Source of the DNA: Pedobacter cryoconitis
GTDB taxonomy: Bacteria > Bacteroidota > Bacteroidia > Sphingobacteriales > Sphingobacteriaceae
Direction of reading: 5' to 3'
DNA length: 64,000 nucleotides
Assembly (NCBI RefSeq): GCF_014200595.1
Contig: NZ_JACHCG010000006.1
Location: 62,001 to 126,000 of the forward strand
The notes beneath the pieces were generated by a model. That model made no database searches and was not told where the DNA came from. It saw nothing but the letters and a program-made list of their open reading frames with translations. Position numbers and translations under genes: made by a program. Position 1 is the first letter of the stretch; each line of letters starts with the position of its first letter. Shown one piece after another: positions 1 through 64,000 of this stretch.

Positions 1-197
1 GTCTTCAGCTGAAACCAAAAAGTGTAAGACAGCCGCTGGGTGTGTCTTTCGAATATCAGAAATTACAAAAAGACCTGGCTTCAAGATTTGCGACTAAAGT
101 GAAACTTAAGGTTGGTGAAAATGGTAAGGGGGCAATAGAAATTCCATTTGTCTCTGATGATGACCTGAGCAGAATATTAGAATTATTAGATTGGTAA
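1..197 (+). CDS. parB: ParB/Spo0J chromosome partitioning protein, C-terminal end only
   Basis: The window opens inside this gene. Reading in frame from base 3 gives about 64 residues, ending ...LSRILELLDW before a TAA stop at 195-197. The segment SVRQPLGVSFEYQKLQKDLASR followed by a short basic/hydrophobic tail resembles the C-terminal dimerisation region of ParB proteins; here only SVRQPLG and the LELLDW tail are quoted as landmarks. ParB binds parS sites near the origin and works with the ParA ATPase in chromosome segregation. Support comes from context: parB directly upstream of a DUF5683 gene, dapB and lepB is a common Bacteroidetes order. The stop overlaps the next ATG by one base, so the two genes are probably translationally coupled. 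The identity rests on a short tail plus gene order. Confidence 0.75.
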   Translation, partial: LQLKPKSVRQPLGVSFEYQKLQKDLASRFATKVKLKVGENGKGAIEIPFVSDDDLSRILELLDW

Positions 198-814
198 TGC
201 CAAAAAACCTACTGTTATCGGTTTTGTTTTGCTGCACTGTATTTGCAGTTAGCGGACAGGAAAAATTTAGTGTAAAAGGTGATAGTCTTAAACGTACTCC
301 GGTGAAAGCGGATACGGGTTATGTAAACCTTGGCCGTATTGCTGGCAGAAAGGCAGCAATCAGATCTGCGCTGATTCCTGGCTGGGGACAGTATGGGAAT
401 GGATTAACTGTCTATCGCGGGATAAAAATAGCTGCAATTTACACGGGAGGTACTTTGCTGGCCATGTCTTTTATCCAGAATAATAATAAATATCATGAAT
501 ACCTGACTGAACTTCAGAACAGGGCCAAGAATGGCAATCTGCCCACACAGGGAAGCCCGCTGGCTGGTGTGAGTACTGCGGGGCTATTAACCGCAAAGGA
601 TGTATTCCGTAGAAATAAGGAAGTTGTTATTTTCTCTTTTGTAGGTTTATATGTGGTGAATATCGTGGAAGCTTATGTTGATGCAAGGCTTTCCTATTTT
701 GATATCGGGGATAACCTGGCTATCAAAATTTCGCCTGCCATGATTGGTACACAGTCGATGATGTACGGATACAATGCTTTTAATCCGGGCCTGAAAGTCG
801 CCTTTAGATTTTAA
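197..814 (+). CDS. DUF5683 domain-containing exported protein
   Basis: A protein of 205 residues from the ATG at 197, chosen over an in-frame TTG six bases upstream because the ATG begins a clean signal peptide (MPKNLLLSVLFCC..., likely cleaved near SGQ) and overlaps the parB stop in TAATG. The body contains AAIRSALIPGWGQYGNG, the hallmark of DUF5683, followed by a hydrophobic segment (IAAIYTGGTLLAMSF) and a second near residues 145-160 (VVIFSFVGLYVVNIVEAY), so the product is probably a small envelope membrane protein. The family's function is unknown; it is recurrently found between parB and dapB in Bacteroidetes. Co-transcription with parB, dapB and lepB is inferred from spacing. Confidence 0.8.
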   Translation: MPKNLLLSVLFCCTVFAVSGQEKFSVKGDSLKRTPVKADTGYVNLGRIAGRKAAIRSALIPGWGQYGNGLTVYRGIKIAAIYTGGTLLAMSFIQNNNKYHEYLTELQNRAKNGNLPTQGSPLAGVSTAGLLTAKDVFRRNKEVVIFSFVGLYVVNIVEAYVDARLSYFDIGDNLAIKISPAMIGTQSMMYGYNAFNPGLKVAFRF

Positions 815-857
815 TTTCAATATGATTCACCAAAAATCTTTTCTAAAATATAAATAA

Positions 858-1598
858 ATGAACATAGCTTTAATCGGTTACGGTAAAATGGGTCAGATCA
901 TTGAACGTTTTGCTATAGAAAGAGGGCATGAAGTTGTCCTGAAAATTGGCATAGATAACCTGGCCGACCTGACTGTTTCTAACTTAAGAAAAGCAGATGT
1001 AGCCATCGATTTCAGTACACCTGATGCTGCTATAAATAATATATATACTTGTTTTGATGCAAATGTACCTATCGTTGTAGGTACAACTGGCTGGTACGGG
1101 CAGTTACAGGAAATAAAAGATGAATGTCTGCGCCGTAACAATACCTTGTTATATGGGTCTAATTTCAGTATTGGTGTGAATCTGTTTTTTCATATTAATG
1201 AAGTGCTTGCCAAAGTGATGAACAATTACCCGGTATATGAGGTGCAGGTTGAAGAAATTCACCACACGCAGAAACTGGATTCACCGAGTGGTACGGCGAT
1301 GACGCTTGCAGAAGGTATTATCGAAAATATGGACCGTAAATCTGAATGGGTGAATGAACTGGATGGTAATCCGGCTATTGATGTACTGAAGCAGGAACAA
1401 GTATTGATCGCTTCACAAAGAATTGAAAATATACCAGGTACACACACTGTGATTTATAGTTCAGAGGTAGATGAAATAGAATTGAAACATACTGCGCATA
1501 GCCGTGCTGGATTTGCATTGGGTGCAGTAGTTGCAGCTGAATGGCTGCAAAATAAACAGGGATTCTATAATATATCTGATATATTTAATTTAAAATAA
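858..1598 (+). CDS. dapB: 4-hydroxy-tetrahydrodipicolinate reductase
   Basis: Cytoplasmic NAD(P)H-dependent reductase of the diaminopimelate/lysine pathway, supplying meso-diaminopimelate for peptidoglycan and lysine. The 246-residue product has the N-terminal dinucleotide-binding loop GYGKMG (residues 7-12) and the catalytic/substrate block EEIHHTQKLDSPSGTA near residues 132-147, which carries the His pair, Lys and the PSGTA phosphate-loop-like motif of DapB. The length matches the shorter DapB form typical of Bacteroidetes. The gene starts 43 bases after the DUF5683 gene and ends 8 bases before lepB, so it sits inside one operon linking chromosome partitioning, cell wall precursor synthesis and protein export. 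Confidence 0.95.
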   Translation: MNIALIGYGKMGQIIERFAIERGHEVVLKIGIDNLADLTVSNLRKADVAIDFSTPDAAINNIYTCFDANVPIVVGTTGWYGQLQEIKDECLRRNNTLLYGSNFSIGVNLFFHINEVLAKVMNNYPVYEVQVEEIHHTQKLDSPSGTAMTLAEGIIENMDRKSEWVNELDGNPAIDVLKQEQVLIASQRIENIPGTHTVIYSSEVDEIELKHTAHSRAGFALGAVVAAEWLQNKQGFYNISDIFNLK

Positions 1599-1606
1599 CA
1601 AAACAT

Positions 1607-2800
1607 ATGAATTGGAAGTTCTGGCAAAAGAATAATACTGAGCCGAAAAAGAAAAAAACCAAAAGCAGAGAATGGTTTGATGCCGTTGTTTTCGCTGTAA
1701 TTGCCGCAACTGTTATCCGTGTATTTTTTATTGAAGCTTATACTATTCCTACGGGGTCCATGGAGAAGTCGCTGTTAATCGGCGATTTTTTATTTGTGAG
1801 TAAAGTGAATTACGGAGCAAGGATACCTATGACTCCGGTTGCTTTCCCTTTTGCACACCATACAATGCCTGTAACTGGTACGAAAGCTTATTATGACGGT
1901 ATACAATGGAAATACCGCAGATTACCCGGAATGCAGGATATCAAAAGAAACGATGTGGTCGTTTTTAACTTCCCTGATGGTGATACTGTAGCCCTGGAAG
2001 CTCAGGACAGAGATTATTATGATATGGTCCGTGCAGTTGGTAAACAGGCTATTCAAAGTCAGTATACGATTGTCAGCAGACCGGTAGATAAAAGAGAGAA
2101 TTATATCAAACGTTGTATTGGTATCAGCGGTGATATATTAAGCATGTCCAACGGATTGGTGACGATCAATGGAAAGGCTGAACCGATGAAAAATACAGGA
2201 CAAATTGATTATATGGTTAAATTTAAAACCAGTGATGTCAATTTCCAGGTATTTGAAGAAATGGGTTTTGTAATTGACAGGGACATCAGTGCTTTATCTC
2301 AGGATACCTATAATTTTGTAGGTACACCAGTAATGATGGACAAGGTGAAGAAACTTGATTTCGTTGCTTCTGTAAATACCCATACTGCTGCACCGGGAGC
2401 TGTTGAAGCGAATGTGTTTCCACAGGACCCAAACAGAAAATGGAATGCTGATAACTGGGGCCCTGTTCAAGTTCCTAAAAAGGGATGGACTGTAAAACTG
2501 GACAGCGTATCTATGCCTTTATATCAGCGGGCTATTTCTACTTACGAAGGTAATAAGGTAGAAAAAGTTGCTGGTGGATGGTTAATTAATGGTGTAAAAG
2601 CTGATAGTTATACTTTTAAAATGGATTACTTCTGGATGATGGGTGATAACAGGCATAATTCACTGGATTCAAGATATTGGGGATTTGTACCAGAAGATCA
2701 TATTGTAGGAAAAGCTCTATTCATCTGGATGAGTTACGATACTAATGGTTCTTTCTTTAGCAAAATCAGATGGGGCCGTTTGTTTAACGGTATTCATTAA
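1607..2800 (+). CDS. lepB: Signal peptidase I
   Basis: Membrane-bound serine peptidase that removes signal peptides from exported proteins. The 397-residue protein has a basic cytoplasmic N-terminus, one transmembrane segment (about residues 25-42), then IPTGSME with the catalytic Ser51. The general base is Lys168 in YIKRCIGISGD, and the conserved MMGDNRHNSLDSRYWG box lies near residues 345-360. The catalytic Ser-Lys spacing (117 residues) is longer than in E. coli LepB because of inserted segments, and a further long insertion separates box D from the GDNR box; this enlarged form is common in Bacteroidetes. Last gene of the parB operon, followed directly by a strong hairpin terminator. Confidence 0.95.
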   Translation: MNWKFWQKNNTEPKKKKTKSREWFDAVVFAVIAATVIRVFFIEAYTIPTGSMEKSLLIGDFLFVSKVNYGARIPMTPVAFPFAHHTMPVTGTKAYYDGIQWKYRRLPGMQDIKRNDVVVFNFPDGDTVALEAQDRDYYDMVRAVGKQAIQSQYTIVSRPVDKRENYIKRCIGISGDILSMSNGLVTINGKAEPMKNTGQIDYMVKFKTSDVNFQVFEEMGFVIDRDISALSQDTYNFVGTPVMMDKVKKLDFVASVNTHTAAPGAVEANVFPQDPNRKWNADNWGPVQVPKKGWTVKLDSVSMPLYQRAISTYEGNKVEKVAGGWLINGVKADSYTFKMDYFWMMGDNRHNSLDSRYWGFVPEDHIVGKALFIWMSYDTNGSFFSKIRWGRLFNGIH

Positions 2801-2821
2801 GCCAGGAGTTTATAAACAAAT

Positions 2822-2860
2822 AAAAAAGGTTGCGATGTCAGATACATCGCAACCTTTTTT
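2822..2860. terminator. Bidirectional intrinsic terminator between lepB and the Ldh-family gene
   Basis: A perfect 17-bp inverted repeat (2822-2838 with 2844-2860) around a 5-base loop, with an A-tract on the left and a T-tract on the right. It can terminate transcription from both convergent genes. Its last base is also the first base of the TAA stop of the minus-strand oxidoreductase gene. Confidence 0.9.
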
Positions 2861-3942
2861 TATAACCGGCTAAGCTGTAGCTTATCGGCGAGTTCGTTGA
2901 GATCATTTACAACTGGTTCTACCAAAGGGATCCCGGATAATTTACGTTCCTGTTCAAATGCATATTCAGGCTCTCCCGGAATAATTACCCGCTTGGCAGG
3001 ATCAATTGTTTCTGCACTTTGAAAGCGTTCTATCCAGTTATCCAGGTGATCCTTGAAATCTTGTGCAGGGCGAAATCCATCTATACGCATCGCACCGAAG
3101 AAATGACCCAAGCCTTCCCCTACAGGATTTGCTGATGGTTCCAAAAAAGCCACAAAAGGAGGGACCCACGGGCCATAATTAGCACCTGAAAGTACCGCAG
3201 TCAAAATATCAACTGTTGCACTTAAACCATAGCCTTTATGACTGCCATGATCTTTATCACTTCCCAATGGCAATAAAGAACCGCCATTTTTCAGTGCATT
3301 CGGATCAGTAGTGCCCTGACCATTTTTATCCTGTGCCCAGCCACCTGGAATTGGCTGGTTCGCACGCTGCGCAATTTCCAGTTTTCCATTGGCTGCTGCT
3401 GCGGTAGCCATATCAACAACTACAGGAGGATATTTACCTGCTGGGAACGCATAACACATAGGGTTAGTTCCTAATAACCTTTCATTCGCATAAGTAGGAG
3501 CAACCAGTGGGCTTGCATTAGTCATACTGATACCAATCATATCTTTTTCTACAGCCAGCAAAGCATGATAGCCGGCAATACCGAAATGATTGGAGTTTTT
3601 TACTGCGACCCATCCACTGCCATAGATTGCAGCTTTTTCCATAGCCACTTTCATTGCAAAAGGAGCCACTACCAGGCCAAGGCCGGCATCACCATCTACG
3701 GTCGCTGTGGTTGGGGTTTCATGTACAACCCTGATATTTGGTGTCGCATTAATTCTTTCTTTCTCCCATAAGCGGATATAACCGCTTAACCGGGCTACAC
3801 CATGAGAATCTATTCCTCTGAGGTCAGAACGTAACAATACATCTGTGGCAAGATCTGCATCTGTAGCAGAGCAGCCCATTTTCAAAAAGACGCTTTTGGT
3901 GAAATTCCGTAAACGTGTTTCAGTAAAAGTATGAAAGGTCAT
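2860..3942 (-). CDS. Ldh family NAD(P)-dependent oxidoreductase (malate/L-lactate/ureidoglycolate dehydrogenase type)
   Basis: A 360-residue member of the Ldh_2 family (YlbC/ComC/YiaK superfamily), which reduces or oxidises alpha-keto/alpha-hydroxy acids with NAD(P). Visible family landmarks are LRSDLRGIDSHGVARL near residues 38-53, with the conserved His-Gly, the NSNHFGIAGYH active-site segment near residue 116 with a conserved His, and the C-terminal SHKGYGLS block near residues 230-237. These sequences are unrelated to classical Rossmann-fold lactate/malate dehydrogenases. The substrate cannot be read from sequence: malate, lactate, sulfolactate and ureidoglycolate enzymes share the fold. 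It begins 9 bases after bshC and is probably the last gene of the ftsY-rimO-bshC transcription unit, a position that does not point to one substrate. Confidence 0.85.
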   Translation of the reverse strand: MTFHTFTETRLRNFTKSVFLKMGCSATDADLATDVLLRSDLRGIDSHGVARLSGYIRLWEKERINATPNIRVVHETPTTATVDGDAGLGLVVAPFAMKVAMEKAAIYGSGWVAVKNSNHFGIAGYHALLAVEKDMIGISMTNASPLVAPTYANERLLGTNPMCYAFPAGKYPPVVVDMATAAAANGKLEIAQRANQPIPGGWAQDKNGQGTTDPNALKNGGSLLPLGSDKDHGSHKGYGLSATVDILTAVLSGANYGPWVPPFVAFLEPSANPVGEGLGHFFGAMRIDGFRPAQDFKDHLDNWIERFQSAETIDPAKRVIIPGEPEYAFEQERKLSGIPLVEPVVNDLNELADKLQLSRL

Positions 3943-3951
3943 TTGAATGAG

Positions 3952-5538
3952 TTAAGCGTATAGGACCGTAAATTTATAATCAAGCGGTTTGAATGCAGAC
4001 AATAGATTCTCAATAAAATCGTCGCCATAAAGTACATACATCGGTGCAATATTCAGCACACGTTCCTGCAATACGCCTGATGGAAACAGTTTATTCTTCA
4101 AGGTGTCTATTTGCTGCAAAGAGGTCGTATGCTTACGCTTTTCAGCTCTTAAAAGTTTTTTCTCCAGGTTAGTGACCAGTTTCAAAGCTTTTGTTTTAGC
4201 CGCTTCCGCAGACATAGAAAGTGTTTTGTCGATTTTATAAGAGTTTAATTTGATCTGATCAAAAACAGCTCTTATTGCACGTTGTTCATCATCCAGACAA
4301 AGGGAATCTCCTACATGTACTTTAATCCACTGATTTTTCAATTGCTCATCACTATTGAATAAGGTGATCGGGCTGATATCCAGGATTTGCATTTTACGGG
4401 CACTTCTATCGTCGATCACCAAAGCCGAATTTCTTAGAATCAGGATAGGATAAGGGACTTTATAAAAGTCAAAATTAGCTTTTAGCTGTAACCAGTAGGT
4501 CACTTCAGCTCCACCACCAATATAAGCAAGGTTCGGCAGGATCAGTTCCTGGTAAACAGGGCGCATGACCACATTAGGACTAAAACGCTCCGGATGATGA
4601 GCTATTTCGTGTTTTAACTTCTCTTTGGTAAAACTAATTTCAGTATTCAGTACTTTATATTCACCATTTTCTTCTACAATACGTTCACGGAGCTGATTAT
4701 CCATATAAAAGAAATTGATCTCCCGTGGATTTACCTGGGGTTTATAACCCTTTGCTTCCAGCGCTTCACTACTTGTATTAATTTGCGCGAAACTGTTCTG
4801 TTCAACAATATCCTGGTATACAATTGATGAAAACTGTGCTTTCAATGCTGCATCATCAGCATCCACACATACTAAACCTTTTTTACCAAATAAAGTGTCA
4901 ACCAGTTCGCGTGTGGCATCAGCAAGAGTTTTATTGGAGGTATAAGCCTTTTCAACGATTTGTGAGAATTCAGTACCATTTTCACTGATCCCCAAATATC
5001 CTTTATAACCAACAAGTGCGTCTGTAATATCCGAAGTACTTAATCTGCCGGTCGCACCAGCAGCATTTTTCTTCCAGGTCAGCATTTTATCCTCGACTTT
5101 CACATGATTGATTTCTTCAAAATCATGGTCCTCTGTAGCCATCCAGTAGACAGGTACAAAGTTATAGTCAGGAAAACGTTGTTTGAGATCTGCTGCCAGT
5201 TTAATTGCAGTTACAATCTTATAGATGAAATAAAGGGGGCCTGTAAATATATTCAGCTGATGACCTGTCGTTATGGTAAACGTACGGTCATCAGCTAATA
5301 AGTTGATATTTTCAAGGACTAAAGCAGAGGGCTGCAAATGCTGATACTGCTTGTGCAGGCTGTTTACTAATAAGCTGCGGTCACCAGAATATTTCCGGTC
5401 TCCGATTGCTTTTTTAAAACCCTCTAAAGTAGGGGAGTACTTATAAAAAGACTCCAGATTATCCTTTCCATCTATGTAATCCAATACAATGGATGAAAAA
5501 GCGTGTGTTTGCTGATAAGAGATGTACTTGGCCTGCAT
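3952..5538 (-). CDS. bshC: Putative cysteine ligase BshC (bacillithiol biosynthesis)
   Basis: A 528-residue protein of the BshC family, the enzyme proposed to add cysteine to glucosaminyl-malate in the last step of bacillithiol synthesis. Recognisable segments are TGHQLNIFTGPLYFIYKI near residues 91-108, VPVYWMATEDHDFEEINH near residues 128-145, RPVYQELILPNLAYIGGGAE near residues 323-342 and a C-terminal coiled-coil-like stretch (AAKTKALKLVTNLEKKLLR). The length matches the family. It implies that this organism uses bacillithiol as a low-molecular-weight thiol, as many Bacteroidetes do. It lies 46 bases downstream of rimO and 9 bases upstream of the Ldh-family gene on the same strand; bshA and bshB are not in this window. 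Confidence 0.93.
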   Translation of the reverse strand: MQAKYISYQQTHAFSSIVLDYIDGKDNLESFYKYSPTLEGFKKAIGDRKYSGDRSLLVNSLHKQYQHLQPSALVLENINLLADDRTFTITTGHQLNIFTGPLYFIYKIVTAIKLAADLKQRFPDYNFVPVYWMATEDHDFEEINHVKVEDKMLTWKKNAAGATGRLSTSDITDALVGYKGYLGISENGTEFSQIVEKAYTSNKTLADATRELVDTLFGKKGLVCVDADDAALKAQFSSIVYQDIVEQNSFAQINTSSEALEAKGYKPQVNPREINFFYMDNQLRERIVEENGEYKVLNTEISFTKEKLKHEIAHHPERFSPNVVMRPVYQELILPNLAYIGGGAEVTYWLQLKANFDFYKVPYPILILRNSALVIDDRSARKMQILDISPITLFNSDEQLKNQWIKVHVGDSLCLDDEQRAIRAVFDQIKLNSYKIDKTLSMSAEAAKTKALKLVTNLEKKLLRAEKRKHTTSLQQIDTLKNKLFPSGVLQERVLNIAPMYVLYGDDFIENLLSAFKPLDYKFTVLYA

Positions 5539-5584
5539 TGCTACGAAATTAAGTTAATAAACCATAATTCAGCAAAACGCAATA

Positions 5585-6919
5585 TTATTTTACAATCTGT
5601 CCATATAGATCAAAATCTTCAGCGCGGTCAATAGCTACGTTTACGAAACTACCATTTGCAGCATAACCTGTACTGGCATCGATTAAAACCTCATTATCAA
5701 CCTCTGGAGAGTCAAATTCGGTACGTCCGATAAAGAAATCACCCTCTTTACGATCTACCAGAACTTTGTAAGTCTGACCTACCTTATCCTGGTTGATTTC
5801 ATAAGAAATTCCTTGTTGTAATTCCATGATCGCATCAACACGCTCTTGTTTTACCTCATCAGGTACATCATCCACTAAATTATGTGCATGTGTTTTTTCC
5901 TCGTGAGAATAAGTGAAGCAACCCAGTCTGTCGAAACGGGTATCTTCTACCCAGCGTAACATTTCTTCAAAGTCCTGTTCAGTCTCACCAGGGTAACCAC
6001 AAATCAGTGTGGTACGCATCGCAATTCCAGGAACTTTATCTCTGATCTGGTTAACGATGTCGATAGTCTTTTGTTTCGTGATTCCACGACGCATTGACTT
6101 CAGCATATTATCTGTGATGTGCTGTAAAGGCATATCCAGATATTTACAGATGTTTTCTCTTTCGTTCATTGCGTCCAGAATTTCCATTGGGAATCCTGAA
6201 GGGTAAGCATATTGTAACCTGATCCATTCGATACCATTGATATCAGAAAGACGTCTTAATAATTCGTCCAGATTACGTTTACCATAAATGTCCAAACCGT
6301 AATACGTTAAATCCTGAGCAATCAGGATCAGCTCTTTAGTTCCGTTAGCAGCTAATATTTTTGCTTCTTTAACTAAAGCTTCCATTTCTGTAGATACATG
6401 TTTACCACGCATCAGAGGAATGGCGCAGAAAGAGCAGGGGCGGTTACAGCCTTCTGCAATTTTGAAATAAGCAAAATGTGAAGGCGTGGTCAATAAACGT
6501 TCTCCAATCAATTCATGCTTATAATTTGCACCTAATGAATGTAATATGTTTTGTAAATCGTTTGTACCAAAAAAGGCATCAACGTTTTTAATTTCCGATT
6601 CCAGTTCAGGCTTATAACGTTCCGAAAGACATCCCGTTACAATTACTTTGCTGATTTTACCTTCTTCTTTTAACTGACTGTATTGAAGAATAGTGTCAAT
6701 AGACTCCTGTTTTGCATTGTCAATGAAACCGCAGGTATTGATAACAATGATATCATCCTTATTGATTTCATTAGCTTCGTGAACCACATTTAAGCTATTC
6801 CCTCTTAATTGTCCCATCAAAACCTCAGAATCGTAAATGTTTTTGGAACAACCCAATGTAATTACGTTGATTTTTGGTTTTTTAACAGGGATAATTTTAG
6901 AAGTCGTTTTCGTATTCAT
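5585..6919 (-). CDS. rimO: Ribosomal protein S12 methylthiotransferase RimO
   Basis: Radical-SAM enzyme that adds a methylthio group to the conserved aspartate of ribosomal protein S12. The 444-residue product shows the three-part family layout. The N-terminal UPF0004 domain has cysteines in TLGCSKNIYDSE (near residue 24), INTCGF and VTGCLSE that bind the auxiliary cluster. The radical-SAM core has CNRPCSFCAIP with the CxxxCxxC motif near residue 158, and a TRAM-like C-terminal domain follows. The LGCSKN signature favours RimO over the tRNA-modifying MiaB. It starts 32 bases downstream of ftsY on the same strand. Confidence 0.94.
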   Translation of the reverse strand: MNTKTTSKIIPVKKPKINVITLGCSKNIYDSEVLMGQLRGNSLNVVHEANEINKDDIIVINTCGFIDNAKQESIDTILQYSQLKEEGKISKVIVTGCLSERYKPELESEIKNVDAFFGTNDLQNILHSLGANYKHELIGERLLTTPSHFAYFKIAEGCNRPCSFCAIPLMRGKHVSTEMEALVKEAKILAANGTKELILIAQDLTYYGLDIYGKRNLDELLRRLSDINGIEWIRLQYAYPSGFPMEILDAMNERENICKYLDMPLQHITDNMLKSMRRGITKQKTIDIVNQIRDKVPGIAMRTTLICGYPGETEQDFEEMLRWVEDTRFDRLGCFTYSHEEKTHAHNLVDDVPDEVKQERVDAIMELQQGISYEINQDKVGQTYKVLVDRKEGDFFIGRTEFDSPEVDNEVLIDASTGYAANGSFVNVAIDRAEDFDLYGQIVK

Positions 6920-6951
6920 CTTGTGTGTATATATTGCTTTTAAAAGAAGGC

Positions 6952-7914
6952 TTATTTAAACAGGCCGTCAACAAAAGCTTTTTTATCAAATAATTGAAGG
7001 TCATTCACACCTTCACCAACCCCGATGTATTTAACCGGGATTTTAAACTGATCAGAAATACCAATAACTACACCACCTTTGGCTGTGCCATCCAGTTTAG
7101 TAATTGCCAGTGCATTTACATCTGTAGCCTCTGTAAATTGTTTACATTGCTCAAATGCATTCTGTCCGGTTGAGCCGTCGAGTACCAGTAAAATCTCATG
7201 TGGTGCATTAGGGATTACCTTTTCCATCACTTTTTTGATTTTGCCCAGCTCGTTCATCAGCCCGATTTTATTGTGCAGTCTTCCGGCTGTATCAATGATA
7301 ACTACATCTTCTCCGTTGGCAACGGCAGATTGTATAGTGTCAAATGCAACAGAAGCAGGATCAGAACCCATAGCCTGGGCAACTACTCTTACATCAATGC
7401 GTTCACCCCATAATTTAATCTGTTCAACAGCTGCTGCCCTGAAAGTATCTGCTGCACCCAATACCACTTTCAGCCCTTCGGCTTTAAGTTTATGGGCAAG
7501 CTTGCCAATGGTGGTTGTTTTACCTACACCATTCACACCAACTACCATGATTACATAAGGTTTATGGTCACCGTACTCGAAATTACGGAAATCATTGCTG
7601 TTATTTTCAGCGAGTAAAAGCTGGATTTCATCACGGAGGATCAGGTTCAATTCTGAAGTGGACAAATATTTGTCTTTTGCCACCCTGTCCTGAATCCTGT
7701 CAATGATTTTCAATGTAGTAGTTACACCGACATCAGAAGTAACCAGTACTTCCTCCAGATTATCCAATACATCATCATCAACTGTCGACTTTCCGGCAAC
7801 AGCTTTCGTGATTTTGTTAAGGAATCCGTTTTTAGTTTTCTCTAAACCTTTGTTTAATACTTCCTGAGCTTCAGGAGCAGTTTCCTTTTTCTTGAAAAAA
7901 TCGAATAGTCCCAT
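6952..7914 (-). CDS. ftsY: Signal recognition particle receptor FtsY
   Basis: GTPase that docks SRP-ribosome complexes at the inner membrane for co-translational insertion of membrane proteins. The 320-residue product has a short N-terminal region, the helical N domain, and a G domain with the P-loop GVNGVGKTTT near residue 128, DTAGRLHNK (G3) and TKLDGTAKGG (G4/C-terminal signature) near residue 274. The acidic A domain of E. coli FtsY is absent, as is usual in Bacteroidetes. A terminator-like hairpin ends only about 15 bases upstream of its start codon, so expression from the upstream ribosomal protein genes may be attenuated. Confidence 0.95.
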   Translation of the reverse strand: MGLFDFFKKKETAPEAQEVLNKGLEKTKNGFLNKITKAVAGKSTVDDDVLDNLEEVLVTSDVGVTTTLKIIDRIQDRVAKDKYLSTSELNLILRDEIQLLLAENNSNDFRNFEYGDHKPYVIMVVGVNGVGKTTTIGKLAHKLKAEGLKVVLGAADTFRAAAVEQIKLWGERIDVRVVAQAMGSDPASVAFDTIQSAVANGEDVVIIDTAGRLHNKIGLMNELGKIKKVMEKVIPNAPHEILLVLDGSTGQNAFEQCKQFTEATDVNALAITKLDGTAKGGVVIGISDQFKIPVKYIGVGEGVNDLQLFDKKAFVDGLFK

Positions 7915-7929
7915 AGAAATGTAGATGAA

Positions 7930-7967
7930 AACAAAAAAAGCCCTCCCATAAATATAGGGACGGCTTT
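7930..7967 (-). terminator. Terminator or attenuator between DUF4295 gene and ftsY
   Basis: On the minus strand an 11-bp stem (7937-7947 with 7957-7967, one C/C mismatch) is followed by a run of seven T (complement of 7930-7936 region). This is a standard intrinsic terminator layout. It ends about 15 bases before the ftsY ATG, leaving no room for a promoter after it. Partial read-through into ftsY is therefore the likely role. Confidence 0.75.
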
Positions 7968-7987
7968 AATATCATTAAATATTAAAA

Positions 7988-8149
7988 TTACTTGCCTTGT
8001 CCAGCAATAGCATCTTTAACGTGATCGTTATGAACGATAACTTCTTTGAAAGAATAAGCACCAGATTTTGGTGATTTAGTCATCGTAATAACTTTTGAAT
8101 ATTCTTTACCTTTACCCGTTTTAAGGGTTGCAACTACCTTTTTTGCCAT
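7988..8149 (-). CDS. DUF4295 family small protein
   Basis: A 53-residue basic protein starting MAKKVVATLKTGKGKEYS and ending DAIAGQGK. It matches the small Bacteroidetes-specific DUF4295 family, which is found next to rpmG and rpmB and is suspected to be ribosome-associated; no function is established. It starts 23 bases downstream of rpmG on the same strand and is followed by a hairpin with a T-run. The gene is short but has a clear start, a lysine-rich composition like its ribosomal neighbours, and conserved position. Confidence 0.88.
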   Translation of the reverse strand: MAKKVVATLKTGKGKEYSKVITMTKSPKSGAYSFKEVIVHNDHVKDAIAGQGK

Positions 8150-8172
8150 GATCTAAATAGATTGGAAATGTA

Positions 8173-8355
8173 TTACTTAATTTCTTTGTGTACAGTTACT
8201 TTCTTCAATACCGGATTGAATTTTTTCAATTCTAATCTCTCAGTAGTATTTTTACGGTTTTTTGTAGAGATATATCTAGACATACCAGGCATGCCGCTAG
8301 TTTTATGCTCTGTACATTCTAGAATAACTTGTACTCTGTTACCTTTTTTTGCCAT
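8173..8355 (-). CDS. rpmG: 50S ribosomal protein L33
   Basis: A 60-residue basic protein beginning [18 protein letters not shown], with the [20 protein letters not shown] core and a VTVHKEIK tail typical of L33. It carries only one Cys (in LECTEH), so it is the zinc-free (C-minus) type rather than the four-cysteine zinc-ribbon form. Located 38 bases downstream of rpmB and 23 bases upstream of the DUF4295 gene, in the usual Bacteroidetes arrangement. Confidence 0.96.
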
Positions 8356-8393
8356 TTTATTAATAATTTAGTTGATTCACATCAACAATGTTT

Positions 8394-8627
8394 TTACAAA
8401 AATCCTTTTTTTACGAAACGGTTAATAGCTTCAGTAATACCAATTTTATTGATGGTTTTGATAGCTGAAGTAGAAACTTTCAGTGTTATCCAACGGTCTT
8501 CATCAGGAATATAAAATTTCTGAAGTTGTAAGTTGGGATAAAACTTACGTTTAGTTTTAACGTTTGAGTGAGAAACATTAAAACCACTCATAGCCTTTTT
8601 TCCGGTTAAATCACAAACTCTAGACAT
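8394..8627 (-). CDS. rpmB: 50S ribosomal protein L28
   Basis: A 77-residue basic protein with the L28 signature [20 protein letters not shown] and [13 protein letters not shown] near the start, followed by the [17 protein letters not shown]-terminal segment. It is an early component of the large ribosomal subunit. First gene of the minus-strand cluster rpmB-rpmG-DUF4295. The 295-base region upstream is shared with the divergent acs gene and must carry both promoters. Confidence 0.96.
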
Positions 8628-8765
8628 GCCTTTAATATATATTGTTAAATTGTTCTTCGCTTAATTTTTTAAGAGTGTGCAAATATCACGAAAATATTTG
8701 TAACGATCAAGAGTCCATGTGATTATTTTTCAAATTTTATAGATTACCTCTTATTGCTCTTGCGG

Positions 8766-8773
8766 CAAAGATA
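8766..8773 (-). promoter_or_regulatory. Candidate -7 promoter box for rpmB operon
   Basis: On the minus strand these bases read TATCTTTG, an exact match to the Bacteroidetes -7 consensus TAnnTTTG. It lies about 139 bases upstream of the rpmB start, which would leave a long leader. No convincing TTG element was found at the expected upstream spacing, so the call is weak. No clear promoter for acs was recognised in the rest of 8628-8922. Confidence 0.3.
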
Positions 8774-8922
8774 CATAAATACCCCATAAATACGAATCTT
8801 AGGCAATTCATTGCGTTATTATGCTGTATTGTAGTGAACTGACTACAGATATTTTGCTATAATAATCTTTTAACTACCTTTCAAATAATTTATATTAGCT
8901 TAAAATTATCACCAAATATATT

Positions 8923-10818
8923 ATGCAAATCAAATCTTTAGCCGAGTACGAGGAAACCTATAAGTTCAGTGTCGAGCATCCAGAAGAATTCTGGGCTGGT
9001 ATAGCAGATAAATTTCTGTGGAAAAAGAAATGGGATAAAGTCTTATCCTGGAATTTCACAGACCCGCAGATCAAATGGTTTGAAGGTGCGAAGCTGAACA
9101 TTACTGAAAACTGCCTTGACCGTCACCTGGAGAAAAGTGGTGACAAACCTGCAATTATCTGGGAATCGAATGATCCTGAAAAACCAAGTGTAACACTAAC
9201 CTATAAAATTCTTCATGAACAAGTATGCCGGTTTGCGAATGTGCTAAAGAAAAATGGTGTAAAAAAAGGTGACCGTATTTGTATTTATATGCCAATGGTA
9301 CCGGAACTCGCAATTGCGGTGCTGGCCTGTGCGCGTATCGGAGCAGTCCACTCTGTTATATTCGGTGGATTCTCTGCCAAATCAATTGCAGACAGAATCA
9401 ATGATTCGGCTTGTAAACTGGTGATTACTGCCGATGGATCTTTCCGTGGAAGTAAACAAATACAGCTGAAAGAAGTTATTGACGATGCGCTGATCGGATG
9501 TCCGACAGTAGAGAAAGTGATTGTGCTTACCCACACACGTACTCCTGTTTCGATGTTAAAAGGCCGTGATTTATGGTTTGAAGATGAGATTAAATTGGTA
9601 GACACGATCTGTCCTGCTGAAGAAATGGATGCAGAAGACATGTTGTTTATCTTATATACTTCAGGTTCTACCGGAAAGCCAAAAGGTGTAGTACATACTG
9701 TAGGCGGTTATATGGTTTATGCAGGTTATACTTTTGCCAACGCATTTAACTACCAGCCAGACGAAGTCTTTTTCTGTACTGCCGATATTGGCTGGATTAC
9801 CGGACATTCTTATATTGTCTACGGCCCGCTTTCGCAAGGTGCAACGACACTGATATTTGAAGGGATTCCTACCTATCCGACACCATCAAGATTGTGGGAA
9901 GTCGTAGAAAAACATAAAGTTAATATCCTTTATACTGCTCCGACTGCCATCCGTTCATTGATGAGTTTCGGTAAAGAGCCTTTAAAAGGGATAGACATGA
10001 GCACTCTGAGGGTTTTGGGATCAGTAGGAGAGCCCATCAATGAAGAGGCGTGGCATTGGTTTGATGAAGAAGTAGGCCACAAAAATTGTCCTATCGTAGA
10101 TACCTGGTGGCAAACAGAAACTGGTGGATTAATGATTTCACCGATTGCTTTTGTAACGCCATTAAAACCTGCCTGTGCAACTTTACCTTTGCCGGGTATT
10201 CAGCCCGTGCTGGTTGATGAGAACGGAAAAGAGATTGAAGGGAATGGCGTGAATGGTAACCTTTGTATTAAGTTCCCATGGCCAGGGATATTACGTACTA
10301 CTTATGGTGATCATGAAAGGTGTAAACAAACTTACTTCTCGACTTATCCTAACCTGTATTTTACTGGTGATGGTTGTATGCGCGATGAAGATGGTTATTA
10401 TAAAATTACCGGAAGGGTAGATGATGTCATCAACGTTTCGGGGCATAGAATTGGCACGGCCGAAGTCGAGAATGCAATCAATATGCATGCTGGTGTGGTA
10501 GAAAGTGCTGTTGTAGGATACCCTCATGAAGTAAAAGGACAGGGGATATATGCTTTTGTAATTTATCCGAAATTGCATGATGAGCCTGAATTAACCAAAA
10601 AAGATATTCTGCAAACAGTAACCCGTGTTATTGGTGCTATTGCAAAACCAGATAAGATTTTATTTGTGACCGGGCTGCCAAAAACACGTTCAGGAAAGAT
10701 CATGCGCAGAATACTTCGTAAGATTGCTGAAGGCGAAACTACAAACCTTGGTGATACCAGCACATTACTGGACCCGGGAGTGGTAGAAGAAATCATTGTT
10801 TCCGCGCAGCAATTGTAA
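8923..10818 (+). CDS. acs: Acetyl-coenzyme A synthetase
   Basis: AMP-forming ligase converting acetate, ATP and CoA to acetyl-CoA in the cytoplasm. The 631-residue protein has the adenylation P-loop YTSGSTGKPKGV near residue 244, the DTWWQTETGG block (A5 motif) near residue 393, the YFTGDG motif near residue 481, the GRVDDVINVSGHRIGT hinge, and the C-terminal KTRSGKIMRRILRK with the catalytic lysine that is the usual site of regulatory acetylation. Length and motif order match Acs; propionyl-CoA synthetase is less likely. Monocistronic by spacing, divergent from the rpmB operon. Confidence 0.95.
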   Translation: MQIKSLAEYEETYKFSVEHPEEFWAGIADKFLWKKKWDKVLSWNFTDPQIKWFEGAKLNITENCLDRHLEKSGDKPAIIWESNDPEKPSVTLTYKILHEQVCRFANVLKKNGVKKGDRICIYMPMVPELAIAVLACARIGAVHSVIFGGFSAKSIADRINDSACKLVITADGSFRGSKQIQLKEVIDDALIGCPTVEKVIVLTHTRTPVSMLKGRDLWFEDEIKLVDTICPAEEMDAEDMLFILYTSGSTGKPKGVVHTVGGYMVYAGYTFANAFNYQPDEVFFCTADIGWITGHSYIVYGPLSQGATTLIFEGIPTYPTPSRLWEVVEKHKVNILYTAPTAIRSLMSFGKEPLKGIDMSTLRVLGSVGEPINEEAWHWFDEEVGHKNCPIVDTWWQTETGGLMISPIAFVTPLKPACATLPLPGIQPVLVDENGKEIEGNGVNGNLCIKFPWPGILRTTYGDHERCKQTYFSTYPNLYFTGDGCMRDEDGYYKITGRVDDVINVSGHRIGTAEVENAINMHAGVVESAVVGYPHEVKGQGIYAFVIYPKLHDEPELTKKDILQTVTRVIGAIAKPDKILFVTGLPKTRSGKIMRRILRKIAEGETTNLGDTSTLLDPGVVEEIIVSAQQL

Positions 10819-10895
10819 AGATTTACGTCCTTTAAAACAATTTTCAGGCGCTGACTGTTCCTATCGAAACAATCATTAATTTAAAACATTACGCT

Positions 10896-11081
10896 ATGGA
10901 CAGTTTAGAGTTAAAAGGAAAATGGAATGAGTTGAAAGGTAAAGTAAAGCAAGCTTATGGAGACCTTACAGAAGATGACTTGAAACATGAAGAAGGTAAA
11001 GACGATGAGCTTTATGGTAAATTACAGCAAAAAACAGGTAAAACCCGTGATGAAGTCATCACCTGGTTAAAATCTTTGTAA
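10896..11081 (+). CDS. CsbD-like stress protein
   Basis: A 61-residue, highly charged, soluble protein starting [19 protein letters not shown], the CsbD-family signature (LKGKWNxLKGKVKxxYGDLT). Family members are small general stress proteins induced in stationary phase or by envelope stress; their molecular role is unknown. It stands alone 77 bases after acs and is followed by a strong hairpin terminator at 11100-11133. Confidence 0.9.
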
Positions 11082-11099
11082 AGATATTTTTTAAGCAAC

Positions 11100-11133
11100 A
11101 AAAGGCTCCTCAAATTTAATTGAGGAGCCTTTT
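11100..11133. terminator. Bidirectional terminator after the CsbD-like gene
   Basis: A perfect 14-bp inverted repeat (11100-11113 with 11120-11133) around a 6-base loop, with A's on the left and T's on the right. It lies between the plus-strand CsbD-like gene and the convergent minus-strand SymE-like gene, whose TAG stop begins at the very next base, so it can serve both. Confidence 0.88.
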
Positions 11134-11343
11134 CTATTTTTCCAGGTCAATAACCAACGCGTTATTGACTATGGTAATGTTTACTCTTTGATCTGGAGTG
11201 AAACCTATTTCACTAAGCCAGCGGCCTGAAAGTTTGATTTCAGGGATTATCGTTTGGCTCCGGCGATTAATTCTGAGAATGGATTGGATTTTTAAGCTTC
11301 TGCTCCATGGCAGGCTGCTTACATTCGTCTCTGATACTTGCAT
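11134..11343 (-). CDS. SymE-like protein (type I toxin family fold)
   Basis: A 69-residue protein whose C-terminal half, IPEIKLSGRWLSEIGF followed by TPDQRVNITIVNNALVI, fits the SymE toxin family pattern (PxxxLxGxWLxxAGF, then a beta-rich AbrB-like end). In E. coli SymE is an SOS-induced RNA-cleaving protein kept in check by the antisense RNA SymR; whether Bacteroidetes relatives are toxins is unknown. It stands alone between the CsbD-like gene and the M16 protease gene, transcribed toward the shared terminator. No antisense RNA promoter was recognised. The first 25 residues are not conserved-looking, so a start further downstream is possible. Confidence 0.72.
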   Translation of the reverse strand: MQVSETNVSSLPWSRSLKIQSILRINRRSQTIIPEIKLSGRWLSEIGFTPDQRVNITIVNNALVIDLEK

Positions 11344-11431
11344 AACTCTTTTGGATAAAATTTAAATACATAATGTTGGGTCATTAAATATACTTCCTTT
11401 AAGTTAATTTTTTATCTGAAGTTATAAACAA

Positions 11432-11466
11432 AACAGCCGTTTCGGATAAAATCCGGAACGGCTGTT
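11432..11466 (-). terminator. Terminator downstream of the M16 protease gene
   Basis: A 16-bp stem (11432-11447 with 11451-11466, one wobble position) closes on a 3-base loop, just downstream of the protease stop on the minus strand. The sequence that follows on that strand is T-rich (TTTGTTTATAAC). This is a good intrinsic terminator candidate. Confidence 0.8.
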
Positions 11467-11485
11467 ACAAGGAGCTGTTATCAGG

Positions 11486-14419
11486 TTAATAACCGAATAT
11501 TTGTTCCAGTGTAAGCGTATTCAGCTTACCAAATTTCTCCATATCCTGTGTTTTTACTTTTTTATCAGAAGCAACAATACAATAGTTGTATGGCTTGTTG
11601 GCTACCTGGCTAGTGTGAAAAGCTTTAATATCTGCAAAGGTTAAAGGCTGCAGACCTTTATACTCATCAATTCTCGAATCATGATCAAGGCCTAATCTCT
11701 GATCTGCATAATAATGATTGATAATTGCATTTTTAGTGATCCTTGAAGTTTCTAAAGAATTTAAAGAATTGGATCTTGAAGACTGAAAGTTTTTCTCAGA
11801 TTCAGGCAATACGTTCAATAATTCATTCATCGCACTAACAGCATCATTCATTTTATCTGCCTGACTACCTACATAAGCGATCATTGAGTTGTCTTTTTCT
11901 TTTTTATCAGGAGCAGAATAATAGGCATAAGTGGAATAAGCCAGAGCTTTAGACTCTCTGATAGTCTGGAAAACGATAGAACCCATACCACCTCCGAAAT
12001 AGCTGTTAAACAGATTGATTTTAGCCGCATCTGAAGGATTGTAAGTACCATTGTTTCTTATCCAGCGAATTTCAGATTGTACCATATCATAGTTGGCAAA
12101 ATAAACCTGGTTATCTTTATTATCGGTGTAAACAAACTGCTGGGCAGGCACTGTTTCTGTAAATACTTTAGGCAAAGCATGAACTTTTTCGATGTTTTTA
12201 GTGAACACCTCAATTGTTTCCGGACCATAATAGTTTATAGAATGTTTGGTTTCATTGATGTGGTGTAAAACATCCAGTAATTGGGCAGAAGTTAATTGTT
12301 GTACTTCCTCATTGGATAAAACAAAATTAGTAGGGTTTTTGGGGCCATACTGCGCGTAACTCATCAGGCCAGAAAGAATCGCAGACTTGTTCAGTTTAGT
12401 ATTTTCCCTTGATTTAAGGATACTGCTTTTCATCTCTTTTAATGCTTCTTCATTTGCTTTGCAGTTAGCGAACACATGTTCCACTAAATTTACAGCCTGG
12501 TCAAAATTCTCCTGAAGCCCGGTGATTTCAATCGTTGTTACATCATTTTTTACAGAGAATGAATAGTTACAAGCAATGTTATAGAACTGCTTGCTGATTT
12601 CTTCTGCCGAATATTTATCAGTACTTAAAAAGGCAAGATATTTTGCTGCATAAGGTAATAATTTGGAATTCCATGCCCCCATATCAAAACGATACGTCAG
12701 GTTGAAAATGCTGTTCTCTTTATTTTGAACAGTTACCACATCTGCGATGCCAGCTTTACCGAAATTCAGATCTTTCCTGTAATCAAGGAACCTGGCTTCA
12801 ATAGGTTTTGAAGGCGTAGCCAATAGGTTTTTAGTAAAAGCAGAAGTTTCATTCGTATTTGTTTTAACCGGGGTAATTGCTGGTTTATCTACCTTTTGAA
12901 TACTCTTATCTTCTCCTTTATGTTTCAAAATAACCACATAGTTATCCTTAAAGAATTTATTCGCAAAATCAACTATTTCTTTTTTGCTGATTTTAGCCAT
13001 ATCATCGGGATTTCTTAATGATTTATCCCATTTCGTTGCACGGTTTAAGATAAACTCATTGGTAACCGCTTCCACACGGAAATCATTCTTGTCAAATGAT
13101 TCTAACAAGCTTAATTTACTATTGGCAACGGTTGCCTTGATCAGACTTTCATCAAAATCACCTTTTTTCAATAAAGTAATCTGGTCTAATAATAATTGTT
13201 TGGCCTGATCCAGTGACTGGCCTTGTTTAGGCTGGGCAACCAAAAGGAAAGTCCCATAATCTTTCATTTGCTGATAACCCGCACCAGCATTTAATACTTT
13301 TTGCTGCTTGTTTAAATTGATGTCCATTAAACCGGCTTTACCATTGGCAAGGATGCTGGAAATTAAATCAAGCATCATGCTTTCTTTCGTATTTTCTGCA
13401 TAACCTCTGTAACCGATTCTAACCGCCTCGGCACTTGGGCCATTGATATCGGCAGTCTGAATTTTGGTTAATGGTTTTTCAGCAGCAGGATTGTATAGTT
13501 CAAGTGGTTTTGCTTTCATATAAGAGAACGACTGATCCACCTTTTTAATCATTTCATCCGCTTTAAAATCACCAGAAAGAATAACAGCCATATTATTAGG
13601 TACATAATATTTGTTATAATACTTGCGGATTTCTACCAGAGAAGGATTTTTTAAATGTTCAATTGTCCCGATAGTGGTTTGCTGTCCATAATTATGGGTA
13701 GGGTAAAGCAAATCATTCATCTTCTCACTGATTTTCCAGGAATCATTGTCAAGTCCACGGTTTTTCTCTTCATAAACAGCTTCCAGTTCTGTATGGAAAA
13801 TACGGAATACCGGGTTGCGGAAACGTTCAGCCTGTAAGGCCAGGAATTTATCTGTTGCATTAGAAGGTAAATCCTCATTGTAAACCGTTTCCTCATACCA
13901 GGTATGTGCATTCGTAGACTGTCCACCGATAGATTTCATCATTTTATCATACTCATTGGCAATAGAGTAGTTAGAAGCCTCATTGGAAGTTTTATCTATC
14001 TGGGCATAAATTTCTTTCCGTTTAGCGGGATCAGTTGTTGCGTGATATTTCTCATATAGTCCTTCTATTTTATCCAGTAAAGGTTTTTCTTTAGCATAAT
14101 CTAAAGTACCAAAACGATCAGTCCCTTTAAATAAAAGATGCTCCAGGTAATGTGCCAGTCCGGTAGAAGTACGCGGGTCGGTATTACTGCCAGCTCTTAC
14201 AGCCATGCGAAACTCAATACTAGGCTCCTTCGCATTTTCAGAAAGAATTACAGTAAGTCCATTTTGCAAAGTATAAAAACGGGATTTGGTAGGATCGTTG
14301 GTTACATACTTATAAGTATATCCACCGGAGGATGCCGTTTTCCACTCATACCCCACCTGCGCCATTAAGGACGATCCAGCAAGGATAAAGCAGGATAAGA
14401 GAAATATATTTTTTTTCAT
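11486..14419 (-). CDS. Exported M16 family zinc metallopeptidase (pitrilysin/insulinase type)
   Basis: A 977-residue protein starting at MKKNIFLLSCFILAG, a classic signal peptide cut near LMAQ. The frame stays open for another 138 codons upstream, but that stretch overlaps surE on the other strand and would bury the signal peptide, so it is rejected. The inverted zinc motif HYLEH occupies residues 90-94 (His90, Glu93, His94), and the third ligand is in the AVYEEKNRG segment near residues 214-222. A second, catalytically inactive M16 unit occupies the C-terminal half (SYFGGGMGSIVFQTIRES region), giving the full two-lobed clamshell length. Probably periplasmic, degrading peptides. Possible promoter: an exact TAnnTTTG box on the minus strand at 14437-14444. 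Flanked downstream by its own terminator. Confidence 0.9.
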   Translation of the reverse strand: MKKNIFLLSCFILAGSSLMAQVGYEWKTASSGGYTYKYVTNDPTKSRFYTLQNGLTVILSENAKEPSIEFRMAVRAGSNTDPRTSTGLAHYLEHLLFKGTDRFGTLDYAKEKPLLDKIEGLYEKYHATTDPAKRKEIYAQIDKTSNEASNYSIANEYDKMMKSIGGQSTNAHTWYEETVYNEDLPSNATDKFLALQAERFRNPVFRIFHTELEAVYEEKNRGLDNDSWKISEKMNDLLYPTHNYGQQTTIGTIEHLKNPSLVEIRKYYNKYYVPNNMAVILSGDFKADEMIKKVDQSFSYMKAKPLELYNPAAEKPLTKIQTADINGPSAEAVRIGYRGYAENTKESMMLDLISSILANGKAGLMDINLNKQQKVLNAGAGYQQMKDYGTFLLVAQPKQGQSLDQAKQLLLDQITLLKKGDFDESLIKATVANSKLSLLESFDKNDFRVEAVTNEFILNRATKWDKSLRNPDDMAKISKKEIVDFANKFFKDNYVVILKHKGEDKSIQKVDKPAITPVKTNTNETSAFTKNLLATPSKPIEARFLDYRKDLNFGKAGIADVVTVQNKENSIFNLTYRFDMGAWNSKLLPYAAKYLAFLSTDKYSAEEISKQFYNIACNYSFSVKNDVTTIEITGLQENFDQAVNLVEHVFANCKANEEALKEMKSSILKSRENTKLNKSAILSGLMSYAQYGPKNPTNFVLSNEEVQQLTSAQLLDVLHHINETKHSINYYGPETIEVFTKNIEKVHALPKVFTETVPAQQFVYTDNKDNQVYFANYDMVQSEIRWIRNNGTYNPSDAAKINLFNSYFGGGMGSIVFQTIRESKALAYSTYAYYSAPDKKEKDNSMIAYVGSQADKMNDAVSAMNELLNVLPESEKNFQSSRSNSLNSLETSRITKNAIINHYYADQRLGLDHDSRIDEYKGLQPLTFADIKAFHTSQVANKPYNYCIVASDKKVKTQDMEKFGKLNTLTLEQIFGY

Positions 14420-14501
14420 GTTTAATAAGTTATGATCAAATATACTTTTGAAATATGAGAAACTACTTATATATATCCTATAATCTTGTACTTTTACCCC
14501 C

Positions 14502-15281
14502 ATGAAGAAAGAGCAATCCAGACCCAATATTTTAGTAGTAAATGACGATGGTGTTACCGCGCCGGGTATCAGGAATCTGATTGAAGCCGTTAAGGAATTT
14601 GGTAACGTTGTTGTGGTGGCACCCGATGGACCGCAGTCCGGAATGGGACATGCAATTACCATAGGAAAGCCCTTGCGTTTTGATAGAGTATACCTGTATG
14701 AAGGCGTTGAAATGTATAAATGTTCAGGGACACCTGTAGACTGCGTAAAACTGGCAGTAAACAGGATATTTAAAGGTAAAAAACCTGACCTGTGTGTTTC
14801 AGGTATCAACCATGGATTAAACAATTCGATCAATGTTATTTATTCAGGAACGATGTCAGCTGCTATGGAAGGAGCAATTGAAGGTATTCCTTCTGTTGGT
14901 TTCTCTTTAGATGATTTCTCTGAAGAAGCTGATTTTAGTCACTGTCTTAAATTTGTTAAAACGATAGTCCGCCAGGTACTTGATCATGGTTTGCCACAAG
15001 CTACTTTGCTGAATGTTAATTTCCCTAAAGGCCCGGAGCTGAAAGGGATTAAAATTTGCAGACAGGCAAATGCAAAATGGGCAGAAGAATTTGACGAACG
15101 TAAAGACCCTTATGGCCGTCCTTACTACTGGTTGTCCGGCGTATTTCAGAATAACGATAAAGGAGAAGATACAGATGTATGGGCATTGGAGAATGGATTT
15201 GTGTCAGTTGTACCTGTACAATTTGATTTAACTGCACATCACGCTATTCCAATATTAAACTCGTGGACATTTAATGATTAA
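14502..15281 (+). CDS. surE: 5'/3'-nucleotidase SurE
   Basis: Metal-dependent phosphatase acting on nucleoside monophosphates (and short polyphosphate in some species). The 259-residue product has the metal-binding NDDG at residues 14-17 (Asp15, Asp16), SGTPVDCVKLA near residue 75, and SGINHGLNNS with conserved Ser/Asn near residue 100, followed by YSGTMSAAMEGAIEGIPSVGFS. The length fits the family. It overlaps the following small membrane-protein gene by 8 bases. SurE directly before LpxB is a frequent pairing in Bacteroidetes. Confidence 0.95.
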   Translation: MKKEQSRPNILVVNDDGVTAPGIRNLIEAVKEFGNVVVVAPDGPQSGMGHAITIGKPLRFDRVYLYEGVEMYKCSGTPVDCVKLAVNRIFKGKKPDLCVSGINHGLNNSINVIYSGTMSAAMEGAIEGIPSVGFSLDDFSEEADFSHCLKFVKTIVRQVLDHGLPQATLLNVNFPKGPELKGIKICRQANAKWAEEFDERKDPYGRPYYWLSGVFQNNDKGEDTDVWALENGFVSVVPVQFDLTAHHAIPILNSWTFND

Positions 15282-15543
15282 AAATATTAAAGACAATGTA
15301 TGGGTAGGTTTTGGAATCGGTATTTTCCTTCCGGGGGTGCTGCTTTCTATCGTGTGGTTTATTATGCACCAGATAGCCTACCTGGCCAAAGCAGATCTCT
15401 TATTGATCGGCTGTATAGCTGTGAATGCTTTGCTGCTGAAGTACTTTTTCAAGGTGAATAAAGAAAATACCGGGAGAGGCGTATTAGGTGCTACATTTAT
15501 ATGGGGAATGCTTTTCTTTTTCTATAAAATCTCACAATCATGA
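15274..15543 (+). CDS. Small membrane protein between surE and lpxB
   Basis: An 89-residue, strongly hydrophobic protein with about three predicted membrane segments: VWVGFGIGIFLPGVLLSIVWF near the start, LLLIGCIAVNALLLKYFF in the middle, and VLGATFIWGMLFFFY at the end. No known family was recognised. Its start overlaps the end of surE by 8 bases and its end overlaps the lpxB start by 4 bases (ATGA), so the three are translationally coupled. Coupling to lpxB suggests, but does not prove, a role in the inner membrane linked to lipid A synthesis. Confidence 0.8.
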   Translation: MIKNIKDNVWVGFGIGIFLPGVLLSIVWFIMHQIAYLAKADLLLIGCIAVNALLLKYFFKVNKENTGRGVLGATFIWGMLFFFYKISQS

Positions 15544-16649
15544 AATATTATCTTGTAGCCGGTGAAGCTTCCGGAGATCTCCATGGAGCTAATTTAATGA
15601 AGGCGCTGAAGGATCAGGATCCGGAAGCTGAATTCAGGTATTTCGGTGGGGATAAAATGGAAGCAGAAGGCGGGACGCTCGCAAAGCATTATGCAGAAAT
15701 GGCGTTTATGGGCTTTACAGAAGTGCTGCTTAACCTGAGAACGATATTCAGGAATTTAAAAACCTGTAAAGAGGATATCCTGGCCTATTCGCCTGATGTT
15801 TTGATCCTGATAGATTTTCCGGGCTTTAATTTAAAAATTGCTGGTTTTGGGAAAGAGAAAGGGATTAAAGTATGTTATTATATTTCTCCGAAAGTGTGGG
15901 CATGGAATCAAAAACGGGTACTCAAAATCAAAAAAGTAGTCGATAAAATGTTTTGCATCCTTCCATTCGAAGTAGAATTTTACAAAGGATGGGGGATGAA
16001 GGTAGACTATGTAGGCAATCCTTTACTGGATGAAAAAGCCTCCTTTACACCTGATCCGGATTTCCGTGCGCAGCACCAATTAAATGAGAATCATATTATC
16101 GCCCTGCTTCCGGGAAGCCGTAAACAGGAAATAGAACGGCTATTGCCAGCAATGCTTAGCGTTACTGAACAATTTCCTGATCAGCAATTTGTTGTTGCAG
16201 CGGCACCAGGATTTCCAGTGATCTATTACCAGCAGTTTATTGGTGCTAAAAATGTGAAACTGGTTTTCGGAAAGACATACGATTTGTTGAATGTCGCAAC
16301 AGCAGCTGTGGTAGCTTCAGGTACAGCAACTTTAGAAACTGCTTTATTTCATGTACCGCAAGTGGTGGTTTATAAAGGAGGAACAATTTCTATTGCGATT
16401 GCAAGAATGCTGGTGAAGATCAGATTTATATCCCTGGTCAATTTGATTATGGATAGAAAGGTAGTTACTGAACTGATTCAGGAGGATTGCAATACGGTGA
16501 ATATTACGGACGAGCTGCTCAGGCTGATTGATGGGCCGGGAAGAACGAAAATAATGGAAGATTACAGACAACTGTCTTTTATTATGGGCGAGCCCGGAGC
16601 TTCTGCCAGAACGGCATCACTGATTTCAGCATATCTGCTAAAAGGTTAA
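15540..16649 (+). CDS. lpxB: Lipid-A-disaccharide synthase
   Basis: Glycosyltransferase (GT19) that joins UDP-diacylglucosamine and lipid X to form the lipid A disaccharide at the inner membrane. The 369-residue product begins KYYLVAGEASGDLHGA, the LpxB signature, and contains DFPGFNLKIA, YYISPKVWAWNQKR near residue 118, LLPGSRKQEIERLLP near residue 192 and SGTATLETAL near residue 260 (donor-binding region). The presence confirms a lipopolysaccharide-type outer membrane. Last gene of the surE operon, followed by a bidirectional hairpin. Confidence 0.96.
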   Translation: MKYYLVAGEASGDLHGANLMKALKDQDPEAEFRYFGGDKMEAEGGTLAKHYAEMAFMGFTEVLLNLRTIFRNLKTCKEDILAYSPDVLILIDFPGFNLKIAGFGKEKGIKVCYYISPKVWAWNQKRVLKIKKVVDKMFCILPFEVEFYKGWGMKVDYVGNPLLDEKASFTPDPDFRAQHQLNENHIIALLPGSRKQEIERLLPAMLSVTEQFPDQQFVVAAAPGFPVIYYQQFIGAKNVKLVFGKTYDLLNVATAAVVASGTATLETALFHVPQVVVYKGGTISIAIARMLVKIRFISLVNLIMDRKVVTELIQEDCNTVNITDELLRLIDGPGRTKIMEDYRQLSFIMGEPGASARTASLISAYLLKG

Positions 16650-16655
16650 AACGAA

Positions 16656-16688
16656 AATATCTGCCTCGATTTTATCAGGGCAGATATT
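16656..16688. terminator. Terminator between lpxB and the receiver gene
   Basis: A 10-bp inverted repeat (16656-16665 with 16679-16688) with a 13-base loop, A-rich on the left and T-rich on the right, between convergent genes. The loop is long and the T-run interrupted, so the strength is uncertain. Confidence 0.65.
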
Positions 16689-16697
16689 CATTTTATA

Positions 16698-17069
16698 TTA
16701 AGCAGTCTTTTTGACTAATAAGTTACTGATTCTTTTAACCACATCATCCAGATCAAATGGCTTACTGATATAATCATCAGCACAAGCCTGCGTACTCATT
16801 TGTTTACTTCTTGGATTAGCAGACATGACGATAACAGGAATATGTTTAGTGAACATGTCATTTTTAAGATCATCGCAAATCTCGATTCCATTTCCATCAG
16901 GTAACATTACATCGATAATAAACAGATCAGGTAAAGAGTCTCTCAGTTTACTTTTCAGTTCACTAACTGACGAAGAAAGCTGCAATTCATAACCCTCATC
17001 CTTCAATAAATATTCAATGATATACCTGATATCACTGTCATCTTCAAGTACGTGTATCCTTTTGATCAT
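16698..17069 (-). CDS. Stand-alone response regulator receiver protein
   Basis: A 123-residue CheY-like receiver with no output domain. It shows the acidic pair Asp10-Asp11 in VLEDDSD, the phosphoacceptor Asp53 in FIIDVMLPDGNG, the conserved Ser in IVMSANP and the Lys in YISKPFDLDD. It resembles the second receiver at 21643-22002, including the identical ISKPFDLDD end block and LPDGNG loop. No histidine kinase lies beside it, so the partner is elsewhere, perhaps a phosphorelay or a hybrid kinase. Terminators flank both sides, making it a single-gene unit. Confidence 0.92.
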   Translation of the reverse strand: MIKRIHVLEDDSDIRYIIEYLLKDEGYELQLSSSVSELKSKLRDSLPDLFIIDVMLPDGNGIEICDDLKNDMFTKHIPVIVMSANPRSKQMSTQACADDYISKPFDLDDVVKRISNLLVKKTA

Positions 17070-17192
17070 AACTAATTATGTTTGGCTATTATTTGAACCA
17101 CAAGATCAACAAATAGTGTTCCATAATAGGCATAAACGGCTATGTCGGGCTAAAAATTACATAACAGTGTGTAAAACTTATTCTTCTGAAGA

Positions 17193-17229
17193 ATAAAAGG
17201 CAGATCAGCGATACCTGCCTGCCTTTTAT
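17193..17229 (-). terminator. Terminator of the hxlB-hxlA operon
   Basis: An 11-bp stem (17193-17203 with 17219-17229) lies 15 bases downstream of the hxlA stop on the minus strand. The descending arm ends in AAAAT/T-rich sequence on that strand. It separates the operon from the receiver gene. Confidence 0.75.
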
Positions 17230-17243
17230 GTAAAATATTTTAA

Positions 17244-17876
17244 TTATACAGCGTCAATTGCCTCACGTAAAGCCTTTGCAGCAGCGGCAGGATCTTCTGC
17301 ACCATAAATTGCAGCACCAGCAACCGCTACTATTGCACCTGCTTTAATCACAGCTGTAACATTGTTGATATTTACACCACCAGCAATTGAAACAGGAACA
17401 CCAGCACGCGCAGCTTCGTCAATTAAAACCTGGATAGAATATCCTTCCGTCCATTGCTCATCTAAACCTGCATGTAATTCTACAAATTCAGCACCTAATT
17501 TAGTTACTTCCTGTGCACGTTTAACACGGTCAGCTACACCAATTGTATCTACAACTATACCTTTACCATGCACCTTAGCTGCTTTAATTGCACCAGCAAT
17601 AGTTGCATCTCCCGCAGCACCCAATACAGTGACTAAATCAGCACCCGCTTTAAAAGCAATGTCCGCCTCTAATTCACCAGCATCCATTGTCTTTAAATCA
17701 GCAAATACTAATTTATCAGGGTGAGCTTGTTTCATGGCGGTAACCACTGCGATACCTTCATTTTTAATTAACGGAGTACCTAATTCAATAATATCAATAT
17801 AAGGAGCGATTTTAGCAGCTAATGCTAAAGCATCTTTTGTAGTTAATAAATCTATTGCGACTTGTAATTTTGCCAT
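17244..17876 (-). CDS. hxlA: 3-hexulose-6-phosphate synthase
   Basis: First enzyme of the ribulose monophosphate (RuMP) route, condensing formaldehyde with ribulose 5-phosphate. The 210-residue TIM-barrel protein of the OMPDC superfamily starts KLQVAIDLLTTKDALALA and has the hallmark FADLKTMDAGELEADIAFKAGAD near residues 57-79, quoted in part, with the metal and substrate Asp/Lys residues of DLKTMDAG. A phosphate-binding SIAGGVN block lies near residue 163 and VAGAAIYG near residue 186. The related decarboxylases KGPDC (ulaD/sgbH) share the fold, but the adjacent hxlB makes HPS the better call. It follows hxlB by 59 bases. Confidence 0.9.
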   Translation of the reverse strand: MAKLQVAIDLLTTKDALALAAKIAPYIDIIELGTPLIKNEGIAVVTAMKQAHPDKLVFADLKTMDAGELEADIAFKAGADLVTVLGAAGDATIAGAIKAAKVHGKGIVVDTIGVADRVKRAQEVTKLGAEFVELHAGLDEQWTEGYSIQVLIDEAARAGVPVSIAGGVNINNVTAVIKAGAIVAVAGAAIYGAEDPAAAAKALREAIDAV

Positions 17877-17935
17877 TGTAATTTGTTTTTAATTATTGTT
17901 TGTATTGCTTTAAATCGATTGTTGAGAATGGATCG

Positions 17936-18520
17936 TTATTCCAGGTTGGCATGTCTTTTCCACAGCTCTTCCGCAGGAGTGCCATCGGCAGCCCACATCG
18001 TCTGAAAAAGTGCATCAGTTAACAGGAATAGAGCTTGTTCAAATAAGCTGCCCGCATACTGCTTAGAAATAGTTTTTCCATGATCCTGTTTTTGTGCTGC
18101 GGGAAGCAGCAGTACAAGTGTTGCTAAACTTCCAAGAGGAGAATCGCTGGTTGTAGAAAAAGCAATGACCTTTGCATCAGCAGCAATAGCTTTCTCTGCT
18201 GCCCTGACAATAGTACTGGTGGTTCCGGAACCTGAGGCAGCGATTAAAAGATCTCCATTCTTAATTGCTGGCGTAGTGGTTTCTCCTGCCACGAATACTG
18301 TAAAACCGAAGTGCATTAAGCGCATTGCGGCTGCTTTTAGTGCTAAACCAGTGCGTCCGGCACCAATTACAAATACGCGTTCTGCCTGCTGTAAATAAGG
18401 AATAACTGCTGCTAACTGCATAAAATCCAGCTGCGTTGCTAACTTCTGGTTCTCTTGTAAAATCAATTCCAGGTTTGCCTGTAAACTGGCTGCCTGTTCA
18501 TTTATGTTTGCACTACCCAT
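17936..18520 (-). CDS. hxlB: 6-phospho-3-hexuloisomerase
   Basis: Converts the hexulose 6-phosphate made by HxlA to fructose 6-phosphate. The 194-residue product is a single SIS domain: RVFVIGAGRTGLALKAAAMRL near residue 48 (sugar-phosphate binding), LIAASGSGTTSTIVRAAEKA near residue 91 with the Ser/Thr phosphate loop, and SLFEQALFLLTDALFQ near residue 160, a hallmark of PHI. First gene of the operon. The divergent promoter region (18521-18646) is shared with an AraC-family regulator, suggesting local control. Confidence 0.92.
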   Translation of the reverse strand: MGSANINEQAASLQANLELILQENQKLATQLDFMQLAAVIPYLQQAERVFVIGAGRTGLALKAAAMRLMHFGFTVFVAGETTTPAIKNGDLLIAASGSGTTSTIVRAAEKAIAADAKVIAFSTTSDSPLGSLATLVLLLPAAQKQDHGKTISKQYAGSLFEQALFLLTDALFQTMWAADGTPAEELWKRHANLE

Positions 18521-18537
18521 CTCTTTTTTGTCTGCCT

Positions 18538-18587
18538 CAAAGGTAATGGAGGCATCCAGCCCTCACGTTACACTATATGCGCATAGT
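18538..18587 (-). promoter_or_regulatory. Candidate promoter and operator for hxlBA
   Basis: On the minus strand, 18545-18538 reads TACCTTTG, an exact match to the Bacteroidetes -7 box TAnnTTTG, 17 bases before the hxlB ATG. About 30 bases further upstream lies the palindrome TATGCGCATA (18576-18585), nested in the inverted repeat ACTAT-N6-ATAGT (18572-18587). Its position near -40 would suit an activator, such as the divergently encoded AraC protein. No TTG element at -33 was found. Confidence 0.4.
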
Positions 18588-18646
18588 ATGGGACTATTTG
18601 GAAACGACTGCTAATACCTCCTTAACTATTAATATATTTGGCCCAG

Positions 18647-19510
18647 ATGGAAGAAAGTACCGGCCTTGGATTAGAAAAGTCATTGATATATATCAGAAAC
18701 CTGGAGAAATGTCCGCCAAGTTATCTGAATGATCCGGGGAGAAAAGACTTCTTTGAAATTGTCTGGCTGCAAAATGAATTTCCATTACACGCCATTAAGG
18801 AAGAAGAAAAACCAACAAGAGGGGACTGGATCTATCTGATTCCGCCATACCGGGTGCATCAATTGAATAAAGCAGGTAAAAACGGTATCCTGTTATCTTT
18901 TAAAAGAGACTTTTTAGACGAAGAAGATAAAGAATTCTACCTCGACATCTTTAAGATTTTTAATATCCAGGGGGAATTCTCCTGTCTGCCCTTAACCAGT
19001 GAAAATGCTGTTGAACTGGTTAAGATTTATCAATTGCTGGAAGAAGAATACAAAGAGCAAAGTAATAGCTTTTTAATTTTGAAAGCACTGCTAAAAGTCT
19101 TTCTGCTGAAACTTATCCGTATCAAAGAACACGTATTTACTACCCAGGACGTCAATCAGAAAAGGGTATATGAATTTATGATGCTGCTGGAAGAGAATTA
19201 TCAACTGGAACGGAATGCCGACTTTTATGCCGGGAAATCAGGACTAAGCGCTAAACGACTCAATCAGATCTTAAAAGATAAATTGGATAAAACAGGGACG
19301 CAGCTCATCCATGACCGGATTATTCTGGAAGCTAAACGGCAAATCATCCACAGCGAAAATACACTCAAAGAAATTGCCTATAACCTGAACTTTACAGACC
19401 GTTCTTACTTTAGCCGGTTCTTTAAAAAACAAACCGGGTTATCTCCCGAAGACTTTCAAAAACAAGCTAAAAGCCATATTGAATCCAGATTCAATACCCT
19501 CGTTGAATAG
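18647..19510 (+). CDS. AraC family transcriptional regulator
   Basis: A 287-residue regulator from the ATG at 18647; an in-frame TTG nine bases upstream is also possible. The N-terminal part (about residues 1-165) resembles a cupin-like sensor (IYLIPPYRVHQLNKAGKNG, i.e. the HQL segment). The C-terminal pair of helix-turn-helix motifs covers residues about 175-275, with LSAKRLNQILKDKL and the second helix region TLKEIAYNLNFTDRSYFSRFFKKQTGLSP, quoted by landmarks IAYNLNF and GLSPEDF. Divergent from hxlBA, so it is the likely regulator of the formaldehyde module; the ligand is unknown. Confidence 0.88.
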   Translation: MEESTGLGLEKSLIYIRNLEKCPPSYLNDPGRKDFFEIVWLQNEFPLHAIKEEEKPTRGDWIYLIPPYRVHQLNKAGKNGILLSFKRDFLDEEDKEFYLDIFKIFNIQGEFSCLPLTSENAVELVKIYQLLEEEYKEQSNSFLILKALLKVFLLKLIRIKEHVFTTQDVNQKRVYEFMMLLEENYQLERNADFYAGKSGLSAKRLNQILKDKLDKTGTQLIHDRIILEAKRQIIHSENTLKEIAYNLNFTDRSYFSRFFKKQTGLSPEDFQKQAKSHIESRFNTLVE

Positions 19511-19559
19511 ATAGAACCTGATAAATATTGACTAGCTTTATTTTCTAAACTCAAAATTT

Positions 19560-21332
19560 ATGAAAAGAATAGCCTTTGTTCTTCTGTTTGCTGGTACCAT
19601 AGCGGCCTGTAAACAGGGGGGCCAAAAAAGTAATGCGAATCCGCAATTCGGCAAACTATGCGATCAGTATTACGAAGATTATTTAAAATTAAATCCAGTT
19701 TCTGCTACCTATGCAGGAGATAACAGGTACAATAGCGAATTACCCAATGATGGATCTGTAGCTTACCTGAATAGCACTAAAAACTTTTACAAACAATATC
19801 TGGATAGCCTGGGGAAATACAAACGCGACCAGTTGGATGAAAATGATAAGTTATCTTTTGATGTATTAAAGGATAATTTAGAAACCGGCCTTGAAGGTTT
19901 AAAATATCATTTCGAATATCTTCCTTTCAACCAGATGAATGCCTTGCCACTAACTATCGGTCAATTGGGATCTGGCACAGGTGCACAGCCTTTTAAAACA
20001 GTTAAAGATTATGAAGACTGGTTGAAACGTGTCAACGCATTTTCCGTATGGGCAGATACAGCTATCGGTAATTTTAAAAAAGGAATGGCATCCGGTATAG
20101 TTTTGCCAAAGGCACTGGTGGTTAAAATGTACCCTCAAATGTTGAGTATGGTAGTTACTGACCCGGCAAAAAGTTTATTTTATGCACCTGTTACGCAAAT
20201 GCCAAAAGACTTTGCAGATGCAGATAAAAAAAGACTGACCGATGCCTATCGCAATACGATTATGACCGTTATTGTTCCAACTTATAAAAAGTTGGGAGAG
20301 TTTCTGAAAAATGAATATCTGCCGAAATCCAGAACTACTTCTGGTTTCTCTTCTTTACCGGATGGTACAGCCATGTATACTTACCTCGTTAAACAACAAA
20401 CTACAACGAGTAAAACTCCTGAAGAAATTTATCAGACGGGTTTGAAAGAAGTGGCAAGAATCCATTCTTTAATGGATAGTATCAAAAATAAAACGGGTTT
20501 CAAAGGAGATCTTAAAGCATTTTTCGAGTACATGAAAACTGATCCTAAATTCATGCCTTATAAAACACCTGCTGAAATTCTGGCTGCCTTTGATAACATT
20601 CATAAACGAATGGAACCAAACTTGAAAACTATGTTTACGACTGTTCCCAAAACACCATTTGAGATTCGTCAGACAGAAGCTTTCCGTGCAGCATCTGCCA
20701 GTGCAGAATACAATCAGGGTTCTGCCGATGGTAAACGTCCGGGGATTTTTTATGTACCTATACTGGATGCGACTAAATTCAACACCACTTCGGGTATGGA
20801 ATCTTTATTCCTTCACGAAGCAATTCCTGGTCACCACTATCAGATTTCATTGACACAGGAAAATACAGAACTTCCTAAATTCAGACGTTTTGGAATGCAT
20901 AATGCTTACGTAGAAGGATGGGCATTATATTGTGAATCTTTAGGGAAGGAACTGGGTTTATATACTGATCCTTATCAGTACATGGGTGCATTAGGTGATG
21001 AAATGCACCGTGCTATCCGCCTGGTTGTAGATGTAGCCATACATACCAAAAATATGACCAGAGAACAAGCTATCAAATATATGATGGATAATGAGGCCAT
21101 CAACGAACAAGGGGCAACTGCCGAAATTGAGCGTTATATGGGTATGCCTGCACAAGCATTAGGTTATAAAATAGGGGCGATGAAGATTCGTGAACTCCGC
21201 AGCAGATATGAAAAACAACTGGGCACTAAATTTAAGCTTGCTGAATTCCATCACCAGGTACTTAAAGACGGCTCATTACCGCTTAGTGTCTTTGAAAATA
21301 AAATGGATAACTGGGCAGCTACAGTAAAATAA
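19560..21332 (+). CDS. DUF885 family lipoprotein (putative metallopeptidase-like)
   Basis: A 590-residue protein with a lipoprotein signal: MKRIAFVLLFAGTIAACKQ, lipobox IAAC with Cys17. The C-terminal half contains LFLHEAIPGHHYQISLT near residue 415, with an HExxxxHH arrangement resembling a zinc site, then NAYVEGWALYCESLGKEL and QGATAEIERYMGMPAQALGYKIG, typical of DUF885. The fold is related to M32/M3-like peptidases, and some members have been proposed to be peptidases, but the substrate here is unknown. Plus-strand single gene 49 bases after the AraC gene; co-transcription is possible but the functional link is unclear. A hairpin follows at 21345. Confidence 0.88.
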   Translation: MKRIAFVLLFAGTIAACKQGGQKSNANPQFGKLCDQYYEDYLKLNPVSATYAGDNRYNSELPNDGSVAYLNSTKNFYKQYLDSLGKYKRDQLDENDKLSFDVLKDNLETGLEGLKYHFEYLPFNQMNALPLTIGQLGSGTGAQPFKTVKDYEDWLKRVNAFSVWADTAIGNFKKGMASGIVLPKALVVKMYPQMLSMVVTDPAKSLFYAPVTQMPKDFADADKKRLTDAYRNTIMTVIVPTYKKLGEFLKNEYLPKSRTTSGFSSLPDGTAMYTYLVKQQTTTSKTPEEIYQTGLKEVARIHSLMDSIKNKTGFKGDLKAFFEYMKTDPKFMPYKTPAEILAAFDNIHKRMEPNLKTMFTTVPKTPFEIRQTEAFRAASASAEYNQGSADGKRPGIFYVPILDATKFNTTSGMESLFLHEAIPGHHYQISLTQENTELPKFRRFGMHNAYVEGWALYCESLGKELGLYTDPYQYMGALGDEMHRAIRLVVDVAIHTKNMTREQAIKYMMDNEAINEQGATAEIERYMGMPAQALGYKIGAMKIRELRSRYEKQLGTKFKLAEFHHQVLKDGSLPLSVFENKMDNWAATVK

Positions 21333-21344
21333 TTATATTCAAAC

Positions 21345-21369
21345 GTGATCAGGAGAAGATCCTGATCAC
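21345..21369. terminator. Hairpin after the DUF885 gene
   Basis: A perfect 10-bp inverted repeat (21345-21354 with 21360-21369) around a 5-base loop, 12 bases past the DUF885 stop. There is no T-run directly after it on the plus strand, so termination strength is uncertain. It overlaps the end of the convergent 91-residue ORF. Confidence 0.5.
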
Positions 21370-21624
21370 CGAAGAAGAACGTCCGGTACTGAGCTTCTGA
21401 CCATAAGCAACCGGGTATGAGTTCTCTATTTCGGGACCTATTAAAGAGGCCAGTGTCAGGTCATCAGGATTGGAACGGAAAAGCACCGACCACTTTCCTG
21501 ATGACCTGTTTTTATAAATTTCCAGAATACCCCGTCTGTGTACTACTCTGAACAAAGGGATATTTGGTGACAGTCGTTTCACCTGAAAATTCTCGCCATA
21601 AAGTGATATTTTATAATAAATCAT
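21349..21624 (-). CDS. Hypothetical protein, 91 residues
   Basis: A small basic protein, MIYYKISLYGENFQVKRL..., with no recognised domain, signal peptide or membrane segment. It follows the receiver gene by 18 bases on the same strand, so the two are probably co-transcribed. The pattern of alternating hydrophobics and the segment GILEIYKNRSSGKWSVLF suggest a small beta-rich fold. Function unknown. Confidence 0.65.
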   Translation of the reverse strand: MIYYKISLYGENFQVKRLSPNIPLFRVVHRRGILEIYKNRSSGKWSVLFRSNPDDLTLASLIGPEIENSYPVAYGQKLSTGRSSSVIRIFS

Positions 21625-21642
21625 AATGGCTTTTTTTGGGTT

Positions 21643-22002
21643 CTAAGCTAATTGATTCTCAACACGCTTTAATAAATCGTCTAAATCGAATGGTTTACTA
21701 ATAAAATCATCTGCAAAAGCTTCTTTACTGCTCTGTTCAGCATTGGCATGTGCAGAAATAATAATTACCGGAATATGCCTGGTATCCAGACTCTGTTTCA
21801 ATTTCCGGCACAGCTGTATCCCATTTCCATCCGGAAGTCTGACGTCCATCAGGATAAGATCAGGCAGGGTATTAAAGAGATTAATTTTAAATTCTCTGGC
21901 GTTAGCAGCAACTGTAACCTCAAATTCTGACTGTTGCAGAATATATTCTATGACATCGCGTATAGCTTCATCGTCTTCTATGATTTGAATCAGTTTTGAC
22001 AT
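21643..22002 (-). CDS. Stand-alone response regulator receiver protein
   Basis: A 119-residue CheY-like receiver with Asp10-Asp11 in IIEDDEA, phosphoacceptor Asp53 in LILMDVRLPDGNG, Ser/Ala in IIISAHA and Lys in FISKPFDLDD. It is a paralogue of the receiver at 16698-17069: both place the phospho-Asp at position 53 and share LPDGNG and ISKPFDLDD. There is no output domain and no adjacent kinase. It is first in a two-gene unit with the 91-residue hypothetical protein. Confidence 0.92.
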   Translation of the reverse strand: MSKLIQIIEDDEAIRDVIEYILQQSEFEVTVAANAREFKINLFNTLPDLILMDVRLPDGNGIQLCRKLKQSLDTRHIPVIIISAHANAEQSSKEAFADDFISKPFDLDDLLKRVENQLA

Positions 22003-22127
22003 AAGGTTTATTGATAAAAAATATGGTTGTTAAACAAGGCATACTGTACATTGTTTAACAAATTATTTTAATTAATAAACGGAGTTTTAGGGTAACTTGT
22101 TGTAGGTGAGTGAATTTTTAACTAAAA

Positions 22128-22157
22128 AATCCCTGCAAAACTGAATTTGCAGGGATT
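22128..22157 (-). terminator. Terminator of the adhesin/SprF/OmpA operon
   Basis: A perfect 12-bp stem (22128-22139 with 22146-22157) around a 6-base loop, 21 bases past the OmpA-family stop on the minus strand. It is followed on that strand by TTTTTTAG, a proper T-run. Confidence 0.88.
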
Positions 22158-22178
22158 GAAAAATAAATTGAGCTGACC

Positions 22179-23921
22179 TTACTGGCTAACTACTTTGAAT
22201 TCTGTTCTCCGGTTTAACTGGTGCATGGCTTCAGAACACTTCACACCATTTGCACAGCGGTTGAGTAACTGTGTCTCTCCATAACCATGCCCTGTAATCC
22301 TGCTTTTGTCAATACCTCTTGAAATGATATACTGTACAGCTGAATTTGCTCTTTTCTGAGACAACCACTGGTTATACGCGTCGCGGCCTCTGCTATCCGT
22401 ATAAGAACTCAGTTCCACTCCAATGGTTTCATTGGTTTTCATCGCAGATACTAATTTATCCAGTTCCCTTGCAGCATCCGGTCGAATATTTGATTTATCA
22501 AAATCATAAAAGATATTCTCTATTCTGATCGGTTTGTTCAGGACGATGGTATCTAAAAATATATCTTTATGGAGCGTAGAAGAATCTTTCGGGTTCATTG
22601 TCGTAACCAGAGCATCGGTAAAACTATAAATGTCATCATTACCTGCTCCCCCCGGACGGTTAGAAGCCATAAAAACTGTTCCTTTTAAACCCTTGTAAAA
22701 AGCAAAATCATCCTGCGGAGAATTGATCGGGTAGCCCAGATTAACAGGCTTGTCTAAACGGGTTTGTTTTGCTTTATAAATATCCAGTCCGCCCATACCG
22801 ATCAGTCCATCACTGCTGAAATAGAAATTGCCATCAGCAGCAATAAATGGGTTTCGTTCATTCCCATCAGTATTTACTGCATTCACATTTATAGCGTCAG
22901 CCCAGCTTCCGTCTGCATTTTTAGTTACGCTGTAAATATCTGTTCCACCTTTGCCACCCGGCATCGTAGAAACGAAGTATAGCTGATTACCATCGGCAGA
23001 GATCGAAGGATCACCAACCGACCACTCGTTAACCTTATTGTATTTGAAAGGAACCGGTTTCCCCCAGCTACCAGCAGCATCTTTTGAGCTACTGTAAATT
23101 TCAAGGTTTATTGTTCCCGGCTCACCTTTTTGACGTGTAATCTTTTTGGGAATTCTGGTCAGTGTAAAATATGCAGTAAGGCCATCGGCAGTAAAACTTG
23201 CCGCACCGATGTGGTAATTAGTTTCTGCATTCAGGGCAAAAGCCTTAAGGCTATCGTTCTTCCCCGCTTTTTCATACAAGCGCAGGTATTGATTTCCAGT
23301 CCATCCATAACTGGCAGGATCTGGCAATTTTGTCGGGCCGTCAAACTTTAGAAAAGGTTTAGACTTCTGCTTTTTAGTGTCCCCTGAAAAATTGCGGTCG
23401 GAAGTGAAAACTATACCCTGCTGGTAAGCGACTGCGCCCCAGTCCGATCCTGCACTATTCAATTCTTTTTCATTGACAAGCGTTACAGATACCGGGTTTT
23501 TGATCCAGTGTTGTGCAGAATCGCAAGACGCCAGCCATACCTGCTGCTGGGCAGCACTGACTTCAGGCTTTAAACTTATATACTTTTGATAAGTAGTTTT
23601 AGCCTCTTCATATTTGGAATTGCTTTGTAAAGCCTTCGCATAATACAAAGTGTTTTCTGCCGGACTTTTGGGGAGGGCAGAAGCAATCCCATACCATTTT
23701 TCTGCCTCAGGATAATTGCCCGTCAGCCGGTAGGCGTCTGCAAGACGCTGCGCAGCAGGTAAGGTTTTCTTTTTGTGATAAGCCTTTTGATATAATTCAA
23801 TGGCCCTGTTATAATTAAATAATTCAAATTGGGTATCCGCTTCTTTAAGGACGTACTGTGCCTTTACTGTTAAACTCAGCAGGAGTATGGCGATGATTAT
23901 ACCTGATTGGATCGTTTTCAT
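22179..23921 (-). CDS. TPR / PD40 repeat / OmpA-family outer membrane-periplasm protein
   Basis: A 580-residue protein with a signal peptide (MKTIQSGIIIAILLLSLTVKAQ). Residues about 25-130 form TPR-like helices (AIELYQKAYHKKKTLPAAQRLADAYRL region). Residues about 150-420 carry PD40/WD40-type beta-propeller units (GDPSISADGNQLYFVSTMPGG; GGTDIYSV; GGLDIYKA; GNDDIYSF). The last 110 residues are an OmpA-like peptidoglycan-binding domain (FYDFDKSNIRPDAARELDKL; GHGYGETQ; NRRTEF). This layout resembles PorE/SprE-associated T9SS components and OmpA proteins found with PorP/SprF genes. Last gene of the operon with the giant adhesin, probably anchoring the export apparatus to peptidoglycan (inference). 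Confidence 0.9.
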   Translation of the reverse strand: MKTIQSGIIIAILLLSLTVKAQYVLKEADTQFELFNYNRAIELYQKAYHKKKTLPAAQRLADAYRLTGNYPEAEKWYGIASALPKSPAENTLYYAKALQSNSKYEEAKTTYQKYISLKPEVSAAQQQVWLASCDSAQHWIKNPVSVTLVNEKELNSAGSDWGAVAYQQGIVFTSDRNFSGDTKKQKSKPFLKFDGPTKLPDPASYGWTGNQYLRLYEKAGKNDSLKAFALNAETNYHIGAASFTADGLTAYFTLTRIPKKITRQKGEPGTINLEIYSSSKDAAGSWGKPVPFKYNKVNEWSVGDPSISADGNQLYFVSTMPGGKGGTDIYSVTKNADGSWADAINVNAVNTDGNERNPFIAADGNFYFSSDGLIGMGGLDIYKAKQTRLDKPVNLGYPINSPQDDFAFYKGLKGTVFMASNRPGGAGNDDIYSFTDALVTTMNPKDSSTLHKDIFLDTIVLNKPIRIENIFYDFDKSNIRPDAARELDKLVSAMKTNETIGVELSSYTDSRGRDAYNQWLSQKRANSAVQYIISRGIDKSRITGHGYGETQLLNRCANGVKCSEAMHQLNRRTEFKVVSQ

Positions 23922-23976
23922 GCTATTAATCGGTGGAACGTGTTAGAATCTGTTTTAATTATGTAATCTCCGTCTT

Positions 23977-24954
23977 TTAGAAATACCTCGGAGATCTCAT
24001 CCTGGTATTTTTCGTATTGAAATAATAACCAATTGATATTTCATGTGTACCACTGCTGTAACCTTGTAACGGGCCTATTGAAATGTCATAGGCATAACCC
24101 ACACGCAGTGTCTTAGTCGGAAAAACCTCAATAGCCGCGACGGCCGAATTCCTGTTGCTCAGATCTCTTTGCAAATAATCTTTGCTATACAATTTGACCC
24201 CGGTACGGTAAGAACCACCCACCCAGATCCTGTCCATGAAAAGTACAAAAGCATTGATGTCCAGACTGGTTGGCCCACCACGATCATCCTTCAGCAAAAA
24301 AGAAGGTTTCAGTAAAATATCCTGTCCCAAAGGAATCAATGTACCCGCAGTTAAATAATAATGAGGTTTTGGCTGTGGAATAAAAGCATACCGGTCCACG
24401 TTGATATATTGGGCAATCAGGTTATCAGCAGATAACCCTGCAAAAAAACGGTCATCAGAATAATAAACCCCAACTCTTGCGTCGGGCAATACGGTATTTT
24501 GTGAACCTGTCGGCTGATCAGGTTCCTGATCATTGGGGTGTAACATCGAACCGTCAATACCCAGCTGTACCATTCCGATCCCCACACCAAGTGCCAGCCT
24601 TGAAGTTCCGCTTTCATTCATTTTCAGCCGGTAAGCATAATTGGCATAGGCTGCAAGATTGCTCTGTGCCCCCAGCTTATCTGCCGAAACCTGTAAAGCC
24701 AGCCCGACGTTACCGTTGTTTGCATTCGCATCAACTGCCAGGGAGAAAGTAGTTGGCGCTCCTTTGATCCCCGTCCACTGGCTACGGTAAAAACTATGTA
24801 AGTTCAATTGTTCTTTATACCCTGCATAAGCCGGGTTGATATAAATACCGTTGAACATATACTGGCTAAACTGTGCGTCCTGCTGGGCTTTCAGCACCTT
24901 GGCAGGAAGCAGCAGGCTGAAGACCAACACTAATAATAACAAGCTTCTTTTCAT
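23977..24954 (-). CDS. PorP/SprF family type IX secretion system membrane protein
   Basis: A 325-residue outer membrane protein from the ATG at 24954 (MKRSLLLLVLVFSLLLP signal peptide); a TTG nine codons upstream is less likely. After processing it begins QQDAQFSQYMFNGIYINPAYAGYKEQLNLHSFYRSQWTG, quoted by its landmarks SQYMFN, NPAYAG and RSQWTG, the PorP/SprF signature. The end ISIGYYFNTKNTRM is a beta-barrel strand. SprF of Flavobacterium johnsoniae is needed to export the SprB adhesin, whose sorting domain is the same type as in the giant protein encoded immediately upstream. The operon order adhesin-SprF-OmpA supports a dedicated export partner. Confidence 0.93.
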   Translation of the reverse strand: MKRSLLLLVLVFSLLLPAKVLKAQQDAQFSQYMFNGIYINPAYAGYKEQLNLHSFYRSQWTGIKGAPTTFSLAVDANANNGNVGLALQVSADKLGAQSNLAAYANYAYRLKMNESGTSRLALGVGIGMVQLGIDGSMLHPNDQEPDQPTGSQNTVLPDARVGVYYSDDRFFAGLSADNLIAQYINVDRYAFIPQPKPHYYLTAGTLIPLGQDILLKPSFLLKDDRGGPTSLDINAFVLFMDRIWVGGSYRTGVKLYSKDYLQRDLSNRNSAVAAIEVFPTKTLRVGYAYDISIGPLQGYSSGTHEISIGYYFNTKNTRMRSPRYF

Positions 24955-25000
24955 ACGGGTATAATTAATTCTATTCTTCAATCTGATTCTGTTTATTGTC

Positions 25001-28000
25001 TTATTTCTTAAAGGTCCGGATCAGGGTGATATAACCTTTAAATACTTGCCAGTCTCCATTTCCACCCTTAGGTTTCACACGCAGCAGGTAATAGTAAGTA
25101 CCCTCGTTCAGCCCTTCACCACTCCAGGTATTCTGGTAGTTTTTCTGTCTGAATACTTCATTGCCCCAACGGTTGACAATACTTAGCTCATTGTCACCAT
25201 ATTGATTTAATCCGCGTATTTCGAAGACATCATTTGTACCATCACCATTCGGAGTGAACAGATTCGGAATATTGATTTCGAAGAAATTAAGGGTGATCGA
25301 TACGGAGGCAATATTTGTCAGATAGCCATACCTATCTTTCACTTGATAAGTGAAGTTATCAGGCCCTGAATAACCAGGATCTGGTGTATAAGAAACTGTA
25401 CCATCACTGTTCACCACTACTTTACCATGTAATGGCTGGGTTATAATAACCACTGTAGACTTGTCAAAGCTTGAATTGCCAGGATTGTCATTGGCCAGCA
25501 CATCGATAACAATTGTTGTATTAGCTTTGGCTTCCGCTTTATCATCTATGGCAACAGGCGATTTTGGAACTACAATAACTGTAGGGTTCTTGTTGGACTC
25601 CTCTGTTCCGGATGTTGCAGTCACCTCATTCCCGCTCGGATCTTTTGCTTTTGCAATTGCTGTATTGGTCACCTGACCCGCATCTTTATCAGCCTGGGTC
25701 AGCGTGTAAACTTCTGTAACAGAAGCGCTCGCTCCAGGATTAAGTCCTCCATTTACAGGAATTGACCTGCCCGTGATCCCAAGTTTGGTATCACTGAAAA
25801 TAACCGGGTTCAAAGTAACAGTACCTGTGTTTTTAACTGTAAAGGTGTAGGTAATCTGGTTACCACTGAATGCTGCTGTTTTTACGAATATAAGGGTCGG
25901 TTTTGCGCCAATAACAATAACTGTAGCATCATCAGGAGCAGGCGTATCCGGATCATCAGATTTCGGTTTATCAACCGGATTACCCGATGGATCGGTACCT
26001 GTTGCACCTGCTTGATTACTATAAGTGCCGCCGTCGATATCTGCCTGTGTTAAGGTATGTTTCGCTGTTACCGTTGCACTGGCACCGGGGATGATAGCCG
26101 GTATGTTTGCCGGAATAATACTTCCTGCATCAGCACCCGGATCTCTCACTACAACATTACTCAAAGTAACGTTACCAGTGTTGGTCGCTACAATCGTATA
26201 AGTAATTACATCACCCGCTTTAGTGCCTGTATTGTTAGCCACTTTAGTTAGGGTCATCGATGAATTTCCCGAAGTCAGGGTAATGATAAACGTTTGTGGA
26301 GCAGACTGATCCACACCACCATTAGCTGTTCCACCATCATCTTTAAGGATGACCGTTACAATCACTGTTCCTGTTGCTCCAAAAGCAGGAGTAAAGGTCA
26401 ATGTACCATCAGGGGCAATCGCTGGCTGAGTTGTAAACAATGTATTGTTTGCATTGGTGACCAGGAAGTTCAGCTTTTGTGCTGCCTCATCTGCCGGACC
26501 AGCACTGATTGCTGTTGCCCATGCTGGAACTGTTTGTGCTCCCGAATACTGTAGCAACACTTGATCAGCACCTTTTATAAAGGACGGTGCGTCATTGACA
26601 GGAATAACTGTTAAGGTTAATGTACTGGTTGCAGCACCGCCTTTTCCATCAATGACAGTGTAAGTAATTACTGGTACTGCTCCGTTATAATCAGGTACAG
26701 GAGCGAAAGTATATCCACCGTCAGTATTGATGGTGATGGTTCCTTTTCCTGGAATAAATACCGCAGTACCTGCCGGCTGGTCACCTGTGATACCAGCGAT
26801 AGTAAATTTGCTGATGCTCAATACATCGTTGTCTATATCTGTATCATTTATTAATAAACCGTTTGCTGCGGTTACTGTCAGCGTTTGATCTTCCAGTAAA
26901 GTGTTCACATCTGGATTGGCAACCGGATCACTATTGACAGTACTTACACCGATCGAAGCGGTATTGTTGGTCAGTAAAGGGTCCGTTTCAGTTCCTGATA
27001 CCACAGCTGTGGTCAGGTAAGGGCCTGTGGCTGCCAGGTTCGCCTGTATGGTTAAGGTCGTTACCGCACCATTAGCTAAATTGCCAATTGTCCATAATCC
27101 TGAAGCCGGATCATAAGTGCCTGTAGTTGCCGACTGACTGGTTAGCATATAACCAGCAGGAAGCAGATCTGTAACTTTAACCCCCGAAGCGTTGCTTGGG
27201 CCATTGTTGGTTACCTGAACGGTAAACGTTACCGGCTGACCAACTTTTTGTAAAGCCTGGTTAACCGTATTGGTTACCGCCAGATCAGTTACTATATCAA
27301 TCGTTGTTGTTACCGGAGGTGTAGTTTGTGGTGTTGTACCCGGTTCTACAGGCGTTACAGTTGCTGTATTCTGAAGGTTCGCTGTAACAGTTGCCGGCAA
27401 GAACCCTGTGACGCGAATCGTAACCGTATTGGTATTGCCCGCTGGAATATTAGCCGTTACGCTTACATTATTAGTGTTCGTGCCGGTAGCACCCGCAGTC
27501 ACAGTGGCTGACCCGCCAGGGGTTGCAACCCAACTAACATTAGTCAGTGCTGCTGGTACCGCATCGGTAATGAGTGTTCCTAATGCATCACTGATACCTG
27601 TGTTTACAGCTGTAATAATGTATTCAACTTCAGTTCCTGCGGTTGCATGAGCAGGACCGGATTTAGTGATCTCAATTATAGGGATTCTGCTAATTACAGT
27701 GCTTACCGTAGAAGTTTGAGGAAGAACCCCAATTTCAGCAGGCGTAGCTGTGGCTGTATTCACCAAAGGTGACACACTATTATTTGCAGGTACTTTACCA
27801 CTCACAGTAATGGTAATCGTATTCCCATTTCCAGCAGGTACATTCACTTTTAAGGAGATATTACTACTATTTCCACCAGTTATCGGAGTAATTATATTTG
27901 CAGACCCGGCAGCAGTAGCCTGCCAGTTAATGCCGGTCAGTACAGCTGGAATATTATCGGCAATATCAAGGTTAAGTGCATCGCCGGTACCTTCATTATT

Positions 28001-31000
28001 CACTGTAATCAGATAGTTAATCGTTGCTCCCGCAGGTAATGTGGCTGGTCCTGTTTTAACTATTTTAATTACTGGTTTTCTGCTTACTGCTGTCACAACC
28101 GGAGTTGAGGTGACTGGATTCAGTGGATCTTCAACCGCTGTTACTGTAGCTGTATTGGTTATGGTGCCATTAAATGAAGGAGTCACGGTTCCTTTGATGG
28201 CAATAATTAATGCATCACCTGCGCCGGTTGTTAAATTGGCATTGGTTGCAATAGTATTTGAAGTCCCTGAACTTGCACCGGTAATTATCGTATTTCCTGT
28301 TTGGGTAACTGACCACTGCTGAACAGTCACATCGGATTGAACGATATCTGAAATCGCAGCATTAAGCGCCGTACTAGGGCCACTGTTGGTGACACGGATT
28401 TCGTAGTTGATTTCCTCACCCGCTAGTAAGGTAGCCGGGCCGCTTTTGGTAATTGCCAGGTTAACTACTGGTTTCACGACAGTGGTAACCGTTGAAGTTA
28501 CCGGGATGATACCTGGTTCTGCTGGCGTTGCTGTTGCTGTATTGGTCAGGCTGTTATAATAAGCCGGATCAATATCACCAGTAATGGTCACATTAATGGT
28601 ACCACCTACCGGCACATTGACATTTGCAGCAACCTGATTACCTGTGCCGGCAGCACCAGAATTAATCGCTGCGCCACCACTGGCAGTCGTTGTCCATTGT
28701 ACATTTGTAACGGCAGGATCAATTACGTCTGTTACAGCAGTACCCGTTGCATCAGATGGGCCCGCATTAGTCAGGTTCAATGTATAAGTTATCTTTTCTC
28801 CACTGGCCGCAGTTGCAGGGCCTGATTTTACCAGAACCAGTCCTGGAGTTTTGGTTAATGTTGTAGTGATTACGTTAGAAGTCACTGCTGGATTACCGGG
28901 TTCTGTTACAGTTGCTGAATTGACTAAACCGGCTGTTGCCCCAGATGGAATATCACCAGTTATAGTAATTAAAACCTTTGCATTTCCTGAGCCTGGGATA
29001 GCTGCTTCTACAGCTAAGACTGACCCTGTTCCGGTAGCACCAGAAGTAATCGCAGCTCCACTGGCAGCAGTCGCAGTCCATTTCACATTTTGTAAAACAG
29101 CAGGAATCGCATCTGTGATCGCTGCCGCCAATGCATTACTAGGGCCAGTATTGGTTACTTCGATTGTATAGGTTATTGGCAGACCTGCGCTTGTTGACAC
29201 CGGGCCGGACTTGCGGATATTCAATGCCGTAACTTTGCTGACAACCGTACTTACTGCCGGTGAAACTACCGCTGGATCCGCCCCGGTTTGTGCCTGAGCA
29301 ATATTGGTAAATGTACCTGTAAATGCCGGGTCTACGGTTCCGGTGATATCAATAGTAATGATATTACCAGCGCCTTGCGGGATGTTTGCAGTAACTGCGG
29401 GTGGGATCATCGTTCCTATAACAGGAGCAGAGGTAATTGCAGCAGTTCCTGAACTTGTAGCTGTCCACGTATAATTGAGTAACTGCGGAGGAACCGGATC
29501 AGTGATATTCACTCCGGCCGCATCACTCGGGCCATTATTGGCTACCTGGATAATATAGTGTATCTGTTCGCCGGCAACAGCAGTCTGAGGGCCACTTTTT
29601 GACACCTGTAAGGTTGGATTATTCGTGATTACAGTTGTAGCGGCCGAAGTATTATTGGCCATATTATAATCAAGTAAACCAGCAGGAAGTGTAACACTTG
29701 CTATGTTATTAATTGACGATGGAAGCGTATTGGAAGGTACTTTACCATTTACTGTGATCAGTATATAATTACTGTTATCACCAGCAGGGATAGTGCCTGT
29801 AGTCTGAATGGTATTTGTATTACCGGATAATCCTGTTTGGATAGTGGCGGTTCCGACAACAGTTGCTGTCCAGTCGCTTACCACTACGCTTGCAGGTACT
29901 ACATCATTAATCGTTAATCCAGTAGCATTAACAGTACCATTGTTAAATACTTTTATCGTGTAAGAGATATTGTCTCCCGCTGCTATAGATTGAGGGCCTT
30001 GTTTTTCGATATGCACATCTGTAGAACTGTTAACTGAGGTAGTTACAGAACTTGCGCGGGTATTACCTGCAACAACTGTCACCGTATTGGTAAAGATTGG
30101 AAGTGCGGTCGTCTCTACAAATCCATTCACAATGATTTCAATCGCATTGGATGTTCCTGCCTCTATATCAGCCGATGGAATATTAATCGCATTGGTTGTA
30201 CCAGTAACGACTGCATTTGGTACTCCGGCTATTGCCGAACTGTAAAGAGCTGTAGCCGTCCAGTCGGTAACTCTTACACTCGCCGGCACATTATCTGTGA
30301 TCTGAGCTCCGGTGATATTACCTGTACCGGAATTTGTAATTACTATTTTATAGTTGATCGGATCACCCACATTTGCCGTTGCAGGGCCTGATTTAGACAC
30401 CCTGAAATCAGGAGAGTTCGTAATTGTAGTTGGAGAGACCGCCGTGTTATTTGCTGTTTCAGGATCTGCGATTGTACTGATTGCCGTAGCCGTATTTGGC
30501 ATAGGCGATCCATCAGTCAATGCTGGATCTACTGTTCCGGAGATCATTACAATTACTGTTCCGGTTCCTGATGGTATATCAGAAGTCAGGCTCACATTTC
30601 CTGTTCCATTTGCAGCAGATACTGTTGCTCCGCCAGTTGCTGTTGCTGTCCATGTTGGGTTTAAAACACCAGCAGGCAGATTATCAGTAATGACAGTTCC
30701 TATTGCTGTACTTGGGCCGGCATTTGTGATACGGAGCTCATACTGTATAGGTTCTCCAGCTCCGACATTCGCAGGGCCGGATTTTACAATCCTTACATTT
30801 GCAGAAGCGGAAGTTGTGGTGGTAGCTGTACTCGTACCTGGTGTAGGATCAGTAACCCCGGCAGGTGGAGTGATGGTCGCCGTATTTGTAATTGGGGTGC
30901 CTGAATTGAATAGTGGATCGAGTGTGCCATTGATTGTTATGTCAAGTGCATCCAGACCATTTGCTTTTAAATTTGCGAGCAGATCTACATTGCCGGCCCC

Positions 31001-34000
31001 AGTTAATAAATTCGATGCGGCAGTGCCGGAAGTAGTCACGCTCCATACCGGGTTCAGCACACTTGCAGGAATAATATCCTGTACTCTTGCACCTATAACA
31101 TCACCTGGCCCGGCATTGCTTACTTTAATGGTATAGCTAACCGGTTGACCAGCAACAGCTGTTGCCGATCCTGATTTAAGAATGCGCAGATCAGCGGTTT
31201 TAGTAACTCCGGTAGTCACTGTATTTGAAGTTGACGGGTTATTACCAGACTCGGCTGGTGTTACTGTGGCTGTATTCGCAATTGAGGTGCCAGTGAAAGC
31301 AGGATTAAGTTTACCAGTAATCCTCACATTGATGTGATTACCTGCACCTGCTGGTATATTGCCTGTTACACTTACCGCATTTCCTGTACCAGTAGCTGCG
31401 GTCACTGTTGCCGTACCAGAAACTGTAGCTGTCCAGTTCACATTAGTTAAGTTCGCAGTAACCTGATCTGTTATAACAGCCGCCAGTGCATTACTTGGGC
31501 CATTATTTGAGATCGTTAAATTGTACACTACATTTTCACCTGCATTGACAGATGAAGGGCCTGTTTTACTAATCGTTAATGCATTCTTATTGGCAATGGT
31601 TGTATTTACTGTGTTTGACTGTACTGGTGCAATTCCAGGTTCAGCAGGGGTTGCCGTTGCTGTATTAACTAAAGTTGTATTGACCTGGTTCGCATTTAAT
31701 TTACCAGTAACTGTGATTTGAATAGTATTGGCATTACCTGCATTCAGATTTCCGGTTACACTGATTGCGTTGCCGGTTCCGGTTGCACCTGTAGTTATTG
31801 CTGACGTTCCCTGTGAAGTAGCTGTCCAGGTTACCGCTGTCAATTCTGCTGGAACCGCGTCAGTGATGACTAAGGCTGTTGCATTAGATGGGCCGTTGTT
31901 TACCGTATTGATCACATAAGTTATGGTCTCACCTGCATTTGCGGTTGCCGGCCCCGTTTTGGTAATGGTGACCGATGGTTTTTTGGTAATCGTAGTAATG
32001 ACCGGCCCGGCTGTTTTAGGCACAGCCCCTGTTTCAACAGGAGTAACGGTTGCACTATTGCTGATGTTTGCGGTGGTTGCAGGATTAACTGTTCCTGAAA
32101 TGGTAATCAGGATTTCATCTGCCGGGTTTCCGCCAATATTGCCTGTTACACTTAAAGCAGATCCCGTTCCGTTAGCACCAGCAGTGATTGTTGCTGTTCC
32201 GGTCGTCGAAGTTGTCCAGGTTGGATTTAATATACTGGCAGGAATAGCATCAGTAATAACCGAAGCAGTGGCATTTGCCTGGCTGATGTTTTTAACTGAA
32301 ATGGTATAAGTAATTGCCTGACCTGCACTTAAAGTAGCCGGGCCATTTTTTTGTATGGCTAATACTGGTATGCGGGTTACGTTTGTGGTCGCTGTAGCTG
32401 ATGCAGGTCCGGTTCCGGCTTCCGCAGGAGTCACTGTTGCTGTATTGATAAGCGGGCCGCTAAAACCAGCAGCCACTTTACCAGTAACTACAATTGTAAT
32501 CTGGTTTCCGGTTCCGCTGGCGACATTACCGTTGAGGTTAATCGTATTTCCATTTCCTGTTAAAGCGCCAGTAACCTGTGCATTACCAGTAGTGGAGGCA
32601 GTCCAGCTGACTCCACTTATTGTTGCCGGTACCAGGTCATTAATCGCCAGGTTAAGTGCATCCGATGCACTGTTATTGGAGACAATGATAGTATAGGTAA
32701 TTGTTTCTCCTGCATTGATAGATGAAGGGCCGCTTTTGGTAATTGACAGTACCGGTGTTCTGCTGGCAATTGTATTTACGGTAGAAGTAGGTGAAGGGCT
32801 GTCCGGTTCTGTTGCTGTTACCGAGGCCGTATTGGAGATCGAACCATTAAAAGCAGGATTAGCCTTACCTGTAATAGTGAAGATGATTTTATTTCCTGCG
32901 CCTGCCGGGATGTTAGCCGTGGCATCTAATGTATTTCCTGTTCCGGTTGCACCAGCAGAAATAGAAGCAGTGCCTTGTACTACTGAAGTCCATGCTGTAT
33001 TTAAAATACTGGCAGGGATAGCATCCTGTACATGTGCATTTAAAGCATCACTTGGGCCAGTATTACCGACTTCAACTGTATAAGTAATATTGCTTCCGGA
33101 ATTGACTGTTGGTGTAACACTTTTCACAATTGTCAGTCCTGATTTAGCACTTAATGCTGTATTGACTGGCGTTGAAGTTACCGGTACTGTGCCTGATTCT
33201 GATGGAGTCGCTGTAGCGGTGTTGACAATTGTGCCCGATGCATTGGAGGTTATTGTTCCTGAAACGACTACCTGTATAGTGCTGTTTGCGGCAAAATTAC
33301 CCGAAACAGCAATGGCATTACCAGTTCCGGTAGCTCCCGAATTAATTGAAGCGGTACCTCCTGTTACTGTAGCCGTCCAGCTTACACCGGTAATTGCAGC
33401 AGGGACAGCATCCGTAATTTGTGTATTTAAACTATTTGAAGGACCTGTGTTTTTAACATTGATGGTATACACAATCGCATTACCAGCAGTTGCAGTTGCA
33501 GGCCCGCTTTTGGTTACCGTAAATACAGGTAGTTTTTTAACGGTTGTTACTGCCTGGGCATTGACAGGTGTACTACCTGGTTCGGCAGGAGTAGCTGTTG
33601 CAGTGTTGGTAATGTTTCCGGCAAAAGCAGGGTCTATGGTACCTTTTACAATGATGACTACTTTATTGGAAGTACCAGCTGCAACGTTAGCTGTAACATT
33701 TACGGTATTGCCGGTTCCAGTTGCACCTGCGGTGATTGTTGCAGTACCTGTTAACTGTGTTGTCCAGCTGACATTACTTAATGAAGCGGGGACAATATCC
33801 GAAATTTGCGTACCGGTTGCATTACTCGGGCCATTGTTTGAAACCTCTACCTGGTAAGTAATCTGGTTTCCTGCGGTAGCAGCTGAAGGCCCTGTTTTAG
33901 TAATTACTATTCCGGAAGTACTGGTCACATTAGCGTTCACAGTAGAGTTACTTCCTGTTCCTGTAGGTTCAGCAGGTGTTACGGTAGCGGTATTACTCAC

Positions 34001-37000
34001 ATTTCCCGTAGCTGCGGGGTTTATAGTACCGGTAATCTTTACCGATACGGTATTGGCTGCACCAGCAGGAATATTCGCAGTGATACTTAAATTATTCCCT
34101 GTACCAGTTGCACCATTCGTAATGGTAGCTGCACCAGCCACAGTACTTGTCCAGTTAACACCTGTTAGTGCTGCCGGTATGATATCTGTGATGCTTGCGC
34201 CTACCGCATTACTACTTCCTGTATTGGAGATATTCAAAGTATAGGTTGCTGTATTACCAGCTATTAAGCCTGCGGCACCCAGCTTAGTAATCGTTAATAC
34301 TGGTTTCGCTGTTAAGTTAGTTGTAGTTGTCGAAGTATTGTTACCCGGTGTTGGATCGGTTATGCCAGCCGGAGGCGTCACGGTTGCGGTATTGCTGAGT
34401 GAACCAGTTGCCGCCACTGCTATTTTTCCGGTGATGGTTAATGTTGTAGTTTGTCCACTGGCTAAAGTTAAGCCCGTCCAGTTTCCATTCGAACTGGTAT
34501 AAGTTCCGGAGCCAGCTGCGTAAGTATCCGCAGTAAATCCGGCGGGTAAATTATCTGTTAAACTGATTATATCAGTAGCCTGTAAAGTACTTGGGCCATT
34601 ATTGGTTAAAGTGATGGTATAAGTCAAAGTTTCTCCAGGTATACCTGTAGCAGGGCTTGCCGTTTTATTAACTCCAAAGTCTATAACACGGTTAATCGGG
34701 GTAACATCGGTTGCGGTATTTCCTGGTGTAGGATCTGTCACTCCGGTAGGTGGAGTAATTGTAACTGTATTTGTTAATGAACCACTTGCCACAGGAGATA
34801 CAGTACCGGTAATTGTTAAAGTTGTACTTTGTCCACTGGTCAGCGTTAATCCTGTCCAGTTTCCATTGGCACTGGTATAGGTTCCTGCGGCAGGTGTAAA
34901 TGTAGACGCAGTAAATCCGGCAGGCAATGTTTCTGTAACTTTAACTACGTCGGAAGCCAGTAAAGTACCCGGGCCGGCATTAGTTAAAGTGATGGTATAA
35001 GTTAAAGGTTGTCCGGCTATTGCGGGTTTTGGTGCCGCGGTTTTAGCTACGGTCAAATCAATTACACGGCTGACTGGCGTGGTAACCGTTGAAATATTGT
35101 TACCTGGTACCGGATCAGTTATACCTGCTGGTACGGTTACTGTGGCTGTATTACTCAGAGAACCCGTTGCATTAGCAGCCAGAGTTCCTGTAATGGTCAG
35201 CGTTGTAGTCTGACCGCTTGCCAGCGTTAAACCTGTCCAGTTGCCGTTGGCACTGGTATAGGTTCCTGCGGCAGGCGTATAGGTTGTGGCTGTAAATCCA
35301 ACTGGTAAATTATCAATAACCTGGATTACATCGGCAGCAGCTAATGTGCCTGGCCCATTATTCGTTAAAGTAATGGTATAGGTTAGCGTATTACCGGTTA
35401 CCGCAGGGTTTGGTAAAGCTGTCTTGGCAATTCCCAAATCTATAACCCTGGTCGCCACAGTAACATCGGTTGCCGTATTGTTACCCGGTGCCGGATCAGT
35501 TATTCCAGTTGGGGGGGTAACGATTGCGGTGTTTGTTAAGTTTCCTGCTGGAGTACTGGCGCTTAATGTTCCGGCAATAGTTAAAGTTGTACTTTGACCA
35601 CCAGCTAAAGTTAAGCCTGTCCAATTTCCGTTTGAGCTTGTATAAGTACCTGTGGAAGGCGTATAACTTGTTGCAGTAAATCCGGCAGGTAAGTTGTCGG
35701 TTACATTCACAATATCACTGGCTACCAAACTACTTATACCGTTGTTTTTTAAGGTTAAAGTATACGTTAAAGTCTGTCCTGCTATTGCTGGCTTGGGGCT
35801 GGCAGTTTTGGTTAAACTAAAATCAATTTGTCTGGTTACCGTAGTTGGTGTTGTTGCTGTATTGTTGCCGGGAACCGGGTCTGTAGTTCCGGTTGGTGGT
35901 GTTACTGTAACTGTGTTGGTTAAAGTACCTGAGGCCGATGGTGAGGCTGTACCCGCAATACTTAATGTAGTGGATTGGCCGCTAGCTAAAGTTAAGCCCG
36001 TCCAGTTTCCATTGGTGCTGGTATAAGTTCCATTGGCAGGGGTATAGGTAGTTGGTGTAAATCCAGCAGGCAGATTATCTGTTACGTTTACAATATCAGC
36101 GGCAAGCAAACCTGATGGACCATTATTTGTCAGCGTGATTGTATAAGTCAGTGCCTGGCCGGCAACTACTGTTGTTGGATTGGAAGTCTTGGTGACACCC
36201 AGATCTAACACACGGCTCACAGGAGTTGAAATTGTAGAAGTATTATTGCCCGGTACCGGATCAGTTATACCTGTAGGTGTACTCACTGTGGCAGTATTAC
36301 TTAAAGCCGCAGTTGCGGTAGGACTTACCGTACCTGTAATTGTTAAATTGCTGCTTGTTCCACTAGCCAGTGTTAATCCTGTCCAGTCTCCGCTGCTGCT
36401 GGTATAAGTTCCGTTTTGAGCAACATAAGAAACAGGCGTGAACCCGGCAGGCAGATTATCTGTTACATTGATTACATCTGTAGCCAATATCGGGCTTGGC
36501 CCATTATTGGTTAATTTGAGCGTATAAACTAAAGTTTGTCCGGCAACAGCAGTTGTTGGCGTTGCAGTTTTAACTATGGCCAGGTCATAAGGAGCAATTG
36601 GTACAGGGGTATTCGTTGCTGTATTATTCGCTGTATTCTGGTCAAATTCTGCTGCTGATACCGTAGCTGTATTTGCATAATTTCCTGTTCCAAGTACTTT
36701 TGCATTGATCGTTAATGCGGTTGTAGCCCCGGCAGCAAGATTACCAACTGTCCATATTCCGGTGGTGGAATTATAGGTTCCATTGCTGGAAATAAAAGTA
36801 TAACCATTAGGCAGCAGGTCTGTGACTTTAACTGCCGTTGCCGGATTTGTTCCGTTGTTTTTTACGGAAAGCGTAAATGCAATATTTGTATTTACTCTAG
36901 GTGTCGCATTGTCAACTGCTTTAGTGATGGAAAGGTCATTTTGTGGTACAGTAGTATTCACTGTTGAAATATCATTTGTCTGATCCGGATCACTGACACC

Positions 37001-38299
37001 AGAAGTACCTACATTAAAGTTTGCTGTATTCGTGATTACTCCGCCTGTTGGATAGTTATTAATCGTACCCGTCACTGTAAACGTTCCGGTAGCATTAGCC
37101 CCTAAACTAACAGTTGCGGATGACAGGCTGGTAGAGGTGAATCCGGTCGCTGAGCTATTTGCATTGCCATTTGTATTAAAAGCTACGGAGTTGATCTGAA
37201 AATTAGCAGGGAGCTGATTCAGCGCATCAGTAAATGCCAGGCCTGTTAAATTTGCATTAGTCTGATTAGTTAAAAAAATATTATAGGTTAATTGATCACC
37301 TACATTTGCGGTAAGTTTATCTACCGTTTTTTGTACACGTACCCCGCCCGGCGTAGTTACAATAAGATTTCTGATTTCGTGATTGTTATAACCACCACCC
37401 GTTGAAGATGCAAAGCCTATCTTAAGCTTAGGAGGGACCGTAGTCGCAGTTGTTAAAGTGTACTGAAAAAGCTGAGTAAAAGCGCCATTTGGAGTCGTAG
37501 TCCATCTTACGACTACTGAAAATGTATTTAAAGCACCTGTAGGAGTGATTTCTATCTGAACTCTCCTGTAAAATTGTGCGTCTGTGGGACGGGTTGGCGT
37601 CAGTGTGCCGTAGCCAATCTGACCTACAGAGGCTCCGGAGAGGTAGAGGTTTGAGGTAGCAAGAGCTGCGGTAGAGGGTCCTCTTAATACGACTGCATTC
37701 GGAGTTTGCCCCGGCCCTCCTTGTGTGGACGAGAAATTTCCAAATTCATCTAAACCAACACCAATATAACCGCCACTTAAACCATTCCCAGCTGCGGTTG
37801 CAGTATAACCCAGCGATCCCCCGTTAGGGCCTAATTTAAAAGGCGATGTGGTGGCATCAAAAAGGAATACTCCGATTCCATCTGCACCTCCGAATGCCGG
37901 ATTATCCGAACGCCATGTTTTATATTCAAAATCGGCCAGAACTCCTAATGTAGAAGGAAAAGACTGATTGATATAGGCATAACCAGCTTTGGTTAAAGCA
38001 GCAGGAGTAAGCCTTAACCATCCATTATTTGCCGGATCTACACCACCAGAAGTTAATATTGCATCTCCGCCAATTGTTATTCCGGCAGCAGAACTCCCTT
38101 TAAAGTTTTCTGTAATCGTAAACTGTGCATTTGCGTGTATTCCGATCAGCAGAAATAACAAAAGAAATCCAATCTTTTGGAATTGATGATAAATACTGAT
38201 TTTTCCCTTAACATATTGCGGCGCTTCCTTAAAAAGAGCTATACATTGTGAATTGTGGATTTTCAAGAAAGAGGGTCTTCGAGGGTAGATTAGTTTCAT
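25001..38299 (-). CDS. Giant T9SS-secreted surface adhesin with L-type lectin-like head and DUF11 repeats
   Basis: A 4,432-residue protein. Residues 1-58 are an unusually long signal peptide (hydrophobic core KIGFLLLFLLIGIHANA). Residues about 60-315 resemble a bacterial L-type lectin: GADGIGVFLFDA and GYIGVGLDEFGN are the carbohydrate/metal-site strands. From about residue 317 to 3,790 there are about 27 DUF11-type repeats of 127-130 residues (xITKSGPATAxAGxxITYTI pattern). Residues 3,791-4,010 are cadherin/tandem-95-like, two DUF7507-like units start near 4,014, and an Ig-like domain precedes the C-terminal gliding-motility-associated sorting domain (NLFTPNGDGTND, WGNEVF) from about 4,344. 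It should be exported by type IX secretion and anchored on the surface, probably for adhesion or gliding. First gene of the operon with SprF-like and OmpA-like proteins. No frameshift was seen despite the repeats. Confidence 0.92.
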   Translation of the reverse strand: MKLIYPRRPSFLKIHNSQCIALFKEAPQYVKGKISIYHQFQKIGFLLLFLLIGIHANAQFTITENFKGSSAAGITIGGDAILTSGGVDPANNGWLRLTPAALTKAGYAYINQSFPSTLGVLADFEYKTWRSDNPAFGGADGIGVFLFDATTSPFKLGPNGGSLGYTATAAGNGLSGGYIGVGLDEFGNFSSTQGGPGQTPNAVVLRGPSTAALATSNLYLSGASVGQIGYGTLTPTRPTDAQFYRRVQIEITPTGALNTFSVVVRWTTTPNGAFTQLFQYTLTTATTVPPKLKIGFASSTGGGYNNHEIRNLIVTTPGGVRVQKTVDKLTANVGDQLTYNIFLTNQTNANLTGLAFTDALNQLPANFQINSVAFNTNGNANSSATGFTSTSLSSATVSLGANATGTFTVTGTINNYPTGGVITNTANFNVGTSGVSDPDQTNDISTVNTTVPQNDLSITKAVDNATPRVNTNIAFTLSVKNNGTNPATAVKVTDLLPNGYTFISSNGTYNSTTGIWTVGNLAAGATTALTINAKVLGTGNYANTATVSAAEFDQNTANNTATNTPVPIAPYDLAIVKTATPTTAVAGQTLVYTLKLTNNGPSPILATDVINVTDNLPAGFTPVSYVAQNGTYTSSSGDWTGLTLASGTSSNLTITGTVSPTATAALSNTATVSTPTGITDPVPGNNTSTISTPVSRVLDLGVTKTSNPTTVVAGQALTYTITLTNNGPSGLLAADIVNVTDNLPAGFTPTTYTPANGTYTSTNGNWTGLTLASGQSTTLSIAGTASPSASGTLTNTVTVTPPTGTTDPVPGNNTATTPTTVTRQIDFSLTKTASPKPAIAGQTLTYTLTLKNNGISSLVASDIVNVTDNLPAGFTATSYTPSTGTYTSSNGNWTGLTLAGGQSTTLTIAGTLSASTPAGNLTNTAIVTPPTGITDPAPGNNTATDVTVATRVIDLGIAKTALPNPAVTGNTLTYTITLTNNGPGTLAAADVIQVIDNLPVGFTATTYTPAAGTYTSANGNWTGLTLASGQTTTLTITGTLAANATGSLSNTATVTVPAGITDPVPGNNISTVTTPVSRVIDLTVAKTAAPKPAIAGQPLTYTITLTNAGPGTLLASDVVKVTETLPAGFTASTFTPAAGTYTSANGNWTGLTLTSGQSTTLTITGTVSPVASGSLTNTVTITPPTGVTDPTPGNTATDVTPINRVIDFGVNKTASPATGIPGETLTYTITLTNNGPSTLQATDIISLTDNLPAGFTADTYAAGSGTYTSSNGNWTGLTLASGQTTTLTITGKIAVAATGSLSNTATVTPPAGITDPTPGNNTSTTTTNLTAKPVLTITKLGAAGLIAGNTATYTLNISNTGSSNAVGASITDIIPAALTGVNWTSTVAGAATITNGATGTGNNLSITANIPAGAANTVSVKITGTINPAATGNVSNTATVTPAEPTGTGSNSTVNANVTSTSGIVITKTGPSAATAGNQITYQVEVSNNGPSNATGTQISDIVPASLSNVSWTTQLTGTATITAGATGTGNTVNVTANVAAGTSNKVVIIVKGTIDPAFAGNITNTATATPAEPGSTPVNAQAVTTVKKLPVFTVTKSGPATATAGNAIVYTINVKNTGPSNSLNTQITDAVPAAITGVSWTATVTGGTASINSGATGTGNAIAVSGNFAANSTIQVVVSGTITSNASGTIVNTATATPSESGTVPVTSTPVNTALSAKSGLTIVKSVTPTVNSGSNITYTVEVGNTGPSDALNAHVQDAIPASILNTAWTSVVQGTASISAGATGTGNTLDATANIPAGAGNKIIFTITGKANPAFNGSISNTASVTATEPDSPSPTSTVNTIASRTPVLSITKSGPSSINAGETITYTIIVSNNSASDALNLAINDLVPATISGVSWTASTTGNAQVTGALTGNGNTINLNGNVASGTGNQITIVVTGKVAAGFSGPLINTATVTPAEAGTGPASATATTNVTRIPVLAIQKNGPATLSAGQAITYTISVKNISQANATASVITDAIPASILNPTWTTSTTGTATITAGANGTGSALSVTGNIGGNPADEILITISGTVNPATTANISNSATVTPVETGAVPKTAGPVITTITKKPSVTITKTGPATANAGETITYVINTVNNGPSNATALVITDAVPAELTAVTWTATSQGTSAITTGATGTGNAISVTGNLNAGNANTIQITVTGKLNANQVNTTLVNTATATPAEPGIAPVQSNTVNTTIANKNALTISKTGPSSVNAGENVVYNLTISNNGPSNALAAVITDQVTANLTNVNWTATVSGTATVTAATGTGNAVSVTGNIPAGAGNHINVRITGKLNPAFTGTSIANTATVTPAESGNNPSTSNTVTTGVTKTADLRILKSGSATAVAGQPVSYTIKVSNAGPGDVIGARVQDIIPASVLNPVWSVTTSGTAASNLLTGAGNVDLLANLKANGLDALDITINGTLDPLFNSGTPITNTATITPPAGVTDPTPGTSTATTTTSASANVRIVKSGPANVGAGEPIQYELRITNAGPSTAIGTVITDNLPAGVLNPTWTATATGGATVSAANGTGNVSLTSDIPSGTGTVIVMISGTVDPALTDGSPMPNTATAISTIADPETANNTAVSPTTITNSPDFRVSKSGPATANVGDPINYKIVITNSGTGNITGAQITDNVPASVRVTDWTATALYSSAIAGVPNAVVTGTTNAINIPSADIEAGTSNAIEIIVNGFVETTALPIFTNTVTVVAGNTRASSVTTSVNSSTDVHIEKQGPQSIAAGDNISYTIKVFNNGTVNATGLTINDVVPASVVVSDWTATVVGTATIQTGLSGNTNTIQTTGTIPAGDNSNYILITVNGKVPSNTLPSSINNIASVTLPAGLLDYNMANNTSAATTVITNNPTLQVSKSGPQTAVAGEQIHYIIQVANNGPSDAAGVNITDPVPPQLLNYTWTATSSGTAAITSAPVIGTMIPPAVTANIPQGAGNIITIDITGTVDPAFTGTFTNIAQAQTGADPAVVSPAVSTVVSKVTALNIRKSGPVSTSAGLPITYTIEVTNTGPSNALAAAITDAIPAVLQNVKWTATAASGAAITSGATGTGSVLAVEAAIPGSGNAKVLITITGDIPSGATAGLVNSATVTEPGNPAVTSNVITTTLTKTPGLVLVKSGPATAASGEKITYTLNLTNAGPSDATGTAVTDVIDPAVTNVQWTTTASGGAAINSGAAGTGNQVAANVNVPVGGTINVTITGDIDPAYYNSLTNTATATPAEPGIIPVTSTVTTVVKPVVNLAITKSGPATLLAGEEINYEIRVTNSGPSTALNAAISDIVQSDVTVQQWSVTQTGNTIITGASSGTSNTIATNANLTTGAGDALIIAIKGTVTPSFNGTITNTATVTAVEDPLNPVTSTPVVTAVSRKPVIKIVKTGPATLPAGATINYLITVNNEGTGDALNLDIADNIPAVLTGINWQATAAGSANIITPITGGNSSNISLKVNVPAGNGNTITITVSGKVPANNSVSPLVNTATATPAEIGVLPQTSTVSTVISRIPIIEITKSGPAHATAGTEVEYIITAVNTGISDALGTLITDAVPAALTNVSWVATPGGSATVTAGATGTNTNNVSVTANIPAGNTNTVTIRVTGFLPATVTANLQNTATVTPVEPGTTPQTTPPVTTTIDIVTDLAVTNTVNQALQKVGQPVTFTVQVTNNGPSNASGVKVTDLLPAGYMLTSQSATTGTYDPASGLWTIGNLANGAVTTLTIQANLAATGPYLTTAVVSGTETDPLLTNNTASIGVSTVNSDPVANPDVNTLLEDQTLTVTAANGLLINDTDIDNDVLSISKFTIAGITGDQPAGTAVFIPGKGTITINTDGGYTFAPVPDYNGAVPVITYTVIDGKGGAATSTLTLTVIPVNDAPSFIKGADQVLLQYSGAQTVPAWATAISAGPADEAAQKLNFLVTNANNTLFTTQPAIAPDGTLTFTPAFGATGTVIVTVILKDDGGTANGGVDQSAPQTFIITLTSGNSSMTLTKVANNTGTKAGDVITYTIVATNTGNVTLSNVVVRDPGADAGSIIPANIPAIIPGASATVTAKHTLTQADIDGGTYSNQAGATGTDPSGNPVDKPKSDDPDTPAPDDATVIVIGAKPTLIFVKTAAFSGNQITYTFTVKNTGTVTLNPVIFSDTKLGITGRSIPVNGGLNPGASASVTEVYTLTQADKDAGQVTNTAIAKAKDPSGNEVTATSGTEESNKNPTVIVVPKSPVAIDDKAEAKANTTIVIDVLANDNPGNSSFDKSTVVIITQPLHGKVVVNSDGTVSYTPDPGYSGPDNFTYQVKDRYGYLTNIASVSITLNFFEINIPNLFTPNGDGTNDVFEIRGLNQYGDNELSIVNRWGNEVFRQKNYQNTWSGEGLNEGTYYYLLRVKPKGGNGDWQVFKGYITLIRTFKK
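27290..34303 (-). repeat. Class B DUF11 repeats of the giant adhesin (about 18 units)
   Basis: Eighteen tandem coding repeats of about 389 bp (residues about 1,333-3,670). Each unit runs from a KSGPATAxAG start through NNGPSNA, ITDxxPAxLTxVxW, a GATGTGN turn, and ends NTATVTPAE. They are clearly related but not identical, consistent with old or selected expansion. Confidence 0.88.
34304..36589 (-). repeat. Class A DUF11 repeats of the giant adhesin (6 units)
   Basis: Six tandem units of about 381 bp (residues about 571-1,332), marked by DNLPAGFT, GTYTSxNGNWTGLTLASGQ (quoted by landmarks GNWTGL and LASGQ) and PGNNT. They are more alike than the class B units; the segment encoding GNWTGLTL recurs near 34475, 34855, 35232, 35614, 35998 and 36380, a regular 380-bp period. 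Confidence 0.88.
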
Positions 38300-39275
38300 A
38301 GCAAAACTTTTGACGTGTAGTAGATTAGGTTAACCAATATGAAACCGGTTGCCCGGTTATATGGCATTATACTTTGGAAAATAATATCAAACAGAAGTTG
38401 ATTCCAGGGGTTACCCTAAAAATCGTATCTGATTAATGTATATATCCGTAGTCAGAATTTTTGGAAAAGAGAAGATGGAAGTTTGAATGTAGATTTTTTT
38501 CATACTTTAATAGCTTTAGATACGTTATAGATCGTAATGCCTCAGTATATTATGAAGTATACAAAGGATTCTTGCTTTTTTTAGGTCTTGGTAGATGTGT
38601 AAAAGAAGAAAGGGTACTAGGTATTTTATATCAGGTTAGATAAATAATAGTTAAAAAGCATCTTATTTAAAAAGTACGTTTATTTGTGTACTTTTTTTCA
38701 TACAAAATACTTGTCTATTGAGTGTCGGATCAAGAATTGTGCCGCTACTTGCCTGAAATGCATGTGTTTAGCTTATTGTTGAACAAAGTTAAACAGAATA
38801 AAAGCTCACCTTTTAATTTCTTTAGAATTGATTTAACGATTTAGCTAATGAATGGTTTTGTCGGTTAAGAATTGATAATTTCTTGTGATTTATTTTATTT
38901 TTCACGTTTAGTTAAGGCGACCGATGAAGACCTTTTTTTTCGCACAGCTCTTTTAAACCCCGAATTATTCTTTTGAAGAGTAGTGTAGTGTGGATTTTTA
39001 AATGGAAAGATTAAACGTTGAAATTCCAGTTTTATGATATTTTTTTGAAATTTATCACTACTGATAACCATTCTTATTTTGGTTTGTTTTTTTTAAATAA
39101 ATAAATTTATTTTTCTTTCAAATATTAATCTGATAAGCTATGATTTTTGTCTGATTTTTTATTCAGGCGTCCTTTTTAGAAATGCAATTTGTGTTCAGTT
39201 TAATACAATCTATCTGTTGAAAGTAAAGTGTATTCCGTGATTATAATTGAAGGGATTTTTAAGATTTACGGAGCA
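38300..39275. other. AT-rich intergenic region upstream of the giant adhesin gene
   Basis: Nearly 1 kb without a convincing gene. The only open frame (38461-38643, plus strand, 60 codons) is Cys/Phe/Tyr-rich and looks spurious. The part next to the adhesin must hold its promoter and leader, but no exact TAnnTTTG box was found on the minus strand. A 6-bp inverted repeat AACCGG-N4-CCGGTT lies at 38343-38358, 44 bases upstream of the start codon, and could be an operator. The rest is long T- and A-runs. Confidence 0.6.
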
Positions 39276-39310
39276 AAAAAAAGTCTTTCAGCATGAACTG
39301 AAAGACTTTT
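39276..39310 (-). terminator. Terminator of the 71-residue-repeat protein gene (repeat copy 1)
   Basis: A 13-bp stem (AAAAGTCTTTCAG with its complement) and 6-base loop, with eight A's on the left that form the T-run on the minus strand. It lies 57 bases past the gene's stop. The same 35-base sequence recurs exactly at 40876-40910. Confidence 0.9.
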
Positions 39311-39367
39311 AGAGTAGGATATAGAAAGATTCAAATCTTCCAGATCCGGGGGATAATCAGTTTATTC

Positions 39368-40705
39368 TTATTTAATAAGTTTTGATACCAGGTCTTTTAA
39401 CTCGTTTATTTGTTGTTGCTGTAATTTATTCTGTTGATCAGTTTCTCTTTTTTGCTGATCGGCTTTCTGTTTTTGTTGAATAAGGTACAACGTCAGCTCT
39501 TCTACTTTTTTAACTAACAATTTGTTAATTTCACCCAGGTTAATACCTTTCATTTCGACTTCCTTTTCTGTTGGCATGTCTGGTAAATGATGATTTTTAT
39601 CAACAAATAATTTTACCTCATCGAGCGATAGAAGATTATATTCTGGCTTGAATACATAATCTGGCCATGCTCCATTCCCATTCAAGTCAACTAATACTTC
39701 TTTTGAATGGATAGTGCCATTAACAGTTAATCTTGAATCAGGTGACGTTGTTCCTATCCCTACATTACCGCCCTGAAAGGCTAAAACAGGAAAAGGTGTG
39801 CCATTTAGCAATTGTGTAAATCTGTAATCAATACCACGTTCGCTATTGTAATTTGATAAAGTTAAGTTATAGCCTGCAAGTGACGGATCCCATTCCTGCA
39901 TTGGAACGTCTTTAAAGGCGGTGGGAGATTTGAGTATATGCAGAGGGACATCAGGATTTGTTGTACCAATACCTACATTTCCGGCCTGGAAAGTTAAAAC
40001 AGGTATAGCTATGTTATTGTGAAGTTGTGTAAATCTGTAATCGATTCCATGCGTACCGTTGTAATTTGATAGCGTCAGATTGTAACCTGAAGTTGATGGA
40101 TCCCATTCTTGCATAGGAACGTCTTTGAGCGAAGCAGGTGATTTTAGTATATGTAACGGAGCGGTGGGTTCTGTTGTACCTATACCTACATTTCCAGCCT
40201 GGAAAGTTAAAACGGGTATAGGTATATTATTATGAAGCTGAGTAAATCTGTAATCAATTCCATGCAAACCACTATAATTAGATAATGTTAAGTTATAACC
40301 TTCGGTTGACGGATCCCATTCCTGCATAGGAGCATCTTTGAGTGTAGTTGGAGATCTGAGGACATGAAGTGCTGCGGTTGGATTTACTGTACCAATACCT
40401 ACATTACCTCCTTGAAATGTCAGGATAGGAAAAGCTATGCCGTTACTCAGCTGAGTAAACCTGTAATCAATACCTCTTATGCTATTGAAATTTGATAAAG
40501 TTAAGTTATAGCCGCCAGCTACAGATGGATCCCACTTTTGCATTGGTACAGCTACTGTGCTTGATGTAGGTTTAAGGATATGCAGCGGGACATCCGGGTT
40601 TGTTATGCCAATACCTACGTTTCCGGTTGGAGATAGTTGGTTATTTTGCGCATTGGATATGTAGCCAACTAATACTATGGCAATAGTTAAGTAAATTTTC
40701 TTCAT
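39368..40705 (-). CDS. Secreted repeat protein with GNVGIGTTNP modules (tail-fibre-like)
   Basis: A 445-residue exported protein with signal peptide MKKIYLTIAIVLVGYISNAQ. It consists of four tandem 71-residue modules, each starting GNVGIGTTNP and containing MQEWDPS, GYNLTLSNY and GIDYRFTQL. A fifth GNVGIG then starts the tail, which has LSLDEVKLFVDKNHHLPDMP and a glutamine-rich coiled coil (KQKADQQKRETDQQ region). GNVGIGTTxP repeats and the HLPDMPT tail occur in many Bacteroidetes secreted proteins and resemble phage tail-fibre segments, but here there is no peptidase S74 chaperone, no phage genes nearby and a Sec signal. Function unknown; perhaps a trimeric surface fibre. It sits between two copies of the same terminator. 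Confidence 0.88.
   Translation of the reverse strand: MKKIYLTIAIVLVGYISNAQNNQLSPTGNVGIGITNPDVPLHILKPTSSTVAVPMQKWDPSVAGGYNLTLSNFNSIRGIDYRFTQLSNGIAFPILTFQGGNVGIGTVNPTAALHVLRSPTTLKDAPMQEWDPSTEGYNLTLSNYSGLHGIDYRFTQLHNNIPIPVLTFQAGNVGIGTTEPTAPLHILKSPASLKDVPMQEWDPSTSGYNLTLSNYNGTHGIDYRFTQLHNNIAIPVLTFQAGNVGIGTTNPDVPLHILKSPTAFKDVPMQEWDPSLAGYNLTLSNYNSERGIDYRFTQLLNGTPFPVLAFQGGNVGIGTTSPDSRLTVNGTIHSKEVLVDLNGNGAWPDYVFKPEYNLLSLDEVKLFVDKNHHLPDMPTEKEVEMKGINLGEINKLLVKKVEELTLYLIQQKQKADQQKRETDQQNKLQQQQINELKDLVSKLIK
39760..40625 (-). repeat. Four tandem 71-codon repeats in the fibre-like gene
   Basis: In-frame units of about 213 bp, visible as the recurring segment for GNVGIG near 39762, 39972, 40188, 40400 and 40613. 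The two middle units are the most similar (both with LHNN and LTFQAGNVGIGTT), suggesting a recent duplication of those. Confidence 0.88.
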
Positions 40706-40875
40706 ACAAAGAGAATGATAAGTTATTTTATTTAAGCCAAATGTAAATTAAAATTTCTTTTAAAATCTAATGTATTTATTTATATGAGGTGTTTGTTTTT
40801 ATAAAGTTTAATGTCAGATACTTGTGGTGACTTCTGCTATATTGGAAAAACAAGCAATGAATAAGTTTTGTAAAT

Positions 40876-40910
40876 AAAAAAAGTCTTTCAGCATGAACTG
40901 AAAGACTTTT
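40876..40910 (-). terminator. Terminator downstream of the tRNA genes (repeat copy 2)
   Basis: Identical over 35 bases to 39276-39310, at a distance of exactly 1,600 bp, and 14 bases past the 3' end of tRNA-Tyr on the minus strand. It has T-runs on both strands, so it is likely to terminate the tRNA transcript. It also sits upstream of the repeat-protein gene, insulating it from the tRNA operon. Confidence 0.88.
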
Positions 40911-40923
40911 TTTTAACTAGTAG

Positions 40924-41009
40924 TGGTGGGGGGAGAAGGATTCGAACCTTCGAAGTCTCGCGACAACAGAGTTACAGTCTGTCCCATTTGGCCACTCTGG
41001 TATCCCCCC
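40924..41009 (-). tRNA. tRNA-Tyr (GTA)
   Basis: On the minus strand the gene starts GGGGGGATACCAGAGTGG and folds as a class II tRNA with a long variable arm. The anticodon loop CTGTAAC places GTA at 34-36, giving tyrosine. The T-arm (GGTTCGAATCC) is canonical, the acceptor is six G-C pairs, and CCA appears encoded at 40924-40926. It lies 19 bases downstream of tRNA-Ala, in one transcript. Confidence 0.93.
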
Positions 41010-41028
41010 GATCATTTTGATTCTCTTG

Positions 41029-41102
41029 TGGAGAATAGCGGAGTCGAACCGCTGACCTCTTGCCTGCCAGGCAAGCGCTCTAGCCAACTGAGCTAATCCC
41101 CC
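41029..41102 (-). tRNA. tRNA-Ala (GGC)
   Basis: On the minus strand the gene begins GGGGGATTAGCTCAGTTGG. The anticodon arm is CTTGC-CTGGCAG-GCAAG, so the anticodon is GGC (alanine), not GCC. The acceptor stem has the G3:U70 pair that identifies alanine tRNAs. The T-arm GCGGTTCGACTCCGC is canonical, and CCA is not encoded. First of a two-tRNA unit. Confidence 0.92.
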
Positions 41103-41345
41103 GGGGTGGCAAAAGTAATTAAATTTGGATGGGATGCAAATTAAATAATGAAAATATTGTCCCTTATATACTTAACTACGGCTATAATGGTGTTTAATTG
41201 GTTGAATATGTTGAACTTGTGCAGAATTAAATAAGTTAACAATTTATTGAGTTATTCGTTTTAACCTGAAAAGCAATGAATATTTCGCATTGAGTTAACA
41301 GTATAAATGCAAATTGCCCCGGAATTTACGCTTATAAATCAGCTA

Positions 41346-42542
41346 ATGCGAAAACTTATACTTCTTTTACTCGTCTTTGTTCTGGGATGTATCAGGATTG
41401 CTGTTGCTGGTTTACCATCAGAAAATACTTTTTTACTCTCAGAAAGATCTACTGTAAGCATCCTCACCTGTAGTAAAACAAGTAAATATATTTATGCCTT
41501 ATTTGGCCATAGTGCAGTCAGGATCACAGATCAGGAAAGGCAGCTGGATCTGGTCTATAACTATGGGACATTTGATACTGATGATCCCAACTTTTATATC
41601 AATTTTATTAGCGGAAGAATGAAATATTCTTTATCCGTTTCCACTTATCATTCCTTTTTACAGGAATATATAACAACTCAACAAACGGTTTCCGCCCAAA
41701 AACTTAACCTGACGCTGAAAGAGAAAAATAAACTCTTTTTACTGCTGAATGAACAACTCAAACCAACCCATAAATATTACTATTATGATTTTATAAAGAA
41801 TAATTGTGCAACAAAAATAGTTGACCTGTTAGCACAGACCATAGGGCCTGATTTTGACTATTCCCTTTCTGTGGCTAACCAGGGCACAGGTAATCCGGTT
41901 AGAACACTGGTGAGTAATTATCTGACAAATGATGCTCTGTATATGATCGGAATAAATGTTTTATTAGGAAGCAAAGCAGATATAACTTCCAGCAAGGCTG
42001 TCAGCTTATTTCTACCCGATACTTTGCAAAAGAGACTAGACCAGATTCAATTGCGAAAGCGTAAAATGGCTGACCCAGCTGCTTTTTTATTCATACCCGG
42101 CAAAGAAGAACATGTTTCTCCAAATGTTTTAACTACTTCTCTCTACAGTTTTTTATTAATCCTCTTATTGATCAGTCCGTTTATAGAGCGGGTAAGCGGT
42201 GCAAATAAATTAATGATGTGGGTAACTATAACCGTTTTTACAATGGCCGGTTTGCTCGGTTTTTTACTGCTCTATCTGTCCCTGTTTTCCAGTTTGGAAT
42301 TAGTGAAGTATAATTTAAACCTGCTGTGGTGTCATCCCTTTTATCTGCTGGTTTTCTGTAAAAAAATCAGTAAACCTTTAGCAGTAATTTTCCTGACCAG
42401 TATAGTCATGTTCGTTATGTTATATTTTAAAACAATGAGTTTTCTGGTTATACTTCCGATTCTGATTTTACTGATTGTACTATTATCTCTTCACTACAAT
42501 ACTTCTGCCAGTAACCAGGTTAAAGGTGTAAATACGGTATAG
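41346..42542 (+). CDS. DUF4105 membrane protein, candidate lipoprotein N-acyltransferase (Lnb-like)
   Basis: A 398-residue protein from the ATG at 41346, chosen because it begins a clean signal peptide (MRKLILLLLVFVLGC). The frame opens 13 codons earlier. The exported domain (about residues 25-230) has the DUF4105 landmarks ALFGHSAVRITD, VYNYGTFDTDDPNFY and KNNCATKIVDLL, with a conserved His and Cys that resemble an NlpC/P60-like papain-type site. The C-terminal part carries about five membrane segments (SLYSFLLILLLIS, WVTITVFTMAGLLGFLLLYL and others). Bacteroides Lnb, which N-acylates lipoproteins, belongs to DUF4105 to my knowledge, so that role is a reasonable but unproven inference. The last 20 codons overlap a convergent small ORF. 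Confidence 0.82.
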   Translation: MRKLILLLLVFVLGCIRIAVAGLPSENTFLLSERSTVSILTCSKTSKYIYALFGHSAVRITDQERQLDLVYNYGTFDTDDPNFYINFISGRMKYSLSVSTYHSFLQEYITTQQTVSAQKLNLTLKEKNKLFLLLNEQLKPTHKYYYYDFIKNNCATKIVDLLAQTIGPDFDYSLSVANQGTGNPVRTLVSNYLTNDALYMIGINVLLGSKADITSSKAVSLFLPDTLQKRLDQIQLRKRKMADPAAFLFIPGKEEHVSPNVLTTSLYSFLLILLLISPFIERVSGANKLMMWVTITVFTMAGLLGFLLLYLSLFSSLELVKYNLNLLWCHPFYLLVFCKKISKPLAVIFLTSIVMFVMLYFKTMSFLVILPILILLIVLLSLHYNTSASNQVKGVNTV

Positions 42543-42665
42543 TCCGTCATCACTGATATCAATCGTTTCTACTAAACCTGTTTTACTAAAAGTATCGGTT
42601 ACTAAACTACCTTTCTTAACCTCCTGTAATACATCGGTGGGCGTGTCATTGTTCAATCTGATCAT
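42483..42665 (-). CDS. Hypothetical protein, 60 residues
   Basis: A small protein MIRLNNDTPTDVLQEVKKG... with a balanced, soluble composition and a beta-like end (YRIYTFNLVTGRSIVVKR). No family recognised. Its 3' end overlaps the end of the DUF4105 gene by 60 bases on the opposite strand, which is unusual; but the part outside the overlap reads like real protein. The start codon has no competing upstream frame. Confidence 0.5.
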   Translation of the reverse strand: MIRLNNDTPTDVLQEVKKGSLVTDTFSKTGLVETIDISDDGLYRIYTFNLVTGRSIVVKR

Positions 42666-42732
42666 AGTTTCTGCTGTGAAATATTAAGATAGCTATCAGA
42701 AACAAAGATAAGGGCATCTATTCGCTTATCAG

Positions 42733-43818
42733 TTATTTCTTTTTTGAAAAAGAAAGCCCCTGTTTTTGGACGATACCTAAGAATTTGAGTAGTTCCTGAC
42801 TAAATTGTGCCGGCTTTTCATAATGAATATTGTGTTCAATTCCTGCAAATTCGATCCGGGTTATCAACCCTGGAAACTGATTCGCTAAAGCAATGTTATC
42901 TTTTTCAAATGGCATTGGATCATGATCAGCTACGGGGTCAAGTATTAGCAGAGGAATATGCAGATTTCTAAAGATAATTTTCGGCTGTACCATGGTGATC
43001 GAAGCCCCATACAACGGAGAATTATTTGGTTTTAATACCAGGCTTTTAAATTGCTGATCGTCTTTCATGCAGAAAAAGTCATTTAACCCTGCATAAGTAA
43101 TCCATTGATTGCCTTTACGTTTAACAATATTTAACAACTCAAACTGAAGCCCACCCGCACTCTTATCATATAAACTTTGATAAGCCGCAGCAGGTGAGTC
43201 AAAAGAAGCCTCATAAATACTACTGACTCCTTGTTCAGGTGCCATAGATTTAATTTTAATCTCCAGCGCTTCTTCACTCATCCGATGATTAAAAGTATTA
43301 AAAGCCACAGAGCCTCCATCTTCCAGTATTAAGGCTTTAACTCTTTCAGGATAACTTTGATAAAAGGCAGCGGCAATATACCCTCCTCTGGAAAATCCTC
43401 CGATAATTGCCTGATCAATCTTTAAAGAATCCATTAAGACCCGGATATCATCCGCAGAATTATAAAGTGATACTTCTTTTTCCGGAACCGGTGTCTGACC
43501 ATGTCCATAATAATCAACAGCAATTAAATAATACCCTCCATCAGTCAGGAGTCTGGCCAGATCAGCCAGTTCATAACTGTGACTGAAACTTCCGTGTGAC
43601 CAGATTAAAGGCGTGTTTTTTGGATTTCCCCAGCATAGATAGTGCATCAATACATTATCCGTCTGGACATAACCTCCATGTATACTTTCGAATTTCCGAT
43701 AAGATGAATTCGCTTCAGTATATAATTGTTCCATATCCGGGGCAGTTCTGGATTGTGCCATCAGTTTGGAATTTGTTAAAGTAAGAGACAGACAGGTGAG
43801 TAAGAATAGTATTTTCAT
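42733..43818 (-). CDS. Exported alpha/beta hydrolase
   Basis: A 361-residue protein with signal peptide MKILFLLTCLSLTLTNSKLMAQ. The alpha/beta-hydrolase fold shows the oxyanion-hole region WSHGSFSHS (residue about 93), the core VDYYGHGQTPVP, the nucleophile elbow GFSRGG (GxSxG, Ser near residue 142), the acid region LDPVADHDPMP and a C-terminal His in GIEHNIHYEKP. The substrate is unknown; esterase, peptidase and dehalogenase functions all share this layout. Single gene, divergent from the small secreted protein at 43884. Confidence 0.88.
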   Translation of the reverse strand: MKILFLLTCLSLTLTNSKLMAQSRTAPDMEQLYTEANSSYRKFESIHGGYVQTDNVLMHYLCWGNPKNTPLIWSHGSFSHSYELADLARLLTDGGYYLIAVDYYGHGQTPVPEKEVSLYNSADDIRVLMDSLKIDQAIIGGFSRGGYIAAAFYQSYPERVKALILEDGGSVAFNTFNHRMSEEALEIKIKSMAPEQGVSSIYEASFDSPAAAYQSLYDKSAGGLQFELLNIVKRKGNQWITYAGLNDFFCMKDDQQFKSLVLKPNNSPLYGASITMVQPKIIFRNLHIPLLILDPVADHDPMPFEKDNIALANQFPGLITRIEFAGIEHNIHYEKPAQFSQELLKFLGIVQKQGLSFSKKK

Positions 43819-43883
43819 CTAAGCTTAGCTGTTTTTCTTTTTAAAATAATAATGTTAAATTAACTGATTAAACCAAGACTGTT

Positions 43884-44288
43884 ATGAAAAAAATCATTTG
43901 TTATTTATGCCTGTTGCTATTTTTCTGTTCCTTTAAAAATGGTGATCAGAAAGCACAGGCCGCACAATTTCACTCCTCAAAGATAACCAAAACTGAGGCT
44001 GGCACCGGGACTGGCTGGCCAGGGAATATTCAGACGGGTGTCACATTTAAGCCATATATACTCTGTGATTATAATGACTCATTTATTTTATATGCTAATC
44101 CGATAGCTGGCACATCAAATAGAAAATGGATAGCCCGCACAGCTCAGGGGAATATTGAGCTTACTGAATACAATTCATGGAGCGTTGAAGTTCCGCCGCA
44201 TACCTTATGGGTAGAGTTGACTGTAACTACAAGTTCTGGTCAAATAAAAGGCAGAGAACGTATCGGGTTGACGAATTGCCTGAATTAA
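43884..44288 (+). CDS. Small secreted protein of unknown function
   Basis: A 134-residue protein with a signal peptide (MKKIICYLCLLLFFCSF; the Cys could serve as a lipobox but the context is weak). The mature part is rich in Thr, Ser and Trp (TGWPGNIQTGVTF, WIARTAQGNIELTEY) and looks beta-rich. No family recognised. Followed by a strong terminator at 44310. Confidence 0.7.
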   Translation: MKKIICYLCLLLFFCSFKNGDQKAQAAQFHSSKITKTEAGTGTGWPGNIQTGVTFKPYILCDYNDSFILYANPIAGTSNRKWIARTAQGNIELTEYNSWSVEVPPHTLWVELTVTTSSGQIKGRERIGLTNCLN

Positions 44289-44309
44289 CTGATCTGCCAT
44301 TGAATAAGA

Positions 44310-44346
44310 AAGCCAGCCTGGATTAAGCTCAATTCAGGCTGGCTTT
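44310..44346 (+). terminator. Terminator after the small secreted protein
   Basis: An 11-bp stem (AAGCCAGCCTG with CAGGCTGGCTT) plus extra AATT pairing around the loop, followed by TTTATC on the plus strand, 22 bases past the stop codon. Confidence 0.88.
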
Positions 44347-44492
44347 TATCATTTGAAGAGGTTAATCAATAGGTATGTATTGAAATAAAGAACATTCATG
44401 ATTATGTTATTCATTGGTTTTTATATATTTATATTCTACCGTGGAGAATATTGATTTATAAGTTGTTAACTAATATTTGAAACAACCAGCAT

Positions 44493-44930
44493 ATGTTTAA
44501 CGAATTGAACAAATACAAAAAGAATGGACATTTCTTTTTGACATCAGAAGATAAATTACAGGAGGTTTGTAACGCACCTGAAAAGCAAATAGGTGTATTC
44601 CTTACCTATGCCCTAAAAAATGGGAGAGTTGAATTGGTATTTATAGGAGGGACAGGGGAGGTGACCAAAAAGGAATTAAATGCTATTCAAAGTACGGGGA
44701 TCGGAGGAATAAAAGACCAGCTGATTAATGGAATGCAGTTTACAGATGTAGCCAGGGAAATATCCTGGCCCGCTCAAATGAAGAAAGAAAACATTGAAGC
44801 GCTGGATGTTTATTGGTATGTAACTCATAGTGATAAGTATACAGATAGTCCTGGAAAAGTGGAAAATATACTATTTGAAAGACATTATCAGCTCTTTCAG
44901 CGAATGCCAAGATGGAACTCAGACCTGTAA
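44493..44930 (+). CDS. Hypothetical protein, 145 residues
   Basis: A soluble alpha/beta-looking protein, MFNELNKYKKNGHFFLTSEDKL..., with no recognised domain. Segments IGVFLTYALKNGRVELVFIG and LDVYWYVTHSDKYTDSPGK suggest a nuclease-like or GIY-YIG-like beta sheet, but this is a guess: GIY-YIG hallmarks (a paired GIY and YIG) are not both visible. It ends 35 bases before the histidine kinase start and may be co-transcribed with it. Confidence 0.6.
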   Translation: MFNELNKYKKNGHFFLTSEDKLQEVCNAPEKQIGVFLTYALKNGRVELVFIGGTGEVTKKELNAIQSTGIGGIKDQLINGMQFTDVAREISWPAQMKKENIEALDVYWYVTHSDKYTDSPGKVENILFERHYQLFQRMPRWNSDL

Positions 44931-44965
44931 AATAGGTTTTAGGCATTTTGACTATATTTGCCGGA

Positions 44966-46543
44966 ATGAAAACTTCAGTATATAACTCCAGGTACTTTAT
45001 CGCAATCGGAGTATTTATCTTACTGTGTTTTAGTGGGATTGGTTTTTTTATAACCAGTAAATTCAATAAGCGCACAGAACGGATCAGCATGGATATGGCA
45101 ACCAGCATTTATCAGCTGAAATCCAATGTTATCAATAATGAGTTCAGAGGTTTTGTCGGAGGATTGAACAATGCTGAACTCATCATACCTCAATTCAAAT
45201 CTGCCAGTGATTTCCTGAAAGGGGAAAAGCTGGTCAATGCACTGCTGTTAAGCCATTCTAAAATAAAACATGGCTGGTATGCGATCGTTACCGGTCAGGA
45301 TACTGTTTACAGGACAATTACTGAAAATGGGACTAATTATCAGCACGGTGAGCTATTAGCCTATCAGAAGAAATGGATTCATAGTCAGCTCGTTTCAAAA
45401 GATACGATCACAAGAATAGGAACAATTATCAATGTAGAAGATTCTATTCATGGCCTGCTGGCTACCCGGCATCGTCTTGCAGATTCCTCTACACTTATTC
45501 TGGGACTGGATATCAATTTCAAAGAATTACAACGTTACTTATGGGGGGTGGATAGTAAAAGTCGTGCAGCTATTTATATTGTTGATGAGCAGGGTGACTA
45601 TGTGCTGAGCCCGGATGAGAAACAGATTGGGAAACAAATGCCGGGCGGAATTAAAACAGCTCGCCTGGAGAAGCTTCCGGATAGCGTAAGTTTTTATGAA
45701 ATAGCTACTTCTTCTTACCTTGGGCTGCCTGTTTTTCGTTTTTATACCCCATTTGGTATTAGCCGGATGAAGTGGACCATGGTACTGGAGACCCCTGTTT
45801 TTGTGATAGATGAGGATGTAAAAGCAATTGAAAAATATGTGTTTCTGATGCTGATTGCTGCCACTTTAATTATCCTGGTTTTAATTGAATGGTCACAAGT
45901 CAAATGGCAGAAACAGTTCATGCTGCGGCAGCAGGCCGAAATACTGGCCGCACAGCAGGAAAAAGAAAATGCAATTCTGCAACTCGATAAACTTAAAGAA
46001 AAACTCGATCCGCATTTTCTGTTTAATTCCCTGAGCTCTCTGAATGGTCTGATTGAAGAACAACCCGACCTGGCTAAAGCATTTGTTGTTAAACTTTCCA
46101 GGGTATACCGGTATGTTTTAGATCCTACACCAAATGGACTCGAAGAAGTTTCCAGAGAAGTACGTTTTGCCAGTGAATACTTTTTCCTGTTAAAAATACG
46201 TTTTGGTGAGGCACTGGCATCTTTGGAAATCGATATTGATCCACAATACTCTTCGGCTTACATTCCGTTTATGAGTGTGCAGACCTTAGTCGAGAATGCT
46301 GTAAAACATAATATCGTTTCTAAACTTCAGCCTCTGCATATCAGTATCAGGAGTGAGCGGGAAGGTATAATAGTCACCAACAACTTACAGTTGCGCACCG
46401 ATGTAAAGGATTCCGGGAAACAAGGCTTGAAATATCTGCAAGGTATTTATGCACACTTTGGGGACTTCCAGCTAAGCTATGGAATTGAAAATGGGACTTA
46501 TCAATGCTTTTTGCCACTGATTAAAAAACCTTCCACTCCTTAA
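44966..46543 (+). CDS. LytS-type sensor histidine kinase
   Basis: A 525-residue membrane kinase from the ATG at 44966; a TTG six codons upstream is less likely. TM1 (FIAIGVFILLCFSGIGFFI) and TM2 (FLMLIAATLIILVLIEW, about residue 295) enclose a periplasmic sensor of about 260 residues, cache-like in layout. The cytoplasmic part begins with a coiled coil (LRQQAEILAAQQEKENA), then the His_kinase box LKEKLDPHFLFNSLSSLNGL with His350, and an ATPase domain with the N-box LVENAVKHN. LytS-type kinases pair with LytTR regulators; the only one in the window lies at 54181-54933 behind a metalloprotease and susCD. Confidence 0.9.
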   Translation: MKTSVYNSRYFIAIGVFILLCFSGIGFFITSKFNKRTERISMDMATSIYQLKSNVINNEFRGFVGGLNNAELIIPQFKSASDFLKGEKLVNALLLSHSKIKHGWYAIVTGQDTVYRTITENGTNYQHGELLAYQKKWIHSQLVSKDTITRIGTIINVEDSIHGLLATRHRLADSSTLILGLDINFKELQRYLWGVDSKSRAAIYIVDEQGDYVLSPDEKQIGKQMPGGIKTARLEKLPDSVSFYEIATSSYLGLPVFRFYTPFGISRMKWTMVLETPVFVIDEDVKAIEKYVFLMLIAATLIILVLIEWSQVKWQKQFMLRQQAEILAAQQEKENAILQLDKLKEKLDPHFLFNSLSSLNGLIEEQPDLAKAFVVKLSRVYRYVLDPTPNGLEEVSREVRFASEYFFLLKIRFGEALASLEIDIDPQYSSAYIPFMSVQTLVENAVKHNIVSKLQPLHISIRSEREGIIVTNNLQLRTDVKDSGKQGLKYLQGIYAHFGDFQLSYGIENGTYQCFLPLIKKPSTP

Positions 46544-46622
46544 ATCTGCGCTTTCACTTCAGATAACAGGACTTTCACTTTTAATAATTTCATAATCTCC
46601 CAACTAAGGGGGATTTTGTAGC

Positions 46623-49310
46623 ATGATTTTGACTAAAAAACTTTTGAAATTGTCTTTTACGGCGCTCTTTTTATTCTTATGCAACGTAAACGGTTTTACC
46701 CAGATACCTAAAAAATTACCTGTGCAGCCTAAGAGATTGCCTGTGCATAAAGGTAAGATTACCAGCAAAAAAGCAGTTACAGATACGCTTAAAAAGAAAG
46801 CAGATAGCACCAGTAAAAAGGAGGAGAAAAGTTATGCCGAATTATTAAAGAAGGCAACTACCTTAAAAGGTTTATTTAAAGTGCATCAGGTAGAGAACGA
46901 TTATTACTTCGAAATTCCGTTGAACCTGATGGAAAAGGACTTTTTGGTAGTCAATAAAATATCCTCAGTACCATTGGCACTTAACGAATCTGGTGTCAAT
47001 AAAGGAATGAACTTTGATAACAGAGTTATTCGGTTTTCGAGAAATAAAGCAGCTAAAACAGTATGGGTTAAAGTGATCGTACCACAGGTAGAATCTCCTG
47101 CTGGCGATGCAATTACCCGTTCGGTGAAAGATAACTTTACCGGTTCAGTGATAGAATCATTTAAAATTGAAGCTTACTCACCTGATTCATCGGCCGTTGT
47201 AGTGAAAATGAACAAGGTTTTTGATGGAACAGAGAAAAGTTTCAATGATGTATTTAATGATATGGGTTTAGGAGCTACCCCTAAAACTTCCCTGTCCGCT
47301 ATTGAAAAGATTAAAAGTTTTCCTCAGAATATTGTTGTTCGTGCATTAATGAGCACCAGGGTAATGGACGCAGGAATCAGCGTACCTATTAGTATTACGG
47401 TAACTACTAATATTCTTTTATTACCTGAAAAACCAATGAAACCTCGTTTTGCAGATAACAGAGTTGGTTTTTTCAGCACACCGAGATGGTATTTTTCAGA
47501 TGCACAGCATAAACTGGAAACCAGAGAACTGGTTACCCGCTGGAGAATGGAACCTAAACCGGAAGACCGCGCAAGATATCTTAAAGGTGAATTGGTAGAA
47601 CCAGTTAAGCCGATCATTTTTTATATAGACCCTGCAACTCCGCCAAAATGGAGGAAAGAAATTATTGCCGGTGTATATGACTGGCAGAAAGCCTTCGAGC
47701 AAGCAGGTTTCAAAAATGCAATTCAGGCCCGTGAGGTTACAGATACCACCGATTACGATGGTGACGATGTACGCTACTCAGAAATTACTTATGCTGCCTC
47801 GCCTAAATCAAATGCAATGGGCCCGGCTGTCGTAGATCCAAGATCAGGAGAAATCCTGGAATCTGATGTGGTATGGTGGCACAACGTAATGACTTCAGTT
47901 CAATACTGGATGCGTGTGCAAACTGGTATCATTGACCCTGAAGTAAGAAATAATGACGTGTCTGATCAAAGAATGGGACATGCCATCCGTTTCGTTTCTT
48001 CTCATGAGATTGGCCATACTTTAGGGCTGAAACACAATATGTCTTCTTCGGCATCTTTCCCCGTTGACTCTTTACGTTCACCAGCTTTTACTAACCGCAT
48101 GGGCGGAACAGCTTCTTCAATTATGGATTATGCACGTTTTAATTACGTAGCACAACCAGAAGATAAAGTCACTAATATCACCCCGCAAATCGGGACTTAT
48201 GATAAATATGCTATCGCCTGGGGATACCGCTGGTTACCAGCAGAAGATCCGCATCAGGAATTGCCAATTCTTAAAGAATGGATTAAAGTACATGCGAATG
48301 ATCCTTTATACCACTACGGGGAGCAGCAGCAAATGAAAAACATTGTTGATCCCAGAGCACAATCTGAAGATCTTGGTGATGATGCTGTAAAAGCAAGCCG
48401 TTACGGATTGGCGAATTTAAAACGTCTGATCCCGCAAATCTTAACCTGGTCTGCACCAGAAGGTGATAATTATTACCAGGCCGGTAAACTTTACCTGGCT
48501 GCAATCTGGCAATGGCAAACCTATGCAGAGCATGTAACTGCGAACATCGGAGGCTATTATTTAGAAAACCCTGTTAGCGGAGATGGTAAAGATGCCTATA
48601 CACCAGTACCTGTTAAGATTCAGAAAGGCGCATTGGAATATTTCAAAGATCAGGTATTTACTATGCCGGAATGGTTGTTCAACAAAGAATTACTTAAAAA
48701 AACTTTCCCTATAAAAGATACACCAGTAGGTCCTATGGAGTATGCACCATTAAACCTGAGACGTGAATATCAATACGGTCTGCTTTACAGTTTATTGGGT
48801 GAAGACCGTTTATTGAGAATGCTGGAGATGGAAGTCCAGTTTGGTAAAGAGAACGTATTTACTGTAGGCGAATTATTTAAAGATATCCGTCCTGCTATTT
48901 TCGCACAGACGCTGAAAGGAAAAACACTCTCTATTACAGACCGTATGTTACAGCAAAATTATGTGGATGTTTTATTGGTGAGTACCGATAAGATGCTGGA
49001 GAAGATTACTAAGAAATCTTTGTTCCAGACCAGCCTGAATAACTTACCACAAATTTGTGATTTAGGTTTAAATAGAGATGATGCTGATTTAGATCATGTC
49101 CTGGAAAACGGAATCAATCCTTCGGCAAACCTGAGAAATATCTACGTTTCTGCAATGAGCCGTACTTCGGAAGTTGCAGCAGCGAAAAGAGGAGAACTTT
49201 TACAAATCTTAGCCCTATTGGAAAGTAATAAGAACAGAGGTGATGAGGCAACTAAAGGTCATTATATGGACTTGATCCTTCGTATTCGTCAGAGCCTTCA
49301 AACAAAATAA
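46623..49310 (+). CDS. Zinc-dependent metalloprotease (DUF5117/DUF4953 type)
   Basis: An 895-residue exported protease with signal peptide (KLLKLSFTALFLFLCNVNG). A Lys-rich linker (KADSTSKKEEKSY) is followed by the DUF5117/5118-type region. The metzincin motif SHEIGHTLGLKHN gives the zinc ligands His461, His465 and His471 and catalytic Glu462, followed by a MDYARFN met-turn-like segment. Such proteins are found beside SusC/RagA genes in Sphingobacteria. It is 80 bases downstream of the kinase and 75 bases upstream of susC, so it is the first gene of a protease-SusC-SusD operon, consistent with protein or peptide breakdown at the cell surface. Confidence 0.9.
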   Translation: MILTKKLLKLSFTALFLFLCNVNGFTQIPKKLPVQPKRLPVHKGKITSKKAVTDTLKKKADSTSKKEEKSYAELLKKATTLKGLFKVHQVENDYYFEIPLNLMEKDFLVVNKISSVPLALNESGVNKGMNFDNRVIRFSRNKAAKTVWVKVIVPQVESPAGDAITRSVKDNFTGSVIESFKIEAYSPDSSAVVVKMNKVFDGTEKSFNDVFNDMGLGATPKTSLSAIEKIKSFPQNIVVRALMSTRVMDAGISVPISITVTTNILLLPEKPMKPRFADNRVGFFSTPRWYFSDAQHKLETRELVTRWRMEPKPEDRARYLKGELVEPVKPIIFYIDPATPPKWRKEIIAGVYDWQKAFEQAGFKNAIQAREVTDTTDYDGDDVRYSEITYAASPKSNAMGPAVVDPRSGEILESDVVWWHNVMTSVQYWMRVQTGIIDPEVRNNDVSDQRMGHAIRFVSSHEIGHTLGLKHNMSSSASFPVDSLRSPAFTNRMGGTASSIMDYARFNYVAQPEDKVTNITPQIGTYDKYAIAWGYRWLPAEDPHQELPILKEWIKVHANDPLYHYGEQQQMKNIVDPRAQSEDLGDDAVKASRYGLANLKRLIPQILTWSAPEGDNYYQAGKLYLAAIWQWQTYAEHVTANIGGYYLENPVSGDGKDAYTPVPVKIQKGALEYFKDQVFTMPEWLFNKELLKKTFPIKDTPVGPMEYAPLNLRREYQYGLLYSLLGEDRLLRMLEMEVQFGKENVFTVGELFKDIRPAIFAQTLKGKTLSITDRMLQQNYVDVLLVSTDKMLEKITKKSLFQTSLNNLPQICDLGLNRDDADLDHVLENGINPSANLRNIYVSAMSRTSEVAAAKRGELLQILALLESNKNRGDEATKGHYMDLILRIRQSLQTK

Positions 49311-49384
49311 AAGCACATAAAGAACACACACACAAATACACACACCACAATTAACTATTATCAAACACACCTAAACAACAAACT

Positions 49385-52300
49385 ATGATTAAAAATCTAC
49401 TGTTAATACTCTTCCTGATTGGCCTCAGTCTTTCAGGATACAGTCAGAAACAAACCACTATAAGTGGACAGGTTTTGGATCCGGAAGGATTACCAATACC
49501 AGGTGCATCTGTTTACGTGGACAAATCCACCATAGGTGAGCAGACCAATGTTACGGGAGTAATCCAGAATACAGCGATTGGTACCGTAACTAACTCTGAG
49601 GGTAAATTTACATTGGCTGTTCCTGAAGGTACGCCAGCCATTCGCGTAAGTTATATGGGTTATAGTTCTGTATTGGTAAATATTATCAATAAGACTAAAA
49701 TTACCATCTCGATGACGAGTAATGACAATAACCTGGGCGAAGTAGTTGTGAACGGGTATACTGCGATTTCAAAACGTAAGAATACCACTGCAACAACTGT
49801 GCTGGACTATGACAAAGTCCGTCAGTCTGGTGTTTCAGGAATCGACCAGATGCTGGAAGGTCAGATTGCCGGTGTAGCAGTTACTTCATTGGGTGGAGGT
49901 CCATCGGGCGCACCTAAAATCCGTATCCGTGGTACAGTTTCATTGAACGGCGGACAAGATCCCTTATGGGTATTGGACGGAATTCCACTGGAGGGAACCA
50001 ATTTGCCGAATAACCTGACAGATAAAGATAATATTGACCAGTTGCGTAACTTGCCAATTGCAGGTTTAAACCCGGATGATATTGCTGATATTACAATTTT
50101 GAAGGATGCAGCAGCAACCTCTATTTATGGAGCCAGGGCAGCAAACGGAGTGATTGTGATCACAACTAAAAAGGGGAAGAAAGGTCCGATATCAATAAAC
50201 TTTAATGCCAATACATTCATCTCAGAACGTCCGAACCTGGATAAACTGAACTTGATGAACTCTACTGAGAAAGTTGATTTTGAATTAGGACTAGCAGCAA
50301 GACCAGACCTTCTTTACCGGAACAGTCAGGGTAGTGTGGCCAGAATTCTTAATGAGAGTAAAGAATTGGAAAACTACCAGACCAATGGTTTTTCAGCTTT
50401 AAGCCCTGCTACTCAGCAAGCAATTAACGCACTACGCGGAAACAATACAGACTGGGGTAAAGAACTTTACCAGACTGCGATTAACCAACAGTATAGTCTA
50501 AGCCTTTCTGGTGGAAATGACCAGGCCAATTATTATTTTTCAGGTGGCTATTATGACGAAAAAGGAACAACAATTGGAACAGGACTGAAAAGATATAATA
50601 TGACTTTGAAGACTGATTTTAAAGTCTCTCAGAAATTAAAACTTGGAGTTGCAATTTTCGGTTCTAAATCAGATCGTAAAAACTACCTTGCAGACATAGA
50701 TGGTTTTACCAACCCTGCAAGATATTCGAGAAATGTAAATCCATACCAGCAGGTTAGAAATGCGGATGGAAGTTATTCATATGACAGGGATATTTTCGGT
50801 ACAAATAACCTGCGTGGTGATATTTATGTCCCTTTCAATATCGTTGAAGAAAGAAATAACACCCGTTATACTTTAGGAAATAAGAGTGTAAAGAGTATTA
50901 TCGATATGGATTATCAAATCTTTAAAGACCTGAAATTCCATTCTGAGCTAGGCTTACAATTTGAGGAGACGGGCATTGAAAAATATGCAGGTGAAGAATC
51001 TTATTTCACGCGTAAATTCAGACAGGGTACAAGTTATTACAACTCTAAAACCAAGCAATACGAATACTTTTTGCCTGTCGGTGCAATTATGCAGAATCAG
51101 CAAACTTCTTTCTTTCAGTACAACTGGAAAAGTTTGCTGGAATACAAAAAAGTAATCAATGAGAAACATGAAATTGAAGCACTTGCGGGTACTGAATTCA
51201 GGAAAAATAACAGTGATGATCTTGCTACTAAAGCTTTCGGTTTTAACGAACGTACTTTAACCAATCAGAATATTCTATTCCCAAATTCAGAAAGGATAGA
51301 TGATGATATTTATCGTGCCTACAAAAAGTCTAAATTAAGCAATGCTTATGCTTCTTTCTATGGTACACTTTCTTATACTTACGATCGGAAATATACGGCT
51401 TACGGAAGTATTCGTTATGATGGATCAGATTTATTTGGGGTAGATCCTAAATACAGATACCTGCCAATTTACTCTATCTCGGGTGCATGGAATGCGAATG
51501 AGGAAGATTTTGTTAAAAAAGCAAAATGGATCTCAAACCTGCGTTTCCGTACCTCATATGGTATCCAGGGAAATATTGATAAAAACACTACCCCGCAAAT
51601 TGTCGGCAGATATAGTAGTGCAGATATACTACCAGGTGGTACACAAGAAACAATTAACGTAGAAAGCCCGCCAAATAATAAACTTCGCTGGGAAAAAACA
51701 ACAACCTTTAATGCAGGTGTAGATCTGGGCTTATTTAACAATGCATTCCAGATTACTTTTGATTATTACAACAGGAACAGTAAAGATCTGATTGGCTTAC
51801 AATCTTTGCCATTGGAAAATGGATTTGAATTCACCAACTCTAATTTTGCACAGGTAAAAAACAAAGGATTGGAATTGACTATTTCGACAAGAAATATCAG
51901 TACTAAAGGATTCCAATGGTGGACTGATTTCAACATCGCCCACAATAAAAGTAAAGTTACCCGTGAGATGGCCAGTGCTAATCAATTCACTCCATCAAGA
52001 GAAGGTTATCCTGTAAATGCTGTATTTGTTTTGAAAACAGCTGGACTGGATGCGAATGGAATTCCGCAATTTATTCAGGACGGTAAAGTGGTATCTGTAG
52101 AAAACTTCTATAAATTATATGATCCATATGCAGATTTCTTCCCTGGAAACGCTACAGCTTCTTCTTTAACTAACAAAGAATACCAGGGGTTATTTACTTA
52201 CGCAGGTGATAGAGATCCTAAATATACAGGAGGTTTGATTAACCGTTTCCGTTTTGGAAATATTGATTTGTCTATTTCAACGATCTTTAATATTAGTCAG

Positions 52301-52744
52301 TTAATGACGATTACACCTGCTTATAATCCAGCAGCAGTTGACCGCGGAATGAATTTCTCTAAAGACATTTTAAACGCATGGACACCTTCCAATACGAATA
52401 CCAATCAGCCTCAGATTTTTGATAGCGCGACTGGTGATGGTAGCCGCTGGATGGCTTATAACTGGTATAACAATACTGATCCTGGGAACTCTTACAAATC
52501 TTTAGATATTTTCGCTAAAAGAATGAGCTATCTGCGTGTAAACAGTGTCCGTGTAGGTTATACTTTACCAGCAAAAATCTCATCGAAAATCAAAGCGAAT
52601 TCATTAAGATTTAGTGTCGAAGGCAGAAACTTATTCGTATTGAGCACAGGCTACAAAGGATATACTGATCCTGAGACTTATGGTAATATTTATGCTCAGC
52701 CTATTTCCAGAAGTATTTCAGTTGGTTTGAACGCAACATTTTAG
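49385..52744 (+). CDS. SusC/RagA family TonB-linked outer membrane transporter
   Basis: A 1,119-residue protein with signal peptide (KNLLLILFLIGLSLSGYSQ). It has a carboxypeptidase-regulatory-like domain (TISGQVLDPEGLPIPGASV) at about residues 25-115, a plug with LDGIPLEG and LKDAAATSIYGARAANGVIVITTKKG (landmarks TSIYGARAANGV) near residues 200-260, and a 22-stranded barrel ending ISVGLNATF. The regulatory domain carries an extra segment of about 20 residues (TIGEQTNVTGVIQNTAIG). No FecR/sigma pair lies next to it, so control is probably by the flanking two-component genes. The partner SusD starts 19 bases later. Confidence 0.95.
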   Translation: MIKNLLLILFLIGLSLSGYSQKQTTISGQVLDPEGLPIPGASVYVDKSTIGEQTNVTGVIQNTAIGTVTNSEGKFTLAVPEGTPAIRVSYMGYSSVLVNIINKTKITISMTSNDNNLGEVVVNGYTAISKRKNTTATTVLDYDKVRQSGVSGIDQMLEGQIAGVAVTSLGGGPSGAPKIRIRGTVSLNGGQDPLWVLDGIPLEGTNLPNNLTDKDNIDQLRNLPIAGLNPDDIADITILKDAAATSIYGARAANGVIVITTKKGKKGPISINFNANTFISERPNLDKLNLMNSTEKVDFELGLAARPDLLYRNSQGSVARILNESKELENYQTNGFSALSPATQQAINALRGNNTDWGKELYQTAINQQYSLSLSGGNDQANYYFSGGYYDEKGTTIGTGLKRYNMTLKTDFKVSQKLKLGVAIFGSKSDRKNYLADIDGFTNPARYSRNVNPYQQVRNADGSYSYDRDIFGTNNLRGDIYVPFNIVEERNNTRYTLGNKSVKSIIDMDYQIFKDLKFHSELGLQFEETGIEKYAGEESYFTRKFRQGTSYYNSKTKQYEYFLPVGAIMQNQQTSFFQYNWKSLLEYKKVINEKHEIEALAGTEFRKNNSDDLATKAFGFNERTLTNQNILFPNSERIDDDIYRAYKKSKLSNAYASFYGTLSYTYDRKYTAYGSIRYDGSDLFGVDPKYRYLPIYSISGAWNANEEDFVKKAKWISNLRFRTSYGIQGNIDKNTTPQIVGRYSSADILPGGTQETINVESPPNNKLRWEKTTTFNAGVDLGLFNNAFQITFDYYNRNSKDLIGLQSLPLENGFEFTNSNFAQVKNKGLELTISTRNISTKGFQWWTDFNIAHNKSKVTREMASANQFTPSREGYPVNAVFVLKTAGLDANGIPQFIQDGKVVSVENFYKLYDPYADFFPGNATASSLTNKEYQGLFTYAGDRDPKYTGGLINRFRFGNIDLSISTIFNISQLMTITPAYNPAAVDRGMNFSKDILNAWTPSNTNTNQPQIFDSATGDGSRWMAYNWYNNTDPGNSYKSLDIFAKRMSYLRVNSVRVGYTLPAKISSKIKANSLRFSVEGRNLFVLSTGYKGYTDPETYGNIYAQPISRSISVGLNATF

Positions 52745-52763
52745 ACTTAAAAATAGATTCAAA

Positions 52764-54089
52764 ATGAAGAAAATTATAAAATTATCTGCTGTTCTATTGG
52801 TGTTACTCACTCTGGGCAGTTGTAAAAAATATTTAGATATAGAACCTGTAGGAAAAGTTGTCCCTAAAACTGCAAATGATTTCAGGGATTTACTGAATAC
52901 AGCTTATGCTGGATTCTCTACAAATAAATCACTTTTGGCCATACGCACAGATGAGTTGGCTATCGATGAATCTGGTAATGATATCGCATTTTATCGTGAT
53001 ATTTTTAAATGGAACGATGCTTCTCCGGACCCTGTGACCACCTCTTTCCAGTACCTGGAATTTTATAAAACTATATTTTATGCCAACGAGGTGATTGCAG
53101 AAGTGCAGGAGAAGGCAGGTAAAAGTGCAGAAACAGACCAGCTGAAAGGTGAGGCTTACTTATTAAGAGCGTATAGCCACTTTGAATTACTGAATGTATA
53201 TGCGAAACCTTACCTGGCGGCTACTGCTGCGACTGATCGCGGGATACCTTTATCACTTAAAATGGATCTGGAACAAAAATATGCTCCTGCTACCGTTGAA
53301 GCTGTCTATAACCAGGTGATTGAAGATATTAATGAAGGTCAGAAATTATTAAATGTAGCTACCTTCGAAGCTGGAAAGAACTATCGTTTTACCACGCGTG
53401 CGGCACTGGCGCTGAAAGCGAGGGTTTATGAATTTAAAGGAGACTGGAACAATTCACTGGCTGCTGCACAGCAGGCTTTAGCATTAAACAACCAGCTGGA
53501 AGATCTGAATGTTGCGGGAAGTAAATTACCAAATCATTACCAGGCTAAAGAGAATATTCTGTCGATGGAAAAAACATTGGTGGTTTCTGTAGCGCAGGCA
53601 TTCTTTATTTCTTCACACCTGCTGAATGTTTACAATCAGGCGAATGACCTTCGTTTTCCAATGTACTTCAGTAAATCTAGCAACGGTTATGTCTCTCAGA
53701 AAACAACGGGAAATGAAACTAAGATTTCTTTCCGTAACGGAGAATTATACCTGATTCAGGCCGAAGCGGCTTTACAAACTGGTAATACTGCACTGGCAAC
53801 AGAAAGCTTACTGGCACTAAAGGCTAAGCGTTTAAAACCCGCTTATTTCCAAACAGAGCAAATCAGAATTCAGGCTTTGGCGAAATCAGATCTTTTAAAG
53901 GAGATTTATGCAGAGCGTGAAAGAGAACTAGCTTTAGAAGGTCATCGCTGGTATGATTTAAGAAGATACGGACAGCCCGCTTTAACGCATACTATATCCG
54001 GAACAACTTATACATTACAGTTAAACGATCCAAGATATACGCTGAGGTTCCCTAAGGATGCAGTCGTGAATAACCCAAATCTATTATAG
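52764..54089 (+). CDS. SusD/RagB family nutrient-binding lipoprotein
   Basis: A 441-residue surface lipoprotein with lipobox LGSC (Cys20; MKKIIKLSAVLLVLLTLGSC). The N-terminal KKYLDIEPVGKVVPKTANDF and the C-terminal YAERERELALEGHRWYDLRRYG blocks are SusD family landmarks (quoted by YLDIEP and EGHRWYDLRRYG), with TPR-like helices between (LKGEAYLLRAYSHF). It caps the SusC barrel and captures the substrate. RagAB-type pairs take up peptides, and the adjacent protease favours that substrate, but it cannot be decided from sequence. Followed by a strong terminator. Confidence 0.95.
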   Translation: MKKIIKLSAVLLVLLTLGSCKKYLDIEPVGKVVPKTANDFRDLLNTAYAGFSTNKSLLAIRTDELAIDESGNDIAFYRDIFKWNDASPDPVTTSFQYLEFYKTIFYANEVIAEVQEKAGKSAETDQLKGEAYLLRAYSHFELLNVYAKPYLAATAATDRGIPLSLKMDLEQKYAPATVEAVYNQVIEDINEGQKLLNVATFEAGKNYRFTTRAALALKARVYEFKGDWNNSLAAAQQALALNNQLEDLNVAGSKLPNHYQAKENILSMEKTLVVSVAQAFFISSHLLNVYNQANDLRFPMYFSKSSNGYVSQKTTGNETKISFRNGELYLIQAEAALQTGNTALATESLLALKAKRLKPAYFQTEQIRIQALAKSDLLKEIYAERERELALEGHRWYDLRRYGQPALTHTISGTTYTLQLNDPRYTLRFPKDAVVNNPNLL

Positions 54090-54118
54090 ATACCTATAGA
54101 TTATCAATTGATACATTT

Positions 54119-54148
54119 AACTCCGGTCTGTTTTTGCAGGCCGGAGTT
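54119..54148 (+). terminator. Terminator of the protease-susC-susD operon
   Basis: A GC-rich stem (AACTCCGG with CCGGAGTT, extended to 12 pairs by TCTG/CAGG) followed by a run of nine or more T's. It separates susD from the LytTR regulator gene, which therefore needs its own promoter or read-through. Confidence 0.92.
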
Positions 54149-54180
54149 TTTTTTTACATTTACAGTTAAGCAATTCAAGC

Positions 54181-54933
54181 ATGACTGTACTGATTATTGA
54201 GGACGAAGAACTAGCTGCAATTACCTTGCAGAATATGCTCGTGCACATCAATCCCGAAATACAGGTACATGCGATAGTCGGGACAGTAGAAGCTGCGGTA
54301 AACTGGTTACAACACCATCAGGCAGATCTGCTGTTTATGGATATCCATTTGGGTGACGGAGAGAGTTTCCAGATCTTCCAGAAGGTAGAAGTAAGCAGTC
54401 CGGTTATCTTCACCACAGCATACGATCAGTATACTTTAAAGGCTTTTAAGAATCAGGGAATTGATTACCTGCTTAAACCTTTTGACGAAGAAGATGTGCG
54501 TAGTGCATTAACTAAGCTGAGTAACATCCGCCAGACCAGCAGCATCAATACCCCTGCGCTGGTGCAAAAGGTGGAAGAGGTATTAGGCAAAACGCGTAAC
54601 CGGTTTATGGTGAAGGTAGGTAAACTGATCAAAACAGTACCTGCCGATCAGGTTGCTTATTTTATGGCCGATGACAAGTATCTTTTCCTGGTCACCAAAG
54701 ATCAGCAAAACTATATCATTGAAGAAACGATCGGCAGTCTGGAACTCAAACTGGATCAGGATAATTTTTTCCGGATTAACCGGAAGTTTATCATTCATAT
54801 CAATGCAATCAAAGAGATGTATAAACTTTCACGGAACCGGGTCAGGATACATTTATCTCCAAAACCAGAAAATGTAGAGGTCGTTGTCAGTGAAGAAAGA
54901 GCAGAGGCTTTTAAAAAATGGCTTGACCAGTAG
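54181..54933 (+). CDS. LytTR family response regulator
   Basis: A 250-residue regulator. The receiver (residues 1-120) has Glu7-Asp8-Glu9 in IIEDEEL, phosphoacceptor Asp54 in LFMDIHLGDG, Thr in VIFTTAYDQ and Lys in YLLKPFDEED. The C-terminal LytTR DNA-binding domain (about residues 145-248) has KVGKLIKTVPADQVAYFMADDKYLFL (landmarks VAYFMADDKY) and FFRINRKFIIHINAIKE. This is the output half for a LytS-type kinase; the only one nearby is at 44966-46543, on the same strand, with the protease-SusCD operon between. Convergent with the patatin-like gene. Confidence 0.93.
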   Translation: MTVLIIEDEELAAITLQNMLVHINPEIQVHAIVGTVEAAVNWLQHHQADLLFMDIHLGDGESFQIFQKVEVSSPVIFTTAYDQYTLKAFKNQGIDYLLKPFDEEDVRSALTKLSNIRQTSSINTPALVQKVEEVLGKTRNRFMVKVGKLIKTVPADQVAYFMADDKYLFLVTKDQQNYIIEETIGSLELKLDQDNFFRINRKFIIHINAIKEMYKLSRNRVRIHLSPKPENVEVVVSEERAEAFKKWLDQ

Positions 54934-54951
54934 GCAATGTCAAACATAGAA

Positions 54952-56733
54952 TCAGGATTTGTTGTATTGCCAGAATGGGGATTGATTAAAATCCCACCAG
55001 TCTTGTGCGAGCTTGTTTTGCAGTGCAGCCCAGTAAGGGTCGTTTTGATCAAATCTGAAGGCATAACGCAACAAACTATAGCAGGTTGTAAATTGCCCGG
55101 CTGCTATTAATGCAGCAGGCCTGTTTTCTGCAAGGTGGTTTTTGTCAAACCAGAGTGATGTATCCATTTCTGTTGCCAGTTCGGCTACTTGCTGCAAACA
55201 CGGCGCGGGCTTCATCAGCTCGGTTAAGTTCATTTTTTTTCCATTAATCTGTACAGTCAGGTTCTTTTTATACCAGGGTTCACTTTTAAGATCTGCGATT
55301 CGCTGACAATCATTTTTAGGGCTCAGTGAGTAGATGGCATTCATCAGGGTGAACTGCCGCCAATGTTTTAGTTCTATTTGCTGCACTAAAGTTTCTTTTT
55401 CACCTTTTTTCAATAAGGTACCATCAGCTTTGAGCTTCCGTTCAGAAATCTTCTCAAATAATCTATCATATGATACTCTTCTTATCTTTTTTAGAAATAC
55501 AATCGCAGAAAGATAAGCTACTGAGGTAGCACGTGAAATAATCAGCTGTAAAAGAACACTGAGCCGCAGGCGTAAGAAATAGGAGATGCGACCAAGAATA
55601 ACGATACCATAGGTCTGTTTCTTATCCTGTACTTTTTGATAAGCGAAAAATCCGGTGATGGAAAAATAAAGGGTGGTCAAAAGTAAGGCAGCACTGATTC
55701 CTAAAAGTGAAAATGATAATTCAGTAAAAGTTTTAGTCAGTACCCCGGTGATACATAGTCCGGTGAACAGGATTAAAATAAGCAAATATTGAAGCAGGTT
55801 AAGCCTTTGCAGCCAGCTCTTTTTATTTTCTTCAGGGAAATTATAACCACTGGTATAGTTACTGCTCACATCACAGGTAATGTACAGATCATAGCCAAAT
55901 ACATTTCTGTTCTGAAGCCTTTCTTCTGCTTTTGTAAAAGAATCGATCCCCTGGTTATCATCAATTCCACCATCCATTAGTACAAAATGGGGGGGAGGGA
56001 TGACGGGTTGTTCTCCTTTGTCTGGTGAAAAACGCGGGTCTGTTTTAATCGCAGCTTCCAGATCGCTTTTACTTAATTGGTTATAGGTGAAATCATTTGG
56101 AAATACGAAAGGTTCAAAACCTACCGGGAAACAGGAAGAGCAGGCTAATATATCAGCGAGCTTAATTTTCTTCAGGGTCTCCAATGCAACGCGCTCTGCT
56201 TTAAATCTAAGGAATTTATTTCCTGGCAGACCCGCATTCTGAAAACGAAAGAGCATACCATTGTCAAATTCGGTTGCATTGGCGCAAACTTCTTTAACCC
56301 CGTTTTTAACAGGTTTCCAGTAAATACCAAATACCTCTTCTTTAAAAAGCAGTTCATCGTAGGCAATTGAAAAAGCATTGATGATGTTCCTTGATTTATG
56401 AGGCCGTTTTTTCCAGGCGCTTTCAGCATTGAGAATTTTAAAAACACGGTCAATTAATTTAGTTCCGTGCAAAATATGCTTATTCATATGATCATAAAAT
56501 TCATCGAAAGGTTGTCCCTTCCGCTGGCTGGCTGTATAGGCTAAATTTGTAATAGTCCCGCCCGAGGCAGAAGAAATGAAATGAACGAGGGAAGTCAGCT
56601 TTTTACCATCGATATAAACAGTCTCCATATAGGACAAACAGCCCAGTGAGTAAGATGCTGCCCGAAAACCACCGCCTGAAAAGCTTAATGCAATATGTTC
56701 AGGTTTTCGTGGTTGAAGCACTGAATATTCCAT
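54952..56733 (-). CDS. Patatin-like phospholipase with central membrane helices
   Basis: A 593-residue protein without a signal peptide. The N-terminal patatin fold has the oxyanion loop SGGGFRAAS near residues 19-27, the nucleophile elbow SSASGGT with Ser57 (the first Gly of GxSxG is replaced by Ser55), and the catalytic Asp254 in MDGGIDDNQG. After the lipase domain come at least two strong hydrophobic segments at about residues 315-375 (LLQYLLILILFTGLCITGVL and LLGISAALLLTTLYFSITGFF), then a basic cytoplasmic-looking tail. It is probably an inner-membrane-anchored lipase. Function unknown; could remodel phospholipids. Convergent with the LytTR gene. Confidence 0.85.
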   Translation of the reverse strand: MEYSVLQPRKPEHIALSFSGGGFRAASYSLGCLSYMETVYIDGKKLTSLVHFISSASGGTITNLAYTASQRKGQPFDEFYDHMNKHILHGTKLIDRVFKILNAESAWKKRPHKSRNIINAFSIAYDELLFKEEVFGIYWKPVKNGVKEVCANATEFDNGMLFRFQNAGLPGNKFLRFKAERVALETLKKIKLADILACSSCFPVGFEPFVFPNDFTYNQLSKSDLEAAIKTDPRFSPDKGEQPVIPPPHFVLMDGGIDDNQGIDSFTKAEERLQNRNVFGYDLYITCDVSSNYTSGYNFPEENKKSWLQRLNLLQYLLILILFTGLCITGVLTKTFTELSFSLLGISAALLLTTLYFSITGFFAYQKVQDKKQTYGIVILGRISYFLRLRLSVLLQLIISRATSVAYLSAIVFLKKIRRVSYDRLFEKISERKLKADGTLLKKGEKETLVQQIELKHWRQFTLMNAIYSLSPKNDCQRIADLKSEPWYKKNLTVQINGKKMNLTELMKPAPCLQQVAELATEMDTSLWFDKNHLAENRPAALIAAGQFTTCYSLLRYAFRFDQNDPYWAALQNKLAQDWWDFNQSPFWQYNKS

Positions 56734-56848
56734 AGTGAGGTTGTTTTTTCTGGTCTTATTGATTAACGATAAAAGGTATGACTAATTTGAACAATATCAA
56801 AGAAAGGGCGCTGTTAAAGGTTTATATTAACTATTGATGTGCCAGCTC

Positions 56849-58918
56849 TTACTTTAAAACCCATTCTATCGTATCTGTAAAAGTTTTACTATCCTTTTTC
56901 GCAAGGGTTTTAATACTGTTTTTGCCCTTTTTTAAATGAACATCTTTAAAAATAAACTGTACGCTATTTGTACCCTGTATGGGTTGAACGGCAATCATTT
57001 TTCCATTTACAAATAATGCGGGCTGTCCGATATTTGAATAAACCACAACCGGGGTTACTGCATGTTTACGCTCCACTACACGGCGCTCTGTTAAATATAA
57101 TACAGGATCTTTACTCCAGTTTGCTTTATACCAGTAAAAAGCGTCCTTTTTTAATTGACGATCAAAAGTCACCAATCCTTTCATATTTCGGGCTGGCATA
57201 CCACCCCTGTTCCACATTGGAGTAGCAAAATCAAACATATTCCAAATATATGATGCCGCTATCCCAGGGTGTTTTGCAATAATAGGCCACTGTACCTCAT
57301 GCGTTTTAGTCTCAAAGCTCTCAGGGTAAAATGCGGCCGTATAATCATAAGCATCTTTCAGGTCTGTTTGTTCCTGCTGTTGAAAAATATTACCATCTGC
57401 CCCATATTCAGTCAGAATAACTTTATGAGCAGGATATTTAGTCTCTATTTCCTTTGCCCAATCTTCTAAATTTCCAATCTTACCCTCATACCACCCGTAA
57501 TAACGATTCATTCCCTGTATGTCGGCATTTAAATTAGTAGGCCGGTCCATTTCCCCATAACCACTTACGCTTACGGTATAGCGATCAGGGTCTTCTGTTT
57601 TTGCGATATCATTCAACTCGCGGGTCAGCACCGCAGGGAAATCTGAAGGAGTCTTTCCATAAACTTCATTATGTAAGCCCCAGACATAGAGCGAAGGATG
57701 GTTGTAGTTCTGCTTAATTAGTTCCATCAACTGTTGTTTTGCATTATCCGCCTCTTCTCCTGTACTGGTATTGACAAATGGAATCTCTGCCCAGGTTACA
57801 AAGCCCATAGTATCACAAGTGGAATATAAATATTCTGCCTGCTGATAGTGTGCAAAACGTATAGTCGTCGCACCCATCTCTTTGATGATATCTAAATCCT
57901 CTCTATGCTGTGCATTGCTCAATGCATTGCCAAATTGCCACCTGTCCTGATGTCTGCAAACTCCATGCATCGGATACAGCTGATTATTTAAAAAGAAGCC
58001 CTTTCCGGCAATAATTTCGAATTTACGCAGACCCAGTGGTTGCGTTACTTTATCAATAACATCATGCTTACGCAGCAATTTTGTGATCACTTTATAGAGA
58101 TAAGGATTTTTTAAGCCATTCCATAGATGTGGTTTTTGTAACTGGAAATGCTGGACAAACTTTTGCCTGCCCTGCGTCGTAATTTTTTGAGGAGTCGTTT
58201 GCGCAGCTACAAGTTTTCCTGCCTGATCATAAAGCTCTGTTTTGATGGAAATATCCTGCCAGCTGGTTTCTATATTCTCAACTTTAACAGCGACACTCAC
58301 CTCCGCAGATTCAGCACTGACATTTTTTTGGGAGATATAAATACCCGGAGCAGCATAATCTGTAGTCGTAATGTTCACTTTATTGGTCACCAGCAAGCTC
58401 ACCGGACGATAAATTCCACCATAAATACCAAATAAGAAGTGATTGACGGGGATAATATCTTTGCGTGCCTTATTGTTCACTTTTACAAGAATTGTGTTTG
58501 CTTCTCCGATTTTTACCGCGTAAGTAATATCCAGACAAAAAGCACTATAAGAACCTTTATGCATGCCAACCAATTTTTGATTTACATATACTTGTGCCAC
58601 TTGTCCAACTCCTTCGAAACGCAGGAATAAACGTTTGTCTTTGTATTCCCTGCCAAATACAATTTGCTTTTTATACTGACCTTCTCCCTCGTAAAAGTCT
58701 TTGGTGAGCTGCATATCGGTTGCATTCCAGGTATGGGGTAAGGTGACTTTTTTCCAGTCACTTTGTCTTTGGACGGTGTCATTTGTTTTGCTGAACATCC
58801 AGTCCTGATTAAAAGATATAGTTTTCCTTGCCTGTCCGGAACTGGAAAAACTGAGTGTGGAGAAAAGGCAAATAAAGGTTAAAATAAGATTTCCGGGTTT
58901 CAAATGAGGAGGTATCAT
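56849..58918 (-). CDS. Glycoside hydrolase family 2 beta-galactosidase-like enzyme
   Basis: A 689-residue exported enzyme (signal peptide region LILTFICLFSTLSFSSSG). It has the GH2 sandwich (LPHTWNATD near residue 60, LRFEGVGQVAQVYVNQKLVG near residue 100), an Ig-like domain, and the TIM barrel with acid/base Glu418 in GLHNEVYG and nucleophile Glu504 in ILTEYGADG. A C-terminal DUF4982-like domain (VVYSNIGQPALFVNGK) is present. The closest functional guess is beta-galactosidase, though other exo-beta-glycosidases of GH2 are possible. It starts 3 bases after the GH29 stop on the same strand, so the two are one operon acting in the periplasm. Confidence 0.92.
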   Translation of the reverse strand: MIPPHLKPGNLILTFICLFSTLSFSSSGQARKTISFNQDWMFSKTNDTVQRQSDWKKVTLPHTWNATDMQLTKDFYEGEGQYKKQIVFGREYKDKRLFLRFEGVGQVAQVYVNQKLVGMHKGSYSAFCLDITYAVKIGEANTILVKVNNKARKDIIPVNHFLFGIYGGIYRPVSLLVTNKVNITTTDYAAPGIYISQKNVSAESAEVSVAVKVENIETSWQDISIKTELYDQAGKLVAAQTTPQKITTQGRQKFVQHFQLQKPHLWNGLKNPYLYKVITKLLRKHDVIDKVTQPLGLRKFEIIAGKGFFLNNQLYPMHGVCRHQDRWQFGNALSNAQHREDLDIIKEMGATTIRFAHYQQAEYLYSTCDTMGFVTWAEIPFVNTSTGEEADNAKQQLMELIKQNYNHPSLYVWGLHNEVYGKTPSDFPAVLTRELNDIAKTEDPDRYTVSVSGYGEMDRPTNLNADIQGMNRYYGWYEGKIGNLEDWAKEIETKYPAHKVILTEYGADGNIFQQQEQTDLKDAYDYTAAFYPESFETKTHEVQWPIIAKHPGIAASYIWNMFDFATPMWNRGGMPARNMKGLVTFDRQLKKDAFYWYKANWSKDPVLYLTERRVVERKHAVTPVVVYSNIGQPALFVNGKMIAVQPIQGTNSVQFIFKDVHLKKGKNSIKTLAKKDSKTFTDTIEWVLK

Positions 58919-58921
58919 AAA

Positions 58922-60367
58922 CTAAGTTTTTGCTTTTTCATAGGTCTTGCTGTTGCCATCTGTTGATTTTGTTGTTTCCAGTACGATTACAAAAGGTTGC
59001 TTCTCATTGGTTGTTTTCAAATGGATGAAGCTTTCGTTTGCCTGAATTGCTTCGGGCATAAATGTCTGTTCTTCCTGACCAAGCCTGTAGGCTTTTAAAA
59101 TGCTGGTTTGAGCAGGTAACTTAACCCTGAGCGCCCCTGATACAGGGACATTAAAAACAAGCATGTAAATTTTGTCAGTGCCTGTTTGCCTGGTGAAATA
59201 TCCCCAGTTCTGAGTGTCAAGGCCGGCATACTCACAATTATAAATCGCTTCGTGGTTCACTGCCATCCAATTACCTGTCTCTTTAGCAATAGCCAGTTCT
59301 TCTTTGCGGATTGACCCCTCACCATCTGGTCCGAAATTCAAAACAAAGTTACCATCCAGTGAAACACACTTAGCCAGCATTTCCAATAGTTCATCAGTAG
59401 TTTTAATATGGCCTTCCCAAGCTTTGCTGTAGCCCCATTGATTTTCGGGAATTGTCATTACACAATCCCAGTCATTTCCATGAACATCATTGATTGTGGC
59501 AGGAATTTTACGCTCCCAGCCTTGTTCATAATCACCCATTAAATGTCTGTTGCTATCAAAGTGGCGTTTGCCATTTTCATCTGCACGGAAACGGCTTCCA
59601 ATAATTAATCCCGGATGTAACTTACGCATTTCAGTTTCCAGACCGTCTGCAAAAGCTGCTTGTTTTGTCCAGGATTTATCCCAGGTTCCATCGAACCATA
59701 ATCCTTTTATGGATGGATATCGGGTAAGCAATTCCAGTAATTGGTTACGGGTGAATTTTTTAAAACGTTCAAATGCAATACTGTCAGCTGGAGTCTTGAT
59801 TTCGTAACGCCAGTCGGGATTATTCCAGTCCATAATGGAAAAATAAAGGATCACATCAATTCCAGCTTTATGATAGGCATCAACAAGTGGTTTGATAATA
59901 TCTTTTTTATAAGGAGAGTTGGCAATGGTATATTTTGTATACTGACTTGGCCACAAACAGAAACCATCGTGATGTTTGGTAGTAATGGTTACATATTTTA
60001 CACCCATTTGCTTTGCGGTTGCAGCCCATGATCCGGCATCAAATTTCGTAGGGTTAAAGTGGTTAATCAAAGAATCATAAGCCGGTTTTGGCATTCCATC
60101 CCACGAGCGTATCCATTCTGAAGCTCCATGATATATTTTACCGTTCCATTCTCCGCCTGGAATAGCATACAGTCCCCAATGAATAAATTGACCCAGGCCA
60201 TAAGCGCGCCATCTGGCCATATCAGCATCTGTTCTGCGGCCAATACGGTGTGCGCCATGTTTCAGCATGGCTTCGCCGTTATTTATTACTGTTTGCTGTG
60301 TATAACCTATTTGATGAATCAGCAAGGTGATCAGGAAGATCAGTATGACTGGTTTAATGGACTTCAT
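58922..60367 (-). CDS. Glycoside hydrolase family 29 alpha-L-fucosidase
   Basis: A 481-residue exported enzyme (signal peptide MKSIKPVILIFLITLLIHQIG). GH29 landmarks are GLGQFIHWGLYAIPGGEWNG near residue 55 (quoted by HWGLYAIPGGEW), TTKHHDGFCLWPS near residue 133, and the nucleophile Asp226 in GLWFDGTWD. It removes alpha-L-fucose from glycans in the periplasm; a wider range of alpha-linked sugars is possible for subfamily B. First gene of the GH29-GH2 operon; tandem palindromic operators lie upstream at 60453-60487. Confidence 0.93.
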   Translation of the reverse strand: MKSIKPVILIFLITLLIHQIGYTQQTVINNGEAMLKHGAHRIGRRTDADMARWRAYGLGQFIHWGLYAIPGGEWNGKIYHGASEWIRSWDGMPKPAYDSLINHFNPTKFDAGSWAATAKQMGVKYVTITTKHHDGFCLWPSQYTKYTIANSPYKKDIIKPLVDAYHKAGIDVILYFSIMDWNNPDWRYEIKTPADSIAFERFKKFTRNQLLELLTRYPSIKGLWFDGTWDKSWTKQAAFADGLETEMRKLHPGLIIGSRFRADENGKRHFDSNRHLMGDYEQGWERKIPATINDVHGNDWDCVMTIPENQWGYSKAWEGHIKTTDELLEMLAKCVSLDGNFVLNFGPDGEGSIRKEELAIAKETGNWMAVNHEAIYNCEYAGLDTQNWGYFTRQTGTDKIYMLVFNVPVSGALRVKLPAQTSILKAYRLGQEEQTFMPEAIQANESFIHLKTTNEKQPFVIVLETTKSTDGNSKTYEKAKT

Positions 60368-60452
60368 GCTCCGGCTTATTTAGGGAATCTATAAGCTAAA
60401 CTAAAGAAAATGGAAAAAGAAGGGAAGACGGAAAATAAAATGTCTCTAAGAT

Positions 60453-60487
60453 CAAACGTTTGTTTATGTATTTCAAACGTTTGAAAT
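60453..60487. promoter_or_regulatory. Tandem LacI-type operator palindromes upstream of the GH29-GH2 operon
   Basis: Two copies of the perfect palindrome CAAACGTTTG at 60453-60462 and 60474-60483, with centres 21 bp apart (two helical turns). The second is extended to an 18-bp perfect palindrome (60470-60487). AT-rich arms with a central CG pair are typical of LacI/GalR-family operators. They lie 86 bp upstream of the GH29 start. The regulator is not in this window. Confidence 0.6.
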
Positions 60488-60498
60488 TGTGTTTTGAT

Positions 60499-60530
60499 CA
60501 GAATCTGCTGCTCGGGAGCAGCAGATTCTG
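60499..60530. terminator. Hairpin between the PEGA-like lipoprotein gene and the GH29 promoter
   Basis: A perfect 14-bp inverted repeat (60499-60512 with 60517-60530) around CGGG, 27 bases past the lipoprotein stop on the minus strand. It has no following T-run, so it may act as a weak terminator or RNA stabiliser. Confidence 0.6.
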
Positions 60531-60556
60531 GTTGAGAAGTAACTTTAAATTCATGT

Positions 60557-60931
60557 CTACTTTTTGGCTTCTAATTTGATCACGTATTCATTTGGAGATA
60601 CCCTGTTGACAGCTCCTGTCAATAGATCTATACCCCATGCGATAGGATTGATTAAGTTTAAAATTGCAACTCCATTGAATCCTTTTTGGGTAGCGATATC
60701 CTGTGAAATGAAACCGTCTTTTTTAACAGTAATTACTTCATTGTTCCCTTTTTTACTTACCGAGAATCTGGCAGGGGTTTTTCCTTTATAGGCATTGTTA
60801 ACAAAAACTTCGGCATCCGGCTGATCAGAACTCACGGTTATTTTTTGTGTAGTACCAGTGAAAATTGTAGCACAACCAGATAATGATAAGGCAATTAGCG
60901 CTAAGGAGATTTGTTGTAGATTTTTATTCAT
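60557..60931 (-). CDS. PEGA-like domain lipoprotein
   Basis: A 124-residue lipoprotein with lipobox LSGC (Cys19; LIALSLSGCATIFTG). The mature part begins ATIFTGTTQKITVSSDQPDA and contains a PEGA-like unit (VSSDQPDAEVFVNNAYKGKTPARFSV, landmarks AEVFVN and GKTPARF). The hydrophobic patch GVAILNLINPIAWGIDLLTG resembles the membrane-associated stretch of this common small Bacteroidetes lipoprotein family. It may bind peptidoglycan or proteins at the outer membrane; the function is unknown. Single gene. Confidence 0.82.
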   Translation of the reverse strand: MNKNLQQISLALIALSLSGCATIFTGTTQKITVSSDQPDAEVFVNNAYKGKTPARFSVSKKGNNEVITVKKDGFISQDIATQKGFNGVAILNLINPIAWGIDLLTGAVNRVSPNEYVIKLEAKK

Positions 60932-61178
60932 ATATTTTATTTGTATAATTATTAGTTTGTTTTTGTTATCATTTTTTGATAATTAATGAGTTCTTAAATT
61001 AAAATAACTCCTTAAAATTATGAATTTAAATTAACTAATCGTTATTTTTTAATTAAAAATGAAAAGATCCCGACTGTTGATTCCTGTTTAAACAAGAATT
61101 AAAAACCGTCATGTTTTAATCTTTTATTTTATTAGAAATGCTGTAATTTTATAACATCATATATAATGCTATCTGCCA

Positions 61179-64000
61179 ATGAAAAATGTTACGCTCTTGC
61201 TCTTCTTTCTATTCAGTGCTGTTTTCGTTAAAGCACAGGATTCTCTAAAATACCGCGTCATCTTTATCGGTGATGCCGGAGAAATGAATGTTGCACAAAG
61301 AGAATCTTTGAAAAACGCAGCCAAACATGTAATTGCCGGAAAAACTACAGTGATGTACCTGGGGGATAATATCTACCCAAGAGGAATGGGTTTACCCGGA
61401 AGTAAAGAAGAAGAAACAACTAAACAGATTCTGCAATCTCAATTTCAGCCGATGCGTCAAATGGGAGCTGCGGTTTATTTTATTCCGGGAAACCATGATT
61501 GGGATAAAATGGGGCCGGATGGTTTGGCTAAAATCATACGTCAGGGAGAATATCTGGCTGAGCAAAATGACTCTTTATTAAAAATGATCCCGCCAAACGG
61601 ATGTCCTGATCCTACAGCAATCCAACTCACAGACAATTTAACGATTATTGCTTTTGATAGCGAGTGGTGGTTATATCCTTACGCTAAACAAAATCCCGAA
61701 TCTGAGTGCAGCTGCAAGACTAAAGATGATGTGATTGCCCGGATGCAGGAATTGCTGGAAGCTAACAGAGGGAAGATTATTTTATTTGCTGATCATCACC
61801 CATTGCAGAGTTATGGTGCGCATGGTGGATATTTCACTCTGAAAAATCATATTTTCCCTTTAACCTCGCTGAATAAAAACCTATATATCCCTTTACCTGT
61901 TATCGGCTCACTGTATCCTTTGTTGCGGTCTTCCTTTTTGAGCCCTGAAGACCTGAAGCATCCCTTTTATAAGGATATGATTAAAAAGATAAACGGGGTT
62001 TTCGGCGCTTATCCGAATCTTACTTATTTTTCAGGACATGATCATGGTTTACAGTTGATTAAAAGTGAAGAGCTTAATCTACAGGTTGTGAGTGGTGGCG
62101 GAGCTAAACATTCAGCCAATAAAAAGGGTAAAAACTCTATTTTTCAAGAATCAGAACAAGGTTATGTAATTGCCGATTTGCTGATGAATAATGATATGCG
62201 CTATGATTTTTACGTGTATACAGAGATTGGTGTCAAAAAGGTATACAGTTATACTAAACCTTTTGTACCTGTTCCCCGTGAATCCGGAAATACAGTTAAA
62301 GTGATCACAAAAGATAGTATTTCTATCAAAATATATCCAAAATATGATAGTGTAAGTAAAGTTCACCGTTTCTTTTTCGGAGAGAATTACCGGAAAGAAT
62401 ATGCGCTGGAAACTAAAGTGCAGGTAATCAGGCTTTCTGAGATTAAAGGCGGTTTGACACCGCTGCAACGGGGTGGTGGATTTCAGTCACACTCTTTGCG
62501 TATGGTGGATAAGCAAGGGAAAGAATGGGTATTAAGAAGTGTAGAGAAATATCCTGAATCATTGTTGCCAGAGAATCTGAGGGAGACTTTTGCGAAAGAT
62601 ATTTTAAAAGATAACATGTCCGCGCAGCATCCGTTTTCGGCATTAATTGTACCGGATATTGCTGAAGCAGTTGGTGTAGCACATGCTAATCCAATTATCG
62701 GATGGATTTCTCCGGATGCTAATCTGGGTAAGTACGGAAGAGTATTTGAAAATACGCTTTGTCTTCTGGAAGAAAGAGAGCCAACTGGTAAGTCTGATAA
62801 TACTTATAAGATGTATAAGAAACTGGCTAAGGACAATGATTATACTTATGATGGGCCTCAATACCTGAGAGCGAAAGCATTGGATATTGTGATCGGAGAT
62901 TGGGACAGACATTTTGATCAATGGAGATGGACGCTTGATAAAACAGGAGACAGAGAAGTTTATCAGCCAGTTCCACGTGACCGTGACCAGGTATTTTACT
63001 TAAGCCAGGGACTTATTCCAAGATACGCGCAGTCTTCTTATTTACTGCCAATGATTCAGGGCTATGAAAGAAATGTGAATGATGTAAACTGGTTTGTCTG
63101 GGAAAGCAGGGCTATGGCAACCCGTTTATTAAGTCAGTTATCAGAAAAACAGTGGATGGATATCATTCATACTTTTTGTGCGAATTTAACGGATGAGGTG
63201 ATGGAGAAAGCATTAAGAAAACTTCCGGAACCGGGTTATTCTTTACGTCATGATCAGCTGCTGGCGCAATTGAAGGAAAGAAGAGCAAAACTACCTGAGA
63301 TGATGAATGAATATTATCATTTCTTAAATAAGATCGTAGACATACAGGCGAGTGATAAAGGAGAGCTGATAGAAATTTCGGATGCTGCTGGTGGCGGATT
63401 AACAGTGAACATACACCAGTTATCTAAAAATAAAAAGGTGAAAGAGCAAATGTTCATCAAGACCTTTGATCCGAAAATTACGAAAGAAATCAGGTTATAT
63501 ACCCACAACGGAAATGATAGCCTTGTTATAAACAATAAAGGAACTGATATTAAATTACGCATTATCGGTGGTCATGGAATTAAAGCTTATCATTTAGAAA
63601 ACGCTTACCATAAAGTAAAACTTTACGATAAGATTGATAGTGCTGTTTTTACGGGTGAAACCAGCAGATTTACTAAAATACTATTTAATGATACTGGCAA
63701 TGTTTCTTATAAACAAACAGATTTATATCATAGAAGTATGTATTTGCTGAATGGAGGATTTAACAAGGATGATGGATTATCATTAGGCTTCTCTGTTAAA
63801 TTTATGAATCCCGGGTTCAGGAAATTTCCTTATGGAAATACACAGCAGTTTTCTTTTATTCACTCTTTTAGTACGAAGGCTTTTAAGTTTGATTACCGCG
63901 GAGAATGGATGCACACTTTCGGAAAAGCAGATTTGATTTTGCAGGCCAGTGCTTATGCGCCGCACAATACACAGAATTTCTTTGGTGCGGGGAATGAAAC
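61179..64000 (+). CDS. Exported metallophosphoesterase fused to a kinase-like domain and a probable beta-barrel (3' end outside window)
   Basis: An open frame of 940 codons with no stop before the window edge. It starts MKNVTLLLFFLFSAVFVKAQ, a signal peptide. Residues about 25-330 are a calcineurin-type phosphatase: IGDAGE, YLGDNIYP, PGNHDWD, ADHHPLQ and SGHDHGLQ hold the metal ligands. Residues about 380-680 look like an atypical kinase domain: EWVLRSVEK near residue 450 (possible ATP-binding Lys457), GDWDRHFDQWRW with Asp576-Arg577-His578, and PRDRDQVF with Asp601/Asp603 as a DFG-like pair. After that, beta-rich sequence (from about residue 840) looks like the start of an outer membrane barrel. 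Similar long proteins with a surface-antigen-like barrel occur in Bacteroidetes; the biochemical role is unknown. Confidence 0.85.
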   Translation, partial: MKNVTLLLFFLFSAVFVKAQDSLKYRVIFIGDAGEMNVAQRESLKNAAKHVIAGKTTVMYLGDNIYPRGMGLPGSKEEETTKQILQSQFQPMRQMGAAVYFIPGNHDWDKMGPDGLAKIIRQGEYLAEQNDSLLKMIPPNGCPDPTAIQLTDNLTIIAFDSEWWLYPYAKQNPESECSCKTKDDVIARMQELLEANRGKIILFADHHPLQSYGAHGGYFTLKNHIFPLTSLNKNLYIPLPVIGSLYPLLRSSFLSPEDLKHPFYKDMIKKINGVFGAYPNLTYFSGHDHGLQLIKSEELNLQVVSGGGAKHSANKKGKNSIFQESEQGYVIADLLMNNDMRYDFYVYTEIGVKKVYSYTKPFVPVPRESGNTVKVITKDSISIKIYPKYDSVSKVHRFFFGENYRKEYALETKVQVIRLSEIKGGLTPLQRGGGFQSHSLRMVDKQGKEWVLRSVEKYPESLLPENLRETFAKDILKDNMSAQHPFSALIVPDIAEAVGVAHANPIIGWISPDANLGKYGRVFENTLCLLEEREPTGKSDNTYKMYKKLAKDNDYTYDGPQYLRAKALDIVIGDWDRHFDQWRWTLDKTGDREVYQPVPRDRDQVFYLSQGLIPRYAQSSYLLPMIQGYERNVNDVNWFVWESRAMATRLLSQLSEKQWMDIIHTFCANLTDEVMEKALRKLPEPGYSLRHDQLLAQLKERRAKLPEMMNEYYHFLNKIVDIQASDKGELIEISDAAGGGLTVNIHQLSKNKKVKEQMFIKTFDPKITKEIRLYTHNGNDSLVINNKGTDIKLRIIGGHGIKAYHLENAYHKVKLYDKIDSAVFTGETSRFTKILFNDTGNVSYKQTDLYHRSMYLLNGGFNKDDGLSLGFSVKFMNPGFRKFPYGNTQQFSFIHSFSTKAFKFDYRGEWMHTFGKADLILQASAYAPHNTQNFFGAGNE

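Follow-up and report, generated by a model that had tools for sequence, protein, structure and literature searches.

A kinase-like fold joined to a purple-acid-phosphatase-type domain and an Omp85 barrel in Pedobacter cryoconitis

The closest described proteins and the layout of the gene

Among the closest described proteins are those of the 'Metallo' class of Omp85 proteins, which Heinz and Lithgow (2014) defined by the presence of PF00149, a domain that they term a metalloprotease (PMC4104836). Pfam, however, describes PF00149 as a calcineurin-like phosphoesterase, and the domain analysed here matches a purple acid phosphatase. Given that our protein carries PF00149 N-terminal to an Omp85 barrel, it probably belongs to the 'Metallo' class, the likeness being one of definition rather than of compared sequences (PMC4104836, main text). 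The main text of that article does not use the word 'kinase', and our searches of the open-licence literature turned up no account of a fusion between Omp85 and a kinase-fold domain. It therefore appears that a known barrel class harbours an unrecognised kinase-like family. A Riemerella metallophosphoesterase is probably a different protein, as a review places it among type IX secretion effectors.

The gene lies at the end of the window, by which we mean the whole stretch of 64,000 nucleotides that was analysed. Its open reading frame (61179-63998, plus strand) runs out of the window and reaches a stop after 1201 residues in the genome sequence, encoding from N to C terminus a signal peptide, a PF00149 metallophosphatase, a middle region, a small all-beta domain and an Omp85 barrel (Table 1). 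The original prediction of an exported protein that joins a phosphatase, a kinase-like domain and barrel strands is borne out in the full gene by PF00149, a kinase fold and PF01103. The barrel was matched by PF01103 at residues 913-1164 (E 1.4e-9, Pfam scan of the full protein) and, partially and under its cut-off, by NF047779 in the NCBIfam scan. The middle region had no Pfam, NCBIfam or PHROG match when the part of the protein inside the window was scanned, nor any Pfam or NCBIfam match in the full protein or in a paralogue from the same genome, which has 864 residues and retains the middle region and barrel without the phosphatase. No fold identity for the all-beta domain emerged from the fold-match lists, which barely covered this part. 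Three minus-strand genes, at 54952-56733, 56849-58918 and 58922-60367, precede it; judged by eye, they encode in that order a patatin-like protein, a GH2-like glycosidase and an alpha-L-fucosidase-like protein.

The phosphatase matches PF00149 in Pfam and has the fold and ligand motifs of purple acid phosphatases (GD-x-G / GDN-x-Y / GNH / HH / GH-x-H), here GD32AG, GD63N-Y66, GN105H106D, HH206-207 and GH287-H289. It is a complete binuclear purple-acid-phosphatase domain. It had been described beforehand as an apparently complete calcineurin-type phosphatase; the completeness stands and the type is now refined. The protein differs from purple acid phosphatases of the tartrate-resistant acid phosphatase type in that a kinase fold and an Omp85 barrel follow its phosphatase in the same chain.

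Table 1. Positions, in the window, of the features of the phosphatase-kinase-barrel gene
Feature	Position	Strand	Basis
Predicted Sec signal peptide, residues 1-19	61179..61235	+	translation read directly
Purple-acid-phosphatase-type metallophosphatase domain, residues about 21-366	61239..62276	+	
Protein-kinase-like (KL) domain, residues about 376-717	62304..63329	+	
R453-S-V-E-K457, end of beta3-like strand; R453 aligns with HipA lysine column	62535..62549	+	
D478, acidic residue of alphaC-like helix; kept in 163/164 domains	62610..62612	+	
D576-R-H-F-D-Q581, catalytic-loop equivalent	62904..62921	+	
D601-R-D603, metal-binding (DFG-like) equivalent	62979..62987	+	
All-beta domain between kinase fold and barrel, residues about 718-840	63330..63698	+	model secondary structure
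Omp85 barrel region, approximate start; extends past window to 64784	63756..64000	+	PF01103, NF047779

A kinase-like fold and its putative active site

A structure model of residues 376-870 (pLDDT 92.1, pTM 0.90) shows the two-lobed fold of the protein-kinase-like superfamily and matches type II phosphatidylinositol 4-kinase (PI4KII), CotH, CtkA, HipA and a Golgi casein kinase, the last of which we take to be of the Fam20 type. The model thus resembles all four kinds of kinase that had been put forward for comparison (HipA, CotH, Fam20 and PI-kinase), and a non-kinase fold was not found for this region; a longer, 851-residue model had a pTM of 0.75 and contained low-confidence stretches. At the sequence level ties to known kinases are weak: (i) hhalign probabilities were 7-13%; (ii) in profile searches of PDB sequences unrelated chains scored as high as CtkA, and type II PI4-kinase was not listed; (iii) neither CotH (PF08757) nor HipA (PF07804) gave a Pfam match to the protein or its paralogue at E up to 10 and (iv) in 46 relatives, among the 25 of 29 families listed, these two were absent and the Pfam matches were scattered, each in at most 2 members, with a best E of 0.0013 in one. 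Weak profile alignments place the DRH motif in the catalytic-loop column, and DRD in the DFG-like column, of CtkA, CotH or HipA; the CotH and HipA alignments drew on 24/25 and 23/25 loci, respectively. With HipA and CtkA the protein shares a kinase-like fold and aligned DRH catalytic-loop columns. It differs from HipA, a cytosolic toxin-antitoxin kinase, in having Arg453 in the lysine column, in lacking a PF07804 match and in being apparently exported, and from the CotH spore-coat kinases in lacking a PF08757 match. The fold match to type II PI4-kinases, whose solved examples are human lipid kinases, is at 11% identity.

In the alignments to CtkA, CotH and HipA, D576 (of DRH) falls in the column of the catalytic aspartate and D601, with D603, in that of the metal-binding aspartate. 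In a weak HMM-HMM alignment Arg453 shares a column with a HipA lysine, presumably the ATP-binding one, and the conserved K457 lies four residues further on. An arginine in the beta3 lysine column inactivates many kinases, so ATP use by the kinase-like domain stays putative.

Since the search that gave the 80 loci discussed below relied on the pattern DW[DN]R[HRS]x[DGE][QN]W, we restricted motif counts to domains from whole-protein searches. These gave 81 distinct domains (37 fused to phosphatase and barrel, 31 kinase-barrel, 13 kinase-alone), comprising best-scoring matches and 40 hand-chosen stretches and hence biased towards intact copies. As a check on this bias we took 40 lower-scoring matches in long frames (1150 or more residues), the long frame being taken to mean a fused protein. 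R453, K457, D478, E531, D576, H578, Q581, D601 and D603 are present throughout the 37 fused proteins, among them the one in the window. In the lower-scoring set R453, K457, D601 and D603 were present in 40/40, H578 in 39/40 and D576 in 38/40, both exceptions having Gly at 576. For the 77 fused proteins found without the search motif, D576 is therefore kept in 75 and R453, K457, D601 and D603 in all. A wider set of 164 domains was retained from 241 ORF hits after those with fewer than 250 profile positions covered and identical domains had been dropped; D569, G611 and R701 were invariant in 164/164 of these and in the 40 lower-scoring fused matches. A1 excludes L080 (a partial match) and one degenerate L076 copy, A2 holds the window and 75 of the 80 loci, and A3 the window and 31 of the 32 loci with a fused protein.

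D576 or D601 is missing in 8/81 domains and in 2/40 of the further fused matches, and those copies must function without this catalytic set. Two of the eight are kinase-alone proteins (2/13) with Ser in place of D576. The other six are kinase-barrel proteins (6/31), and in these R453, H578 and D603 were lost in 6/6 and K457, D576 and D601 in 4/6 each. The motif set is thus mostly retained or lost as a unit, which is the pattern expected of an active site. One could argue that the fold is instead a non-catalytic sensor of nucleotide, polyphosphate or phospholipid that switches the phosphatase or barrel, with the phosphatase as the sole enzyme. Such a pseudokinase would account for R453, for the Q rather than N at position 581 in 145/164 domains and for the copies without D576 or D601, and would suit the scarcity of ATP outside the inner membrane. 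It sits poorly, however, with the invariance of four motif residues in 77/77 fused proteins, and the joint loss of R453, H578 and D603 in decayed kinase-barrel copies suggests that the intact copies, which are the majority, have been selected to keep a working site; we consider this alternative unlikely. Judged from sequence and model, the domain is an undescribed kinase-fold family with an intact set of active-site motifs. At L076 two kinase-barrel genes stand in tandem (5476-8115 and 8123-10690), one without the motif set and the other retaining it.

Distribution and architectures

The domain is present in 24 of 41 genomes in a sample of relatives, all of them among the 25 of its own genus (own genome counted), and absent from 16/16 sampled genomes of other families in the same class. 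Across the phylum it was found in 111/296 genomes; the protein, which had been supposed to be unusual, is thus not rare. Scanning a single genome per species yielded at least 586 relatives, of which 80 were kept. Going by genus name, we presume these to be Bacteroidota save for one MAG labelled Williamsia (L137). Among the matches listed the nearest relatives are from Pedobacter, the nearest named one being P. cryoconitis. The family was absent from the viral contigs searched and present in 5 of 72,556 plasmid records (genera Hymenobacter, Persicobacter and Parabacteroides). Two genomes have a CotH kinase match close to a kinase-barrel match, at a distance of 1.4 kb in G059:C15 and of 2.3 kb in G109:C10.

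Sorted by length, the 164 domains comprise 69 phosphatase-kinase-barrel, 80 kinase-barrel and 15 kinase-alone proteins, two of the last being doubtful (L152, cut by a contig end, and L155, with an in-frame stop before the barrel). The L155 gene (8908-11490, Pontibacter ramchanderi), in which the stop parts the kinase-like region from the barrel, is a broken or split copy. In two genomes of one genus (G094 and G290) three adjacent genes, kinase-like, metallophosphatase-like and barrel in that order, stand in for the fusion, which supports a joint function, and Pfam confirms the split arrangement at L064.

These architectures also bear on where the enzymatic part resides. A barrel acting as in type Vd export, as proposed for PlpD and suggested for the 'Metallo' class (PMC4104836), would put the phosphatase-kinase part on the cell surface to act on outside substrates. 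We give this very little credence. The separate kinase-like and phosphatase genes of L064 have, by eye, lipoprotein-like starts, and flavobacterial kinase-alone proteins start with a single hydrophobic stretch, features that fit a periplasmic location equally well or better. In addition, the Omp85 loop-6 RGF arginine, sought with a simple pattern, is retained in only 18/69 fused proteins, compared with 46/80 kinase-barrel ones.

Polyphosphate kinase linkage and possible function

The paralogue lies in a same-strand run of genes for an HD-PycTM protein, the polyphosphate kinase PPK1, an SdiA-regulated propeller lipoprotein, a protein with a sub-threshold GAF match and the paralogue itself. At the 80 loci (of at least 586 relatives) we counted PPK1 at 38, HD-PycTM at 49, the SdiA-regulated protein at 42 and the GAF-like protein at 45; at the 32 with a fused protein the numbers were 22, 29, 26 and 27. 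By simple arithmetic (18 kb out of about 6 Mb, with no more than about two copies) PPK1 would lie near the gene by chance in under 1% of cases, a figure to be read in light of the shared descent of PPK1-linked loci. Among 33 phylum loci, hand-picked for odd or spread architectures, PPK1 was found at 6, HD-PycTM at 15 and a SixA-type phosphatase at 7. In family f38, with distances worked out by hand from match coordinates, a PPK1 match lay 7-17 kb from the gene in 18/22 genomes, distant on the same contig in 2/22 and on another contig in 2/22. PPK1 is near-universal in the phylum (267/296 genomes); linkage alone is therefore informative, and we dropped co-occurrence as functional evidence.

Fusions from Pedobacter that are somewhat less closely related lie within the PPK1 operon, whereas the window's copy does not, and neither do L084 and L104, which are closely related to it (L007 is too short to judge). 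The window's copy has thus probably left the operon or been acquired. The linkage in relatives offers a stronger clue to function than do surface glycans, which had been suggested as targets along with lipids and proteins. Lipids might seem favored by the PI4KII-like fold, in which case the domain would act as a lipid kinase, or catalyze another transfer such as adenylylation, with the phosphatase working on the same envelope lipids. PAP2-type phosphatase genes were indeed found by clustering at 15/122 loci; PPK1 and HD-PycTM are, however, far commoner neighbours, and a common fold does not reveal the substrate. We find this possibility quite improbable.

We favor the possibility, at a probability only slightly better than even (about 0.54), that the protein is a membrane-anchored envelope phosphotransfer protein in which kinase fold and phosphatase form a modify/demodify cycle tied to phosphate economy. 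Its role would then be to shift phosphate groups within the envelope, where ordinary kinases are not expected. The apparent export signal would take the protein out, the Omp85 barrel would anchor it in the outer membrane and, by analogy with other Omp85 proteins, the N-terminal domains would face the periplasm. There the kinase fold could transfer a phosphoryl group to an envelope substrate, with a nucleotide or some other high-energy phosphate (for example polyphosphate) as donor, and the phosphatase could take it off again or clear the donor. One anchor would then bear both halves of a cycle linked to the cell's phosphate economy. Our doubts about phosphotransfer are that an arginine occupies the lysine column, that ATP is not normally present in the periplasm and that the window's own copy lies outside the operon. 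A bolder version, which we regard as a long shot, is an ATP-independent envelope kinase that would use polyphosphate or another non-nucleotide donor, with Arg453/Lys457 serving for the usual lysine, outer-membrane substrates and a fused phosphatase that reverses the reaction.

The kinase-like superfamily would gain a family that, although it occurs in more than one in three of the Bacteroidota genomes sampled (111/296), had no match among the Pfam, NCBIfam and PHROG models, and an Omp85 class published as metalloprotease fusions would become one of phosphatase-kinase fusions. If the domain is active, it would open to direct study how, and with which donor, proteins or lipids can be phosphorylated outside the inner membrane, and provide a first functional lead for the conserved polyphosphate kinase operon. 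Were the ATP-independent version true, Bacteroidota would have reversible phosphorylation in an ATP-free compartment, fed by the linked polyphosphate kinase.

Several neighbours deserve mention in their own right. PADLOC had no match for the phosphatase-kinase-barrel protein (P0001) or the paralogue (P0002); its Pycsar-effector models match the HD-PycTM neighbour, which we did not take as evidence of phage defence. The conserved operon partner of about 790 residues (L004:4355-6706) has a sub-threshold GAF match and no good Pfam model. At L069 (1-7653) a kinase-alone gene stands near the end of PPK1, an APP1 phosphatase domain, an MgtC-like protein and a membrane pyrophosphatase. The commonest neighbour among those counted is the protein with an HD domain and a PycTM region of the Pycsar-effector type (L004:89-1372 and relatives). 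At L091 (11319-12600) HD and PycTM are two genes and lie near a guanylate/adenylate-cyclase-domain gene, an arrangement that suggests a cyclic-nucleotide signalling cassette around the polyphosphate kinase.
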